From Chloroflexota bacterium (GTDB taxonomy: Bacteria; Chloroflexota; Dormibacteria; Dormibacterales; Dormibacteraceae): 45,807 nucleotides of DNA. Of this stretch, positions 1 to 45,807 are shown piece by piece (the stretch's first letter is position 1; each line of letters starts with the position of its first letter). The notes beneath the pieces were generated by a model that was not told the origin of the DNA, made no database searches, and worked only from the letters and a program-made list of their open reading frames with translations. A program made the position numbers and the translations under genes. The stretch spans positions 1-45,807 of the forward strand of contig VBGM01000149.1 in the NCBI GenBank assembly GCA_005880855.1. The letters are read 5' to 3'.

Positions 1-298
1 CGCCGGGGATGGCGGAGATGCGCGGCAGGGCTTCCGCGAAGTCGGCGTCGTAGATGCCGTCTGTCAGCTCCACCCCATCCGCCCACACGCGATCGCCTTC
101 CACCGTCAGGCGCGCGGACCGCGCAAGCTGCGTGACCGCAGCTTCGTCGCCGGGGTCGATACCGCGCTCGGCGGCGAGCCTGGCGATGGCCCGGTACATG
201 AGGCCGCTGTCGATGAAGGGCAGGCCGAGCCGTTCCGCGACACGCTTGCCCACCGCTGATTTGCCCGATGCGACGCCGCCGTCGATAGCGACGATCAT
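1..298 (-). CDS. cmk: Cytidylate kinase, N-terminal 99 residues (gene runs off the left edge)
   Basis: Phosphorylates CMP/dCMP in the cytosol for pyrimidine nucleotide supply. The translation begins MIVAIDGGVASGKSAVGKR and continues with FIDSGLMYRAIARLA, which match the family's P-loop and the CMP-binding 'D(T/S)G.MYR' segment. The P-loop departs slightly from the common GPAGSGKST: Pro is replaced by Gly and Thr by Ala. The ATG overlaps the TGA of rluB in an ATGA arrangement, so translation is probably coupled. Only the 5' part is present, so the lid and NMP-binding regions cannot be checked. Adjacent rluB and scpAB are frequent neighbours of cmk in bacteria. Confidence 0.9.
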   Translation of the reverse strand, partial: MIVAIDGGVASGKSAVGKRVAERLGLPFIDSGLMYRAIARLAAERGIDPGDEAAVTQLARSARLTVEGDRVWADGVELTDGIYDADFAEALPRISAIPG

Positions 299-1044
299 CT
301 GGGCTCGATGCGGACGGCGCGGTGCAGCGCCTCGATCTCGCCTTCGCCGAGGACTCGCCATCCGCCCACCTTGAGTCTCCCGAGCTTGAGCGGGCCGAAG
401 CCAGTGCGTCTCAGCGACTGCGTCCGGTGACCCACGGCCTGCAGCATCCGGCGAACCTGTCGTTGGCGACCCTCGCGGATGACCACGCGCACCTCCGTGC
501 GACCAGCGCCGGGAGCCCCATCGAAGCCGACGACCTCCACCTCGGCAGGCGCGGTCTTGCCGTCGTCCAGGTCGACGCCGCTGCGCAAGGCTTCGATGTC
601 CTTCTGACTGGGGCTTCCGGCCACTACCGCCACATATTCCTTGGCGACCTTGTAGCGCGGATGCGTGAGCCGGAACGCGAGGTCGCCGTCATCAGTCAAG
701 ACGAGCAGACCCGTCGTGTCCGCGTCCAGGCGGCCGACCGGAAAGAGACGATGGCCGGCAAGCCCCTCGTCGCCGACGGCGTCGAGCACGGTCGTTCGCG
801 AGCCCTCGTCCTTCGCGGTCGTGATCACTCCCAGAGGCTTGTTGAGCATCAGGTAGCGGTGCCTGGTCAAACGTTTGACGGCGCGCCCGTCGACGGTGAC
901 CTCGTCTTTCTCCGGGTCGACGAGAATGCCCGACGGCGGCGCCACCTCACCGTTGACGCGGACAGACCCTGACGCGATCAGCTCGTCAGCGGCTCGCCTG
1001 CTCGCGACACCGGATCGCGCCAGAAAGCGGTTCAGCCTTTCCAA
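295..1044 (-). CDS. rluB: 23S rRNA pseudouridine synthase, RluB/RsuA family
   Basis: Isomerises a uridine in 23S rRNA; RluB acts at the peptidyl-transferase-proximal helix in E. coli. Residues 1-48 form an S4 RNA-binding domain (RLNRFLARSGVASRRAADE). The catalytic motif GRLDADTTGLL places the nucleophilic Asp at residue 107. The length of 249 residues is normal. The start is a TTG directly after an in-frame TGA; no upstream alternative exists. It lies 22 nt after scpB and overlaps cmk by 4 nt. RsuA (16S) is the main alternative, but the scpB-rluB-cmk context favours RluB. Confidence 0.93.
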   Translation of the reverse strand: MERLNRFLARSGVASRRAADELIASGSVRVNGEVAPPSGILVDPEKDEVTVDGRAVKRLTRHRYLMLNKPLGVITTAKDEGSRTTVLDAVGDEGLAGHRLFPVGRLDADTTGLLVLTDDGDLAFRLTHPRYKVAKEYVAVVAGSPSQKDIEALRSGVDLDDGKTAPAEVEVVGFDGAPGAGRTEVRVVIREGRQRQVRRMLQAVGHRTQSLRRTGFGPLKLGRLKVGGWRVLGEGEIEALHRAVRIEPR

Positions 1045-1066
1045 TCACGCCGCTTCCGCGTCGCCA

Positions 1067-1570
1067 TCAGCCTCCGACGGCAGGCTTGGGCAGATGGTCG
1101 AGCGATTCGAGGCCCATCACCTGTAAGAAGCGCATGGTCGTGCCGTACAGCTTCGGCTGCCCGGGACCGGACCCGCGTCCGACCTCGGCGATGAGGTCAC
1201 GCAGCTCGAGGTTGGTGAGCACGCTCTCGCAATTGACGCCGCGCACATCTTCGATTTTCGAGCGCGGAACCGGCTGCTGGTACGCGACGATCGCCAGCGT
1301 CTCGTATGCGGCAGCCGAGAGCTTGCCCGAGACCTCGGGGCGAAGGGCCCGCCGCACCGCTGCCGCAAACGCAGGGCGCGTGGCGAGGTGAAGCTCGTCG
1401 TGATGGCGCATCAGCATGACGCCCCGTCCGTCGAGGGCCTGGCGCAGCTCGCCCAACGCGTTCTCGATCGCGGTGCGATCGCTGTCAGTCGCATGCTGCA
1501 GCTCACGCAGGGTGAGGGGTCGGTTGGAGCTGAAGAGAATCGCCTCGATCGCCGCCGGGAGCGTGGTCAA
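1067..1570 (-). CDS. scpB: Segregation and condensation protein B
   Basis: ScpB is the winged-helix (kite) subunit of the SMC-ScpA-ScpB condensin that compacts and segregates the chromosome. The protein has 167 residues. The N-terminal winged helix starts AAIEAILFSSNRPLTLREL, and the conserved segment YETLAIVAYQQPVPRSKIE lies near residues 87-105, followed by the ELRDLIAEVGR..GQPKLYGTT segment. The start codon is TTG, overlapping the TGA of scpA (TTGA), which indicates coupled translation of the two partners. Confidence 0.94.
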   Translation of the reverse strand: MTTLPAAIEAILFSSNRPLTLRELQHATDSDRTAIENALGELRQALDGRGVMLMRHHDELHLATRPAFAAAVRRALRPEVSGKLSAAAYETLAIVAYQQPVPRSKIEDVRGVNCESVLTNLELRDLIAEVGRGSGPGQPKLYGTTMRFLQVMGLESLDHLPKPAVGG

Positions 1571-2313
1571 GCGCTGAGCCTCGTTTCAATCCGGATAGGG
1601 CCGAACCGCTCTTTCTGCCGGACGCTGATCAGCGAGCGGCGCAGCAGCTCCAGCACGGCGACGAACGTGACCACCGCCTCCAGCCGATCCTCGGATTCGA
1701 GGATCAGCTCGAGCAGCTCGATGGGCCCGTCGCCGAGCCTGCGGGTGATGAGATCGAGCTTCTCGTCGAGGGTCCAAGTGCGGCCGGTGACGACGACCGG
1801 GCGAGGCGGGATGCGCGCCAAGACGCTGTTGAACGCGACCACCAGGAGGCCGATCTCCAGGGGTTCCTCCTGGCCCGTTGCCTCAACGGGACGTGCCGGC
1901 GGCGGAAACGAGAACGAGTCCTGGTCCGCGCGCTCCATCAGGCCCTCCGCCATCTGCTTGTACGCGCGGTATTCCTCGAGCCGCTTGCGAACCTCTTCCT
2001 CCCATCCGAGCAGGTCGGTCTCCTCCTCGGTGGGCGGCTCGCCGGGCAGCAGCCGGATCGACTTGAGGAGCAGCAGCCGCGCCGCCATCCAGAGAAACTC
2101 CGCCATTTCCTGCGGGTCGGCAACGTCACGCGTCGCGATCTCGGCGAGATATGCGTCGGTGACCCGCGCGAGCGAGACCTGGAAGATGTCGACCTCTTCG
2201 CGTTCCGCGAGCGCAAGCAGCAGCTCGAGCGGACCTTCGAACACCGGCGTCTTGACGTCAAGACGCGGGCCGGCGACCGGGGGTTCCACGGTGGGTAAGG
2301 ATAGACGCCACAA
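1567..2313 (-). CDS. scpA: Segregation and condensation protein A
   Basis: ScpA is the kleisin that bridges the SMC heads and binds ScpB. The 248-residue protein has the family N-terminal signature VKTPVFEGPLELLLALAER at about residues 20-38, then WMAARLLLLKSIRLLPGE, and a C-terminal winged helix ending near ERFGPIRIETRLSA. The chosen start is TTG at 2313 because a GAGGT Shine-Dalgarno sequence lies 9 nt upstream. An internal GTG at 2289 has no such site. It is followed by scpB with a 4-nt overlap. Confidence 0.93.
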   Translation of the reverse strand: MWRLSLPTVEPPVAGPRLDVKTPVFEGPLELLLALAEREEVDIFQVSLARVTDAYLAEIATRDVADPQEMAEFLWMAARLLLLKSIRLLPGEPPTEEETDLLGWEEEVRKRLEEYRAYKQMAEGLMERADQDSFSFPPPARPVEATGQEEPLEIGLLVVAFNSVLARIPPRPVVVTGRTWTLDEKLDLITRRLGDGPIELLELILESEDRLEAVVTFVAVLELLRRSLISVRQKERFGPIRIETRLSA

Positions 2314-2338
2314 TTGCTGAAGACCTCGCGTGCTATGC

Positions 2339-2361
2339 GCGGCCGGGTTTACCCCGGCCGC
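2339..2361. promoter_or_regulatory. Perfect 9-bp stem-loop upstream of scpA
   Basis: GCGGCCGGG, a 5-nt loop (TTTAC) and CCCGGCCGC form a perfect inverted repeat 25 nt upstream of the scpA start. It has no T-run on either side, so it is not a classic intrinsic terminator. It could be an operator or a 5'-leader hairpin in scpA mRNA. Apart from this and the next hairpin, the 177-nt gap 2314-2490 holds nothing recognisable. Confidence 0.45.
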
Positions 2362-2458
2362 AACCCAACGTGTTCTTGGACTCCGACTTCACCAGGCAGC
2401 GTTTCGTAAATCCGAACAGCGGGAAAGAGAGCAGCCGCGCGCGAAGCGCCCGGCGATG

Positions 2459-2482
2459 AGAGGGAACCGACAGGTTCCCTCT
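2459..2482 (-). terminator. Terminator-like hairpin after the PIG-L gene
   Basis: A 10-bp perfect stem (2459-2468 with 2473-2482) around a 4-nt GACA loop lies just downstream of the PIG-L stop at 2491. The position fits the end of the recN/PIG-L transcript. There is no clear U-tract, so termination is inferred from position and stem strength only. Confidence 0.45.
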
Positions 2483-2490
2483 TATAAGTT

Positions 2491-3168
2491 CTATCTCAGG
2501 TCGACCTGGTGGAACCTCTCGACCCGAGCGCTGTACCGCCAGCGGCGGCGCAAGGCCGCGGGGCTTGCGGTCTGACTCGCGTGCGCCAGTCTCGCCTCGA
2601 TCTTGGCCTCGAGCACGTCGCTCACGTCGACCTCAAGCGTGGGATGCTCTCCGGCAAAGCACCACACCTCCCTGGTCTCGTGAGCGGCTCCGGCCTTCGG
2701 ATATGTGAGCGGGTCTCGGGCGCACGGCCAGGCGGCGTCCAGCGCGACCCTCCCGACGACGCGATGGTCGGGGTGGTAGCGATAGTCCACATTGGGGTCG
2801 AATGTGAGCAGCACGTCAGGTTTTGACTCACGGATCTCACGCACGAATTCTTCGCGGAGCTCCAGGTCCTCGACCAGCTCGGCGTCGGGATGGCGAAGGA
2901 AGGCGACACGCTTCACCCCCAGCACATACGCGGCTGCCTCCTGCTCCCGCTCGCGGATACGCGCCACCTTCGCGCGCGACTTCGAGACGTCACGCGCCCC
3001 TTTGTCACCCGAGGTGGCGAGGACGAAATCGACCAGGACACCGCGCGATGTCATCTTCAACACCGTGCCGCCGCAATAGAACTCGATGTCGTCGGGGTGC
3101 GCCACGATGCACAGCGCGCGTTTGATGCGGCGGTCGTCGGGTCCGGCAAACAGCTTGCGCGCCGCCAC
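2491..3168 (-). CDS. PIG-L (LmbE-like) zinc-dependent N-deacetylase
   Basis: Members of this family remove acetyl groups from N-acetylglucosamine-type sugars, for example MshB in mycothiol, BshB in bacillithiol, and lipid-linked sugars. The 225-residue protein carries the zinc motif AHPDD (residues 23-27) and the second HPDH motif (132-135). The glycine-rich strand YCGGTV and an ATSGDKG segment are typical. The start is GTG directly abutting the TAA of recN (0-nt gap), so it probably belongs to the nadK-recN transcript. The substrate cannot be assigned: no glycosyltransferase or MshC/BshC partner is in view. Confidence 0.85.
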   Translation of the reverse strand: MAARKLFAGPDDRRIKRALCIVAHPDDIEFYCGGTVLKMTSRGVLVDFVLATSGDKGARDVSKSRAKVARIREREQEAAAYVLGVKRVAFLRHPDAELVEDLELREEFVREIRESKPDVLLTFDPNVDYRYHPDHRVVGRVALDAAWPCARDPLTYPKAGAAHETREVWCFAGEHPTLEVDVSDVLEAKIEARLAHASQTASPAALRRRWRYSARVERFHQVDLR

Positions 3169-4770
3169 TTACTTCGTGGCTCGAGCTTCGTCGAGCAGCT
3201 CACGCGCTCGGGCGAGGGCCTTGGCGGTGACTCCGCCGCTCATCATGCGGGCGAGCTCCGCGGCACGCTCGTCGTCGGAGCGCAGCTCGCGCACGGAAAC
3301 CACGTTGCGGCCGTCGGTGCCGGGGGCTTTCTCCACGACGAGGTGATGGTCCGCGAACGATGCGATCTGCGCGAGGTGCGTCACCACGAGCACCTGGCGC
3401 TTGGCGCCCAGTGCTTTGAGGCGAACGCCGACCTGGATCGCGGCCTCTCCGCCGATGCCGGCGTCGACCTCGTCGAACACCAGAGTGGGCAGGCGGTCAA
3501 CATCGGCGCTCACCGTTTTGATGGCGAGCATCAGTCGGGCCAGCTCGCCACCGGAGGCGACCCTTGCCAGTGGCGCCAGAGGCTCGCCAGGGTTGGCCGA
3601 GAACATCATCTCTACGTGCTCGGCGCCGTCCGGTCCGATCTCCGGGCGAGGCCGCAGCGCCACCTCGAAGCGGGCGCCTTCCAGCCGGAGGCCCTGCAGC
3701 TCGGACGCGACGGCTTTCTGCATTCGCCGCGCGCCGTCGGCACGCGCCTTGGTCAGCTTGCCCGCCGCCGCTTCCAGGCCGGCACGCGCTTGGTCTCTCT
3801 CCCTCTCGGCAACGGCGATCGCGCCGACGAGGTCTTCGGTGGCGCCGAGCTGCCGCCCGAGCCGCTCCCTCTCCCCGATCGCGGTTTCGATGCTGCCGCC
3901 GTGCTTCCGTTTGATGCCGTCGAGGAGCGCAAGCCTGGCCTCGATCGCATCCAGCCGGCCCGGGTCGGCATCGAGGGCTTCGACATATCGCCTGAGCTCG
4001 GCCGCAACGTCGGCCGCCTCTTCCTCCATGGCAGCCAGCCGGTCGGCCTGCGGAGCAAGTCTTGAATCGAGGGCCGAGGCTGAGCGGATGGCCGCCGAGG
4101 CCCGCGCGATGCCTTCTTCGTGCAGTGCTCCGAGCGATTCCTCGCCGAGCTCCGCGAGACGGGCGGCATTGCGCACCGCTGCGCGCTCGGCGGCCAGCTC
4201 CCCATCCTCACCCTCTCGAAGGTTGGCGTTCCTGAGCTCCTCGAGCTGCCAGCGGAGGTACTCCTGCTCGCGCTGGCCACGCGAGCGCATCGCCTCGAGC
4301 TCTGAGAGCGCCGCGGTGGCGGCCGACCAGGCGGAATGCGCGGCGTCCACAGCCGATCGGAGGTCGCCGGCGCCGCCGTAGCCGTCGAGCAGGTCGGTCT
4401 GGGTGTCGGTGTCCAGAAGGGCATGGTGTTCATGCTGCCCGTGGACCGCCACCAGGTTCCGGCCGAGCTCGCGCAGCTGCGCTGGGCTGGCAGCTCGGCC
4501 GTCGATCCTTGCGGCGCCGCGCTTGCCCAACTCGCGCTCGAGGATCAGCGCAGAGCCGCCCGACTCGAACACGCCCTGCACGGTCGCCCGTTGGGCGCCG
4601 TGTCTCACCTGGTCCGCGCCGCCGCGGGCGCCGAGGGTGAGGCCGAGGGCGTCGACGATGAGCGACTTGCCGCTGCCAGTCTCCCCTGTCAGCAGGGTGA
4701 GCCCCGCACCGAAGCGCACTCGGGACTCCGCGACCAGCGCGAGGTCGCGAACTTTGAGCTCTTTAAGCAC
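3169..4770 (-). CDS. recN: DNA repair protein RecN
   Basis: RecN is an SMC-like ATPase that acts at double-strand breaks. Residues 29-36 (GETGSGKS) form Walker A. The middle is a long helical coiled coil rich in Glu/Arg/Ala (about residues 150-370). The ABC signature is ASGGELARLMLAIK and Walker B is TLVFDEVDAGIGG, followed by the H-loop VTHLAQIASFADHH. The length of 533 residues is a little shorter than the usual 550-560. The start is GTG. It sits 18 nt downstream of nadK, the widespread nadK-recN pairing. Confidence 0.96.
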   Translation of the reverse strand: MLKELKVRDLALVAESRVRFGAGLTLLTGETGSGKSLIVDALGLTLGARGGADQVRHGAQRATVQGVFESGGSALILERELGKRGAARIDGRAASPAQLRELGRNLVAVHGQHEHHALLDTDTQTDLLDGYGGAGDLRSAVDAAHSAWSAATAALSELEAMRSRGQREQEYLRWQLEELRNANLREGEDGELAAERAAVRNAARLAELGEESLGALHEEGIARASAAIRSASALDSRLAPQADRLAAMEEEAADVAAELRRYVEALDADPGRLDAIEARLALLDGIKRKHGGSIETAIGERERLGRQLGATEDLVGAIAVAERERDQARAGLEAAAGKLTKARADGARRMQKAVASELQGLRLEGARFEVALRPRPEIGPDGAEHVEMMFSANPGEPLAPLARVASGGELARLMLAIKTVSADVDRLPTLVFDEVDAGIGGEAAIQVGVRLKALGAKRQVLVVTHLAQIASFADHHLVVEKAPGTDGRNVVSVRELRSDDERAAELARMMSGGVTAKALARARELLDEARATK

Positions 4771-4788
4771 CTTGGGTTCCGAACGCGG

Positions 4789-5631
4789 TCATTTCATCGG
4801 CACCAGCGGCCGTCCCCAGCCGAGCTTCTCGGCCAGCCGCCGGTAGAAGCTTTCGGGCGGGCTGAACCGCACCACCTTGAGCGGGCTCGGGTGCGAGCCG
4901 CAGCGCAGGGAATCGCCGGCCTGGACCAGACGACCCCGGCGCCCGCCATCGACGCGAAGCTCTGCCGGCCCCCGGAGCACTGAGAGGCTGATGTCCTGGC
5001 CGGGCGGAAAGACAATCGGCCGCACGGTCAGCGCAAACGGGTTGAGCGGCACGAGCACGAGGTCGCGAAGCGTGGGTTCGAGGATCGGGCCTCCGCTGGC
5101 GAGCGCGTATGCGGTCGACCCGGTGGCGGTCGCGACCATCACGCCGTCGGCGTCGATGACTCCCACGGCCTGACCGCCGACGTCGATCTCAACTCGCAGC
5201 ATCCGCGCTTCACCGGCCCGATTGATCACGGCCTCATTCAGGCCGATCGCGCTCGCGATGTTCTTGCCATCTCGTGTGAGAGTGCTTTGGAGGACGTTGC
5301 GTTCCTCGATTCGATAGTCGCCTTTGAAGAACCGCTCGAGGCCCTTCTCCAGCTCATCGGCGTCGATCTCCGTCAGAAAACCGAGACGGCCGAGGTTGAC
5401 GCCGAGGAGGGTGATGCCGCGCGGCGCGACAAGACGGGCGCCGGCGAGGAACGTGCCGTCGCCTCCGAGCGTGATGACGAGGCCGGTGTCCTTGAGCCGG
5501 CTCGCTATGGCGTTGACCGGGCCATCACGATCGCCCTCCCATGCTTCGGCGCCGTGGGCATTCAACGCCTTGAATGCGCGCTCGACCACCGATTTCTCGG
5601 CATTCGGTCCGTGGAGGATGCAGACCTTCAT
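4789..5631 (-). CDS. nadK: NAD kinase
   Basis: Makes NADP from NAD using ATP or polyphosphate in the cytosol. The 280-residue protein has the diagnostic GGDGT motif at residues 56-60 and the second motif DGVMVATATGSTAYALASGG. The C-terminal region RPIVFPPGQDISL matches the family. The ATG overlaps the TGA of tlyA by 4 nt. The order tlyA-nadK-recN is common in actinobacteria and firmicutes. Confidence 0.95.
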   Translation of the reverse strand: MKVCILHGPNAEKSVVERAFKALNAHGAEAWEGDRDGPVNAIASRLKDTGLVITLGGDGTFLAGARLVAPRGITLLGVNLGRLGFLTEIDADELEKGLERFFKGDYRIEERNVLQSTLTRDGKNIASAIGLNEAVINRAGEARMLRVEIDVGGQAVGVIDADGVMVATATGSTAYALASGGPILEPTLRDLVLVPLNPFALTVRPIVFPPGQDISLSVLRGPAELRVDGGRRGRLVQAGDSLRCGSHPSPLKVVRFSPPESFYRRLAEKLGWGRPLVPMK

Positions 5632-6344
5632 TGCGGCACCAGGTGCAGGAAGATCTCGCGGTTGCCCTCGGCGCCCGGGAGCGCGGAGGGAGCCTCAGAG
5701 CGAACCTCGTAGGCGTTGGCGGCGCACCACTCGCGCATGTGTCCAAGGGCCGACTCCACCGCTTCCGCGTCGCGGACGATGCCTCCCTTCCCCACCTCGC
5801 CGCGCGCGACCTGGAACTGCGGCTTGAACAGCGCTACGACCTCTGCCTCGGGAGCGGCATGTCGCAGTGCGGGCAGCACCTTCTCGAGCCCGATGAACGC
5901 CACGTCGACGACGATGAGCGACACGGCCTCAGGAAACGACTCCAGGTTGCGCGCGTTCATGCGCTCGATCACGACCACGCGTGGGTCCTGGCGCAGCCGC
6001 CAGTGCAGCAGCCCGCGGCCGACGTCGAGGGCGTACACGCGCGCCGCGCCACGACGCAGAAGGACGTCGGTGAAGCCGCCGGTCGATGCCCCGATGTCGG
6101 CGCAAACGCGGCCCGCGGGATCGACTCCGAAACTGTCCAGGGCGGGCGCCAGCTTCAGCGCGCCCCTGCTCGCGTAGTCGGGTCCGGCTTCGACCGAGAT
6201 GGCGGCGTCCTCGCTCACCGAGCGGTCGGGCCGGCGCACGGTCTCGCCCGCCACCCGCACCTTGCCTGCGAGGATCAACGCCTGCGCGCGCTCGCGAGAC
6301 TCGGCGAGGCCGCTTCTCGTCACGAGGACATCGAGGCGTGGCAC
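5628..6344 (-). CDS. tlyA: TlyA-type 16S/23S rRNA 2'-O-methyltransferase
   Basis: TlyA methylates ribose 2'-OH in rRNA (in mycobacteria 16S C1409 and 23S C1920). The N-terminal S4 domain (PRLDVLVTRSGLAESRERA, residues 2-20) is followed by an FtsJ-like Rossmann domain with the SAM motif ADIGASTGGFTD near residue 82. The GTG at 6344 is chosen because the family begins at this point and it lies just after the stop of the preceding gene. A GTG at 6374 would add ten residues and overlap that gene. No Shine-Dalgarno sequence is visible for either, which suggests coupling. Confidence 0.9.
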   Translation of the reverse strand: MPRLDVLVTRSGLAESRERAQALILAGKVRVAGETVRRPDRSVSEDAAISVEAGPDYASRGALKLAPALDSFGVDPAGRVCADIGASTGGFTDVLLRRGAARVYALDVGRGLLHWRLRQDPRVVVIERMNARNLESFPEAVSLIVVDVAFIGLEKVLPALRHAAPEAEVVALFKPQFQVARGEVGKGGIVRDAEAVESALGHMREWCAANAYEVRSEAPSALPGAEGNREIFLHLVPQ

Positions 6345-6348
6345 AGGC

Positions 6349-6762
6349 TTAAAGGAGGAGCCCGACGGCCACACCGATGACGGCGCCCACGAGCACCTCG
6401 ACCGGAGTGTGGCCGAGCAGCTCTCGCAGCATTGGCTCCTGCACCCCGCGCATGTGCACCAGGTCTTCGACGAGCCGGTTCAGGATCGCGGCCTGACGTC
6501 CAGCCGCGCGCCGGAGGCCGGCGGCGTCATACATGACCACGAACGAGAAGATAAGGGCGATCGCAAACTGAGGGGAAGCGACGCCGGCATATTTACCGAT
6601 CGCGGCGGTCAGGCCCATTACGATCGCGCTGTGGCTGCTCGGCATGCCACCCGTCTCGGCAAGCACGCGCAGGTTGAGCCTTCGCTGGCGCACAGATGTG
6701 AGCGTGACCTTGGCCGCCTGGCAGATCGTCCAGGCCACGATCGGTGCCAGCAGGTACTTCAC
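6349..6762 (-). CDS. Divergent PAP2-family membrane protein (YuiD/DUF212 type)
   Basis: A 137-residue membrane protein related to acid phosphatase/vanadium haloperoxidases. It carries the family motif ETGGMPSSHSAI (residues 37-48) and the second motif MYDAAGLRRAAG, plus a C-terminal GHTPVEVLVGAVIG helix. About four membrane segments are visible. The PAP2 histidine of SSHSA is kept. The substrate is unknown; phospholipid or undecaprenyl phosphates are plausible for the fold. The GTG start overlaps the xseB stop by 4 nt and tlyA follows after 4 nt. Confidence 0.83.
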   Translation of the reverse strand: MKYLLAPIVAWTICQAAKVTLTSVRQRRLNLRVLAETGGMPSSHSAIVMGLTAAIGKYAGVASPQFAIALIFSFVVMYDAAGLRRAAGRQAAILNRLVEDLVHMRGVQEPMLRELLGHTPVEVLVGAVIGVAVGLLL

Positions 6763-6962
6763 TGCCGCAATTGTGCGGAGAGGTCGTCAGCCTGCGCCTT
6801 CAAAGCTTCGAGGCGCGCCTGCGCCTGGGCCAGCAGACGCGCGGCGCGCTGGTGCGCGGCGACCAGCTCGTCGAGCGGAGCGGTGCCGTCGGCAAGGCGC
6901 CCGATCGTCTGCTCGAGGCTTGCAAGCAGCTCCTCGAAGGTGGGCTCGGCCTGCGCGCTCAA
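6759..6962 (-). CDS. xseB: Exodeoxyribonuclease VII small subunit
   Basis: A 67-residue acidic helical protein. It starts TFEELLASLEQTIGRLADG, the Pfam-type XseB core, and has the PLDELVAAHQRAARLLAQ helix. XseB binds the large nuclease subunit XseA. Unusually, xseA is not adjacent (nusB is upstream, the YuiD-type gene downstream), so its partner must lie elsewhere if the enzyme is functional. It overlaps nusB by 4 nt and the YuiD gene by 4 nt. Confidence 0.85.
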   Translation of the reverse strand: MSAQAEPTFEELLASLEQTIGRLADGTAPLDELVAAHQRAARLLAQAQARLEALKAQADDLSAQLRQ

Positions 6963-7363
6963 CTCACGGTCGCGGCGACGCGACCAAGAATGCCGTTGAC
7001 GAAACGGCCGGCTTCGTCTCCCGAGAACGTCTTGGCCAGCTCGATCGACTCGTTGATCGCGGCTTTCGTCGGCACGCGCCTGTCGATCGTGATCTCGTAG
7101 ATGGCGATCCGCAACACCACGCGGTCAACCTTCGCCATCTGCTCGAGCCTCCAGTTGTCGGACGCTTCGCTGAGGATCGCGTCCAGCTTTTCCTGGTTGG
7201 CCATGACTCCGCGCACGAGCTGACCCGCGAAAGCCGCGACATCCGCTGTCGCCGCACCCTCGGCGGCGTGATACGCCAGCACCTCCTCGGGATCGTCATC
7301 CGAGCCTTCGAGCTGAAACAGGACCTTCAGCGCCAGCTCCCTGGCCTGATGGCGCTTGCCCAA
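6959..7363 (-). CDS. nusB: Transcription antitermination factor NusB
   Basis: NusB with S10 (NusE) binds boxA RNA in rRNA antitermination. The 134-residue all-helical protein begins KRHQARELALKVLFQLE and has the typical LEQMAKVDRVVLRIAIYE and VPTKAAINESIELAKTF segments, ending FVNGILGRVA. The start codon is TTG, 6 nt after the Asp23 gene. The efp-asp23-nusB order is seen in many Gram-positive-type genomes. Confidence 0.95.
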   Translation of the reverse strand: MGKRHQARELALKVLFQLEGSDDDPEEVLAYHAAEGAATADVAAFAGQLVRGVMANQEKLDAILSEASDNWRLEQMAKVDRVVLRIAIYEITIDRRVPTKAAINESIELAKTFSGDEAGRFVNGILGRVAATVS

Positions 7364-7369
7364 GGGCGC

Positions 7370-7720
7370 CTAGTTGGCGAAGGCGATGCTGGAGACGAAG
7401 ACGTTGACCTCACCGACCTCGAGGCCAAGCATCCGCTCGGTCGCCTCGACGACATTGGCCTGGACCGCGCTCGCAACCTCCGCCAGCTTCGCCTCGGAGT
7501 CGACGGTGATGAACACCTCGAGGTGGATGGATCGATCGGCTTCGACCTGCACGCGCACGCCGCGATGGGCCGTCTGCCGTCGCACCCAGTCTCCGAAGTG
7601 TCGCGCCGCCGCCTCGTCCATCCCCGACACGCCCTCCATTTCGCAGGCGGCGAGTGCTGCGATGCTGGCGATGACTTCGTTGGCCACGCGGACTGCACCC
7701 GCTGTGCCGTTGCTGCCCAT
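7370..7720 (-). CDS. Asp23/Gls24 family envelope stress protein
   Basis: A small (116-residue) alpha/beta protein of the Asp23/YqhY group, located as expected between efp and nusB. The core runs VRVANEVIASIAALAACE, then GVRVQVEADRSIHLEVFITV, and the C-terminal EVGEVNVFVSSIAF. YqhY-type members are linked to membrane or lipid homeostasis; no catalytic residues are known in the family. The function in this genome is not established by the sequence. Confidence 0.88.
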   Translation of the reverse strand: MGSNGTAGAVRVANEVIASIAALAACEMEGVSGMDEAAARHFGDWVRRQTAHRGVRVQVEADRSIHLEVFITVDSEAKLAEVASAVQANVVEATERMLGLEVGEVNVFVSSIAFAN

Positions 7721-7761
7721 AGGGCCGGATAGTACCCCCTGACGGCGCTCCTCCGCTCGGA

Positions 7762-8319
7762 CTAGGCCCGCTCCATATAGGTCTGGGTGCGGGTGTCGAC
7801 CCTGATCAAATCCCCGGGCTGGATGAACAGAGGAACCTGGATGGTGGCACCGGTTTCGAGCTTGGCCGGCTTGGTACCACCTGAAACGGTGTCGCCGCGA
7901 AACCCGGGATCCGTATTCACCACGCGCAGCTCGACGTTGATCGGGAGCTCCACTCCGATGAGCTTCCCTTCATATGTGAGGAGATAAGCGGGGCTGCCTT
8001 CTTTGAGCAGGGGCAGCACGGACTCCAGCAGCTCCTCATCGACTGGCACCTGGTCATACGTGCGGGTGTTCATGAAGTAGTGGTGACTGCCGTCGGCGTA
8101 CAGGTAGGTCGCCTCAGTCTTGTCGATGCGAACCGTCCGGAATTTGTCGCCGCTCCGGAAGCTCTGCTCGAAGATCGACCCGGTCAGCAGGTTGCGCAGC
8201 TTGGCCTTGATGACCGCGCCGGCGCGCGCGAGCTTGATGTGCTCGACGCTGACGATCTCGAGCAGCTGCCCGTCCATCTCGAACATGGTCCCGTTGCGAA
8301 AGTCGTTGGTCGAGATCAT
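7762..8319 (-). CDS. efp: Translation elongation factor P with an atypical tip loop
   Basis: EF-P rescues ribosomes stalled at polyproline. The 185-residue length and three beta-barrel domains (KOW-like N-terminal, two OB-like) are normal. The loop that reaches the peptidyl-transferase centre reads KLARAGA at residues 29-35 in place of the usual KPGKG or KPGRG. The tip residue is Arg32, but the flanking Pro and both Gly are lost. Arg32-type EF-Ps are rhamnosylated by EarP in some proteobacteria; no earP is in view. The gene overlaps aroQ by 4 nt. Confidence 0.95.
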   Translation of the reverse strand: MISTNDFRNGTMFEMDGQLLEIVSVEHIKLARAGAVIKAKLRNLLTGSIFEQSFRSGDKFRTVRIDKTEATYLYADGSHHYFMNTRTYDQVPVDEELLESVLPLLKEGSPAYLLTYEGKLIGVELPINVELRVVNTDPGFRGDTVSGGTKPAKLETGATIQVPLFIQPGDLIRVDTRTQTYMERA

Positions 8320-8750
8320 TCGGGCTGCTCCGCCAAGAATTCCATGGCGAGCAGATAGCCGGTGAAGCCCAGGCCCGTGATGACGCCGCGCGCCGCACGG
8401 GCCGTGATGCTTTTCGAACGGAACTCCTCGCGCGCGTGGATGTTGGAGAGGTGAACCTCGACCGTCGGGAGCGCGAGCGCCTGCAGGCAGTCGAAGAGCG
8501 CAAGCGAGTAATGCGAGAAAGCCCCTGGGTTGATGATGATGCCCGCCGCACCCGGCGCCTCCTTCTGCAAGAAGTCGATGATCTCGCCCTCTCCGTTGCC
8601 CTGAAAGAAGCTGGCCTGCACCTTCAGCTCGCCCGCCTTGACTCGAATGGCATCCATCAGCTCGGCCAGCGTGTTCGACCCGTAGATGTGTGGCTCTCGT
8701 TTGCCGAGAAGGTTCAGGTTGGGGCCGTTGACGACCAGGATTCGCTTCAT
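8316..8750 (-). CDS. aroQ: 3-Dehydroquinate dehydratase, type II
   Basis: Third step of the shikimate pathway, trans-dehydration of 3-dehydroquinate. The 144-residue protein has VVNGPNLNLLGKREPHIYG (residues 6-24, active-site Tyr23 and Arg18), NPGAFSHYS and EVHLSNIHAREEF with catalytic His100. The start at 8750 (MKRILVVNG) fits the family; longer readings add a low-complexity Arg-rich extension inside aroB. The ATG overlaps the aroB stop by 4 nt. Confidence 0.95.
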   Translation of the reverse strand: MKRILVVNGPNLNLLGKREPHIYGSNTLAELMDAIRVKAGELKVQASFFQGNGEGEIIDFLQKEAPGAAGIIINPGAFSHYSLALFDCLQALALPTVEVHLSNIHAREEFRSKSITARAARGVITGLGFTGYLLAMEFLAEQPE

Positions 8751-9823
8751 GCCAGGGCCTTGCGCACCATGCGGCGGACGACCCCGGCCGGCACTGCGTG
8801 CCCGGGCTCGGCGTGACCGAGACGGCGCGGCATCACCCATGCCACGCGGCCGCGCCGGGCCTTCTTGTCGTGCTCGATGGCGGCGAGCACGCGGGACGGG
8901 TCCGCTGCGGGGCTTCGATCAGGAAGTCCGTACTCGGTCAGCAGCTCGTCCTGCGCCTGGACCAGGCGTGGCCCGCAGAGCTCGAGCGAGAGCGCGATCC
9001 GCGCCGCCACCCGCATCCCGAACGCCACCGCCCGACCGTGGGAGACGCGGAACCCTGTCGCGGCTTCGAGCGCGTGGCCCGCGGTGTGCCCGTAGTTGAG
9101 GATTGCGCGTGGGCCACGCTCGCGCTCGTCCCGCGCGACCACGAGCGCCTTCGCGGTGACGCAACGGAACACGACGCGCTCCAGCGCGCGCGAGTCGCCC
9201 TCGAGTAGCTGCTCCCGCTGCTCCTGGAGCAGCTCGAATATCCCCCTGTCCATCGCGACGCCGTACTTTACAACCTCGGCGAACGCGTCCCGATAGCTGG
9301 TCGCGGGGAGCGTTTCGAGGCATGCCATGTCGGCCACCACGGCCGACGGCGGCCAGAACGTGCCGATCGCGTTCTTCGAGCGCGTCCCGTTGATTCCGGT
9401 CTTGCCGCCAATGCTCGAGTCGACCATGGCCAGCAGGGTCGTCGGGACCGATACGAGCCGGATGCCGCGCAGCCAGACCGAGGCCGCGAAACCGGCCAGG
9501 TCGCCGACCGTGCCTCCTCCTACCGCGATCACCACGCCCGCACGGTCGATGTTGCGGCGTTCGAAAAAGGCGAGCACGTCGTGAAGCGCGCTCATCGACT
9601 TCGACCGCTCCCCCGCACGCACGACGTAGATGGACGGCCTGACGCCGGTGGGCTTCACCGCCTTGGCGACCTTCTGAGCCAACGAGCGCACGTTGGAGTC
9701 GGCGACGATCACCGCTGACGACGGGTCGAGCCGGCGAATGACGTTGCGAAGCTCGCGGTGGACCCCGGTGCCGATGATCACGGGGTAGCTGCCCCTCGCG
9801 GAGTCGACGATCAGCCGGACCAT
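8747..9823 (-). CDS. aroB: 3-Dehydroquinate synthase
   Basis: Second step of the shikimate pathway, NAD- and Zn-dependent cyclisation of DAHP. The 358-residue protein has the NAD-binding AVGGGTVGDLAGFAASVW motif, DSSIGGKTGIN, and the zinc segment NYGHTAGHALE. The length is normal. The start at 9823 overlaps the aroK end by 13 nt, and its own end overlaps aroQ, so the three aro genes are translationally coupled. Confidence 0.96.
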   Translation of the reverse strand: MVRLIVDSARGSYPVIIGTGVHRELRNVIRRLDPSSAVIVADSNVRSLAQKVAKAVKPTGVRPSIYVVRAGERSKSMSALHDVLAFFERRNIDRAGVVIAVGGGTVGDLAGFAASVWLRGIRLVSVPTTLLAMVDSSIGGKTGINGTRSKNAIGTFWPPSAVVADMACLETLPATSYRDAFAEVVKYGVAMDRGIFELLQEQREQLLEGDSRALERVVFRCVTAKALVVARDERERGPRAILNYGHTAGHALEAATGFRVSHGRAVAFGMRVAARIALSLELCGPRLVQAQDELLTEYGLPDRSPAADPSRVLAAIEHDKKARRGRVAWVMPRRLGHAEPGHAVPAGVVRRMVRKALA

Positions 9824-10308
9824 AGGCTCAGCACCTCGGTGGCTACCGCGACCAGCGCGCGATTGGCGTCGACTGTGTGGTCTGCTTCTGCGTAGCGCGA
9901 GCGGCGCGCATCGAGCAATCCGGCCAGCTGCGCGCGAGACCTACCTTGGGCCAGCGGGCGCGTGCCCCCCTCGCTGATGCGCGACCAGAGCGTGTCGAAC
10001 GAGGCCTCGAGATATACGGTCTCGGCCCGGCCGCGAATCAAGTCCCAGTTCTTGTCGTCCATCGTCGTGCCCCCGCCGAGCGCGACCACTGCCCCTGGCT
10101 CGAGCGCCTTCGGCAGCAGCTCGGACTCGATGGTCCTGAAGACGGACTCGCTCCCCGTGGCGAAGATGTCGGAGATGGCCATGCCGGCGTGGTCCTCGAT
10201 CATCATGTCAAGGTCGTGGAAGACAGATTGCGAGCGCTGCGCCACGAGCGCGCCGACGACGGTCTTCCCCGCACCCATGAAGCCGACGAGCGCCAGAGTT
10301 CGCGGCAG
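9811..10308 (-). CDS. aroK: Shikimate kinase, probable CTG start
   Basis: Phosphorylates shikimate at the 3-OH. The P-loop strand reads LALVGFMGAGKT, followed by FHDLDMMIE (shikimate-binding Asp), VFRTIESELL (Arg) and VALGGGT. The only ATG (10276-10278) lies inside the P-loop strand and would remove the first beta strand, so the real start must be upstream. The only candidates before an in-frame TAG (10312-10314) are CTG at 10308 or 10296. With 10308 the protein has 165 residues, a normal length. The reading frame is the same as that of the preceding PH-domain gene, separated only by that TAG. Confidence 0.85.
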   Translation of the reverse strand: MPRTLALVGFMGAGKTVVGALVAQRSQSVFHDLDMMIEDHAGMAISDIFATGSESVFRTIESELLPKALEPGAVVALGGGTTMDDKNWDLIRGRAETVYLEASFDTLWSRISEGGTRPLAQGRSRAQLAGLLDARRSRYAEADHTVDANRALVAVATEVLSLWSG

Positions 10309-10311
10309 GGC

Positions 10312-10833
10312 CTAGACGCCGCTTGGATTCACCGGCGCGGGAGCGCTTGGCGCGCCGCTCCTCCGCCTCTCGGACTGCACGAAGACCTCGTCGCGAAAAG
10401 TGCCCGGGTTGGGCAGATGCTCGAGCACCTCTGCACCCTGGGCGCCGGCCGCGTCGACCTCGACCCGTCCATAGCCAAGGATGCGCCCGAACAGCGTCTG
10501 CTTGGTGGTGCAGTCCTGGATGCGGTCGATGGGGATGATCTTCGACGCCCGACCGAACACACCAGACTCGATCTTGATGCGCTGATCGGTCAGCGTGTAA
10601 GCAATGGATTGCCATCGTATCCACACCACGATCAGCCAGAGCAGCGCGATCGCGACCGCAACGAGTGTGATGATGGTGCGGAAATGTGGGATGCCGGTGC
10701 CCGACTTCACGGTGAGGTCGACAACGGCGCCGATGATGAGCAGAACGACCGGAATCACAAGGGATTTCACAAGCACGATCCAGTGCTGGTGCGTCTTGAG
10801 GACAAGGTTCTCTCCGGGTAGGAGCTCCGACAT
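10312..10833 (-). CDS. Bacterial PH-domain (YdbS-like) membrane protein
   Basis: A 173-residue protein with two membrane helices (about residues 20-42 and 52-72) followed by a PH-like domain. The domain begins at SIAYTLTDQRIKIESGVFG and continues through IPIDRIQDCTTKQTLFGRILGYGRVEV, the pattern of bPH2/DUF304 proteins. The C-terminal 25 residues are Pro/Ala/Arg-rich and probably disordered. The role is unknown. It lies between the prepilin peptidase (12-nt gap) and aroK, and shares aroK's reading frame. Confidence 0.78.
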   Translation of the reverse strand: MSELLPGENLVLKTHQHWIVLVKSLVIPVVLLIIGAVVDLTVKSGTGIPHFRTIITLVAVAIALLWLIVVWIRWQSIAYTLTDQRIKIESGVFGRASKIIPIDRIQDCTTKQTLFGRILGYGRVEVDAAGAQGAEVLEHLPNPGTFRDEVFVQSERRRSGAPSAPAPVNPSGV

Positions 10834-10845
10834 TGCGCGCCTACG

Positions 10846-11538
10846 CTATCGCATTTGGAACAGGACGATCAGCGTGCCCGCGGCCAGGTAGGGGCCATAC
10901 GCGATCGTCCCCTTCATCGAGCGCCTCCAGATGATGATTGCGATCGACACCACCCCGGCGACGAACACGCCATAGAACAGCGCCTGGATCGTCGGCAGCG
11001 GGCCGAGCAGAAAGCCCATGAAGGCGGCGAACTTGACGTCGCCGAAGCCGAGCGCCTCCGCTTTGAAGATGAGAGCGCCGGCCAGCGCGAGCAGCGCGAA
11101 CAGCAGCCCGGCCGCGATGCCGGTCGCCAGCCCGTACCACCACTGATTCGGTGGGTGAGTGAGAACGCTATAGGCGAGGGCGAGGCCCATGGACGGGAAG
11201 ATGACGCGGTCGAGAATGAGGCGGTGCTCGAAATCGAAAAACATCACCTGGACCAGCACGAGCACAAAGACGCTCCGCACGATCAGCAGCCAGCCCAGGC
11301 CGAGCTCGTAGCCAAAGGCGGCGAACACCAGCGCCGAGACGATCGCTGGTCCCCAGACCTGCCATCGCTTGTGGCCGGGCTCGAGCTCTTCGAGAGTCGC
11401 GAGCTTGACTGAACCCCAGCGCACGAGCCAACCCCCGGCGAAGCCGACCACAGCCCAGATGAACGCCACGAGCGGGTCGCCGGCTTGGATGACGCCTTGA
11501 ATTTCGAGTGTCCCGCCGACGTCGCTCAGCACGTTCAT
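10846..11538 (-). CDS. Prepilin peptidase (A24 aspartic protease), methylase-less form
   Basis: Cleaves leader peptides of type IV or Flp-like prepilins at the inner membrane face. The 230-residue polytopic protein has the two A24 aspartate motifs: FDFEHRLILD with Asp102, and GFGDVKF with Asp167. About six to seven membrane helices are visible. There is no N-terminal cysteine-rich methyltransferase domain, as in TadV/CpaA-type enzymes. The start at 11538 overlaps aroE in an ATGA. It is more than 15 kb from the Tad locus but is the only candidate processing enzyme in the window. Confidence 0.9.
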   Translation of the reverse strand: MNVLSDVGGTLEIQGVIQAGDPLVAFIWAVVGFAGGWLVRWGSVKLATLEELEPGHKRWQVWGPAIVSALVFAAFGYELGLGWLLIVRSVFVLVLVQVMFFDFEHRLILDRVIFPSMGLALAYSVLTHPPNQWWYGLATGIAAGLLFALLALAGALIFKAEALGFGDVKFAAFMGFLLGPLPTIQALFYGVFVAGVVSIAIIIWRRSMKGTIAYGPYLAAGTLIVLFQMR

Positions 11539-12329
11539 TGCGGGAGAGTTTGTCGCATGGCGTCCACCGGCGCCGGCTTTCCTGTCCACACCTCGAACGA
11601 GCGCGCGCCCTGGGCGAGAAGGATTCCCCACCCATCCGCGGTGGGCAGACCCAGCGAGCGAGCTTTGCGAACGAGGGGCGTGCCGCCCGTGACGTAGACG
11701 AGGTCGATGACCGCGCCGCCACGCGGGAGCGCGTTCGGCCGCAATGGCATCTCGTCGCGCCGTCCGAGTGGTGTGGCGTTCAACAACAGGTCGGCGGAGC
11801 GTGCGTGTTTCAACCAAGAGGCGTCATCCCACGCGACGACACGGCCTGGCATGTCGACTTCGCCCGGGCGCCTGGCCACGAACGTCACGTGCGCCCCATC
11901 GAGCGCCACCGCCGCCGCCCGCGCCGAGCCGCCGGCACCAAGGATCACCACATCCGCTCCGCGGGCCTCGAGGCCTACGTCTGCGATGGCCGCCCGGATG
12001 CCGGCGACATCGGTGTTCGACCCGACCAGGCGTCCGGCCTCATTTGCGATCGTGTTGACTGCGCGCGCGCGGAGCGCTTCGGGATCGACTGAGTCGAGAT
12101 GGTCGATGACCGAGATCTTGTGCGGGATGGTGACGTTCGCGCCGGCGACATCGTCCTCGCGCAAACGGAGGACTGCCGAAGGAACCTCTTCCGAGGGGAC
12201 CTCGAGCAGCTCGTACGTCCAGTCCATGCCGAGCGCATGGAAAGCGGCGTTGTGCATGTCTGGACTGGCCGAATAAGAGATTCCCTGGCCGAGTAAGTAC
12301 ACGCGTCGTACGCCGGAAGCTCCTGGCAT
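11535..12329 (-). CDS. aroE: Shikimate dehydrogenase
   Basis: NADPH-dependent reduction of 3-dehydroshikimate. The 264-residue protein has YLLGQGISYSASPDMHNAAF (shikimate-binding Ser pair), NVTIPHK with catalytic Lys71, GSNTDVAG with Asp107, the nucleotide motif LGAGGSARAAA and the C-terminal GWGILLAQGARSFEVWTG. The annotated ATG and the first five or six codons are homologous to the end of the intergenic repeat (see 12312-12490), so the start region appears to be donated by that repeat. A GTG at codon 10 is an alternative start. Confidence 0.94.
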   Translation of the reverse strand: MPGASGVRRVYLLGQGISYSASPDMHNAAFHALGMDWTYELLEVPSEEVPSAVLRLREDDVAGANVTIPHKISVIDHLDSVDPEALRARAVNTIANEAGRLVGSNTDVAGIRAAIADVGLEARGADVVILGAGGSARAAAVALDGAHVTFVARRPGEVDMPGRVVAWDDASWLKHARSADLLLNATPLGRRDEMPLRPNALPRGGAVIDLVYVTGGTPLVRKARSLGLPTADGWGILLAQGARSFEVWTGKPAPVDAMRQTLPQ

Positions 12330-12490
12330 CTTCGCGGCCTAGTCGGCCGGGCGCGGCGGCTGGCGCCGCGGCGCTGAAGCCGGCGTCAAGGGGCCCGGCG
12401 CTGCGTCGTCACGCATCTATCGATGCGCTCCTCCTGGCACCACCCTCTCCTTGGCTCCGGCCGCCGATGCCGCGAATCTGCGGCGGACCT
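12312..12490 (-). repeat. Interspersed repeat copy C (core only, between mltG and aroE)
   Basis: Read on the minus strand, this segment matches the copies at 21461-21698 and 42162-42418 in order. All three contain CCGCCGCAGATTCGCGGCAT or a near form, then CGGCCGGAGCCAAGGAG, a GCGCATC...GATGCG hairpin (lost in copy B), GACGCCGGCTTCAGCGCC, and finally CTAGGCCGCGAAGATGC. It lacks the terminal inverted repeats and has a short GC palindrome in place of the GNRA hairpin, so it looks truncated. With flanks it fills the whole 183-nt mltG-aroE gap. Confidence 0.8.
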
Positions 12491-12512
12491 CCGTCGCACG
12501 ACGCGTGGACCC

Positions 12513-13550
12513 TCAGCAGTTCATGCCGTGACTCTGCAGGTCGCGGCAGAAGTCGGTCTGGTTGGTCTCGAAGTGCGTTGTCCCCTGCGGATCGGTGAAG
12601 TAGTAGAGGTACTTCGTCTCGGGCGGGTTGATGCATGCGAGCAGCGCAGCTTTGCCCGGATTGCTGATCGGCCCCGGCGGCAGCCCCGCATGCTTGCGCG
12701 TGTTGTAAGGCGTGTTCGTCTGCAGCTCCGCATAGGTCGGCTCTGGGGTAAGCCTGCCCAGCGCATAAAGAAGGGTCCCGTCGACGCCGAGCGGCATGCC
12801 GATCTTCAGTCGGTTGTAGTAGACGCTGCAGACGTTGCCTCGATCTGAATCCTTGTTGGCCTCGCGCTCCACCATCGAAGCGAGGATCACGATCGCCTCC
12901 ACCGTCTCCGCCGACCGTGCTGCCGTCGGCTGTGATGCCTGCTGTCGCAGCGCGGGTGAAAACACGTTGCCGAACTGGTTGAGCTGCGCTTTGACGAGCT
13001 CCTTCATGCCTACGCTCTTGTCGACGAGGTACGTGTCCGGGAACAGATAGCCCTCGAGCGGTGGATCGGCCCCGGCCGGTCGCGATGAAAGGAAGTCGTA
13101 TAGGGCGCCGAGCGAAGGGTCCTTGGCGGCGGTCAGGTAGTCGGCGGCGGTGCCGATGCCCGACTTCTCGACGTACTGGGCCTGGAACTTGAGCGGGAAG
13201 CCTTCGGGGATCGTCACGACGATTTGGTCGGGCCGCCCATGCTCGAGGGCGTTGATGATCTGCACCATGCTCATGTTGCGGTTGAGGAGAAAGGTGCCAG
13301 CCTCGAACTTCGGCCCAGCATTCGTGAGCCTGACATAGAGATCGAAAGCGTTGCGGTCACGAATGAGCCGCTGCGTATAGAGGTCCTCGCTGATCTGGTT
13401 TGCGAGCTCGCCCTGGTCGATGTGAAAGACGACTTGCTGGCTCGACTGCGAGACTGGCGTGTTCAAGTTGAAGTTCCACCAGTCGAGCGCGCGGGAGGTT
13501 CCGAGGCCGAGCAGGGCGATGACGACAAGGGCCGACACGAGCTTTCTCAC
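12513..13550 (-). CDS. mltG: Endolytic murein transglycosylase MltG
   Basis: Cleaves nascent glycan strands in the periplasm or outer wall zone, limiting glycan length. Residues 3-20 form the membrane anchor, residues about 40-105 a LysM-like module, and residues about 110-335 the YceG domain. The catalytic Glu is residue 228 in LASMVEREA. The conserved GVDGTLLYALG, NTPYNTRKHAGLPPGPI and PPETKYLYYF segments are present. The GTG start overlaps the DUF1292 stop (GTGA). The alaS-ruvX-DUF1292-mltG-aroE order is common in Gram-positive-type genomes. Confidence 0.95.
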   Translation of the reverse strand: MRKLVSALVVIALLGLGTSRALDWWNFNLNTPVSQSSQQVVFHIDQGELANQISEDLYTQRLIRDRNAFDLYVRLTNAGPKFEAGTFLLNRNMSMVQIINALEHGRPDQIVVTIPEGFPLKFQAQYVEKSGIGTAADYLTAAKDPSLGALYDFLSSRPAGADPPLEGYLFPDTYLVDKSVGMKELVKAQLNQFGNVFSPALRQQASQPTAARSAETVEAIVILASMVEREANKDSDRGNVCSVYYNRLKIGMPLGVDGTLLYALGRLTPEPTYAELQTNTPYNTRKHAGLPPGPISNPGKAALLACINPPETKYLYYFTDPQGTTHFETNQTDFCRDLQSHGMNC

Positions 13551-13786
13551 TCGGCCGCATCCTCCTCGAGAGCCGCGATCACGCGCTGGAACTCCTCACC
13601 CTCGACGGTTTCGAGGCCTCCTGCTGTTTCGCGCAACAAGAGGACCTCCGAAGGGTCGTCGACGTTCTCGACCAGGTAGTACACGCTGCCCTCGTGGTCG
13701 AATGCATCGTGGAGGTTGAACTGCCGCTCGCGGCCGGCCTCGTCGATGAGGGTTACGTGCTGTGGATGCGCCTCGTCTTCAGCCAG
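13547..13786 (-). CDS. DUF1292 family protein, CTG start
   Basis: An acidic 79-residue protein of unknown function, typically found between ruvX and mltG. The core HVTLIDEAGRERQFNLHDAF...VYYLVENVDD..EVLLLRE matches DUF1292. No ATG, GTG or TTG is in frame near the expected start. CTG at 13784-13786 is chosen because GGAG lies 8 nt upstream and the protein then begins with AEDEAHPQH, like other members. A farther ATG (13879) would read through the ruvX 3' end in another frame and add a Cys/Arg-rich non-family extension. Confidence 0.85.
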   Translation of the reverse strand: MAEDEAHPQHVTLIDEAGRERQFNLHDAFDHEGSVYYLVENVDDPSEVLLLRETAGGLETVEGEEFQRVIAALEEDAAE

Positions 13787-14201
13787 GCTTGTTTCTCCGC
13801 AATTCGAGGTGGCTCTGCAGCAACATCGTAGCCGCCACCCGGTCGACGCCCGCTCTGCGCGCCTCGCGCTTGACGCCACCCGTGATGAGCGCGCGCTCGG
13901 CCGCTGCGGTCGTCAGCCGCTCATCGACGAGCTCGACCGGCAGCCCGGATTCATGCTCGATCTGCGAAGCAAGGCGCCGTGCCGCGGCGGCCTCGGGGCC
14001 ATGGGAGCCGTCCATACGCAATGGCAGCCCGACGATGATCCGTGCAGCTTCGTTGGAGCGTGCCACCGCCGCGAGCCGGCCCGCCAGGGTCTCCATCGGT
14101 TCTGCCGCGATGGTCGTGAGCGGCTGCGCGATCGTCTCGGTCGGGTCGCTCAAGGCCAGGCCCACGCGCTTCGATCCAGGATCGACCGCCAGGATTCGCA
14201 A
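13779..14201 (-). CDS. ruvX: Holliday junction resolvase-like protein RuvX (YqgF)
   Basis: RNase H-fold nuclease implicated in pre-16S rRNA 5'-end processing. The 140-residue protein begins LRILAVDPGSKRVGLALSDP, with the catalytic Asp in VDPG. It continues with IVGLPLRMDGSHGPEA and VELVDERLTT, and ends with the VDRVAATMLLQSHL helix. The start is TTG at 14201, 2 nt after the stop of the J-like gene; no Shine-Dalgarno sequence is seen, suggesting coupling. Longer readings run through the J-like gene out of frame. Confidence 0.93.
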   Translation of the reverse strand: MRILAVDPGSKRVGLALSDPTETIAQPLTTIAAEPMETLAGRLAAVARSNEAARIIVGLPLRMDGSHGPEAAAARRLASQIEHESGLPVELVDERLTTAAAERALITGGVKREARRAGVDRVAATMLLQSHLELRRNKPG

Positions 14202-14203
14202 CG

Positions 14204-15766
14204 TTACGGAGACGGTGTCGCGGCTGGGCTCGGTGATGCGGTCGTCGATGGCGGTGGTGCGTTCGACTCCACCACGTAGTGGATCGCGATGCGGCTCGAG
14301 AGCACCGGCATCAAAGGCAGCGTCATGGGCGACTCTTTGATCACGACCGACTTGACGCCCAGAGATTGGAGATAGATCTTCGCGCCCTGCACAGGCCGGC
14401 CGACGATCTGAGCGCGGACCTTGTCTGTGTCGAGCTTCGACGCGATGTACGCGGTGGCGCTGCCGACGAACGTTAGGTTCCCGCCCTTGCTCGCACTCAG
14501 CAGCCGGTACGTGACTTGGATGCCGCTCTCGGTCAGCAGCTGCTGATCGTTGGGGACGCGCTGGGCCAGGTAGTCCTGAAATGCTTTGTTGACGTCGGCA
14601 TCGACGTAGTAGTCGCCCTCGCCGACGACCGTCATCGTGCCGCTGAAGCTGGGCACCGTGTCGTTGGGCTGGTGGTCGGTGTTGAACTGGGGAGCGTTGT
14701 ACACAATGCTCTCGCTGAGCTTTTCGCCCTTCCCCACTCCGGCGGCCAGCACCTGAGCGATCGCCTGGTGAAGCTGCTGCTCCATCTGCGCGCGGGCGGC
14801 GTCGAAGTCGGTCTCGGTCATCTGTGGGGTCGACGAAGGATCTGAGCCCCCCCCGGTCGCCTGCGGGTTGTCGACCGTCAAGCACTCATAGCTGTTGGGG
14901 ACGATCTGGGTGATGACATGGCTGCCAACGTTGCCTGAGGTCCCCGGCTGGACGGCTTGGACATTGACTGTGACGCTCTTGCCCGCCGGCACCGGGACGG
15001 TCGCCGACGTTTGGGCGAAAGTCAGTTGGTTGCTCGGGTCAAATAGACGCTGGCCGTTTTTGAAGTAAAAAGTTGGGGCGCCAGTCCTGCACGCGTTGGT
15101 GTAAACGACCTGGCCGGTGGACGGGGCCAGGGGTACGGATTTGACACCGGTGGTCTTGAAACCCTGTGAGTCCGAGCGCGAGATCGTGCTCACGCGGACG
15201 TGGATCGGACCCTTGCCCGGCTGAGCCTGGATCTCGAAATCGCGCTGGGAGAAGGGCTGAGCCTGGGCGATCAGGGTGACCGATGCGGTCGGAACGAAGA
15301 TGCCAAGGCCGGCGAGCCCGACCAGCAGGATGGACGCGGCGGCCACATAGAGGACGAAGCGGCCGGGCCGGATCTCGGTGGCGGCCCTCGTGAGGAGCTT
15401 GGTCGGGGCGGCCACGCCGACATGCGTGACCGGGGCGGCGAGCCGGCGCTGCCACCATCGTCGAGGCGGCGGCGGCTCCTCCGGCTCCGACGCGATGCCC
15501 TCGCCAAGCGGCCCCAAGGCGCCGTAAACAAGGAATCCGCTCTCGGCAGCCATCTTCTGGACAGCCGGGTCGTCGCATACGACTGTGACCCGCTTGCCCA
15601 TGCGGGCGGCGTAGTTGCGCAGCAGCTGGAAGTTGAAGCGGCTCTGGCCGATGCGTGAACGCATCGGCAGCACGAGCATCGTGTCGTCGCCGCGATTACG
15701 GCGAAGGCGTTCGACGACCTCGGGGATCTCTTCCTCTGTTTCGACGTATATGGGATTGGTAGCCAT
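14204..15766 (-). CDS. Single-pass envelope protein with 'baseplate J-like' ectodomain
   Basis: A 520-residue protein. Residues 1-110 form a cytosolic Rossmann-like domain (IPEVVERLRRNRGDDTMLVLP, RMGKRVTVVCDDPAVQKMA). A Pro/Arg linker precedes one membrane helix (about residues 137-158). The rest is extracytoplasmic and beta-rich, with a segment AGKSVTVNVQAVQPGTSGNVG like that in baseplate J/gp47 annotations, and a Pro/Ser/Thr tail. The function is unknown. No phage genes are nearby, so it is not taken as prophage. It is co-oriented 31 nt after the FtsA-like ATPase gene and may form an envelope complex with it. Confidence 0.7.
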   Translation of the reverse strand: MATNPIYVETEEEIPEVVERLRRNRGDDTMLVLPMRSRIGQSRFNFQLLRNYAARMGKRVTVVCDDPAVQKMAAESGFLVYGALGPLGEGIASEPEEPPPPRRWWQRRLAAPVTHVGVAAPTKLLTRAATEIRPGRFVLYVAAASILLVGLAGLGIFVPTASVTLIAQAQPFSQRDFEIQAQPGKGPIHVRVSTISRSDSQGFKTTGVKSVPLAPSTGQVVYTNACRTGAPTFYFKNGQRLFDPSNQLTFAQTSATVPVPAGKSVTVNVQAVQPGTSGNVGSHVITQIVPNSYECLTVDNPQATGGGSDPSSTPQMTETDFDAARAQMEQQLHQAIAQVLAAGVGKGEKLSESIVYNAPQFNTDHQPNDTVPSFSGTMTVVGEGDYYVDADVNKAFQDYLAQRVPNDQQLLTESGIQVTYRLLSASKGGNLTFVGSATAYIASKLDTDKVRAQIVGRPVQGAKIYLQSLGVKSVVIKESPMTLPLMPVLSSRIAIHYVVESNAPPPSTTASPSPAATPSP

Positions 15767-15797
15767 GGCGTTTACAGGTCTCCTGGCGAGGCGGAAT

Positions 15798-17057
15798 TCA
15801 TACCTTTATACCGCTTAGGACCCGGCGCATGACCGTGTTCATACGCGCGCGGTCCTCGGCCTCGGTCCTCAAGGCATGGTTGGCCAGGCCCATCGGGGCG
15901 ATGTCTTGCGGACTCGAGAGCTGGCCGGTGGAGTCGGTGAGGTTGCGTACATCGGGCGGCACGAGGTGGCGTATATGCGGCTCGCGCGGGAACGGGAGGC
16001 CCGCCGCCCAGTTGTTCTTGACCATCTCGAGAGTGAGCTCGGGCAGCAGGCTGCCGCCACCACACAGATAAATGTTGTTGGGCAGCCTCTCACCACGCGA
16101 GAGCTCCTTCAGGCTGATGGCCAGGCCCTGCAGCAGCACCTCGGCATCGGCGCCGAGGAGCTCGGAGACCTGGCGATGCTGCTCAGCCGAGAGGAGCCCT
16201 TCGGAATGCCGGAGCTTGCGAGCTTCGGCCTCCTCGTAGCTGAGGCCGAACGCAAGCGCGAGCCGGCGCGTGAAGGCCCGACCACCGAGGTTGAACATTC
16301 GCGTGCCTTCAACACCGCCATCTCGCACAAGGGCGACATCGGTGGTGCCGCCGCCGATGTCGACGAAGATGCCACCTTCCGCCCACGTCTCCTCGCTCGC
16401 GCACGCGCGAGCCAGCGCGTAAGGCTGAGCGACCGCTGCCGCCAGCTCGAGGTCGAGCTCGCGCACCACGGTTTCGATGGCGTCGATGTGGGTCATGGGC
16501 GCGAACGTGTTGAAGACGGTGATCTCGAGGTTCCTACCCGTGAAACCCACCGGGTTGGTGACCGGGTAGCCGTCGACTCGGATGTTGGTGATCGCCGAGT
16601 GGACCAGGCGCGCCTCGAGCTGTCCGTAGCTGCGCTCCAGTTCCAGCAGGTGCTGGGCCTCGCGGAGAGCACGGCGCTGAACCATCTGCAGCATCGCCGA
16701 CACCTCGCCACCGCGGACGCGGCCCCTGGAATCCTCTCGGGGGTAGGCGATCGTGGACGAGAAGCCTTTGATGAGCTCGCCGGCGATGCCGACCACGACC
16801 TGACCGGGGACGGTCTTGGCCATGTCCTCGGCAGCTTCCAGGGCGCGGTTGCAGGACTGGATCACGGATTCGAGGTCCGCGATCGCCCCGCCCGACATTG
16901 CGGCCGGGGCCTGCGGCTCGCGGCCGACGCCCAGAACCTCGCCGTCCAGCCCATCACGCCGCACGACCAGCACCTTGATGAGGTCGGTGCCGATGTCGAG
17001 CACGGTGAAATGCCGGTAGTAGTCGCTGCGCTTGCGCAGGAACTTGAACTTCGCTAT
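15798..17057 (-). CDS. FtsA-like actin-fold ATPase, apparent ATA start
   Basis: Resembles FtsA: LDIGTDLIKVLVV (phosphate 1), SGGAIADLESVIQSCNRALEAAE, VVVGIAGELIKGF (1C/SHS2 region), FVDIGGGTTDVALVRDGG (phosphate 2) and YLCGGGSLLPEL (adenosine motif). The first standard start is GTG at 17003, with no Shine-Dalgarno sequence. In frame, 18 codons upstream, ATA at 17057 overlaps the alaS TAG (ATAG) and has GAGGAGG 7 nt before it. The added residues are a basic AKFKFLRKRSDYYRHFT segment. PilM is the closest alternative, but the 1C-domain pattern is FtsA-like. No ftsZ is nearby. Confidence 0.8.
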   Translation of the reverse strand: MAKFKFLRKRSDYYRHFTVLDIGTDLIKVLVVRRDGLDGEVLGVGREPQAPAAMSGGAIADLESVIQSCNRALEAAEDMAKTVPGQVVVGIAGELIKGFSSTIAYPREDSRGRVRGGEVSAMLQMVQRRALREAQHLLELERSYGQLEARLVHSAITNIRVDGYPVTNPVGFTGRNLEITVFNTFAPMTHIDAIETVVRELDLELAAAVAQPYALARACASEETWAEGGIFVDIGGGTTDVALVRDGGVEGTRMFNLGGRAFTRRLALAFGLSYEEAEARKLRHSEGLLSAEQHRQVSELLGADAEVLLQGLAISLKELSRGERLPNNIYLCGGGSLLPELTLEMVKNNWAAGLPFPREPHIRHLVPPDVRNLTDSTGQLSSPQDIAPMGLANHALRTEAEDRARMNTVMRRVLSGIKV

Positions 17058-19615
17058 TTCAGGGCCTCCTCGAGGCGCTTGAACGCCTCTTCGGCAGTGC
17101 CGTTGAGGGTTCCGCGCGCCAGGTGGGGCCTGCCTCCGCCCTTGCCCAGCAGCGATGCCAGGCGGGCAGCATCGTACTCAGGCGTCAGATCCTTGGACAC
17201 CTTGATGACAAACTGGTTGCCGGCCACAACGGTTACGACGCCTGACTTCACCATCTCGAGATAGCGGTCGGCGTAGGCGGCCAGCTCGTCGGGGCTGGAG
17301 GCGTCCACAGTCTCGGTCACGAAGGGCACCTTGCCACTCTTGACCGCGAGGCCGTTGCCGCCCTTGACCTTCACCGTGCGCATCTGCTCGGACAGGGCCT
17401 TGAGACGCCGCTCGGTTTCCTTCAGCTGCGCTCGCAGGGTCTCGACCCGCTCCCGCACTTGCTCGGGTCCGCTGTTGAATGACCGGGCGAGGTCGGACAG
17501 CAGCTTGCGTTCGCGCCAGATGAGCTCGTCCGCCGCCTCTCCCACCACCATGTCGATGCGCCGCAGCCCCGACCCAATGCTGGATTCCGACACGATCACG
17601 GCCGGACCGATGTCGGCTGTATTGGCGACGTGGGTGCCGCCGCACAGCTCGCACGTCCAATCGCCGAAACAGACGACCCTGACGACATCGCCGTACTTTT
17701 CGTCGAAGAGGTGCATCGCGCCCATCGCCACCGCGTCTTTGTACGACTTGTGGCTCTCGTGGAACGGAAGGGCGTCGCGAATCTTTTCCGATACCCGTGT
17801 GTTGATGCGCTTGAGCTCATCCTCGGTGATCGCGCGGTTCAATGGAATGTCGAACGTGGTGTGGTCGGGGCCGACCCACGAGCCGCGCTGTGAGACCTGG
17901 TCGCCGAGCGTCTCGCGCAGCGCTTTGTGCAGCAGGTGCGTCGCGGAATGGTGGCGCGCGATCTGCCGCCGCCGGGCAGCGTCCAGGGAAGCCGTAGCGT
18001 CATCGCCGACCCGCAGCTCGCCTGTCACGACGGAGCCGAGGTGGGCGGTGACGCCGTCAGCAGGTTTTTGCGTGTCCTCCACGCGCACACGACCGCCCGC
18101 GGTCGTGATGGTGCCGGTGTCGCCGATCTGTCCGCCCGACTCCGCATAGAAAGGTGTGCGCTCGAGGAAGACTTCGACGTCGTCACCTTCGGCTGCCGTG
18201 TCGACCGACTTGCCGTCCTTGCGTAGGCCGACTATCGATGTTTGCGTCGCGAGCTGTTTATAGCCCGTGAACTCGGACCGCGGTAAGTCCCCCATCACAG
18301 CCCAACGCTTGGGCAGCTCGCGGCGCGACCTCTGCGTCTGCTCGGCCATCGCCACCTTGAACCCTTCCTCGTCGACCTGGAGCCCGCGCTCTTGAGCCAA
18401 CTCCTGGGTCAGCTCGAGCGGAAACCCGAACGTGTCGTGCAGCTTGAACGCCTCGTTGCCCGGGATCGACTTGCCGTATTTCGTCGCCACCTTCTGGAAC
18501 TGTTCCATGCCCTCGCGAAGGGTGCGCTGGAACCGCGCCGCCTCTTGATTGATCCCAGTGCGGATCGTCGCCGCCTCTTCCGCCAGCTCCGGATACGGCT
18601 CGCGCATCACGTTGACGACGTCGTCGACGAGAACGCCAACCTCCGAACGCATCCCCAATCGCTCGGCATGGAGAGTCGCCCGGCGGATGAGCCGCCGGAG
18701 CACATACCCGCGGCCTTCGTTGCTCGGGGTCACCCGATCGGCCATCGCAAAGCATGCAGCGCGAATGTGATCGGCCACGATTCGCTCAGAAAGCATCGAC
18801 TGCTTTTCCGAGAGCCCGCGAATCTTCTCGATGATCGGTAGAAACACATCCGTTTCGAAGACGTGGCTCTTGCCTTGAAGGATGTACGCGATCCGCTCGA
18901 GGCCCATGCCGGTGTCAATCGCCGGTCGCGCAAGTGGAACCAGGCTGCCGTCGGCCACCCCGCGCCGGACCGCTTCGCCCGACGTGCCGGCGATGGGACC
19001 GCGTTGGTCGTACTGCGGAAACACCAGGTTCCAGAATTCCGTGAAACGATCGCAGTGGTCGGGAACGCAGTCGTCGCGTCCGCACCCCACCTCTTTGCCG
19101 CGGTCCCACCAGATCTCCGAGTCCGGCCCACACGGACCTGAGCCGAGGCCCCACCAGTTGTCCTCCAGCCGCGTGATATGCACTGCGCTCATCCCCGGCT
19201 GCTGGATCCAGATCTCGTGCGCGAGCGTGTCGGTCGGGTGAATCGTGACTCGGAGGCGCTCGGTGGGCATGTCGAAGCCCCTGGTCACGAGCTCCCACGC
19301 CAACGGGATCGCAGTCTCCTTGAAGTAGTCGCCTGTGGGTGCGAAGTTGCCGAGCATCTCGAAGAAGGTGTGATGCCGGTCGGTCTTCCCCACCTCTGCG
19401 ATGTCGCCGGTGCGCAGGCACTTCTGGCAGCTCGCAAGCCTGGGCGCGGGCGGCTGGCTCAAACCCAGGTAGTACGGCTTGAGAGGTTGCATTCCGGCCG
19501 AGATGAAGAGCGTGCTCGGATCTCCCTGGGGCACCAGCGGCGCGCTGGGAAGAACCAGATGCTCCCGACTCGCGAAATGCTCTAGAAAACGTTTGCGGAT
19601 CTCGTTCCCGGTCAC
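17054..19615 (-). CDS. alaS: Alanyl-tRNA synthetase
   Basis: Charges tRNA-Ala; class II synthetase with an editing domain. The 853-residue protein begins with a GTG and GNEIRKRFLEHFASREH. It has motif 1-3 segments in the first 250 residues, the editing-site HSATHLLH, the second metal site CELCGGTH, a coiled-coil linker and the C-Ala domain with GKGGGRPHLARG. The length is normal (about 850-880). Its end overlaps the putative ATA start of the FtsA-like gene. Confidence 0.97.
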   Translation of the reverse strand: MTGNEIRKRFLEHFASREHLVLPSAPLVPQGDPSTLFISAGMQPLKPYYLGLSQPPAPRLASCQKCLRTGDIAEVGKTDRHHTFFEMLGNFAPTGDYFKETAIPLAWELVTRGFDMPTERLRVTIHPTDTLAHEIWIQQPGMSAVHITRLEDNWWGLGSGPCGPDSEIWWDRGKEVGCGRDDCVPDHCDRFTEFWNLVFPQYDQRGPIAGTSGEAVRRGVADGSLVPLARPAIDTGMGLERIAYILQGKSHVFETDVFLPIIEKIRGLSEKQSMLSERIVADHIRAACFAMADRVTPSNEGRGYVLRRLIRRATLHAERLGMRSEVGVLVDDVVNVMREPYPELAEEAATIRTGINQEAARFQRTLREGMEQFQKVATKYGKSIPGNEAFKLHDTFGFPLELTQELAQERGLQVDEEGFKVAMAEQTQRSRRELPKRWAVMGDLPRSEFTGYKQLATQTSIVGLRKDGKSVDTAAEGDDVEVFLERTPFYAESGGQIGDTGTITTAGGRVRVEDTQKPADGVTAHLGSVVTGELRVGDDATASLDAARRRQIARHHSATHLLHKALRETLGDQVSQRGSWVGPDHTTFDIPLNRAITEDELKRINTRVSEKIRDALPFHESHKSYKDAVAMGAMHLFDEKYGDVVRVVCFGDWTCELCGGTHVANTADIGPAVIVSESSIGSGLRRIDMVVGEAADELIWRERKLLSDLARSFNSGPEQVRERVETLRAQLKETERRLKALSEQMRTVKVKGGNGLAVKSGKVPFVTETVDASSPDELAAYADRYLEMVKSGVVTVVAGNQFVIKVSKDLTPEYDAARLASLLGKGGGRPHLARGTLNGTAEEAFKRLEEALK

Positions 19616-19629
19616 GGGGCTAGCTCAGT

Positions 19630-20223
19630 TTAGGGGGCGAGGCGCTCCAGACGCCAACCGCCTTTCCGCTTGCGGACGTAGCGGAGGCGGTCGTGCAGGC
19701 GATCGGCGCGGTTCTCCCAGAACTCGATCCACGCCGGGCGTAATGCGTAGCCACCCCAATCCGGCGGCAGCGGCACGACGTCGGGATAGAGCCGGTCGAG
19801 CTCCGCCACCGCCTGTTCCAGGATGGCCCGCGAAGGCACGACACGGCTCTGCCGCGACGCCAGCGCCGACAGCTGCGCGCCGCGTGGCCTCGCGTGGAAG
19901 TACGCCTCCGATGCAGCGCGTGAAAGACGGCTGACCCTGCCCGACACCCTCACCTGGTGCCGCGTGACCGGCCAGAAGAAGACGGCCGCGGCGCGGTTGT
20001 TGGCCGCGAGGTCGTTTCCCTTGCTGCTCTCATAGTTCGAATAAAAGAGGAAGCGGTCTGCCTCGAGGCCTTTGAACAACACCATCCGAACCGAGGGCGT
20101 CCCGCGCTTGTCGGCAGTCGCCAGGGCCATCGCATCAGGCTGCAGTGCGCCTTTGCGAGCGGCGCCTCGAAACCAGCGCCGGAAAAGCACGAGGGGATCC
20201 GGCGGCACGCGCGGCTCGATCAT
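19630..20223 (-). CDS. pdxH: Pyridoxamine 5'-phosphate oxidase
   Basis: FMN-dependent oxidation of PNP/PMP to PLP. The protein (197 residues from the ATG at 20223; a TTG at 20229 would add two) has FMN-binding RMVLFKG and FYSNYESSKG, then VRVSGRVSRL, SRQSRVV and the PLP-site segment PPDWGGYALRP.WIEFW followed by RLHDRLRY. The C-terminal RLAP is typical. It lies 10 nt after the sigma-factor stop and 14 nt before alaS. Confidence 0.93.
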   Translation of the reverse strand: MIEPRVPPDPLVLFRRWFRGAARKGALQPDAMALATADKRGTPSVRMVLFKGLEADRFLFYSNYESSKGNDLAANNRAAAVFFWPVTRHQVRVSGRVSRLSRAASEAYFHARPRGAQLSALASRQSRVVPSRAILEQAVAELDRLYPDVVPLPPDWGGYALRPAWIEFWENRADRLHDRLRYVRKRKGGWRLERLAP

Positions 20224-20233
20224 TGCCAACCCA

Positions 20234-21013
20234 CTACGCGCTTTCTTCCGGCACGTACTTGCGCAGCTGCTCGAGCGCCGCGCGCTGCAAGCGCGACACG
20301 TGCATCTGGCTGATGCCCAGCCTTCGCGCGATCTCCGACTGCGACATCTGCTCGTAGAACCGCATGGCCATGATCGCGCGCTCGCGAGGAGTCAGGTGCT
20401 CCATGGCGCGGTTCAGGACGTCGCGCATCTCGACGCGGTCGAGCTCGGGGTCCTCCGAGCCGACCTGATCGGCGACCGCCCGAGCATCCTGGCCGTCGCT
20501 AGAGCCGATCGGCTGGTCGAGCGACAGCGGCATGTATGCCGGCCCCATCTCGATCGCCTCGGTGACGTCATCCGGCGTGACACCCAGGCGCTCGGCCAGC
20601 TCCGCGACTGTCGGCTCGCGGCCGAGCTGGTTCTTCATCTCCTCATTGATGCGGACGACGGATTGGTGAAGCTCCTGCAGGCGGCGAGGGAACCTGATGG
20701 CGGTGCCCTTGTCTCGGAAGTGTCGCTTGATCTCGCCGGCGACGGTGAGCGTGGCAAACGTTGTGAATTCGAAACCGAGGTCCGGGTCGAAGCGGTCGAT
20801 CGCCTTGATCAGCCCGAGGTAGCCCACCTGGACGATGTCGTCGAGCGGCTCGCCGCGGTTCTGGAACTTGCGCGCGAGGAAGTACACGAAGTCGCGATAA
20901 GCGTCAACGAGCTGCGCGCGAATGCGATCGCGTTCTGCGGGGTCCGTGCTCTCCTTGTAGCGACGGTGGAGCGCCCGCAGCTCCTCGCGGGGCGGCCGCT
21001 GCTTGGCAGCCAA
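20234..21013 (-). CDS. SigB/SigF-type RNA polymerase sigma factor
   Basis: A 259-residue group 3 sigma-70 factor. Region 2 includes FVYFLARKFQNRGEPLDDIVQVGYLGLIKAIDRFDP, region 2.4 is FEFTTFATLTVAGEIKRHFRD, region 3 is REPTVAELAERLGVTPDDV, and region 4 ends with the helix-turn-helix MSQSEIARRLGISQMHVSRLQR. The pattern is that of stress/sporulation sigma factors controlled by RsbW-like partners, and an RsbW-fold gene lies immediately upstream (19-nt gap). The start is TTG without an obvious Shine-Dalgarno sequence. No anti-anti-sigma gene is in the window. Confidence 0.93.
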   Translation of the reverse strand: MAAKQRPPREELRALHRRYKESTDPAERDRIRAQLVDAYRDFVYFLARKFQNRGEPLDDIVQVGYLGLIKAIDRFDPDLGFEFTTFATLTVAGEIKRHFRDKGTAIRFPRRLQELHQSVVRINEEMKNQLGREPTVAELAERLGVTPDDVTEAIEMGPAYMPLSLDQPIGSSDGQDARAVADQVGSEDPELDRVEMRDVLNRAMEHLTPRERAIMAMRFYEQMSQSEIARRLGISQMHVSRLQRAALEQLRKYVPEESA

Positions 21014-21032
21014 TACGTTTAGTTTGGCGCGC

Positions 21033-21458
21033 TCAGGAAGCCAGGTACTTGACCATCCGGAACCGGACGTGACCGGTACGCGGCTCGACCTCTGGTCGGA
21101 AGTCGTCCACGAAGCAGCGGATCATCTCGTAAGCGAGCCGCTGGAGCTCGGCATCGACTTCGACGATAGGCCTCGTCGAGAGTGCCATCGGGTGACCTTC
21201 CATTGAGACCAGGTCCACGTCGACGACCAGGGCCCGGTTGGTCGCGAAGTAGTTCAGCTTGAGCTCGGCCGGCGCGTCGAGGTTCTTGGCCGCATTGATG
21301 GCGCTGTCGCATGCCTGCGTCAACGCGATCGCCAGCTCGTCGAGGTCGACCAGGCTGAGCCCCAGCTGGCCCCCGAGCGTCACCGCCACCCGCTTGGCGA
21401 CGGGGATGAAGGCCGTCGAAGCCGGGATCTTCAGCTCGGCGAGATCGCGCTTAGCCAT
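21033..21458 (-). CDS. Anti-sigma factor-like protein (RsbW fold) lacking kinase residues
   Basis: A 141-residue protein in the RsbW/SpoIIAB position directly before the sigma gene. The helix ELAIALTQACDSAINAAKN aligns with the N-box helix of RsbW. The general-base Glu aligns with Gln48 and the Mg-binding Asn with Ser52, and no DxGxG box follows. Sigma binding is plausible, but ATP-dependent phosphorylation of an RsbV partner looks unlikely. Fold assignment rests on this helix, length and context, so it is moderate. Confidence 0.65.
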   Translation of the reverse strand: MAKRDLAELKIPASTAFIPVAKRVAVTLGGQLGLSLVDLDELAIALTQACDSAINAAKNLDAPAELKLNYFATNRALVVDVDLVSMEGHPMALSTRPIVEVDAELQRLAYEMIRCFVDDFRPEVEPRTGHVRFRMVKYLAS

Positions 21459-21460
21459 CT

Positions 21461-21698
21461 CAGTGCCCTGCGCCCGAGGGCCGCCGCATATTTCGCGGCA
21501 TCGGCGGCCGGAGCCAAGGAGACGACGAGCACGCGAGGGAGCGCATCGCGTAGATGCGTGACCGAGCGTGCACAGGAGTCGACGCAGGCTTCAGCGCCTC
21601 TCTCGGGGTCCCCGCGGAGTCGCAAGACTCCGTGGGGTGAGAAGGCGCCCGGCCGCCTAGGACGCGAAGATGCAAGGACCTTCGGGTGCGGGGCACTG
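21461..21698 (+). repeat. Interspersed repeat copy A with terminal inverted repeats
   Basis: The left end CAGTGCCCTGCGCCCGAGGG and the reverse complement of the right end (CAGTGCCCCGCACCCGAAGG) agree at 17 of 20 positions. Inside are a GCGCATC..GATGCG hairpin and a 12-bp stem with a GCAA loop (21610-21637). The element fills the space between the stop of the YtxH-like gene and the start of the anti-sigma-like gene, with only 2 nt left on each side. The same core occurs at 12312-12490 and 42162-42418. No ORF or transposase is inside. Confidence 0.85.
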
Positions 21699-21700
21699 TG

Positions 21701-22033
21701 TTACTTGGTTTCCTCACCGTTGATCTGCTGCATCTTGCGTGTCGCCGCCGCCTCGAGCTCCTCTCGCTTTCGCTTCGCCGCCGCGACTCCGTCCTGGATC
21801 GCCTTGCCCACCGGGTGGTCGGGGTCCGTGACCATCTGGCGCGCCTTCTGGGCCGCATCCTTCGCGCGCTGGACCGGCTCGCTGCCCGACAGCTCGATCG
21901 TCTTGCTTCTAAGGCTGTCGACCTGCCCACGTCCCGGGCCGGAGGCGATGTAAGCGCCGGCCACGAGACCGATGATTCCGCCAAGCACAAACCAGCCAAA
22001 ACCGCCGCCGCCGCCGTTATTGCCTTCGGCCAC
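21701..22033 (-). CDS. YtxH-like small membrane protein
   Basis: A 110-residue protein with an N-terminal Gly-rich stretch, one membrane helix (about residues 13-30, FGWFVLGGIIGLVAGAYIA) and a long charged amphipathic helix (RAKDAAQKARQM...AAKRKREELEAAATRKM). The GTG at 22033 is preceded by AGGAGG at 7 nt, which fixes the start. It follows the DUF948 gene after 2 nt. The pairing with DUF948 and a SigB-type module resembles general-stress gene sets in Gram-positive bacteria. The molecular function is unknown. Confidence 0.8.
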   Translation of the reverse strand: MAEGNNGGGGGFGWFVLGGIIGLVAGAYIASGPGRGQVDSLRSKTIELSGSEPVQRAKDAAQKARQMVTDPDHPVGKAIQDGVAAAKRKREELEAAATRKMQQINGEETK

Positions 22034-22035
22034 AG

Positions 22036-22353
22036 CTAACCTCCTAATACCTGTCGAAATAAGCTCCTGCCCGCCACCCTCGCGCCGTACACGGCGGCCT
22101 TGATGCCGCGACCAACCGCGGCGGCGCCGGTTCCCGCCGTCCGGAGCCCGACGTTGACCCCGGCCGTGATGTCGTTGACGTTGCCGATCGTCTGTCGCAC
22201 CTCTGGCAGCGTCTCTTTCATCTCCTCGTTGGTTGTCTCCAGCAGCTCTTCCACAGCACCCAGGGTTCGGCGCAGCCGCAGCAAGAGTGCGGCGAGGGCA
22301 AGCGCCACCACGAGGGCAGCGATCCCAAACGCCAACCACATGAAGTTCTGCAC
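22036..22353 (-). CDS. DUF948-like membrane protein
   Basis: A 105-residue protein with one N-terminal membrane helix (residues 6-27, WLAFGIAALVVALALAALL) followed by a helical region EELLETTNEEMKETLPEVR and IGNVNDITAGVNVG. This is the architecture of DUF948 proteins, which resemble a single chemoreceptor-like membrane helix with a coiled coil. It is transcribed just ahead of the YtxH-like gene. The function is unknown. Confidence 0.72.
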   Translation of the reverse strand: MQNFMWLAFGIAALVVALALAALLLRLRRTLGAVEELLETTNEEMKETLPEVRQTIGNVNDITAGVNVGLRTAGTGAAAVGRGIKAAVYGARVAGRSLFRQVLGG

Positions 22354-22455
22354 CTGCTGAATACCCCCTATGACGCGACCGCAAACACGCTATGCAACCG
22401 CAATCATAAGGATGGGAGGGGACCTTTCCGGTTCGAGTACGCCAGTGCCGGCAAC

Positions 22456-22518
22456 GGCGTGTTTGAAGTTCGGCTGAATTGCGCGAGTGCTGTCACTGGC
22501 GTGTTTGAAGTTCCGGCT
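22456..22518. repeat. Two 20-bp direct repeats, 42-bp period
   Basis: GGCGTGTTTGAAGTTCGGCT at 22456-22475 recurs with one inserted C at 22498-22518. The second copy covers the last codons of the membrane-protein gene ending at 22493, so it looks like a short tandem duplication of that gene's 3' end. The surrounding 139-nt gap (22354-22492) holds nothing else recognisable. Confidence 0.6.
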
Positions 22519-22801
22519 CCTCAGGCTGGCGCGCCGGGCGCGGCACGAAACGCGCCAGCGGTTGCAGCAAGAGCGCGAAGACGAGCGCCGGGAGGATGTC
22601 GGCCTGGCCCATCCGCAACGAGGGAAGCCCCAGGTAGTCCCAAAGCTGGCCGAGGCCGAATCCGATCGCCGTCATCAAAAGGATCGGAAGGTAGGCGCGG
22701 CGCCGGTAGCGGAGTAACGCGTAGAAGAGCTGCGAGACGATCAGCACGGCCAGCACCGCCACGATCAGACCCGGCGGTATCACATTCAGGGCCGCGGGCA
22801 A
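22493..22801 (-). CDS. Small integral membrane protein, unknown function
   Basis: A 102-residue protein with three predicted membrane helices (about residues 8-30, 38-55 and 68-85) and a charged C-terminal tail (RFVPRPARQPEEPE). The start is TTG with GGAGG 7 nt upstream. I do not recognise the family. It lies upstream of the DUF948/YtxH pair and downstream of the palindrome-rich spacer after aspS, so it probably begins its own transcript. Confidence 0.6.
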   Translation of the reverse strand: MPAALNVIPPGLIVAVLAVLIVSQLFYALLRYRRRAYLPILLMTAIGFGLGQLWDYLGLPSLRMGQADILPALVFALLLQPLARFVPRPARQPEEPELQTRQ

Positions 22802-23220
22802 GACGCTCCCTCCGGGACGCGGCGGTGGGTTGTCCTGAGCGAGCTCAGGTGGGTCCCCTGCCTTGGCTTTCCAAGTCCCGTCTGAGGGGTCCCCGCGAAA
22901 CCGAAGATTCGTGGGGCTCTCGTGCGGGCATTTGGTCGGCTATCCGGACTCCGGGGTCCCTAACGATCGTCTGTTGGGCAACGCGCACGTCAGCCGCGCC
23001 CCTTTGGAAGCCTAGTCATTCTACGAAGCAGGGCTCAATAAGAAAGCGTCCTTTGGGGTCCCCGCGACGCAGTCGCGGGAGGCGCCCTTAAGCCGCGCCC
23101 CTTTGGAAGCAAAGGCCATTCTACGGATCGGCCTGACAATCACAAAAGCGTCCTCTGAGGTCCCCGTGACGTGGTGGGGGGAGGCGCCATGTACCGCGCC
23201 CCTTCGGAAGCCCACCCATG
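22802..23220. other. 419-nt palindrome-rich spacer without a gene
   Basis: No credible gene is visible; open frames here are arginine/proline-rich compositional artefacts. It contains the hairpin at 22891-22916 and the tandem repeat starting at 22993. The GGGGTCCCC box recurs at 22886 and 23055, with the degraded forms GGGGTCCCT at 22952 and GAGGTCCCC near 23157. Upstream of the small membrane gene, GGAGGGAGC is its ribosome-binding site. Confidence 0.7.
22891..22916. repeat. Hairpin module (CGAA loop) of the GGGGTCCCC family
   Basis: CCCCGCGAAAC and GATTCGTGGGG flank a CGAA loop. The stem pairs at all but one position if G-T pairing is allowed. The sequence is the same module as the GCAA-loop hairpins at 21610-21637 and 42330-42357. 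Here it is isolated, outside the large repeat. Confidence 0.6.
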
Positions 23221-23226
23221 CTACCG
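22993..23226. repeat. Tandem repeat, about 100-bp period, touching the aspS stop
   Basis: Units start at 22993, 23092 and 23193, each opening with (G/A)CCGCGCCCC followed by TT(T/C)GGAAGC. Each unit then has a CAT.CTAC box, and the first two units each end in a GGTCCCCG hairpin. The hairpin at 23061-23079 is perfect: CCCGCGAC, GCA loop, GTCGCGGG. The third, partial unit overlaps the last codons and TAG of aspS; its CTACCGATCCG box corresponds to CTACGGATCGG in the second unit. The aspS 3' end thus appears to be part of the duplicated unit. Confidence 0.75.
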
Positions 23227-24978
23227 ATCCGATCTGTCGGGTGGGACGACCTTGATGTGAAGCTCTTTCAGCAGCTCGGGGTCGACGGGACTCGGCGCCC
23301 CGAGCATCAGGTCCTGGTGACTTTGGGTCTTCGGAAACGGGACGACGTCGCGGATGTTGTCGGTCCGGTTCATAGCCATCATCAGTCGGTCGATGCCGGA
23401 CGCGATGCCACCGTGAGGAGGCACTCCGTACTCGAAGGCGTCGAGCAAGTGCCCGAACTGCTCCTGTATCCGCTCGCGGCTCATGCCCAGGACCTCGAAC
23501 ACGCGCTCCTGCAGCGCCCGCTCGTGAATGCGAATGCTGCCACCCGCGATCTCGACGCCGTTGAGAACGCAGTCGTACGCCCGAGCGCGGACCGCATAAG
23601 GCTGCGTGTCGATGAGATGCATGTCCTGCGGCCAGGGGGACGTGAACGGGTGGTGACCGTAGGTGAGCTTGCCCTGGTCGTCCTCTTCGAAAAGGTACAT
23701 GGGGTAGATCCACGTGAACTTCCACTCGCCTTCGCGGATGAGCTTTCGGCTGCGAGCGATCTCTCGACGTAGAAGCCCCATCACCGTCTCGGCCTTGCGG
23801 CGGCGGTCCGCGACCATGAGGACGAGGTCCTGGTCTCCCGCTCCGGCCGAAGATCGTATGGCCGCCACCTCGCCTTCGCTCAGGTGTCTGTCCAGCGGAC
23901 CCGGCAACCAGGCCAGTCCCTTAGCACCCGCGCCCTTTGCCATCAAAGCAAGCTCGTCGAGCTCGCGCCGTGACATGTCGCGACCGCCAGGCACGGCGAG
24001 GCATCGGACGACGCCGCCCTCGGCAAGCGCCGATCGAAGGATGGTCGCGTTGGTTTCGCGCAGCGCCTCGCTCACATCGGCGATCTCGAGCTCGTAACGC
24101 AGGTCAGGTTTGTCGGTTCCATATCGCAGCAGCGACTCCTGCATGTCGAGACGCGGCAGCGGAGTTTTGATTTCGATGCCCAGGACATCCTTCCAGACCT
24201 GCACCCACAGACCCTCGATGAGGGTGAGGACGTCCTCTTCATCGCAGAAGGACATCTCGACGTCGAGCTGTGTGATCTCGACCACGCGATCCGCGCGCAG
24301 GTCCTCGTCGCGCAAGCATCGAGCGATCTGGTAGTAGCGACCCACGCCTGCAACCATCAGCAGCTGCTTGAGCTGCTGCGGCGACTGCGGCAATGCGAAG
24401 AAGTTTCCGGGGTGGAGACGCGACGGGACGATGAAGTCCCTCGAGCCCTCGGGTGTGCCTTTCAGCAGCATCGGGGTTTCAACCTCGACGAACTCGTGCT
24501 CGTCCATGTACCGATGCATTGCCTTCACGAGCCGATGACGCATCTCCAGCATTCGCTGCATTCGTGGGCGCCGAAGGTCGAGGTAGCGGTACTTGAGCCG
24601 CGTCGCTTCGTCCGCCTCGACCTCGTCTTCGATCTGGAATGGCGGCGTCTTGGCCGTGGAGATCACCTCGAGCTCGGCGGCTGTAACCTCGACCTCGCCC
24701 GTCGCCATGCGCGGGTTCTCCTTTCCTTTCGGCCTGCGGCCGACGGCGCCCTTGACCCGGACGACGAACTCCGAACGGAGGTCTGAGGCGGCCTGGTGCA
24801 CCCTGGGCGCGCCAGTAGGGTTGAAGACGACCTGCACATCGCCCCAGCGGTCGCGCAGGTCGATGAAGATCAGGCCACCATGGTCGCGGCGACGGGCCAC
24901 CCATCCGAACAGCTCGACCTCGTGGCCGACGTCACTTGCTCGCAGCGAGCCGCAGTGCGGCGCCGTGAACCCGCTCAC
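23221..24978 (-). CDS. aspS: Aspartyl-tRNA synthetase (bacterial type, with GAD insert)
   Basis: Charges tRNA-Asp; class IIb synthetase. The 585-residue protein has an N-terminal OB anticodon-binding domain (VELFGWVARRRDHGGLIFIDLRDR), motif 2 RCLRDEDLRADR, a bacterial GAD insertion (about residues 300-410) and motif 3 GIASGIDRLMM. The tail VPFPKTQSHQDLMLGAPS is typical. Motif 2 is followed by VVEITQLD rather than the usual PEFTQLD. Its ATG overlaps the hisS stop by 4 nt. Whether it also charges tRNA-Asn cannot be told here. Confidence 0.97.
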   Translation of the reverse strand: MSGFTAPHCGSLRASDVGHEVELFGWVARRRDHGGLIFIDLRDRWGDVQVVFNPTGAPRVHQAASDLRSEFVVRVKGAVGRRPKGKENPRMATGEVEVTAAELEVISTAKTPPFQIEDEVEADEATRLKYRYLDLRRPRMQRMLEMRHRLVKAMHRYMDEHEFVEVETPMLLKGTPEGSRDFIVPSRLHPGNFFALPQSPQQLKQLLMVAGVGRYYQIARCLRDEDLRADRVVEITQLDVEMSFCDEEDVLTLIEGLWVQVWKDVLGIEIKTPLPRLDMQESLLRYGTDKPDLRYELEIADVSEALRETNATILRSALAEGGVVRCLAVPGGRDMSRRELDELALMAKGAGAKGLAWLPGPLDRHLSEGEVAAIRSSAGAGDQDLVLMVADRRRKAETVMGLLRREIARSRKLIREGEWKFTWIYPMYLFEEDDQGKLTYGHHPFTSPWPQDMHLIDTQPYAVRARAYDCVLNGVEIAGGSIRIHERALQERVFEVLGMSRERIQEQFGHLLDAFEYGVPPHGGIASGIDRLMMAMNRTDNIRDVVPFPKTQSHQDLMLGAPSPVDPELLKELHIKVVPPDRSDR

Positions 24979-26234
24979 TTACCCAACCGCTGGGGGAGCT
25001 CGTCCCACGCCATCTCGGCCTGCTCCCCGCTCGCCATGTCGCGGAGGCGCGCCGTCCGGCGTGCCGCTTCGTCCGCGCTCAGAAGCACCACCCAGCGCGC
25101 GCCCAGCTTGGCCGCCGAGCGCATCTTCGCCGTCAGGCTCCTGGCTTCGTAGTCGACGGCGACGCTTCGCACGGCGCGGCAGATGCGCGCCACATTCGCA
25201 GCCTCGACCTCCAGGCCGGCATCAGCCAGCACCGCGACCTCGGCCGCCGCGGCCGCGACTACCTCCACCCCACTCGAAGCCATCACCTCGACCACGCGGT
25301 CGAAGCCGCCCGCAAACCCCACCCCTGGTGTCGGCGGCCAGCCCTCAGCCGCCGCCAGGCCGTCGTACCGACCGCCTGACGCGAGAGCGTCTTGCTGGCC
25401 GGATGCGCCGGCCGGATAGAACTCGAAGACCGTGCGCGTGTAGTAGTCGAGGCCGCGGACGAGATAGGGATTGTGGACGTACTCGATGCCGGCCGCCTCG
25501 ACGAGGTGCCGCACCTGCGTCCATGCCTGAGAGCAAGGCTCGCACAGGTGGTCGGTGATCCGCGGCGCGCCGGCCTTGAAGGGCTGGCACTGGGGAACCT
25601 TGCAGTCGAGCAGTCGCAAGGGGTTGGTCTCGAGCCGACGCTGGCAGTCGGGGTGAAGCTGCTCCTTGAGCGGCCGGTAGTACTCGCGCAGGCGATCGAG
25701 GTACGCAGGGCGGCAGACGCCGTCGCCGATGGAGTTGAGCTCGAGCGTCAGACCTGGGATGCCCGACTCGTTCAGCCAGGCGCCGGCGATCTCGATGACC
25801 TCTGCGTCGAGCGCCGGGCTTGCCGACCCGATCGCCTCGATGTCGAACTGATAGAACTGCCGATAGCGGCCTTTCTGCGGGCGGTCGTACCGAAACATCG
25901 GCCCGAACAGGTAGAGCCGCGCCGGCTGCGGGCCCTGCTTGAGACCGCCTTCGAAATAGGCACGCACGATGCCGGCGGTGGCCTCGGGTCTCAGCGCTAG
26001 CTGTCGTCCGCCGCGATCCTCGAACCGATATAGCTCTTTGGCGATGGCGTCGGTGTCCTCACCGACACGTTCGATCAGCTCGACCCGCTCGATGATCGGG
26101 GTCACGATCTCCTGGTAAGCGAACCTCGTCGCCACCTCGGCAGCAGCCCGCTCGGCGGCGCGCCACAGCGGGCGGTCGCGGGGCAGAATGTCGCGAACGC
26201 CGCGGACAGCCTTGATCGGCTCGGAGCGAGGCAT
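24975..26234 (-). CDS. hisS: Histidyl-tRNA synthetase
   Basis: Charges tRNA-His. The 419-residue protein begins RGVRDILPRDRPLWR and has LALRPEATAGIVRAY (motif 2 region), PMFRYDRPQKGRYRQFYQFD, VRGLDYYTRTVFEF (histidine-A box) and ASGGRYDGL. The anticodon-binding domain is at the C-terminus. The start at 26234 fits the family; upstream in-frame sequence is non-coding. A TACAAT box lies 9 nt before the ATG, suggesting a leaderless hisS-aspS mRNA. Confidence 0.96.
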   Translation of the reverse strand: MPRSEPIKAVRGVRDILPRDRPLWRAAERAAAEVATRFAYQEIVTPIIERVELIERVGEDTDAIAKELYRFEDRGGRQLALRPEATAGIVRAYFEGGLKQGPQPARLYLFGPMFRYDRPQKGRYRQFYQFDIEAIGSASPALDAEVIEIAGAWLNESGIPGLTLELNSIGDGVCRPAYLDRLREYYRPLKEQLHPDCQRRLETNPLRLLDCKVPQCQPFKAGAPRITDHLCEPCSQAWTQVRHLVEAAGIEYVHNPYLVRGLDYYTRTVFEFYPAGASGQQDALASGGRYDGLAAAEGWPPTPGVGFAGGFDRVVEVMASSGVEVVAAAAAEVAVLADAGLEVEAANVARICRAVRSVAVDYEARSLTAKMRSAAKLGARWVVLLSADEAARRTARLRDMASGEQAEMAWDELPQRLGK

Positions 26235-26243
26235 GGGTGTTCG

Positions 26244-26249
26244 ATTGTA
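26244..26249 (-). promoter_or_regulatory. Putative -10 element of hisS (leaderless)
   Basis: On the minus strand TACAAT ends 9 nt before the hisS ATG. With the usual 6-8 nt from the -10 box to the +1 site, the transcript would start at or next to the ATG. No Shine-Dalgarno sequence is present and no good -35 box is visible. This is a sequence-only call. Confidence 0.5.
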
Positions 26250-26291
26250 GGTAGAGACGAGAATCTGACTGCAGGGGCGGGCGCCTGCCTT

Positions 26292-26297
26292 TAGTAT
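26292..26297 (+). promoter_or_regulatory. Putative -10 element of the 26308 gene (leaderless)
   Basis: TAGTAT ends 10 nt before the ATG at 26308, mirroring the spacing of the divergent hisS box. There is no Shine-Dalgarno sequence in between, so a leaderless transcript is likely. The -35 region is not recognisable. Confidence 0.45.
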
Positions 26298-26307
26298 CCT
26301 GGCGCCA

Positions 26308-26661
26308 ATGCCAGCCGGAACAACAGCCCTTATCCAGCTCGTCTCCCTCGTGCTCGCCGGGCTCGCGCTCATCATGGGCGCGTACCTGCTCATCATCGGC
26401 CGGCGTCCATGGCGCGACGAGGACAGCAGCAGCGTCGCCCCGCGCGTGCGGCTGCTCGGGATCAGCTACATCCTCGTGTTCGGCTCGGCCATGATCCAGA
26501 TCGTTCTCCAGCCGGTAGGCCTCGAAGGCGAGCTCCTGGGCGGACTCATGGTCATCGGCGGAATGATCGTGCTGGTCGTCGTCTTGCTCGAAGCTCGCGC
26601 CTCCCGGCAATCCGCCCGCGAAGAAAGATCGGATCGCCTCGACAGCCGCCTGGGTAACTGA
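26308..26661 (+). CDS. Three-helix membrane protein, unknown function
   Basis: A 117-residue protein with three hydrophobic helices (about residues 8-30, 48-68 and 75-95) and a basic, polar C-terminal tail (ARASRQSAREERSDRLD). I do not recognise the family. It is divergent from hisS and its stop abuts that of the convergent sensor-kinase gene with no gap. Coding is supported by the clear membrane pattern and a plausible promoter. Confidence 0.6.
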   Translation: MPAGTTALIQLVSLVLAGLALIMGAYLLIIGRRPWRDEDSSSVAPRVRLLGISYILVFGSAMIQIVLQPVGLEGELLGGLMVIGGMIVLVVVLLEARASRQSAREERSDRLDSRLGN

Positions 26662-28287
26662 CTACATCCCTTTGGGTGTGGCGCGCCAGCCGGTGGCCGC
26701 GCTGAGCGTCTCCGACAGCTCGTCGAGGTGGATGGGCTTGCTCATGTAGTCGTCGAACCCGGCCCTGAGGCATCTGTCCTTGTCACCGGGCGCCGCCATC
26801 GCCGTGAGCGCGACCAGGCGTGGTCGGGTGCCGCGAGGCCAACGGCGGACGATGGCCTCTGCCGCCTGCAGCCCGTCCATCTCGGGCATCAGCACGTCCA
26901 TCAGCACGGCGTCGTACTGCTCCCTTGCGACGGCGGCAACCGCCTCGCGGCCGTTCGAGACCACGTCGACGTGATGGCCGAGCTTGCCGACCAGGCGACG
27001 CAGGGTGTTCTGGTTGAGCGGGTTGTCCTCGGCGACAAGCACCTTCAACACACCCGGAGCAACTTCGGGATGCGGCTCGGGCTCGACCTCCTGATGCGTC
27101 CCGACCTGGGCCATGACGTCATGCAGCTTGTGCGGCGGCACCGGCTTGGTGAGCGTTGCCTGCACGACCCCGCTGTCGGCGGCGCCGGCCTCCTCAGGAC
27201 CGGGCGTTGCCGCGGTCACGAGAACGATGGGAAGCTGCGCCGGCGATCGCTGCGACCTCAATGCGATCGAAAGCGCCAGGCCGTCGATGGCCGGCCGCCG
27301 GTGCTCGACGATCGCCAGGTCGAAAGGCTGTCCCTCCTGCACGAGGGCCAGGGCGTCGGCCACATTGGCGACAGTCGCGGGCGCTCCCCACAGCTCGGCC
27401 TGGAGTGCGAGCACACGCCGCTCGGTGGCGTCGGCCGCGATGACCAGGACGCGCATGCCTTCCAGCGTTCGCTGCGTGACGGCGACCGGCGTATGCATGA
27501 CCTGGGTCAGGATCGTGAACTCGAACGTCGTGCCCGCGTCCGGCCCTTTCTCGACACCGCCCTGCTCGACACGGAGCTCGCCATCCATCATCTCCACCAG
27601 CCGGCGGCAGATCGAGAGGCTGACGATGGCGAGCGCATCGCCCGGCACGTCCAGCTGTGCTTCCCCGCCGATGTCATCGCCGAGGCCGCTGCGCAGGATC
27701 CTGGCCGCAATCCCACGGCCCGTGTCGCGAACCCGGAAGCGAAGCTCCATGAGATCGCCGCGTGCCTGGCAGCTCAACTGGACATCGATGCCGCCACGCT
27801 CAGTACGCTCGATGCCACCATGAAGCAGCGCGAGCATCACTTGCTCGATGCGGCGAGAGTCGCCGATGATGACGCTGGGGACGTCGGGCTCGGCGCGGAA
27901 CGAAAGCTCCAGACTCTTGCCACCCGCCTCTTCGACTACCGTGCCGAGGCATGACTCAACGCTGGCGCGCACGTCGAATGGATGAAGGGCAAGCTCGAAG
28001 TCGCCGCTCTGAATGACCGCCGCGTCGAGGATATCGTCGAGAAGCCTTGCCACGCGATTGGCTCCCGTCTCCACGATTGCGGAGAGTTCCCGCTGCTCGC
28101 TGGTCGTCGCGGTCGCGGAAAGCATGCTCGCGGCGCTCACGATGGCGTTGAGCTCGTTGCGCAGCTGATGGCCGAAGTCCAGCAGCAGGTCTTCTCGTGC
28201 CACCGCCGACAGAAGCGGTTCTCCGTTCGGCATAGGGATCGCCTGCGCAGGCGGGTTGGTGTCTTCTTCCTGGTCCTTCAGATCCAT
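26662..28287 (-). CDS. Hybrid sensor kinase-like protein with degenerate CA and first REC domains
   Basis: A 541-residue soluble protein next to cpaF. Residues 36-100 form a HisKA dimerisation domain with His40 in FGHQLRNELNAI. Residues 105-262 form the ATPase domain: its N-box reads MLALLHGGIERT, with Gly157 for the essential Asn; the G1 box DTGRG (188-192) is kept; the G2 glycines are lost (GDALAIVSLS). REC1 (279-395) has Glu328 at the phospho-Asp position and only one acidic residue in the metal pocket. REC2 (414-533) is intact: Asp464 and Lys517. It starts 1 nt after cpaF's stop. Phosphotransfer from another kinase is more likely than autophosphorylation. Confidence 0.85.
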   Translation of the reverse strand: MDLKDQEEDTNPPAQAIPMPNGEPLLSAVAREDLLLDFGHQLRNELNAIVSAASMLSATATTSEQRELSAIVETGANRVARLLDDILDAAVIQSGDFELALHPFDVRASVESCLGTVVEEAGGKSLELSFRAEPDVPSVIIGDSRRIEQVMLALLHGGIERTERGGIDVQLSCQARGDLMELRFRVRDTGRGIAARILRSGLGDDIGGEAQLDVPGDALAIVSLSICRRLVEMMDGELRVEQGGVEKGPDAGTTFEFTILTQVMHTPVAVTQRTLEGMRVLVIAADATERRVLALQAELWGAPATVANVADALALVQEGQPFDLAIVEHRRPAIDGLALSIALRSQRSPAQLPIVLVTAATPGPEEAGAADSGVVQATLTKPVPPHKLHDVMAQVGTHQEVEPEPHPEVAPGVLKVLVAEDNPLNQNTLRRLVGKLGHHVDVVSNGREAVAAVAREQYDAVLMDVLMPEMDGLQAAEAIVRRWPRGTRPRLVALTAMAAPGDKDRCLRAGFDDYMSKPIHLDELSETLSAATGWRATPKGM

Positions 28288-28288
28288 G

Positions 28289-29773
28289 TCAGTAGAGCCG
28301 CTCCGCCGGAGGCTGCGCCACCGGCACGAACATCTCCTCGGCGAGCTCGACCCCGTTGGAGCGGAAGTGATGCAGCTGCGCGGAGCGAGCGCCTGTTGCG
28401 GTGTGATACCCGACCGCGCGCCCGTCGGGGTTGACCCCCACCTGGCGGTACGCAAACAGCTCCTGGAGAGCGATCTCGCCGTCGACAAGGCCGAGCACCT
28501 CGGCGACGCTGACCACCTTGCGGGTGCCGCCACGCAGGCGCTCCGTCTGCACGATGACGTTGACAGCGGACGCAATCTGGCTGCGAATCGCCCTCGACGG
28601 CAGCTCGGTGCCGGCCAGCAGCACAAGCGTCTCGAGCCGGTTCACCGCATCGCGCGGGTTGTTCGCGTGCAGCGTGCTCATCGATCCATCGTGCCCGGTG
28701 TTCATCGCCTGGAGCATGTCGAGCGCCTCAGGACCGCGGCACTCGCCGACCACGATCCGGTCCGGCCTCATGCGTAGGCAGTTGCGCACTAGATCCCGGA
28801 TCGAGATCGCGCCTCTACCCTCCACGTTCTGGGGTTTTGACTCGAGGCTGATCACATGGACCTGCCGGAGGCGCAGCTCCGCCGCATCCTCGCAGGTGAC
28901 GATTCGTTCGTTGGCGGGGATGAAGCTCGACAGCACGTTGAGGAGAGTGGTCTTGCCCGACCCGGTGCCTCCGGACACGATGATGTTCAAGCGCGTTTTC
29001 ACCGCCGCGTCGAGGTAAGACATGATCGCGGCGGTGGCGCCGCCGGTGTTGACGATCTGGTCCGGGCTGAGCACCTCTCGCCCGAACTTGCGGATAGTAA
29101 GGCACGGACCGTAGATGGCCACCGGTGGGATGACTACGTTGACGCGCGAGCCGTCCTTGAGTCGCGCGTCACACATCGGCTCGGATTCGTCGACGCGGCG
29201 GCCGATCGTGGAAACAATGCGGTCGATCACGCGACGAAGGCTCCGCTCGTCCTCGAACGCCAGCGTGGTCAGCTCGATCTTTCCGCGCCGCTCGACGAAT
29301 ATCTGCTCCGGCCGGTTCACCATCACCTCGCTGATGTCAGGGTCCCGAAGCAGCGCTTCAAGCGGTCCCAGGCCGATGACCTCGTCGAACAGGATCTCGA
29401 CCAGCCTCTCCTTGTCCGACGCTGTGACGAGCGCAGCTGGAGGCTTGGACCGAAAGTGCTCTTCGGTCAGCTGAAGCAGGAGACGGCGGATGCCGGCTCT
29501 GTTGTTGATATCGATCTGGGCGGTGTGATGCGAAAGAAGCTGCGCGTGGATCTCGGCTTTGGCGGCCGCCAGCGCCGGACTCAGCGATGCCACCTGGTCT
29601 GAAAGTTCGATCGGGTTGGTGAGCACTTCCTCCGGGGGTGTGGCCGGCAGGGGCGCGACAACCGGGGCCGGCGCGACGACCTCAGCCACTGATACCGGAG
29701 CCGGGGCGGGCGCCACAGTGCCCGTCATCGGCGACTGCTGGTAGCGGCGGTCGAACCGCTCAGAAAGCTTCAT
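28289..29773 (-). CDS. cpaF: Tad pilus motor ATPase CpaF/TadA
   Basis: Secretion-type hexameric ATPase that powers Flp pilus assembly. The 494-residue protein has a Pro/Ala-rich N-terminus, the CpaF N-terminal domain (FDEVIGLGPLEALLRDPDISEVMVN is at about residues 129-153), Walker A GGTGSGKT (268-275), Walker B RIVVGECRGPE and the histidine-box SMSTLHANNPRDA. It overlaps the upstream HEAT-repeat gene by 4 nt. TadB and TadC, its membrane partners, are on the plus-strand arm. Confidence 0.94.
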   Translation of the reverse strand: MKLSERFDRRYQQSPMTGTVAPAPAPVSVAEVVAPAPVVAPLPATPPEEVLTNPIELSDQVASLSPALAAAKAEIHAQLLSHHTAQIDINNRAGIRRLLLQLTEEHFRSKPPAALVTASDKERLVEILFDEVIGLGPLEALLRDPDISEVMVNRPEQIFVERRGKIELTTLAFEDERSLRRVIDRIVSTIGRRVDESEPMCDARLKDGSRVNVVIPPVAIYGPCLTIRKFGREVLSPDQIVNTGGATAAIMSYLDAAVKTRLNIIVSGGTGSGKTTLLNVLSSFIPANERIVTCEDAAELRLRQVHVISLESKPQNVEGRGAISIRDLVRNCLRMRPDRIVVGECRGPEALDMLQAMNTGHDGSMSTLHANNPRDAVNRLETLVLLAGTELPSRAIRSQIASAVNVIVQTERLRGGTRKVVSVAEVLGLVDGEIALQELFAYRQVGVNPDGRAVGYHTATGARSAQLHHFRSNGVELAEEMFVPVAQPPAERLY

Positions 29774-30615
29774 GCGGACCGCCGCCTCATGGACGCGCTG
29801 ATGCGCATACGGGCGCGCATGGCGGCTTTGCGGATCGTCTCGTCCGGATCCGTGCCGAGCATTCGCATCGCATCGGCCCCGGCGGGGTCACCGATCATCG
29901 ACACTGCCCGGCAGGCGGCCACTCTTATCTGGGTTTCGCATTGGCGGTCCTGCGCCATTTTGACGAGAAGGGGCGTCCTCAGCGCATCTCCACGCAATCC
30001 GCATGCCATGAGGACCGTTACCGTGGCCTGGGGGCTGCTCGTTTCCCTCAAGAGCGCCTCGAGATCGATGTCCGAAGCCGCCCGGGACAGCTCCTTGGCC
30101 ACCCGGTGTTGCGGCAGGCGGTCGGCGCGGGACATGAGGGCCTCGACCACCCGCCTACCCCCCGCCTGGCCGAGCGCCCGGACCGCGACCTCGCGGACGG
30201 CCGGGTTCTCGTCGTCCAGCAGATCCGCCAGCCATGGCACAGCGTCCGGCATGCGGAGCGCCCCGCAGATCCGTGCGCCGGCGATCCGGACGCGCGGGTC
30301 GGGGTCGCCCAGGGAATTGATGAGGTCGGCCTCCAGGCCGCTCCGGCGGAAGGTGTTGACGACCTTGAGCTGGGCCGCGAGTCCGGTGCCGGCGCGCTCC
30401 AGGCCTGCCGAGATCACCAGTGCGACTGATTCGGCGTCAGCCAGCATCTCTGCGGCTTTCACGTCGAGTGTTACGCGGGGGTCACCGCCAATCGCGGTGG
30501 CCAGCACGCGGTCGATCTTTGACGCCAAGCGTGTACGCGGACCGGCGGTGCGAAGGGCGCTCGTCCGCCGGGAAAATCGTCTCGAATCGCCGTCAGGCGG
30601 GGGTTTGCTGCTCAA
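29770..30615 (-). CDS. HEAT-repeat protein of the Tad locus
   Basis: A 281-residue helical-repeat protein. Repeats such as DLINSLGDPDPRVRIAGARI, WLADLLDDENPAVREVAVRA and CETQIRVAACRAVSMIGDP follow the HEAT/PBS-lyase pattern from about residue 90 onward. Such repeats usually make protein-protein contacts. It is the first gene of the cpaF arm and overlaps cpaF by 4 nt, so a scaffold role for the motor is plausible but inferred. The start is uncertain: TTG at 30615 lacks a Shine-Dalgarno sequence, and an internal TTG near codon 30 is possible. Confidence 0.72.
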   Translation of the reverse strand: MSSKPPPDGDSRRFSRRTSALRTAGPRTRLASKIDRVLATAIGGDPRVTLDVKAAEMLADAESVALVISAGLERAGTGLAAQLKVVNTFRRSGLEADLINSLGDPDPRVRIAGARICGALRMPDAVPWLADLLDDENPAVREVAVRALGQAGGRRVVEALMSRADRLPQHRVAKELSRAASDIDLEALLRETSSPQATVTVLMACGLRGDALRTPLLVKMAQDRQCETQIRVAACRAVSMIGDPAGADAMRMLGTDPDETIRKAAMRARMRISASMRRRSA

Positions 30616-30677
30616 GACATGCCGCGAAGTAAGGTTCGATCTGGGGGGACGTTGCTACATTATCGGCGTTTTGAGCG

Positions 30678-30703
30678 CCCGCGAGGTTCGCGAAGGTCGC
30701 GGG
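30678..30703. promoter_or_regulatory. Inverted repeat in the cpaE leader
   Basis: CCCGCGA (30678-30684) and TCGCGGG (30697-30703) are a perfect 7-bp inverted repeat, with a second CGCGAGGTTCGCG palindrome nested in it. It lies in the 109-nt gap between the divergent HEAT and cpaE-like genes, just before the ribosome-binding site GGAGGAAGGAG (about 5 nt from the GTG). TACATT at 30656-30661 is a possible -10 box. An operator or leader hairpin is inferred. Confidence 0.4.
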
Positions 30704-30724
30704 TCGGGGGAGGAAGGAGCACCG

Positions 30725-31960
30725 GTGGCTGCAAGTGGATCGCATTCGGCCGAGCCTCCGTCGGTCCTGCAACTACGTGTGCGCATCCTCGAAATGTCGT
30801 CGGTTTTCGCTGAGCTCCCCGATGGGGCGCTCCGCGCCCTCGCCCGGCGGATGCAGCCGGTCAAGCTCTCCCCCAACGACACGCTCCGGCTCGGCGGTCG
30901 GGGCGGCGACGTCGTGATCTTCCTGGCCTCGGGGGTCGCCGAGCAGTCAATCACCGACGCCGCGGGCAAGCTCCTGCTGACCCGGCGCCCGGCCCCCGGC
31001 GACCTCCTCATACTCCCCGCCCCCCGGACCGGTGACCGCTATGTGACCAGCATCCGCGGACTGTCGGCGTCCACTCTGCTCACGCTCGACCGCGATGGGC
31101 TGCTGGAAGGCCTCGGGGCCGACGTCGAAAAGGTTGCGATCGCCCTCGACAAGCTATGGGAGCAGCAGGTGGCGGCTGCGGCTGCCACTGAGGCGCAGGC
31201 CGCCTCGCGCTCGTCGGCGCCGATCGTGGCTTTCTTCTCCGCCAAGGGGGGTTCGGGCGTCAGCACGCTGGCCGTGAACACGGCGGCGGCGCTGGCGGCG
31301 AAGTATCCGAAGCAGGTGCTGCTGATCGACATCTCAGCACCGTTCGGCCACGCGGCGCTGTTCGCCGACCTCGTCGCCACCGGTTCCATCGCTGGGGCGT
31401 CCAAGGCCGCGCCCGCCGACTTCGAGAAGAACCTGCGCGGCGCGATCGTGTACCACAAGACCGGCCTGGGGGTCCTTCCGGGGACTCTTCGTCCCGAGCA
31501 GGTTGACCTGATGAATGCCGAGCTGACCGGCCGCGCACTTGATGTCGCTGCTGGGTGGCACCGCATCGTGCTCGCCGACCTCGGCACCTCTCTCTCAGAA
31601 GCTGCCCTGGTCGTCATCGAGCGCGCTGAACGTTTGGTCGTGGTCGTGCCGCCTGAGATGGCGGCGATGGCGGACGCGAGACGGTCCCTTGCGATCTTTC
31701 GCGACATCATGAACGTGCCCGACAACCGCCTCGAGCTCGTCCTCAACAACCGGGTCCCCGGCGCGCCTTTGGATCGAAACGGCGTCGAAGCAACCCTCGG
31801 CCACAAGATGTCGCTCACGGTCAACTTCGACGACACCCGCCCCGAGGACGCGGCGCTGGCCGGCAGCCTGGTGCTCCAGCGCGACCCGTCTTCGCAGGTC
31901 TCCCGCGGCTCGAACGAGCTTGCTCGCTTGATCGTCGGGAAGTTGAAGCTCGATGGTTAA
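30725..31960 (+). CDS. cpaE: CpaE/TadZ-like ATPase with N-terminal CRP-like sensor domain
   Basis: A 411-residue protein. Residues 27-130 resemble a cyclic-nucleotide-binding fold (FAELPDGALRALARRM, LASGVAEQSI, PGDLLILP, RGLSASTLLTLDRDGLL). Residues 165-411 form a ParA/MinD-type ATPase with the CpaE-style P-loop KGGSGVST (174-181), in which the usual GK lysine is Val; CpaE/TadZ proteins localise the Tad machine at the pole. The start is the GTG following GGAGGAAGGAG. It overlaps tadE by 8 nt. The family usually has a receiver-like N-terminal domain; the CRP-like one here is unusual. Confidence 0.85.
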   Translation: MAASGSHSAEPPSVLQLRVRILEMSSVFAELPDGALRALARRMQPVKLSPNDTLRLGGRGGDVVIFLASGVAEQSITDAAGKLLLTRRPAPGDLLILPAPRTGDRYVTSIRGLSASTLLTLDRDGLLEGLGADVEKVAIALDKLWEQQVAAAAATEAQAASRSSAPIVAFFSAKGGSGVSTLAVNTAAALAAKYPKQVLLIDISAPFGHAALFADLVATGSIAGASKAAPADFEKNLRGAIVYHKTGLGVLPGTLRPEQVDLMNAELTGRALDVAAGWHRIVLADLGTSLSEAALVVIERAERLVVVVPPEMAAMADARRSLAIFRDIMNVPDNRLELVLNNRVPGAPLDRNGVEATLGHKMSLTVNFDDTRPEDAALAGSLVLQRDPSSQVSRGSNELARLIVGKLKLDG

Positions 31961-32447
31961 GAAGAGGGGCACCGCCCATGCCCAGGCGCTCGTCGAGTTC
32001 GCGATCGCCCTCCCGATCCTGATCCTCCTGGTGGCGGGCGTGCTCGAGCTGGGACGTGGTTACTCGTATGCCGTGGCCACCTCGGACGCCGCCCGAGACG
32101 GCGCCCGCTATGTGTCGGGCAAGACGGCGACCACCAACGGCCCTGGCCTCGCCGCGATGTGCAACCTGGTCACGGCCGACCTCGCCGCCGTTTCCAGCAA
32201 CATCAGCTGCCCTACCCAAGTCGGTCATGCGCCCCCGTTCGTGAGCGGCGTCGATTACACCGCGCCTGTGGGCGGTCAGATGGTGGTCGCCGTCTACTGC
32301 GGCGCCAGCGCGAACTGCACCGGCGGCGTCACCGCGCTGTATCAGTCGGAGGTCGATGTCTATGTTTACTACGGGTTCAACGACCTGAACCTGTTGGGCG
32401 GCCTCGTCACGATCTCGGGCTCGAGCAAAACGACTACGTCCTGGTGA
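31953..32447 (+). CDS. TadE-like pseudopilin 1
   Basis: A 164-residue protein with the TadE signature AQALVEFAIALPILILLVAGVLELGRGY at the N-terminus: a short basic lead (MVKKRGTAH), Glu after the LV, and one membrane helix. The rest is a small extracytoplasmic domain with three cysteines. TadE/TadF/TadG are minor pilins or pseudopilins of the Tad system, often processed by a prepilin peptidase. It overlaps cpaE by 8 nt. Confidence 0.85.
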   Translation: MVKKRGTAHAQALVEFAIALPILILLVAGVLELGRGYSYAVATSDAARDGARYVSGKTATTNGPGLAAMCNLVTADLAAVSSNISCPTQVGHAPPFVSGVDYTAPVGGQMVVAVYCGASANCTGGVTALYQSEVDVYVYYGFNDLNLLGGLVTISGSSKTTTSW

Positions 32448-32454
32448 GACTTCG

Positions 32455-33135
32455 GTGCGTGCAAGGTTGAGCGCCCCTCACCGCGGCGCTTCGCGGGGGG
32501 GAGCTCCCCGCATGGTGGGGTGCCCAGGGAGCACAGGTCAAGCTCTAGTGGAGTTCGCTCTCATCGCCCCGGTGCTGCTGCTCATCATCGGAGCGACCGT
32601 CGACATGGGTCGCGGCCTTCTCCTCTATTCGCTCCTCGAGGGCGCTTCACGGGACACCGCCCGCCAAGCGGCACTCGTCTATTACAGCGGGTCCAACACG
32701 CTGGCCCCGGACTGCACCGCGCTCGCGACGCCCTGTTCGCTGAACCCTTTGATAAACAGCGCTCACCTGCTGGATCCCCTGGGCGCGCAGGTCGTTTATC
32801 AGGACTCCACCGCGATCAGCGCGGCGCCGTCCTATGGCACCTTCACCGCGAACGCCGACCCAACGCAGCCAGGCACCATCGCCCTGGCCGGCGGGACCAC
32901 CAACAACACCGTCTATGTGTTCATCTACGAGATCGATTCGGCGGCCGGTAATCCCAATCCTCGCTGGAGCTGCCCGACTTGCGGCGCCGTCAATGGCGCG
33001 TACGTGCGTACGTCGGGGCATCAACGCGTGGTGGTCGACCTCAAGCTGAAGTGGCAGCCGGTGCTGGCGCGCCTGCTCGGCCTGCCGTCGACGATCACGT
33101 TCGATTCGCAATCCGTGCTGCGCATGGAGTTTTGA
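32455..33135 (+). CDS. TadE-like pseudopilin 2
   Basis: A 226-residue protein with the same N-terminal signature (GQALVEFALIAPVLLLIIGA) after a longer 28-residue basic leader, one membrane helix, and an extracytoplasmic domain with four cysteines (including a CPTC pair). The start is a GTG 7 nt after the first tadE stop; an internal ATG at codon 20 would give a leader closer to normal length and cannot be excluded. Its TGA shares the A with tadG's ATG. Confidence 0.85.
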   Translation: MRARLSAPHRGASRGGAPRMVGCPGSTGQALVEFALIAPVLLLIIGATVDMGRGLLLYSLLEGASRDTARQAALVYYSGSNTLAPDCTALATPCSLNPLINSAHLLDPLGAQVVYQDSTAISAAPSYGTFTANADPTQPGTIALAGGTTNNTVYVFIYEIDSAAGNPNPRWSCPTCGAVNGAYVRTSGHQRVVVDLKLKWQPVLARLLGLPSTITFDSQSVLRMEF

Positions 33136-35465
33136 TGGGCGCCGGCAGCTCACGCCAGTCCGGGCAGGTGATGGTGCTCGTGGCCGTCGCCCTGCTCGCA
33201 CTCATCGGCTCCGCGGCGCTGATCCTGCTCGCCGGCTCGGTCGAATGGCAGAAAAACCAGGTCCAGGAGCTGGCCGATGCGACCGCCCTCGACTCTGCCT
33301 TGAAGGTCGCAATCGGGTGCGACGCCGCCAAAGCGAACGCCGTCATCGCAGAAGCCGACAACTTTCTTGCCTCGCGGCGAACCCGGACCGGTGCTTTGAG
33401 CGTGACCCCCGGCACCTGCGCCACCCCTTACAAGGGGACCGACACCTTCGCCGGAGGTTTGAGCGCTACATACAACTACCCCTATCGCGCTCACCAGCAG
33501 GAGGTCGAGGTGATCCTCACCTTGAGCCTGCCGATCTCGTTCGGCGGCGAGCTGGGGACGAGCAACACCAACGTAACGCGCCGCGCTGTGGCGCAACAGC
33601 TTGCGGGTTCGGTGCCGGCCATCTCGGCCACGACCCTCACATGCACAGGTGGGCAGATCAACGTCGCCGGCAGCATCGCGGCCCAGAACCTGATCACGAG
33701 AAGCGGCAGCTGCGCGTTCTACGCGCACACGCGGTACGACGCCGCTTCCGGAACCTATTCGGACCTTGGCAACGTGCAGGTGTACGCGGACGGCCAGGGC
33801 TGGGTCGGCGGCGGGGGGTCATGCGCGGCGGCCTCGAACTCCGGCTCGAGCAACGCCATCTGCGCGGATGGCGCGGAGCTCTCGGGTCACGTGACGCCGG
33901 TATGCGGCACGAACGCCACCAGCCAGTTCCTTTCGGCCGGTGACGCCGCCATCAACGCGAACCCCTGCGCCGCGAGCGTGGCTCCCCTACCTGTACCTCC
34001 GGTGTCCGCCCTCCTCCCGCCCGAGCCCAACACCGACGCCGGCGCGATCGCAACGCTGCAGGGCACCGGCGGCGCGGCGTGCTCCGCCGCCGGTGGGTAC
34101 CCGAACATCGTGGTTGGCGGCGTGACTGTAGGCACCGGGCTTGCCCCGGCCCCAGTCAAGGACGCCAGCGGCTACTACCACTTCAAACCGAGCTGCTACG
34201 GCTATCTCAACGTCGCCGGCCTCAGCGGAGGCATCTCGAACGTCCAGGCGGGCCCGATCGTCACCGCCACGCACTTCCTCACCCCAACACTTCCGGCGGC
34301 GAGCACCGCTGGCACGCTCCTGGTAGCGGCCGTCCGGTCTGACGCCACCCTGACGAAATTCACCGCTCCGGCAGGCTGGGTCCAAGCGGGGGTCGAGAGC
34401 CAATCGGGGACCAGCCCGCGGACCGAGATCTGGTACTACCCGAACAACCCCGGCGGCATATCCGCCGCCACGTTCACCATCAACCCGGCCAGCATCGACT
34501 CGACCGCGCAGATAACCGAGTGGCGCAACGTGGCGACGGTTGCCCCGCTGGACAAGACCGGCAACACCGCGATCGGTGTGGTGCAGAGCACCGCGACAAT
34601 TTCGACCTCGGCCGCGAACGCGGCAGCCAACGACCTCGTGATCACCGACGTAGGAGTCCTCGAGGCAATTCCTGGACAGGTGATCTCGCAGGGACTCGGA
34701 TGGAACAGTCTGGCCAACGACCCGACCGATGGCTTCACCTCCGAGTACAGGCTCGACCTCCCGGCCGCGCCCGCGCCCAGCGAGACGCTGAACAGCACCG
34801 TGACGACCACGTGGGCGCTGGTGATGGCATCGTTCAAGGCGGCCTCGTCATCCTCTGGCGCGGTTTTTGATCCGGGTTTCTACTACTTCAACGGGTCCGG
34901 GTTCGCCGGCGGAGGAGGGGTCTGTCTGGGAGGGGGCACGCTGCTGGCCCGCGACGTGACGATGGAGTTCGTCAACCAGGCCGGGTTCTCGTCGGGCACC
35001 TGCGCTGCTGGTGGCGGAGCGAGCTGCGCGGGGTCCTGCCAGTTCGGGTCGGCCCCCTGCTCTCTCTCGCCCTGCCCGCCCAACGCTGGGGCCGACTCGC
35101 CCAACAACCTGACCTGGCTCGCCGCCCCCTGCTCGGCCGCGCCGGCGGCAGCCGATGCCGCGAGCTGCCTCGGCGGCGCCTCGTGGTGTACTGCCGGGGA
35201 CCGGGCGTGCTCGAACCTTCTGATCTGGGCGCTCCCCTCCAACACGGGGACAATCGCGATCACAGGCAGCGCCGCGCACGCCTGGCTGCTGGGGTCGGTC
35301 TACTGGCCGGGAGCGTGCACGGACAGCGTCAATGGAACCAGCATGATCGCGGGTTCGGTGTCATGCGGCACCCTGACGATGTCCGCTGGCGCGGGCGCCG
35401 CGACAGCCGTTGGGAGCGACGCCGGAATCAGCACCGCCCTGGTCGAAGCCGTTCTAGTCGAGTGA
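33135..35465 (+). CDS. Large TadG-like Tad surface protein with inserted beta-rich domain
   Basis: A 776-residue protein. Residues 10-32 form the TadG-type helix (GQVMVLVAVALLALIGSAAL), followed by the WQKNQVQELADATALDSA segment found in TadG. Residues about 366-568 form a separate beta-rich domain (GTLLVAAVRSD, APAGWV, EIWYY, ITEWRNV, ASFKAA). After that come a Gly/Cys-rich C-terminal region with many paired cysteines (about 590-720) and a polymer-like SG/SA-rich tail. TadG usually has a vWA domain; none is seen. An adhesin or pilus-tip role is inferred. Confidence 0.78.
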   Translation: MGAGSSRQSGQVMVLVAVALLALIGSAALILLAGSVEWQKNQVQELADATALDSALKVAIGCDAAKANAVIAEADNFLASRRTRTGALSVTPGTCATPYKGTDTFAGGLSATYNYPYRAHQQEVEVILTLSLPISFGGELGTSNTNVTRRAVAQQLAGSVPAISATTLTCTGGQINVAGSIAAQNLITRSGSCAFYAHTRYDAASGTYSDLGNVQVYADGQGWVGGGGSCAAASNSGSSNAICADGAELSGHVTPVCGTNATSQFLSAGDAAINANPCAASVAPLPVPPVSALLPPEPNTDAGAIATLQGTGGAACSAAGGYPNIVVGGVTVGTGLAPAPVKDASGYYHFKPSCYGYLNVAGLSGGISNVQAGPIVTATHFLTPTLPAASTAGTLLVAAVRSDATLTKFTAPAGWVQAGVESQSGTSPRTEIWYYPNNPGGISAATFTINPASIDSTAQITEWRNVATVAPLDKTGNTAIGVVQSTATISTSAANAAANDLVITDVGVLEAIPGQVISQGLGWNSLANDPTDGFTSEYRLDLPAAPAPSETLNSTVTTTWALVMASFKAASSSSGAVFDPGFYYFNGSGFAGGGGVCLGGGTLLARDVTMEFVNQAGFSSGTCAAGGGASCAGSCQFGSAPCSLSPCPPNAGADSPNNLTWLAAPCSAAPAAADAASCLGGASWCTAGDRACSNLLIWALPSNTGTIAITGSAAHAWLLGSVYWPGACTDSVNGTSMIAGSVSCGTLTMSAGAGAATAVGSDAGISTALVEAVLVE

Positions 35466-35470
35466 GGATT

Positions 35471-35498
35471 CGCGGTGGGGACTAACGTCCCCTCCGCG
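35471..35498 (+). terminator. Strong stem-loop just after tadG
   Basis: The 12-nt arms CGCGGTGGGGAC and GTCCCCTCCGCG pair fully except for one T-T mismatch, around a TAAC loop. It starts 6 nt after the tadG stop. No T-tract follows, so it may act as a processing or partial-termination hairpin between the cpaE-tadG and cpaB-tadC segments. Confidence 0.5.
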
Positions 35499-35541
35499 GA
35501 CCAACCCCTGCTCCTCAGCCACGCTGGGGTGGCGCTTCGGA

Positions 35542-35593
35542 AGGTGGCATGCCTGGGGCCGGCCGGAATAAATCCGGCCTAGGTCCGCCACCT
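35542..35593. promoter_or_regulatory. Two-tier inverted repeat between tadG and cpaB
   Basis: An outer 7-bp stem (AGGTGGC 35542-35548 with GCCACCT 35587-35593) encloses an inner perfect 7-bp hairpin (GGCCGGA, ATAAA loop, TCCGGCC at 35561-35579). The nested geometry suggests an RNA structure in the leader rather than a simple operator. Confidence 0.45.
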
Positions 35594-35651
35594 GGCATTC
35601 ACAGAATTTGCCCGCCTCGAGTCCTCCGACTTCTTAGGGACTCCTGAAATT

Positions 35652-35679
35652 CGGTGCACATCGCGCATCATGTGCACCG
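35652..35679. promoter_or_regulatory. Perfect 10-bp inverted repeat upstream of cpaB
   Basis: CGGTGCACAT and ATGTGCACCG are separated by 8 nt, 36 nt before the cpaB start. The half-site GGTGCAC with an 8-nt spacer fits a dimeric regulator operator. AGAGG 6 nt before the ATG (35716) is the ribosome-binding site. Confidence 0.5.
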
Positions 35680-35715
35680 TGAAACGCCTACTTAACGCCC
35701 TACCAGAGGTTTCCA

Positions 35716-36504
35716 ATGGCCGCTGAGATCGGCCGCCCGCGGCGCGGCAGGACCTACATCGTGGTCGGCACCGTGCTTGCCGTGCTCGCTTTCGCGACAG
35801 CTGCCGGGGTCGCCAGCCTACCCCTCCTCTTCTCGAACAACCCCACCGGCACCAAGGTCGTCGTGGCCAAGACCTCAATCAACGCACGCACGAAGATCCA
35901 GGCCTCGGACCTGACGATGAGCGTCGTCAACCCCGTCCCGCCACAGGCGTTCACAGACATCAACTCTGTCGCCGGCAAGGGCGCACGCGTGGACATCCCC
36001 GCCGGCGCCCCGGTCACAGCCAACCTCATCGCCCAGTCGCCTGACCTGCTGAGCAGCAGCGACGTAACCTACCTCCCCATCCCATCAGGATTCGTCGCGG
36101 TCACGATCCCCACCTCGGAACAGGTCGGTGTGGGTGGGTACGTTCAGCTGGGGGACCGCATCGCGGTGCTCGCGACGGTCAACACCAACATCTTCGGGAT
36201 CAACCCCGGCTCGCCCGTGGTCAGAACAGTGTTCCGAAACCTGGATGTGATCAGGGTGGGCCCGGCCAGCACGTCGAGCGGAGCGTCTCAGATCACCAGC
36301 AGCCTCACTGTGCTCATGACCGCATGCGACTCCGAGTACATGTTCTGGTTCCTCAACAACGCGGTCCTCAAGTACACCCTGGAGTCGTTCCGGGACTACG
36401 AACAAACGCCGAACCAGCCCGACCCCTCCTGCCCAAGCCTCACGGCAGCGGGTGGCGTCGGACCGCGCGAGGTAGACAAGAAATGGAAGTTCACGACGCC
36501 GTAG
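35716..36504 (+). CDS. cpaB: Tad pilus assembly protein CpaB/RcpC (SAF domain)
   Basis: A 262-residue protein with a cytosolic basic lead, one membrane helix (about residues 13-38) and an SAF domain: VVVAKTSINARTKIQASDLT, then GKGARVDIPAGAPVTANLI. This is followed by the RcpC-like beta region SGFVAVTIPTSEQVGVGGYVQ. CpaB/RcpC is the periplasmic component that links the inner machine to the cell surface. The start has AGAGG at 6 nt. TadB follows after 25 nt. Confidence 0.87.
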   Translation: MAAEIGRPRRGRTYIVVGTVLAVLAFATAAGVASLPLLFSNNPTGTKVVVAKTSINARTKIQASDLTMSVVNPVPPQAFTDINSVAGKGARVDIPAGAPVTANLIAQSPDLLSSSDVTYLPIPSGFVAVTIPTSEQVGVGGYVQLGDRIAVLATVNTNIFGINPGSPVVRTVFRNLDVIRVGPASTSSGASQITSSLTVLMTACDSEYMFWFLNNAVLKYTLESFRDYEQTPNQPDPSCPSLTAAGGVGPREVDKKWKFTTP

Positions 36505-36529
36505 TGGTCGTTCCGGTCAGGGTCTAACC

Positions 36530-37480
36530 GTGGGCTTGACGATCGTCCTGATCTCCATTGCGGCCGCCATCGGGGTCGTGCTGGTCGTGTACGGGATCGT
36601 CGCCCGCGACCGCGCGATCACCGAGGCCGAGACCGGCGGCCCTTCCGCTCGCGTCACTTACCGCACTCTGGCGGACGTTCGTGAGCAGCTGCGGCGGCGG
36701 TTCGAGCCCACCGGCGCCCCCGTCTGGATCGCCGCGCAAAGCCCCAATGCGCTGGCCGCCGACCTGGCGAGCGCCGACCTTCAGCTGCGCCCTTATGAGT
36801 TCCGCATCCTGCAGCTGGGCTCGGCGCTCGTCCTGGCCCTGGTGGGCTACACGCGTTTCGGCGTCAACCTTGCGGTGCCCGTCCTCGCCGTCGTCGGCTA
36901 CGTGCTGCCAGTCATCTACCTTCGCAACCGCAGGGGCCACCGGCTCCGGATGTTCGAGGCCGGCCTCCCGCGCGCGATGGAGCTCATCGCCAACTCGATG
37001 AAGGCCGGCCAGTCGGTGGCGCAGTCCCTCGGGGCCGTGACGGAGAATGCGGGCCCGCCGGTCTCGGAGGAGTTTCGGCTGGCGCAGCGCGAGGTCGAGC
37101 TCGGCGCCTCCGTGGAGAGTGCGCTCAGCAACATGGTGAAGCGCATGGGCAGCTCCGACCTCCGGCTGATGGTGATGGTGATCACGATCCAGCACGCGGT
37201 CGGCGGCGACCTGCCCGCCATTCTCACCACGCTCGCCGACACGATGCGGCAGCGCGCGGAGATGAGGGAGGAGATCCTGGCCGCGACAGCTCAGTCCAGA
37301 GCCTCGAGCCTGATCATCACCCTGCTGCCGGTCGTGGCGGGCGCGTTCCTTTTCTTCGTCGTGCCCGATTACTTCCGCCCGATGTTCGTCAATCCGCTTG
37401 GATGGGTGATCCTGGCACTGGCAGCCGGCCTGCTGGTGCTCGGCAACATCATCATCAGGCGCATCACGGCGATCACATGA
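36530..37480 (+). CDS. tadB: Tad inner-membrane platform protein TadB
   Basis: GspF-type (T2SSF) platform protein that couples to CpaF. The 316-residue protein has N-terminal membrane helices (about 3-25 and 95-135), the cytosolic T2SSF domain with FEAGLPRAMELIANSMKAGQSVAQSL, and two C-terminal helices (about 255-312). The start is GTG. Its TGA overlaps the tadC ATG (ATGA). Confidence 0.92.
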   Translation: MGLTIVLISIAAAIGVVLVVYGIVARDRAITEAETGGPSARVTYRTLADVREQLRRRFEPTGAPVWIAAQSPNALAADLASADLQLRPYEFRILQLGSALVLALVGYTRFGVNLAVPVLAVVGYVLPVIYLRNRRGHRLRMFEAGLPRAMELIANSMKAGQSVAQSLGAVTENAGPPVSEEFRLAQREVELGASVESALSNMVKRMGSSDLRLMVMVITIQHAVGGDLPAILTTLADTMRQRAEMREEILAATAQSRASSLIITLLPVVAGAFLFFVVPDYFRPMFVNPLGWVILALAAGLLVLGNIIIRRITAIT

Positions 37481-38409
37481 ACGCGCTGCCGGTCTTCGTT
37501 GGCATCGCCGCCGCGATCGGCGCGTGGCTCATCGTGTCCGGGGCCAGGAGCTCCCAAGCCGGCGATGCGTCCACGCTCGCCCGGCAGCGTCTCGCCAGGC
37601 AGGAGCTCGGCCTCGGCCAGAGCGCGATCGCGCTGGAGCTCGAGAAGCCGCTGGGCGAACGGCTGACCGCCCCATTGCGCCGCTGGCTGATCCGGCAGAT
37701 CACGCGCCTGACGCCGGCCGCCCAGGCCGCGAACTTTCAGCACAACCTCGATTTCGCCGGCAACCCTTTCGGGCTCGACCCCGCCGGCGTGCAGACCCTC
37801 CGCATTGCTTCCGCCGCCGCCCTGGGCACCATCGGCACTGCCCTGGGTGTCTTGATCGGTTCGCCATTCGCCCTCGTGATTTTTCTTTTGGTCGGTGTCG
37901 CCGTTGGTTTCTACCTGCCGGTGCTATGGCTCGACCAGCTCGTGCGGGAGCGGCGCGCCGAGATCGAAGCGGCGCTTCCCAACGCCCTCGACGTGATCGC
38001 GATCAGCATGGAAGCGGGCCTGGGACTGGACCGTGCCGCTGAGCAGCTCGTCCGCCACCAGGAAGGTCCGCTCACGCTGCTGGTAGCGCGCGCCCTACGG
38101 GAAATAGAGCTGGGACGGCCACGTGCCGACGCGCTGGAGGAGATGGCCGATGCCACCGGCATCGAGGATTTCACCGGGCTCATCCGCTCCATCCTCCATG
38201 CCGAGCGCACCGGCGTTCCCATCGCGCGCACCATCGCCGCGCATGCCGCTCAGATGCGGGTGAAACGGCGCTTGAAGATTCGCGTCGAGGCCGCGCGCGC
38301 CTCGTTGAAGATTCTCCTCCCGACGGTCGGCTGCGTTTTTCCGACGTTGTGGCTGATCATCCTCGGGCCGGCCCTGCTGGTGGTCCTTACCATCACCTCA
38401 AAGCACTAG
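37477..38409 (+). CDS. tadC: Tad inner-membrane platform protein TadC
   Basis: Second T2SSF-family platform protein, paralogous to TadB. The 310-residue protein has helices at about 3-21, 106-150 and 280-305, and the signature IEAALPNALDVIAISMEAGLGLDRA in the T2SSF domain. The ATG at 37477 fits the family start; longer readings run into tadB. The stop TAG is part of a CTAG also used as the stop of the convergent hydrolase gene. Confidence 0.92.
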   Translation: MNALPVFVGIAAAIGAWLIVSGARSSQAGDASTLARQRLARQELGLGQSAIALELEKPLGERLTAPLRRWLIRQITRLTPAAQAANFQHNLDFAGNPFGLDPAGVQTLRIASAAALGTIGTALGVLIGSPFALVIFLLVGVAVGFYLPVLWLDQLVRERRAEIEAALPNALDVIAISMEAGLGLDRAAEQLVRHQEGPLTLLVARALREIELGRPRADALEEMADATGIEDFTGLIRSILHAERTGVPIARTIAAHAAQMRVKRRLKIRVEAARASLKILLPTVGCVFPTLWLIILGPALLVVLTITSKH

Positions 38410-39032
38410 CTCAGAAAGGGGTTCGTCCGCCGCTCCTGCCCGATGGTCGTAGCCGGACCGTGCCCGCTGTAGACGACGATGTCGTCAGGGAGCGTCAGGA
38501 GTTTGTTCTTAATCCCCTCCAGGAGCGCAGCTCCGTCGGAGTTTTCGAAGTCCGAACGGCCGATGGAGCCGGCGAAGAGCGCATCGCCGGTGAACACGAC
38601 ATCACCGATCTTGAGCGAGACGCCGCCCGGGCTGTGGCCCGGCGTGTGAAGCACGTCGAACTCGAGCGATCCCGCCCGGAACGGCACGCTGTCGACCAGT
38701 GGGACTGTGGTCTCGACGATCGGAATGTTGAATTTGAACTGACGTCGCAGCTGCTTGCCCTTCATCACGACGTCCTTCTCGGCGTCGTGCACCGCGACAT
38801 CAAAGGGACCCAGGACGTCGATCAGCTCCGGGAGGCCGGCGATGTGGTCGACGTCCGTGTGGGTCAGGATGACGGCCTTCATGTTGACGTGGTGCGTGCC
38901 GGCCAGCTCGATCACCGCATGCGGCTCGAGGTTGGCGTCGATGATCACGGCGTCGTGGGTCTCCTGGTCCTCGACCAGGTAGGAGTTGGTGCCGAACTGG
39001 CGGTCCGCGGTGGCGGTGACGAGGACGTTCAG
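38406..39032 (-). CDS. Metallo-beta-lactamase-fold hydrolase, CTG start
   Basis: A 208-residue glyoxalase II-like hydrolase. The metal motif reads THTDVDHIAG, where the second His of HxHxDH is Asp. HTPGHSPGGVS, FTGDALFAGSIGR and SGHGP are present. The reading frame begins NVLVTATADRQFGTNSYLV. No ATG, GTG or TTG lies near it, and CTG at 39032 overlaps the TGA of the upstream gene (CTGA), as many starts here do. The substrate is unknown; thioester or lactone hydrolysis is typical of the group. Confidence 0.85.
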   Translation of the reverse strand: MNVLVTATADRQFGTNSYLVEDQETHDAVIIDANLEPHAVIELAGTHHVNMKAVILTHTDVDHIAGLPELIDVLGPFDVAVHDAEKDVVMKGKQLRRQFKFNIPIVETTVPLVDSVPFRAGSLEFDVLHTPGHSPGGVSLKIGDVVFTGDALFAGSIGRSDFENSDGAALLEGIKNKLLTLPDDIVVYSGHGPATTIGQERRTNPFLS

Positions 39033-40033
39033 AGCTTCTTGCGCATGACGACGTTGCGCTCGAGCTCGCGATATGGCTCGAAGCCCGCGCGCAGGTACAT
39101 CTCCATCGGCCCGCGGTAGTTGCCCTGCGGAGTATCGTCGCCCCTGCGCGGGGGGTAGGCCTCGACCTGTCGAACCCCTCGCTCGCGGAGCCGGTCGATC
39201 GCGGCATCCAGGAGCTGCGAAGCAACGCCATGTCCTCGATACGGTGAAGCGATCACGAAGCAAGCGACTGACCCGACTCCCTCCTGGGATGCGGCATCGA
39301 GGTTGAAGCGGCGCATGACGCCGGCGAGATGGGTCGTCTCGCCGTAGTTGCACCAGCCCACGGGCTCGCCGCCGGCCATCGCCAGCAACGCTGTGACCTT
39401 GCGCTGCTCGATGCCCTCTGACATGTCGCGGCGGTTTTCCGCAGCGGTGCGCACCCCGGCCTCTTCTTCGCTCTCCGCTAGATGAGTCTCCATGCAGTAG
39501 CAGTCCTGCCAGGCAGGGAAGTCGCGGAAGGCGATGTCGTCGAAGAAATGCTGGTATGTCGATAGGCGGTCTGGTGTCACCTCGACGATCTCCACGTCGC
39601 CGATCTCCGGCAGGCGCTCGAGTTCAGCGCGCGCCACCGGGTCTGTGGCCAGACGGAGACCCTCGAGCAGAGCGAAACCCTGGGACTCCATCAGGGGATG
39701 GACGGGATCTTCCGCCACCCACGACATCTGGACCCGCGAGCCGGCCTCGATCCGAGACACCTCCCAGGTCATCTCGTGCGGCGGCGCGGCGGCGAAAGAA
39801 GGTGCGAACAGGAACCTCGTGCGCAGCGCGAGCCGGCGAGGCGAATCCATGTCGATGACGTCGGATTCCTCGGCGAGGTCGCCGCGCGAGCCCAGCCAGC
39901 GGATGTGCCCGCCGGGCGTGAAATCCCCCTCGGGCAAAAGATTGAAGTACCAGTGCCGCGGCCCAGGAGCGACGAGCTCACCCCACACCACCTCCGGCGC
40001 AGCCGCGATATCGATCGAGTGAGAACCCTTCAC
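39029..40033 (-). CDS. SRPBCC (AHSA1-like) and GNAT acetyltransferase fusion
   Basis: A 334-residue protein. Residues 1-130 have the SRPBCC ligand-binding pattern (SIDIAAAPEVVWGELV, ITERATION-like hydrophobic strands, HEMTWEVSRIE). Residues about 150-334 form a GNAT domain with the acetyl-CoA motif CFVIASPYRGHGVASQLLDAA and MEMYLRAGFEPYRELER. This lets a binding fold sit in front of an N-acetyltransferase. It overlaps rel and the hydrolase gene by 4 nt each, so the three are an operon. The substrate is unknown. Confidence 0.82.
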   Translation of the reverse strand: MKGSHSIDIAAAPEVVWGELVAPGPRHWYFNLLPEGDFTPGGHIRWLGSRGDLAEESDVIDMDSPRRLALRTRFLFAPSFAAAPPHEMTWEVSRIEAGSRVQMSWVAEDPVHPLMESQGFALLEGLRLATDPVARAELERLPEIGDVEIVEVTPDRLSTYQHFFDDIAFRDFPAWQDCYCMETHLAESEEEAGVRTAAENRRDMSEGIEQRKVTALLAMAGGEPVGWCNYGETTHLAGVMRRFNLDAASQEGVGSVACFVIASPYRGHGVASQLLDAAIDRLRERGVRQVEAYPPRRGDDTPQGNYRGPMEMYLRAGFEPYRELERNVVMRKKL

Positions 40034-42159
40034 GACGCTTCGCGCGCGACAGTGTGCACGTCCTTCACCCCCTCCAGCTTCTCCATCAGGCGCGACAACT
40101 GTGCCAGCGAGTCGATCTCGACCGTCGCCGATACCACCGCCGTCTTGTCGTCGTACACGTGAACCTCGAGCGCCGACATGTTGACTCGGTTCTCAGCCAC
40201 AACCGTGGCGATGTCCCGCAGCAGCCCCTGGCGGTCCCATGCTTCGATCTTGATCGCCACCGGGTAGATGTGCGTGGCATCGGAGTCCCAGTCGACCGGC
40301 ACCACGCGTGCCTGGTCCTGGGCGTTGATGGCGTTGACGCAGTCCGCACGATGCACCGTCACACCCCGGCCCCGAGTCGTGTAGCCGACGATGGCGTCAC
40401 CGGGCACCGGCTGACAGCAGGGCGCGATCTTGGTCAGGATTCCCTTCTCGCCGCGAACGAGCACTCGCGGAGTTGGCTGCACGTTGGGAATCAGCGGGAT
40501 GGCGCGCAGGTCTCCGCCGGCGCCCTCGGTGCTCAACGACATCCGCATGACCACCGAGTGCGGCGACAGGTCGCCATAACCGATGGCGGCCAGGAAATCG
40601 TCGACGGCGTTGTAGCGGTGGATGCCGGCGATCTCCTGCAACTTGGGTTCGGCGAGGTCGACGAGGCTCACCCGGTGCATGCGATGGAGCTCCTTGTCGA
40701 GGAGGTCGCGACCCTTGGCTACGTTCTCCTCGCGGCGCTGGCTCTTGAACCACTTGCGGATTCGCTCTTTGGCCGACGCGCTCTTGACGAAGTTGAGCCA
40801 GTCGCGACTGGGTCCGTGCGGTCCCTTCGACGTCAGGATCTCCACGATCTCGCCGTTCTGCAATTCGTAGTCGAGCGGGACCATGCGGCCGTTGACCTTG
40901 GCGCCGATGCAGCGGTGACCGACCTCGGTGTGGATGCGGTAGGCGAAGTCGACCGGGGTCGAGTCCGAGGGCAGGTTGAGCACATCGCCCTTGGGCGTGA
41001 ACACATAGACCTCGTCCTGGAACAGGTCGACCTTGACGGTGTCGAGGAACGATTCGGAGTCGCCGATCTCGTTCTGCCACTCGAGCAGGCTTCGGAGCCA
41101 TGACAGCTTCTGGTCGAAGCTGGCGTCCTTGCCCCCTTCCTTATAAGTCCAGTGTGCGGCGACGCCGAACTCGGCCACTCGATGCATCTCGTGAGTGCGG
41201 ATCTGGATCTCGATCGGCTCACCGGTGTGCGTGATCACCGTCGTGTGCAACGACTGGTAGCCGTTGGACTTCGGCATTGCGATGTAATCCTTGAAGCGGC
41301 CCGGCACGGGCTTCCAGAGGGAATGGACGACGCCGAGCACGCCGTAGCAATCGCGCACCGAGTCCACCTGGACGCGGATGGCAGACAGGTCGTAGATCTC
41401 GGAGAAGTCCTTCTGCTCGCGGGTCATCTTCTGCCATACCGAGTAGATGTGCTTGGGGCGGCCGGTGATCTCGGCCTTGATCCCGACGTTATCGAGCTCA
41501 CGAGCGAGGATCTCGCGCAGGTCCGAGACCAGGGTCTCGCGCTCGTGGCGCTTGCGCGCGATGCGCTTGACGACGTCTTCGTATGCCTCCGGCTCCAGGT
41601 TGCGGAAGGCCAGGTCCTCGAGCTCCCACTTGAGCTGCCCGATGCCGAGGCGATGCGCCAGCGGGGCGTATATGTCGAGGGTCTCGCGGGAGATCTTGCG
41701 GCGCTTGATCTCGGGCAAGGGATCGAGCGTGCGCATGTTGTGGAGCCGGTCGGCCAGCTTGATGAGGACGACCCGGAGGTCTTCCGCCATCGCCACCATC
41801 ATCTTGCGAATGTTCTCGGCCTGCTGCTGCTGGTCGGTGCGTATTGAGATGCGACCCAGCTTGGTCACGCCCTCGACCAGGCGGGCGACCTCCGGCCCGA
41901 ATTCAGCCTCGACCTCGTCGGCTGTGAGCGCGGTGTCCTCCACTGTGTCGTGAAGTAGGGCGGCGGCGAGCGTCTGCGCGTCGAGCTGCAGGTCCGCGAG
42001 GATCGCGGCCACTTCGAGCGGGTGGTTGACATAGTCCTCGCCCGACAGCCGGCGCTGGCCCCGGTGAGCCACCGCGGCGCGGTCGTACGCCTTGCGGACC
42101 AGCTCACGGTCCTTGGGCTCGAGATGGTCGGCGATCCGGAGCAGCTCGGAAACGGTCAC
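40030..42159 (-). CDS. rel: Bifunctional (p)ppGpp synthetase/hydrolase Rel
   Basis: Makes and degrades (p)ppGpp in the stringent response. The 709-residue protein has an HD hydrolase domain (HPLEVA; HDTVED at 70-75), a synthetase domain with the RFKD motif (288-291, the RXKD form of bifunctional enzymes) and SNGYQSLHTTV. A TGS domain (about 383-442), a helical region, a Cys-Cys motif APCCQPVPGD and a C-terminal ACT domain follow. The GTG at 42159 is chosen because the longer frame runs into the repeat copy B. Both activities look intact. Confidence 0.95.
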   Translation of the reverse strand: MTVSELLRIADHLEPKDRELVRKAYDRAAVAHRGQRRLSGEDYVNHPLEVAAILADLQLDAQTLAAALLHDTVEDTALTADEVEAEFGPEVARLVEGVTKLGRISIRTDQQQQAENIRKMMVAMAEDLRVVLIKLADRLHNMRTLDPLPEIKRRKISRETLDIYAPLAHRLGIGQLKWELEDLAFRNLEPEAYEDVVKRIARKRHERETLVSDLREILARELDNVGIKAEITGRPKHIYSVWQKMTREQKDFSEIYDLSAIRVQVDSVRDCYGVLGVVHSLWKPVPGRFKDYIAMPKSNGYQSLHTTVITHTGEPIEIQIRTHEMHRVAEFGVAAHWTYKEGGKDASFDQKLSWLRSLLEWQNEIGDSESFLDTVKVDLFQDEVYVFTPKGDVLNLPSDSTPVDFAYRIHTEVGHRCIGAKVNGRMVPLDYELQNGEIVEILTSKGPHGPSRDWLNFVKSASAKERIRKWFKSQRREENVAKGRDLLDKELHRMHRVSLVDLAEPKLQEIAGIHRYNAVDDFLAAIGYGDLSPHSVVMRMSLSTEGAGGDLRAIPLIPNVQPTPRVLVRGEKGILTKIAPCCQPVPGDAIVGYTTRGRGVTVHRADCVNAINAQDQARVVPVDWDSDATHIYPVAIKIEAWDRQGLLRDIATVVAENRVNMSALEVHVYDDKTAVVSATVEIDSLAQLSRLMEKLEGVKDVHTVAREAS

Positions 42160-42161
42160 TG

Positions 42162-42418
42162 CAGTGTCCCGCCCCGGGGATCCGCCGCAGATTCGCGGCA
42201 TCGGCGGCCGGAGCCAAGGAGGGGGTGGCGCCAGGAGGAGCGCACACCTGTGGGGTCCCCGCGACGAAGTCGCGGGAGGATGCACGGCGCCGGGCCCCCC
42301 GACGCCGGCTTCAGCGCCTCCCTCGGGGTCCCCGCGGAATCGCAAGATTCCGTGGGGTGAGCAGGCGCCCGGCCGCCTAGGCCGCGAAGATGCAAGGAGC
42401 CTCGGGGACGGGACACTG
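42162..42418 (+). repeat. Interspersed repeat copy B with terminal inverted repeats
   Basis: The ends CAGTGTCCCG and CGGGACACTG are perfect inverted repeats, and the match continues imperfectly inward. Inside are the same blocks as copy A, plus an extra hairpin at 42258-42276 (CCCGCGAC, GAA, GTCGCGGG) and the GCAA-loop hairpin at 42330-42357. Like copy A it lies exactly 2 nt from a minus-strand start codon (rel). It fills most of the 297-nt gap between rel and the divergent HD-GYP gene. No ORF or transposase is inside. Confidence 0.87.
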
Positions 42419-42456
42419 AGCAGAGTTTAGGAGGCGTGCGGAGCGCGGAGTTTGGG

Positions 42457-45400
42457 ATGAACTCCGCGATCAACTTCCTAGACTTACCCACGCCAGGTGG
42501 GTTCAGCTTGACTTCAGGACGTGGACCGTTCGCGATTCGGCTCGGATGGTCGGTAACCGCTGCCGTCCTGATCTTCGCCGGGTCAGCTCTCAACGAAGGC
42601 GGCCGCGCCGGCTCCGAGGCGGCGCTCGCCGGCGTCGCGGGCGCCCTGGCACTGGCAGCGGGCTTGATCTATGCCAGTTGGCGGGTGGCGGTCCCCCTCG
42701 CCGCGGCGTCGATCGTCCTCAGCCTGGTGATCGACCAGGTCACGGGCGTGCAGGGGGACGTCTTGATGCAGCTCGCCGGCCTCGCCATGCTTGGCGTCGG
42801 CGGCGTCATGGGCGGCATCGCCTACCGCAGCTTCACCAGCGTCATGAGGGGCCAGGCCACCGATATCGCCGGCAAGAAGGCCCAGCTGGAGCAAAAACAC
42901 CGCGTCTTCCTGGCCGCGACCTCTGAGCTCGACGGAGCGCGCTTCGGTGACATCGCGACATTCACCTCGACGATCGCACGGGAGTCTGGAGCGGACGTGG
43001 CCTGCTGCTATCTCTCCTCTGCGGACGGCCGGCGTTTCGTGCCGCAGCCGCCTGGAGTCGGCGTCGACCGCCTTCGACCGCAGGCCGTGCCTCGGCCGCA
43101 CGGCAACGGCGGCCCTCTGCTAACCGCGATCGACTCAGGCCGGATATTCATTGCCGGCGACGAAACCGAGCTCACCGAGCTGATCACCTTTGTGCCCGAC
43201 GACTTCCACCTCGCCGGCCTCATGGCGGTGCCGATGCCGATCGGCGACCACGTGGGGGGCTTTGTCGTCCTGGGCAGGAAGTTGGGGGGCTTCAGCGACG
43301 ACGACCGCCGCCTCGCCACCATGCTGGCGGTCCGTGCGGGAACGCAGCTCGCGAGCGCACAGCTGGTGCAGCTCACGCATTTCGAGTCGGCCCGCTATTC
43401 GCTGATGAACGAGCTGATCAAAGAAGCCTCCGGCAAGACGATGAACGAGGTCCTGGAGCTGGTCCTGGGACACGGCGGCGAGATCATCCGCTACGACGTC
43501 GGCCGGGCGCTTCTCTTCCAACCCGATGGCACGTATGTCGTCCTGGACGGATCAGCCGCGCCCGAGCCGATCGACGGCCCCCTAACCCGTGTCCTCGCGG
43601 GCGAGACGATGCTTCGCAACCTGGTCACTGAAGACGAAGGGATCTACAGCGGCCTGCATCCCGAAACTCTTGGCGGGACGGTCAACGAGGCGCTGACCCC
43701 CATTCGCGGCAAGACGGGGGTGATCGGCGCGCTGTGCCTTGGCCGCCGCGGGACATCCGGTTTCAGCCAGCAGGACATCGCGTCGCTCGATGATCTCGGG
43801 TCGATGGCGGGAGTGGCCGTGGAAAACTCCCGCATCCTTCAGGTCGTCACCGGCCAGGCGTCGAGGCTCGACACAGCGCTCGACGCTCTCGGCGAGGTGT
43901 CGCAGGCTTTGACCACGGTCACAGAGGGGTCGAACGTCCTGGAACAGAAGACCCTGGAGGCGGCAGTTAGAGTGACCGTGTGCGCCGCGGCGCTGCTTAC
44001 GCGGAGTACACCGGACGACCGTCAGACCGTGATCTCATCGTTGGGGTTTCCCAGCGAAGTCGATGGGATGGACTTTCACAACGGGCAGGGCCTTGTCGGC
44101 GCCACGATGCTCAGCCTCCGCGCAACCGCCGTCCCTGATCTGGCCGCGAATCCAGAGTTGTCCTATCCTCCTGGCCTCGTCGCCTACGGACTACAGGCCG
44201 CAATCTGCACGCCGATGCTGGAGGACGGGCGCCTGTGGGGCACGCTGTCGGTGTTCGACGTCAAGAAGCGCGAATGGACGACGGATGACCAGCGGGTGCT
44301 GGCCACCCTTGGCAACCAGGGCGTGGTCGCCGTCCGGAACGCCGAGCTGTACGACAACAACCAGCGCAGCATCTGGGAGCTGAAGAACCTGCAGGAGGCT
44401 TTGCAGGCGGCGACCTCGACCCTCGACCTCAACGAGGTGCTCCAGCAGGTGCTGGCCGGCGCGGCCAAGGCGTCGTCGGCGCAGATCGGCTGCCTTGCCC
44501 TGGACGAATCGGGCACGCTGATTCTGAAGGGCGGGTTCGGCACGGACTCGTCCACGGCAGAGAAGCTCGCGCTCGGATTCGGCGGCGACATCTGCAGGGA
44601 TGTCATGGCGTCGGGAAACTCATACATGGAAGCGCTGTCGCCTTCCGTCGCCGAGAAGGACAGCCCGCTCAGACCGCGTGCGGTGCTGTGCGTGCCAATC
44701 ACGCTGCGCGGCAAGCCAAACGGGGTGCTCTTCCTCGCGAACTACCAGGCGGGGCATGCCTTCACGCCCGATCACCGCAATCTCGTGACCGAGCTCGCCG
44801 CGCAGGCGGCGGTGGCAATCGACAATGCCCGGCTGTTCAAGGACCGCGAAGAGGTCATCCTCGCTTCGCTGGAAGCGCTCGCCAACACGGTAGACGCGAA
44901 AGATCGCTACACCGCCGGCCATTCGGTGCGCGTGACGCAGTACGCGCTGATGATCGCGCGGCAGATGATGTACTCGCCCAAAGACCAGAGTGCGTGGGTC
45001 CGGCTCGAGCGGGGCTGCCGGCTCCACGACATCGGCAAGGTCGGCGTTCCCGACTCCGTGCTGCAGAAGGCCGGCAAGCTCACCAACGAAGAGTTCGCCA
45101 AGATGCGCGAGCACACGACAGTCGGCTTCAACATCCTCAGCGGCTTGAAGATGCTCACCGACGAGCTCGTGATCGTGCGCTCACACCACGAGCGCTACGA
45201 CGGCAAGGGCTATCCCGACCGCAAGAAGGGAGACGACCTGCCGATGTTCGCGTGGATCGTCAGCGCCGCCGACGCGATCGATGCGATGACCTCCGACCGG
45301 CCGTATCGAAAAGGTATGTCGCTTGACGTCGCCATCGAGCAGGTGCGGGAAGGAGCCGGCACCCACTTCCATCCGGACGTTGCCGAAGCCGTGCTCGACG

Positions 45401-45492
45401 CCGCCCACAACGGCAAGCTGAATCTCATCCCCCAGGAATCGCTCTATCGAGATGCGCCGACCATCGGGGCGTTCGAGAACCCGACAAGCTAG
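42457..45492 (+). CDS. Membrane-anchored four-GAF HD-GYP protein (putative c-di-GMP phosphodiesterase)
   Basis: A 1011-residue protein. The N-terminal region has three to four membrane helices (about residues 20-125). Four GAF-type domains follow (about 150-290, 305-460, 470-630, 645-795). The C-terminal HD-GYP domain (about 800-985) has LEALANTVDAKDRYTAGHS, HDIGKVGVP (about 857), HTTVGFNIL and HHERYDGKGYP (about 910). The ATG at 42457 has GGAG 6 nt upstream; a GTG at 42436 is too close to its AGGAGG. It is divergent from rel across repeat copy B. HD-GYP domains usually hydrolyse c-di-GMP. Confidence 0.92.
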   Translation: MNSAINFLDLPTPGGFSLTSGRGPFAIRLGWSVTAAVLIFAGSALNEGGRAGSEAALAGVAGALALAAGLIYASWRVAVPLAAASIVLSLVIDQVTGVQGDVLMQLAGLAMLGVGGVMGGIAYRSFTSVMRGQATDIAGKKAQLEQKHRVFLAATSELDGARFGDIATFTSTIARESGADVACCYLSSADGRRFVPQPPGVGVDRLRPQAVPRPHGNGGPLLTAIDSGRIFIAGDETELTELITFVPDDFHLAGLMAVPMPIGDHVGGFVVLGRKLGGFSDDDRRLATMLAVRAGTQLASAQLVQLTHFESARYSLMNELIKEASGKTMNEVLELVLGHGGEIIRYDVGRALLFQPDGTYVVLDGSAAPEPIDGPLTRVLAGETMLRNLVTEDEGIYSGLHPETLGGTVNEALTPIRGKTGVIGALCLGRRGTSGFSQQDIASLDDLGSMAGVAVENSRILQVVTGQASRLDTALDALGEVSQALTTVTEGSNVLEQKTLEAAVRVTVCAAALLTRSTPDDRQTVISSLGFPSEVDGMDFHNGQGLVGATMLSLRATAVPDLAANPELSYPPGLVAYGLQAAICTPMLEDGRLWGTLSVFDVKKREWTTDDQRVLATLGNQGVVAVRNAELYDNNQRSIWELKNLQEALQAATSTLDLNEVLQQVLAGAAKASSAQIGCLALDESGTLILKGGFGTDSSTAEKLALGFGGDICRDVMASGNSYMEALSPSVAEKDSPLRPRAVLCVPITLRGKPNGVLFLANYQAGHAFTPDHRNLVTELAAQAAVAIDNARLFKDREEVILASLEALANTVDAKDRYTAGHSVRVTQYALMIARQMMYSPKDQSAWVRLERGCRLHDIGKVGVPDSVLQKAGKLTNEEFAKMREHTTVGFNILSGLKMLTDELVIVRSHHERYDGKGYPDRKKGDDLPMFAWIVSAADAIDAMTSDRPYRKGMSLDVAIEQVREGAGTHFHPDVAEAVLDAAHNGKLNLIPQESLYRDAPTIGAFENPTS

Positions 45493-45510
45493 GCAAGCAA
45501 GGTTGGGCGA

Positions 45511-45538
45511 TACGCACTGTTGGCCCCAAAAGTGCGTA
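45511..45538. terminator. Bidirectional terminator-like inverted repeat
   Basis: TACGCACT (45511-45518) and AGTGCGTA (45531-45538) are a perfect 8-bp inverted repeat, with a TTGG..CCAA pair nested in the loop. It lies in the 102-nt gap between the convergent HD-GYP and proS genes. A second related, weaker stem (CCGC...GCGG) follows near 45560-45580. No T-tract is present. Confidence 0.5.
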
Positions 45539-45594
45539 ATGAGATGCCGGCAAGCACCCGCTTGGCGCCAGACGTGCGGAATTCCGGAGCGGGG

Positions 45595-45807
45595 TTAGTA
45601 GGCTTTCGCGAGCGCGACGCGATACTTCGCGGGCTTGCCGCAGGCCAGGCAGTTGCTCGATGGCTTCTCGTCCGGGTCGATGGTCCGAATGGTCACGCCG
45701 CCGGCCTCGGCCTTGATCTTCGCTTCGCACTCGGCGTCGCCACACCATGGCGCCCAGACGAATCCGGCGCGCTCCCTGAAATGCGCGACCACCTCCGCCA
45801 GCGTGGA
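45595..45807 (-). CDS. proS: Prolyl-tRNA synthetase, archaeal-type C-terminal end (gene runs off the right edge)
   Basis: The last 70 residues. The segment FVWAPWCGDAECEAKIKAEAG, then CLACGKPAKYRVALAKAY with a terminal Tyr, is the C-terminal zinc-binding domain of the eukaryote/archaeal-type ProRS. Four cysteines are visible. The typical bacterial ProRS with an INS editing domain lacks this module. The catalytic part is outside the window. Confidence 0.88.
   Translation of the reverse strand, partial: STLAEVVAHFRERAGFVWAPWCGDAECEAKIKAEAGGVTIRTIDPDEKPSSNCLACGKPAKYRVALAKAY

Follow-up and report, generated by a model that had tools for sequence, protein, structure and literature searches.

What does a domain of the cyclic nucleotide-binding (CNB) type do at the N-terminus of a Tad pilus ATPase, where a receiver-like domain is usually found? 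The question is raised by one gene in the window, that is, the whole 45,807-nucleotide stretch of DNA that was analysed, which comes from a metagenome-assembled genome. The original prediction read this gene as a CRP-like sensor domain fused to the CpaE/TadZ ATPase and proposed that pilus placement or activity might answer to a small-molecule signal. The gene, its parts and its neighbours are as follows.

26662–28287, minus strand: hybrid histidine kinase with two receiver domains, end to end with cpaF, start inferred
28289–29773, minus strand: CpaF/TadA-type motor ATPase (T2SSE), from its domain match
29770–30615, minus strand: HEAT-repeat protein, divergent from the fusion gene and a conserved partner of CNB-CpaE Tad loci
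30711–30719, plus strand: ribosome-binding site AGGAAGGAG, strong, five bases 5' of the fusion-gene GTG
30725–31960, plus strand: CNB-CpaE fusion gene of group I, 411 amino acids (open reading frame, Pfam, AF2 model)
30773–31198, plus strand: CNB-type beta-roll with flanking helices, residues 17–158 (PF00027, leave-out profile, AF2 model)
30998–31060, plus strand: replaced phosphate-binding cassette, residues 92–112, GDLLILPAPRTGDRYVTSIRG, as against DDFFGEMALISEETRTASVRA in group II paralogs (alignment, pN/pS)
31217–31939, plus strand: ParA/MinD/TadZ-type ATPase domain, residues 165–405 (Pfam, PDB, Foldseek)
31238–31267, plus strand: deviant Walker A SAKGGSGVST, residues 172–181 (alignment)
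31953–32447, plus strand: TadE-like minor pilin, overlapping the fusion-gene stop
32455–33135, plus strand: second TadE-like protein, from its domain match
33132–35465, plus strand: TadG-like protein without a Pfam match, named from its position and hydrophobic N-terminus and conserved in the locus
35716–36504, plus strand: CpaB/RcpC, from its domain match
36530–37480, plus strand: TadB-type platform protein (T2SSF), from its domain match
37474–38409, plus strand: TadC-type platform protein (T2SSF), from its domain match

The fusion gene runs from a GTG at 30725 to a TAA at 31958–31960, and the coordinates first assigned to it are right. It lies in a Tad pilus locus, a setting that is conserved in its orthologs, and heads a run encoding two TadE proteins, the TadG-like protein, CpaB, TadB and TadC, while a divergent run encodes the HEAT-repeat protein, CpaF and the hybrid histidine kinase. 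The stop codon is overlapped by the ATG (31953) of the next Tad gene, and a scan for promoters and terminators 5' of the fusion gene found none. Past the Tad operon, an ordinary RelA/SpoT-type (p)ppGpp synthetase/hydrolase is encoded at 40030–42345 on the minus strand.

The C-terminal part of the protein is a MinD/ParA-type P-loop ATPase, for which the Pfam match begins at residue 167. By sequence, the best PDB match was 3ea0 (3.9e-22), which was also the top match by fold, and the fold search of the window model additionally matched 3fkq, the TadZ of Eubacterium rectale. The NCBIfam model CpaE_hom_Actino matched the window protein at 2.9e-13, under that model's cut-off. Within the deviant Walker A, the signature Lys174 is present in 52/52 sequences and the second Lys is absent. 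The protein accordingly shares with E. rectale TadZ and Caulobacter CpaE a ParA/MinD-type ATPase with a deviant Walker A, an N-terminal domain joined to it, and a gene whose Tad operon also encodes CpaF, CpaB, TadB, TadC and TadE. It probably works as a TadZ/CpaE, albeit as an atypical member because the receiver-like N-terminus is absent.

It is in this N-terminus that the protein departs from known TadZ/CpaE proteins, carrying a CNB-type beta-roll and a long C-helix rather than an (atypical) receiver. Taken alone, the window domain matched PF00027 with E = 1.7e-4 over residues 46–128, but at 21.9 bits it scored below the curated gathering cut-off of 27.5, and the CNB call was therefore checked in four further ways. 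The profile was matched by 17 of 19 orthologous domains taken singly (best 1.1e-6) and by 23/24 members of the wider family (best 1.3e-25). Against a profile that excluded the window's own group and was built from paralogs only, the window domain scored 71.4 bits, whereas the best score among 2000 shuffled copies was 8.7 bits. An ortholog-only profile searched against PDB matched the CNB-type domains of KCNH1 and CNG channels, making the KCNH/EAG CNB homology domain the closest solved relative of the group I domain by sequence, at a very great distance (best 2.7e-5). The CNB homology domains of KCNH1/EAG channels are not known to bind cyclic nucleotides.

In the AF2 model of the window protein (pLDDT 84.6, pTM 0.84), helices are followed by a beta-roll at residues 44–122, a long C-helix at 123–158 and then the ATPase fold, and the alternating beta-alpha topology of a receiver is absent. 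Pfam profile searches likewise gave no PF00072 receiver match in the window protein or the orthologous domains. When the whole window model was searched with Foldseek, the top 50 matches were all P-loop ATPases; the model of a group II paralog matched the CNB domains of PKG, PKA and CRP, with E-values of about 1e-13 to 1e-11. The domain thus resembles those of PKA, PKG and CRP in its beta-roll with flanking helices and in a significant profile similarity, which is strongest via the paralogs. Taken together, the profile matches identify the window N-terminus as a CNB homolog, predicted to form a beta-roll with a C-terminal helix, and a receiver fold is out on the PF00027 matches, the lack of any PF00072 match and the all-beta roll of the model. 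With the leave-out profile, the model and the Tad operon setting all in agreement, the predicted fusion to a CpaE/TadZ ATPase, with a CNB roll replacing the usual receiver-like domain, is borne out. Neither of the two outcomes named with the prediction as contradicting it, a receiver-like model or the lack of any CNB match, was obtained.

The fusion is also widespread among close relatives. Group I orthologs were found at full length, with 64–96% identity, in 25 genomes of the host's family including its own, and this family also holds two other full-length CNB-CpaE paralog kinds with 31–37% identity to the window protein. Group I occurs in one type of Tad locus and most of group III in another; the group II gene is an orphan without Tad neighbours, near groEL in the three loci read. 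The group II paralog of the window's own genome (L050:7311-8585, plus strand; G000:C105) has a canonical cassette and shows at least 90% identity among many of the family's genera, a level that suggests a housekeeping role. When 110 genomes of the class were searched, the matches listed included full-length fusions only in the host's Dormibacterota family; in the other three families the listed matches span just the ATPase part and its edge. A survey of Tad loci in related genomes, which had been proposed with the prediction, thus places the fusion across one family of Dormibacterota, which are uncultured bacteria of soil, the Tad loci read in other families having a receiver-CpaE. In the other families of the class, these receiver-CpaE proteins reach 99–104 bits to PF00072. 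The five members of the host's family without CNB-CpaE also gave no CpaF match at 1e-60. The family has a third Tad locus, which retains a receiver-CpaE in some genera (G009, G011, G014 and G023; L149, L150, L151 and L158); in L147, L148 and L152–L157, the window's genome among these, it has no cpaE and cpaB is followed directly by cpaF.

Beyond the class, a search of 400 genomes of the phylum found CNB-MinD fusions, among the matches listed, in G314, G237, G272, G279 and G188, representing four families. These are mostly tandem pairs that do not adjoin Tad genes, and the fusion of G188 has a long linker. Cassettes are mostly canonical in the tandem pairs L135, L136, L138 and L139 from other families of the phylum. 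Such orphan CNB-MinD proteins (group II and the tandem pairs) share the two-domain architecture of the window protein and its side of the ATPase tree, but differ from it in their mostly canonical cassette and their location outside Tad loci. In the open-access literature searched, no description of a CNB-CpaE fusion was found, and nothing was found on Tad pili in the phylum. The CNB-CpaE protein is a real, conserved and unusual variant of a known Tad component.

The origin of this variant was approached by building a maximum-likelihood tree from 62 ATPase domains, with the root placed on the receiver group by our own choice. A branch with support of 99/91 splits all 15 receiver-CpaE proteins from all CNB-bearing proteins, and group I forms a single clade (100/100) on a long stem. 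Given this split, Tad loci apparently recruited a whole CNB-MinD protein, which appears to be the simplest reading of the sequences, and a simple domain swap onto an old Tad CpaE is disfavoured by the tree. The ATPase-only proteins L051, L082 and L083 (group IV) fall next to a CNB-bearing relative in this tree, and from this nesting the CNB domain was apparently lost at least once. These three ATPase-only relatives lie 3' of histidine-kinase-like genes, outside Tad loci. Besides its separate ATPase clade, the window protein differs from known TadZ/CpaE proteins in having a HEAT-repeat gene alongside. This gene adjoins all group I loci, 9/10 group III Tad loci and 0/12 receiver-CpaE Tad loci, in a count where the same genome, present in two collections, accounts for several of the group I loci, and its product (29770–30615) is a candidate new Tad component.

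Whether the recruited domain could still read a ligand depends on its phosphate-binding cassette, of which the original prediction had found the GExAL...RxA form not clearly present. The alignment agrees: group I has Ile at position 96 (28/29 orthologs), Leu at position 97 (28/29) and Tyr at position 106 (27/29), in place of the canonical Gly, Glu and Arg of the paralogs, and this replacement together with the fused MinD-type ATPase sets the window protein apart from PKA, PKG and CRP. Pro98 and Thr108 occur in 29/29, the latter in place of the canonical Ala108, and Arg101 and Arg105 are kept in 28/29 and 27/29, respectively. Group II has the canonical Gly96, Glu97, Arg106 and Ala108 (window numbering) in 11/11 sequences; in group III, Gly is found in 12/12 and Glu in 7/12, and the Arg position is most often Gln. 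A short cassette helix (98–101) in the group II model is absent from that of group I, where the region is among the roll's weaker parts (mean pLDDT about 70 for residues 91–110).

Within group I, mean entropy is 0.59 in the replaced cassette versus 0.75 in residues 44–91, and pN/pS is 0.31 for both the cassette and the whole CNB domain, indicating purifying selection. Since the replacement is itself conserved, the cassette looks re-purposed rather than decayed, and random decay of the domain is out on the same conservation and pN/pS. Direct cAMP sensing by the window copy is disfavoured by the replacement of the cassette across the orthologs; to judge from the residues, the ligand site was rebuilt and cAMP binding probably lost. 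What stands of the earlier proposal is therefore a CNB fold joined to a TadZ/CpaE-type ATPase that is encoded within a Tad locus; small-molecule sensing by the window copy is not supported, the cassette Gly, Glu and Arg being replaced in 27–28 of 29 orthologs and the KCNH1/EAG domains being the nearest solved relatives in sequence. Cyclic-nucleotide sensing by the intact-cassette group II paralog, outside Tad loci, is plausible.

The reading that we prefer, with a probability of about 0.62, is that the window protein is the TadZ/CpaE of a Tad (type IVc) pilus, that the receiver-type CpaE gave way to an entire CNB-MinD protein belonging to a separate lineage within the phylum, and that the roll serves as an assembly interface from which canonical cAMP/cGMP gating has been lost. 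The CpaF hexamer of Caulobacter is encircled by CpaE dimers, which have been proposed to contact one another through their REC domains (PMC13170226). In addition, TadZ, with its atypical Walker A, still binds ATP but has low ATPase activity (PMC6668835). It is on these observations, together with the retention of Lys174, that the CNB roll and helix are proposed as an assembly interface replacing the receiver. The MinD-type part would bind ATP and presumably dimerise next to the CpaF hexamer at the membrane, with the CNB-type roll and long C-helix occupying the receiver domain's structural place. From there, the roll and helix may contact other CpaE dimers or the HEAT-repeat partner, and the motor ring would thereby be built or positioned. 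In the Tad-locus copy, the change of the cassette to a conserved non-canonical loop would most likely mean that cAMP/cGMP gating was given up for a protein-protein interface. By analogy with Caulobacter, the protein thus most likely serves as a motor-ring assembly module without cAMP gating, in which the ring contacts of the roll are what we infer. This explanation is based on the fold class from prediction and profiles, membership of the locus, conservation, the cassette replacement and the separate ATPase lineage.

A tentative alternative, which we consider unlikely, is that the domain still works as a sensor through an altered site, with the loop ILPAxRTxDRYxT binding another ligand, for example a cyclic dinucleotide or a phosphorylated molecule, through Arg101 and Arg105 and thereby gating CpaE. 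Conservation of the loop matches that of the remaining domain, purifying selection acts on it, and its two conserved arginines could bind phosphate, but it has lost the Gly, Glu and Arg by which known CNB domains hold the phosphate. The host genome has nine class III cyclase (PF00211) and eight GGDEF matches, which suggest from sequence that it makes cyclic nucleotides, and the cyclase fusion described below occurs in the same genera.

In the window's own genome, a 1636-amino-acid frame (L145:3534-8441, minus strand; G000:C132), also found in L146, joins a complete T2SSE/CpaF-type domain to a class III nucleotidyl cyclase and then AAA_16. By eye, we take the cyclase to have kept both metal-binding Asp, the Lys and Asp that confer adenylyl specificity, and the catalytic Asn and Arg, and its catalytic residues are thus apparently intact. 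With a motor-linker-cyclase query, the linker was 77–100% identical in more than 20 genomes of the host's family; among the matches listed, the cyclase part was matched only in this family (genera g1, g2, g3, g6, g8, g9 and g11) and was not found in other families of the class. These genera are those of the group I CNB-CpaE, and the other Tad-bearing genera, g5, g7, g10 and g13, have neither fusion among the matches listed. The co-occurring genera may form one clade, so the pattern may reflect one or two events and does not amount to independent support. A cyclic-nucleotide circuit built into the Tad apparatus can be envisaged, in which the CpaF motor carries an adenylyl-cyclase-like domain, the receiver-CpaE was abandoned, and the CNB-CpaE kinds, one with an intact cassette and others altered, read the signal or specialised away from it, thus placing or gating pili; as a whole, we regard this scheme as doubtful.

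Another reading, which we consider improbable, gives the CNB-type domain no regulatory role and sees it as a structural relic or a passive arm for dimerisation, the MinD part alone mattering. The ATPase-only group IV proteins beside a CNB-bearing relative indicate that the domain can be lost, but they sit outside Tad loci, the domain is kept in all intact group I and group III Tad-locus copies read, and the low pN/pS given above shows its conservation in group I. Finally, an ordinary CpaE whose receiver diverged past recognition, with an accidental CNB likeness, would fit the sub-threshold PF00027 score of the window copy alone, but is scarcely credible, as the PF00027 matches, the paralog profile, the PDB matches of the ortholog profile and the all-beta AF2 topology all indicate a CNB roll, the receiver-CpaE proteins of the class reach about 93–104 bits to PF00072, and the window ATPase domain comes from a different lineage.

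CpaE/TadZ is a ubiquitous component of Tad systems, and its occurrence with an unrelated N-terminal fold would provide a natural test of what that domain is for. The CNB-CpaE system would also allow the direct wiring of Tad motors to second messengers to be tested.
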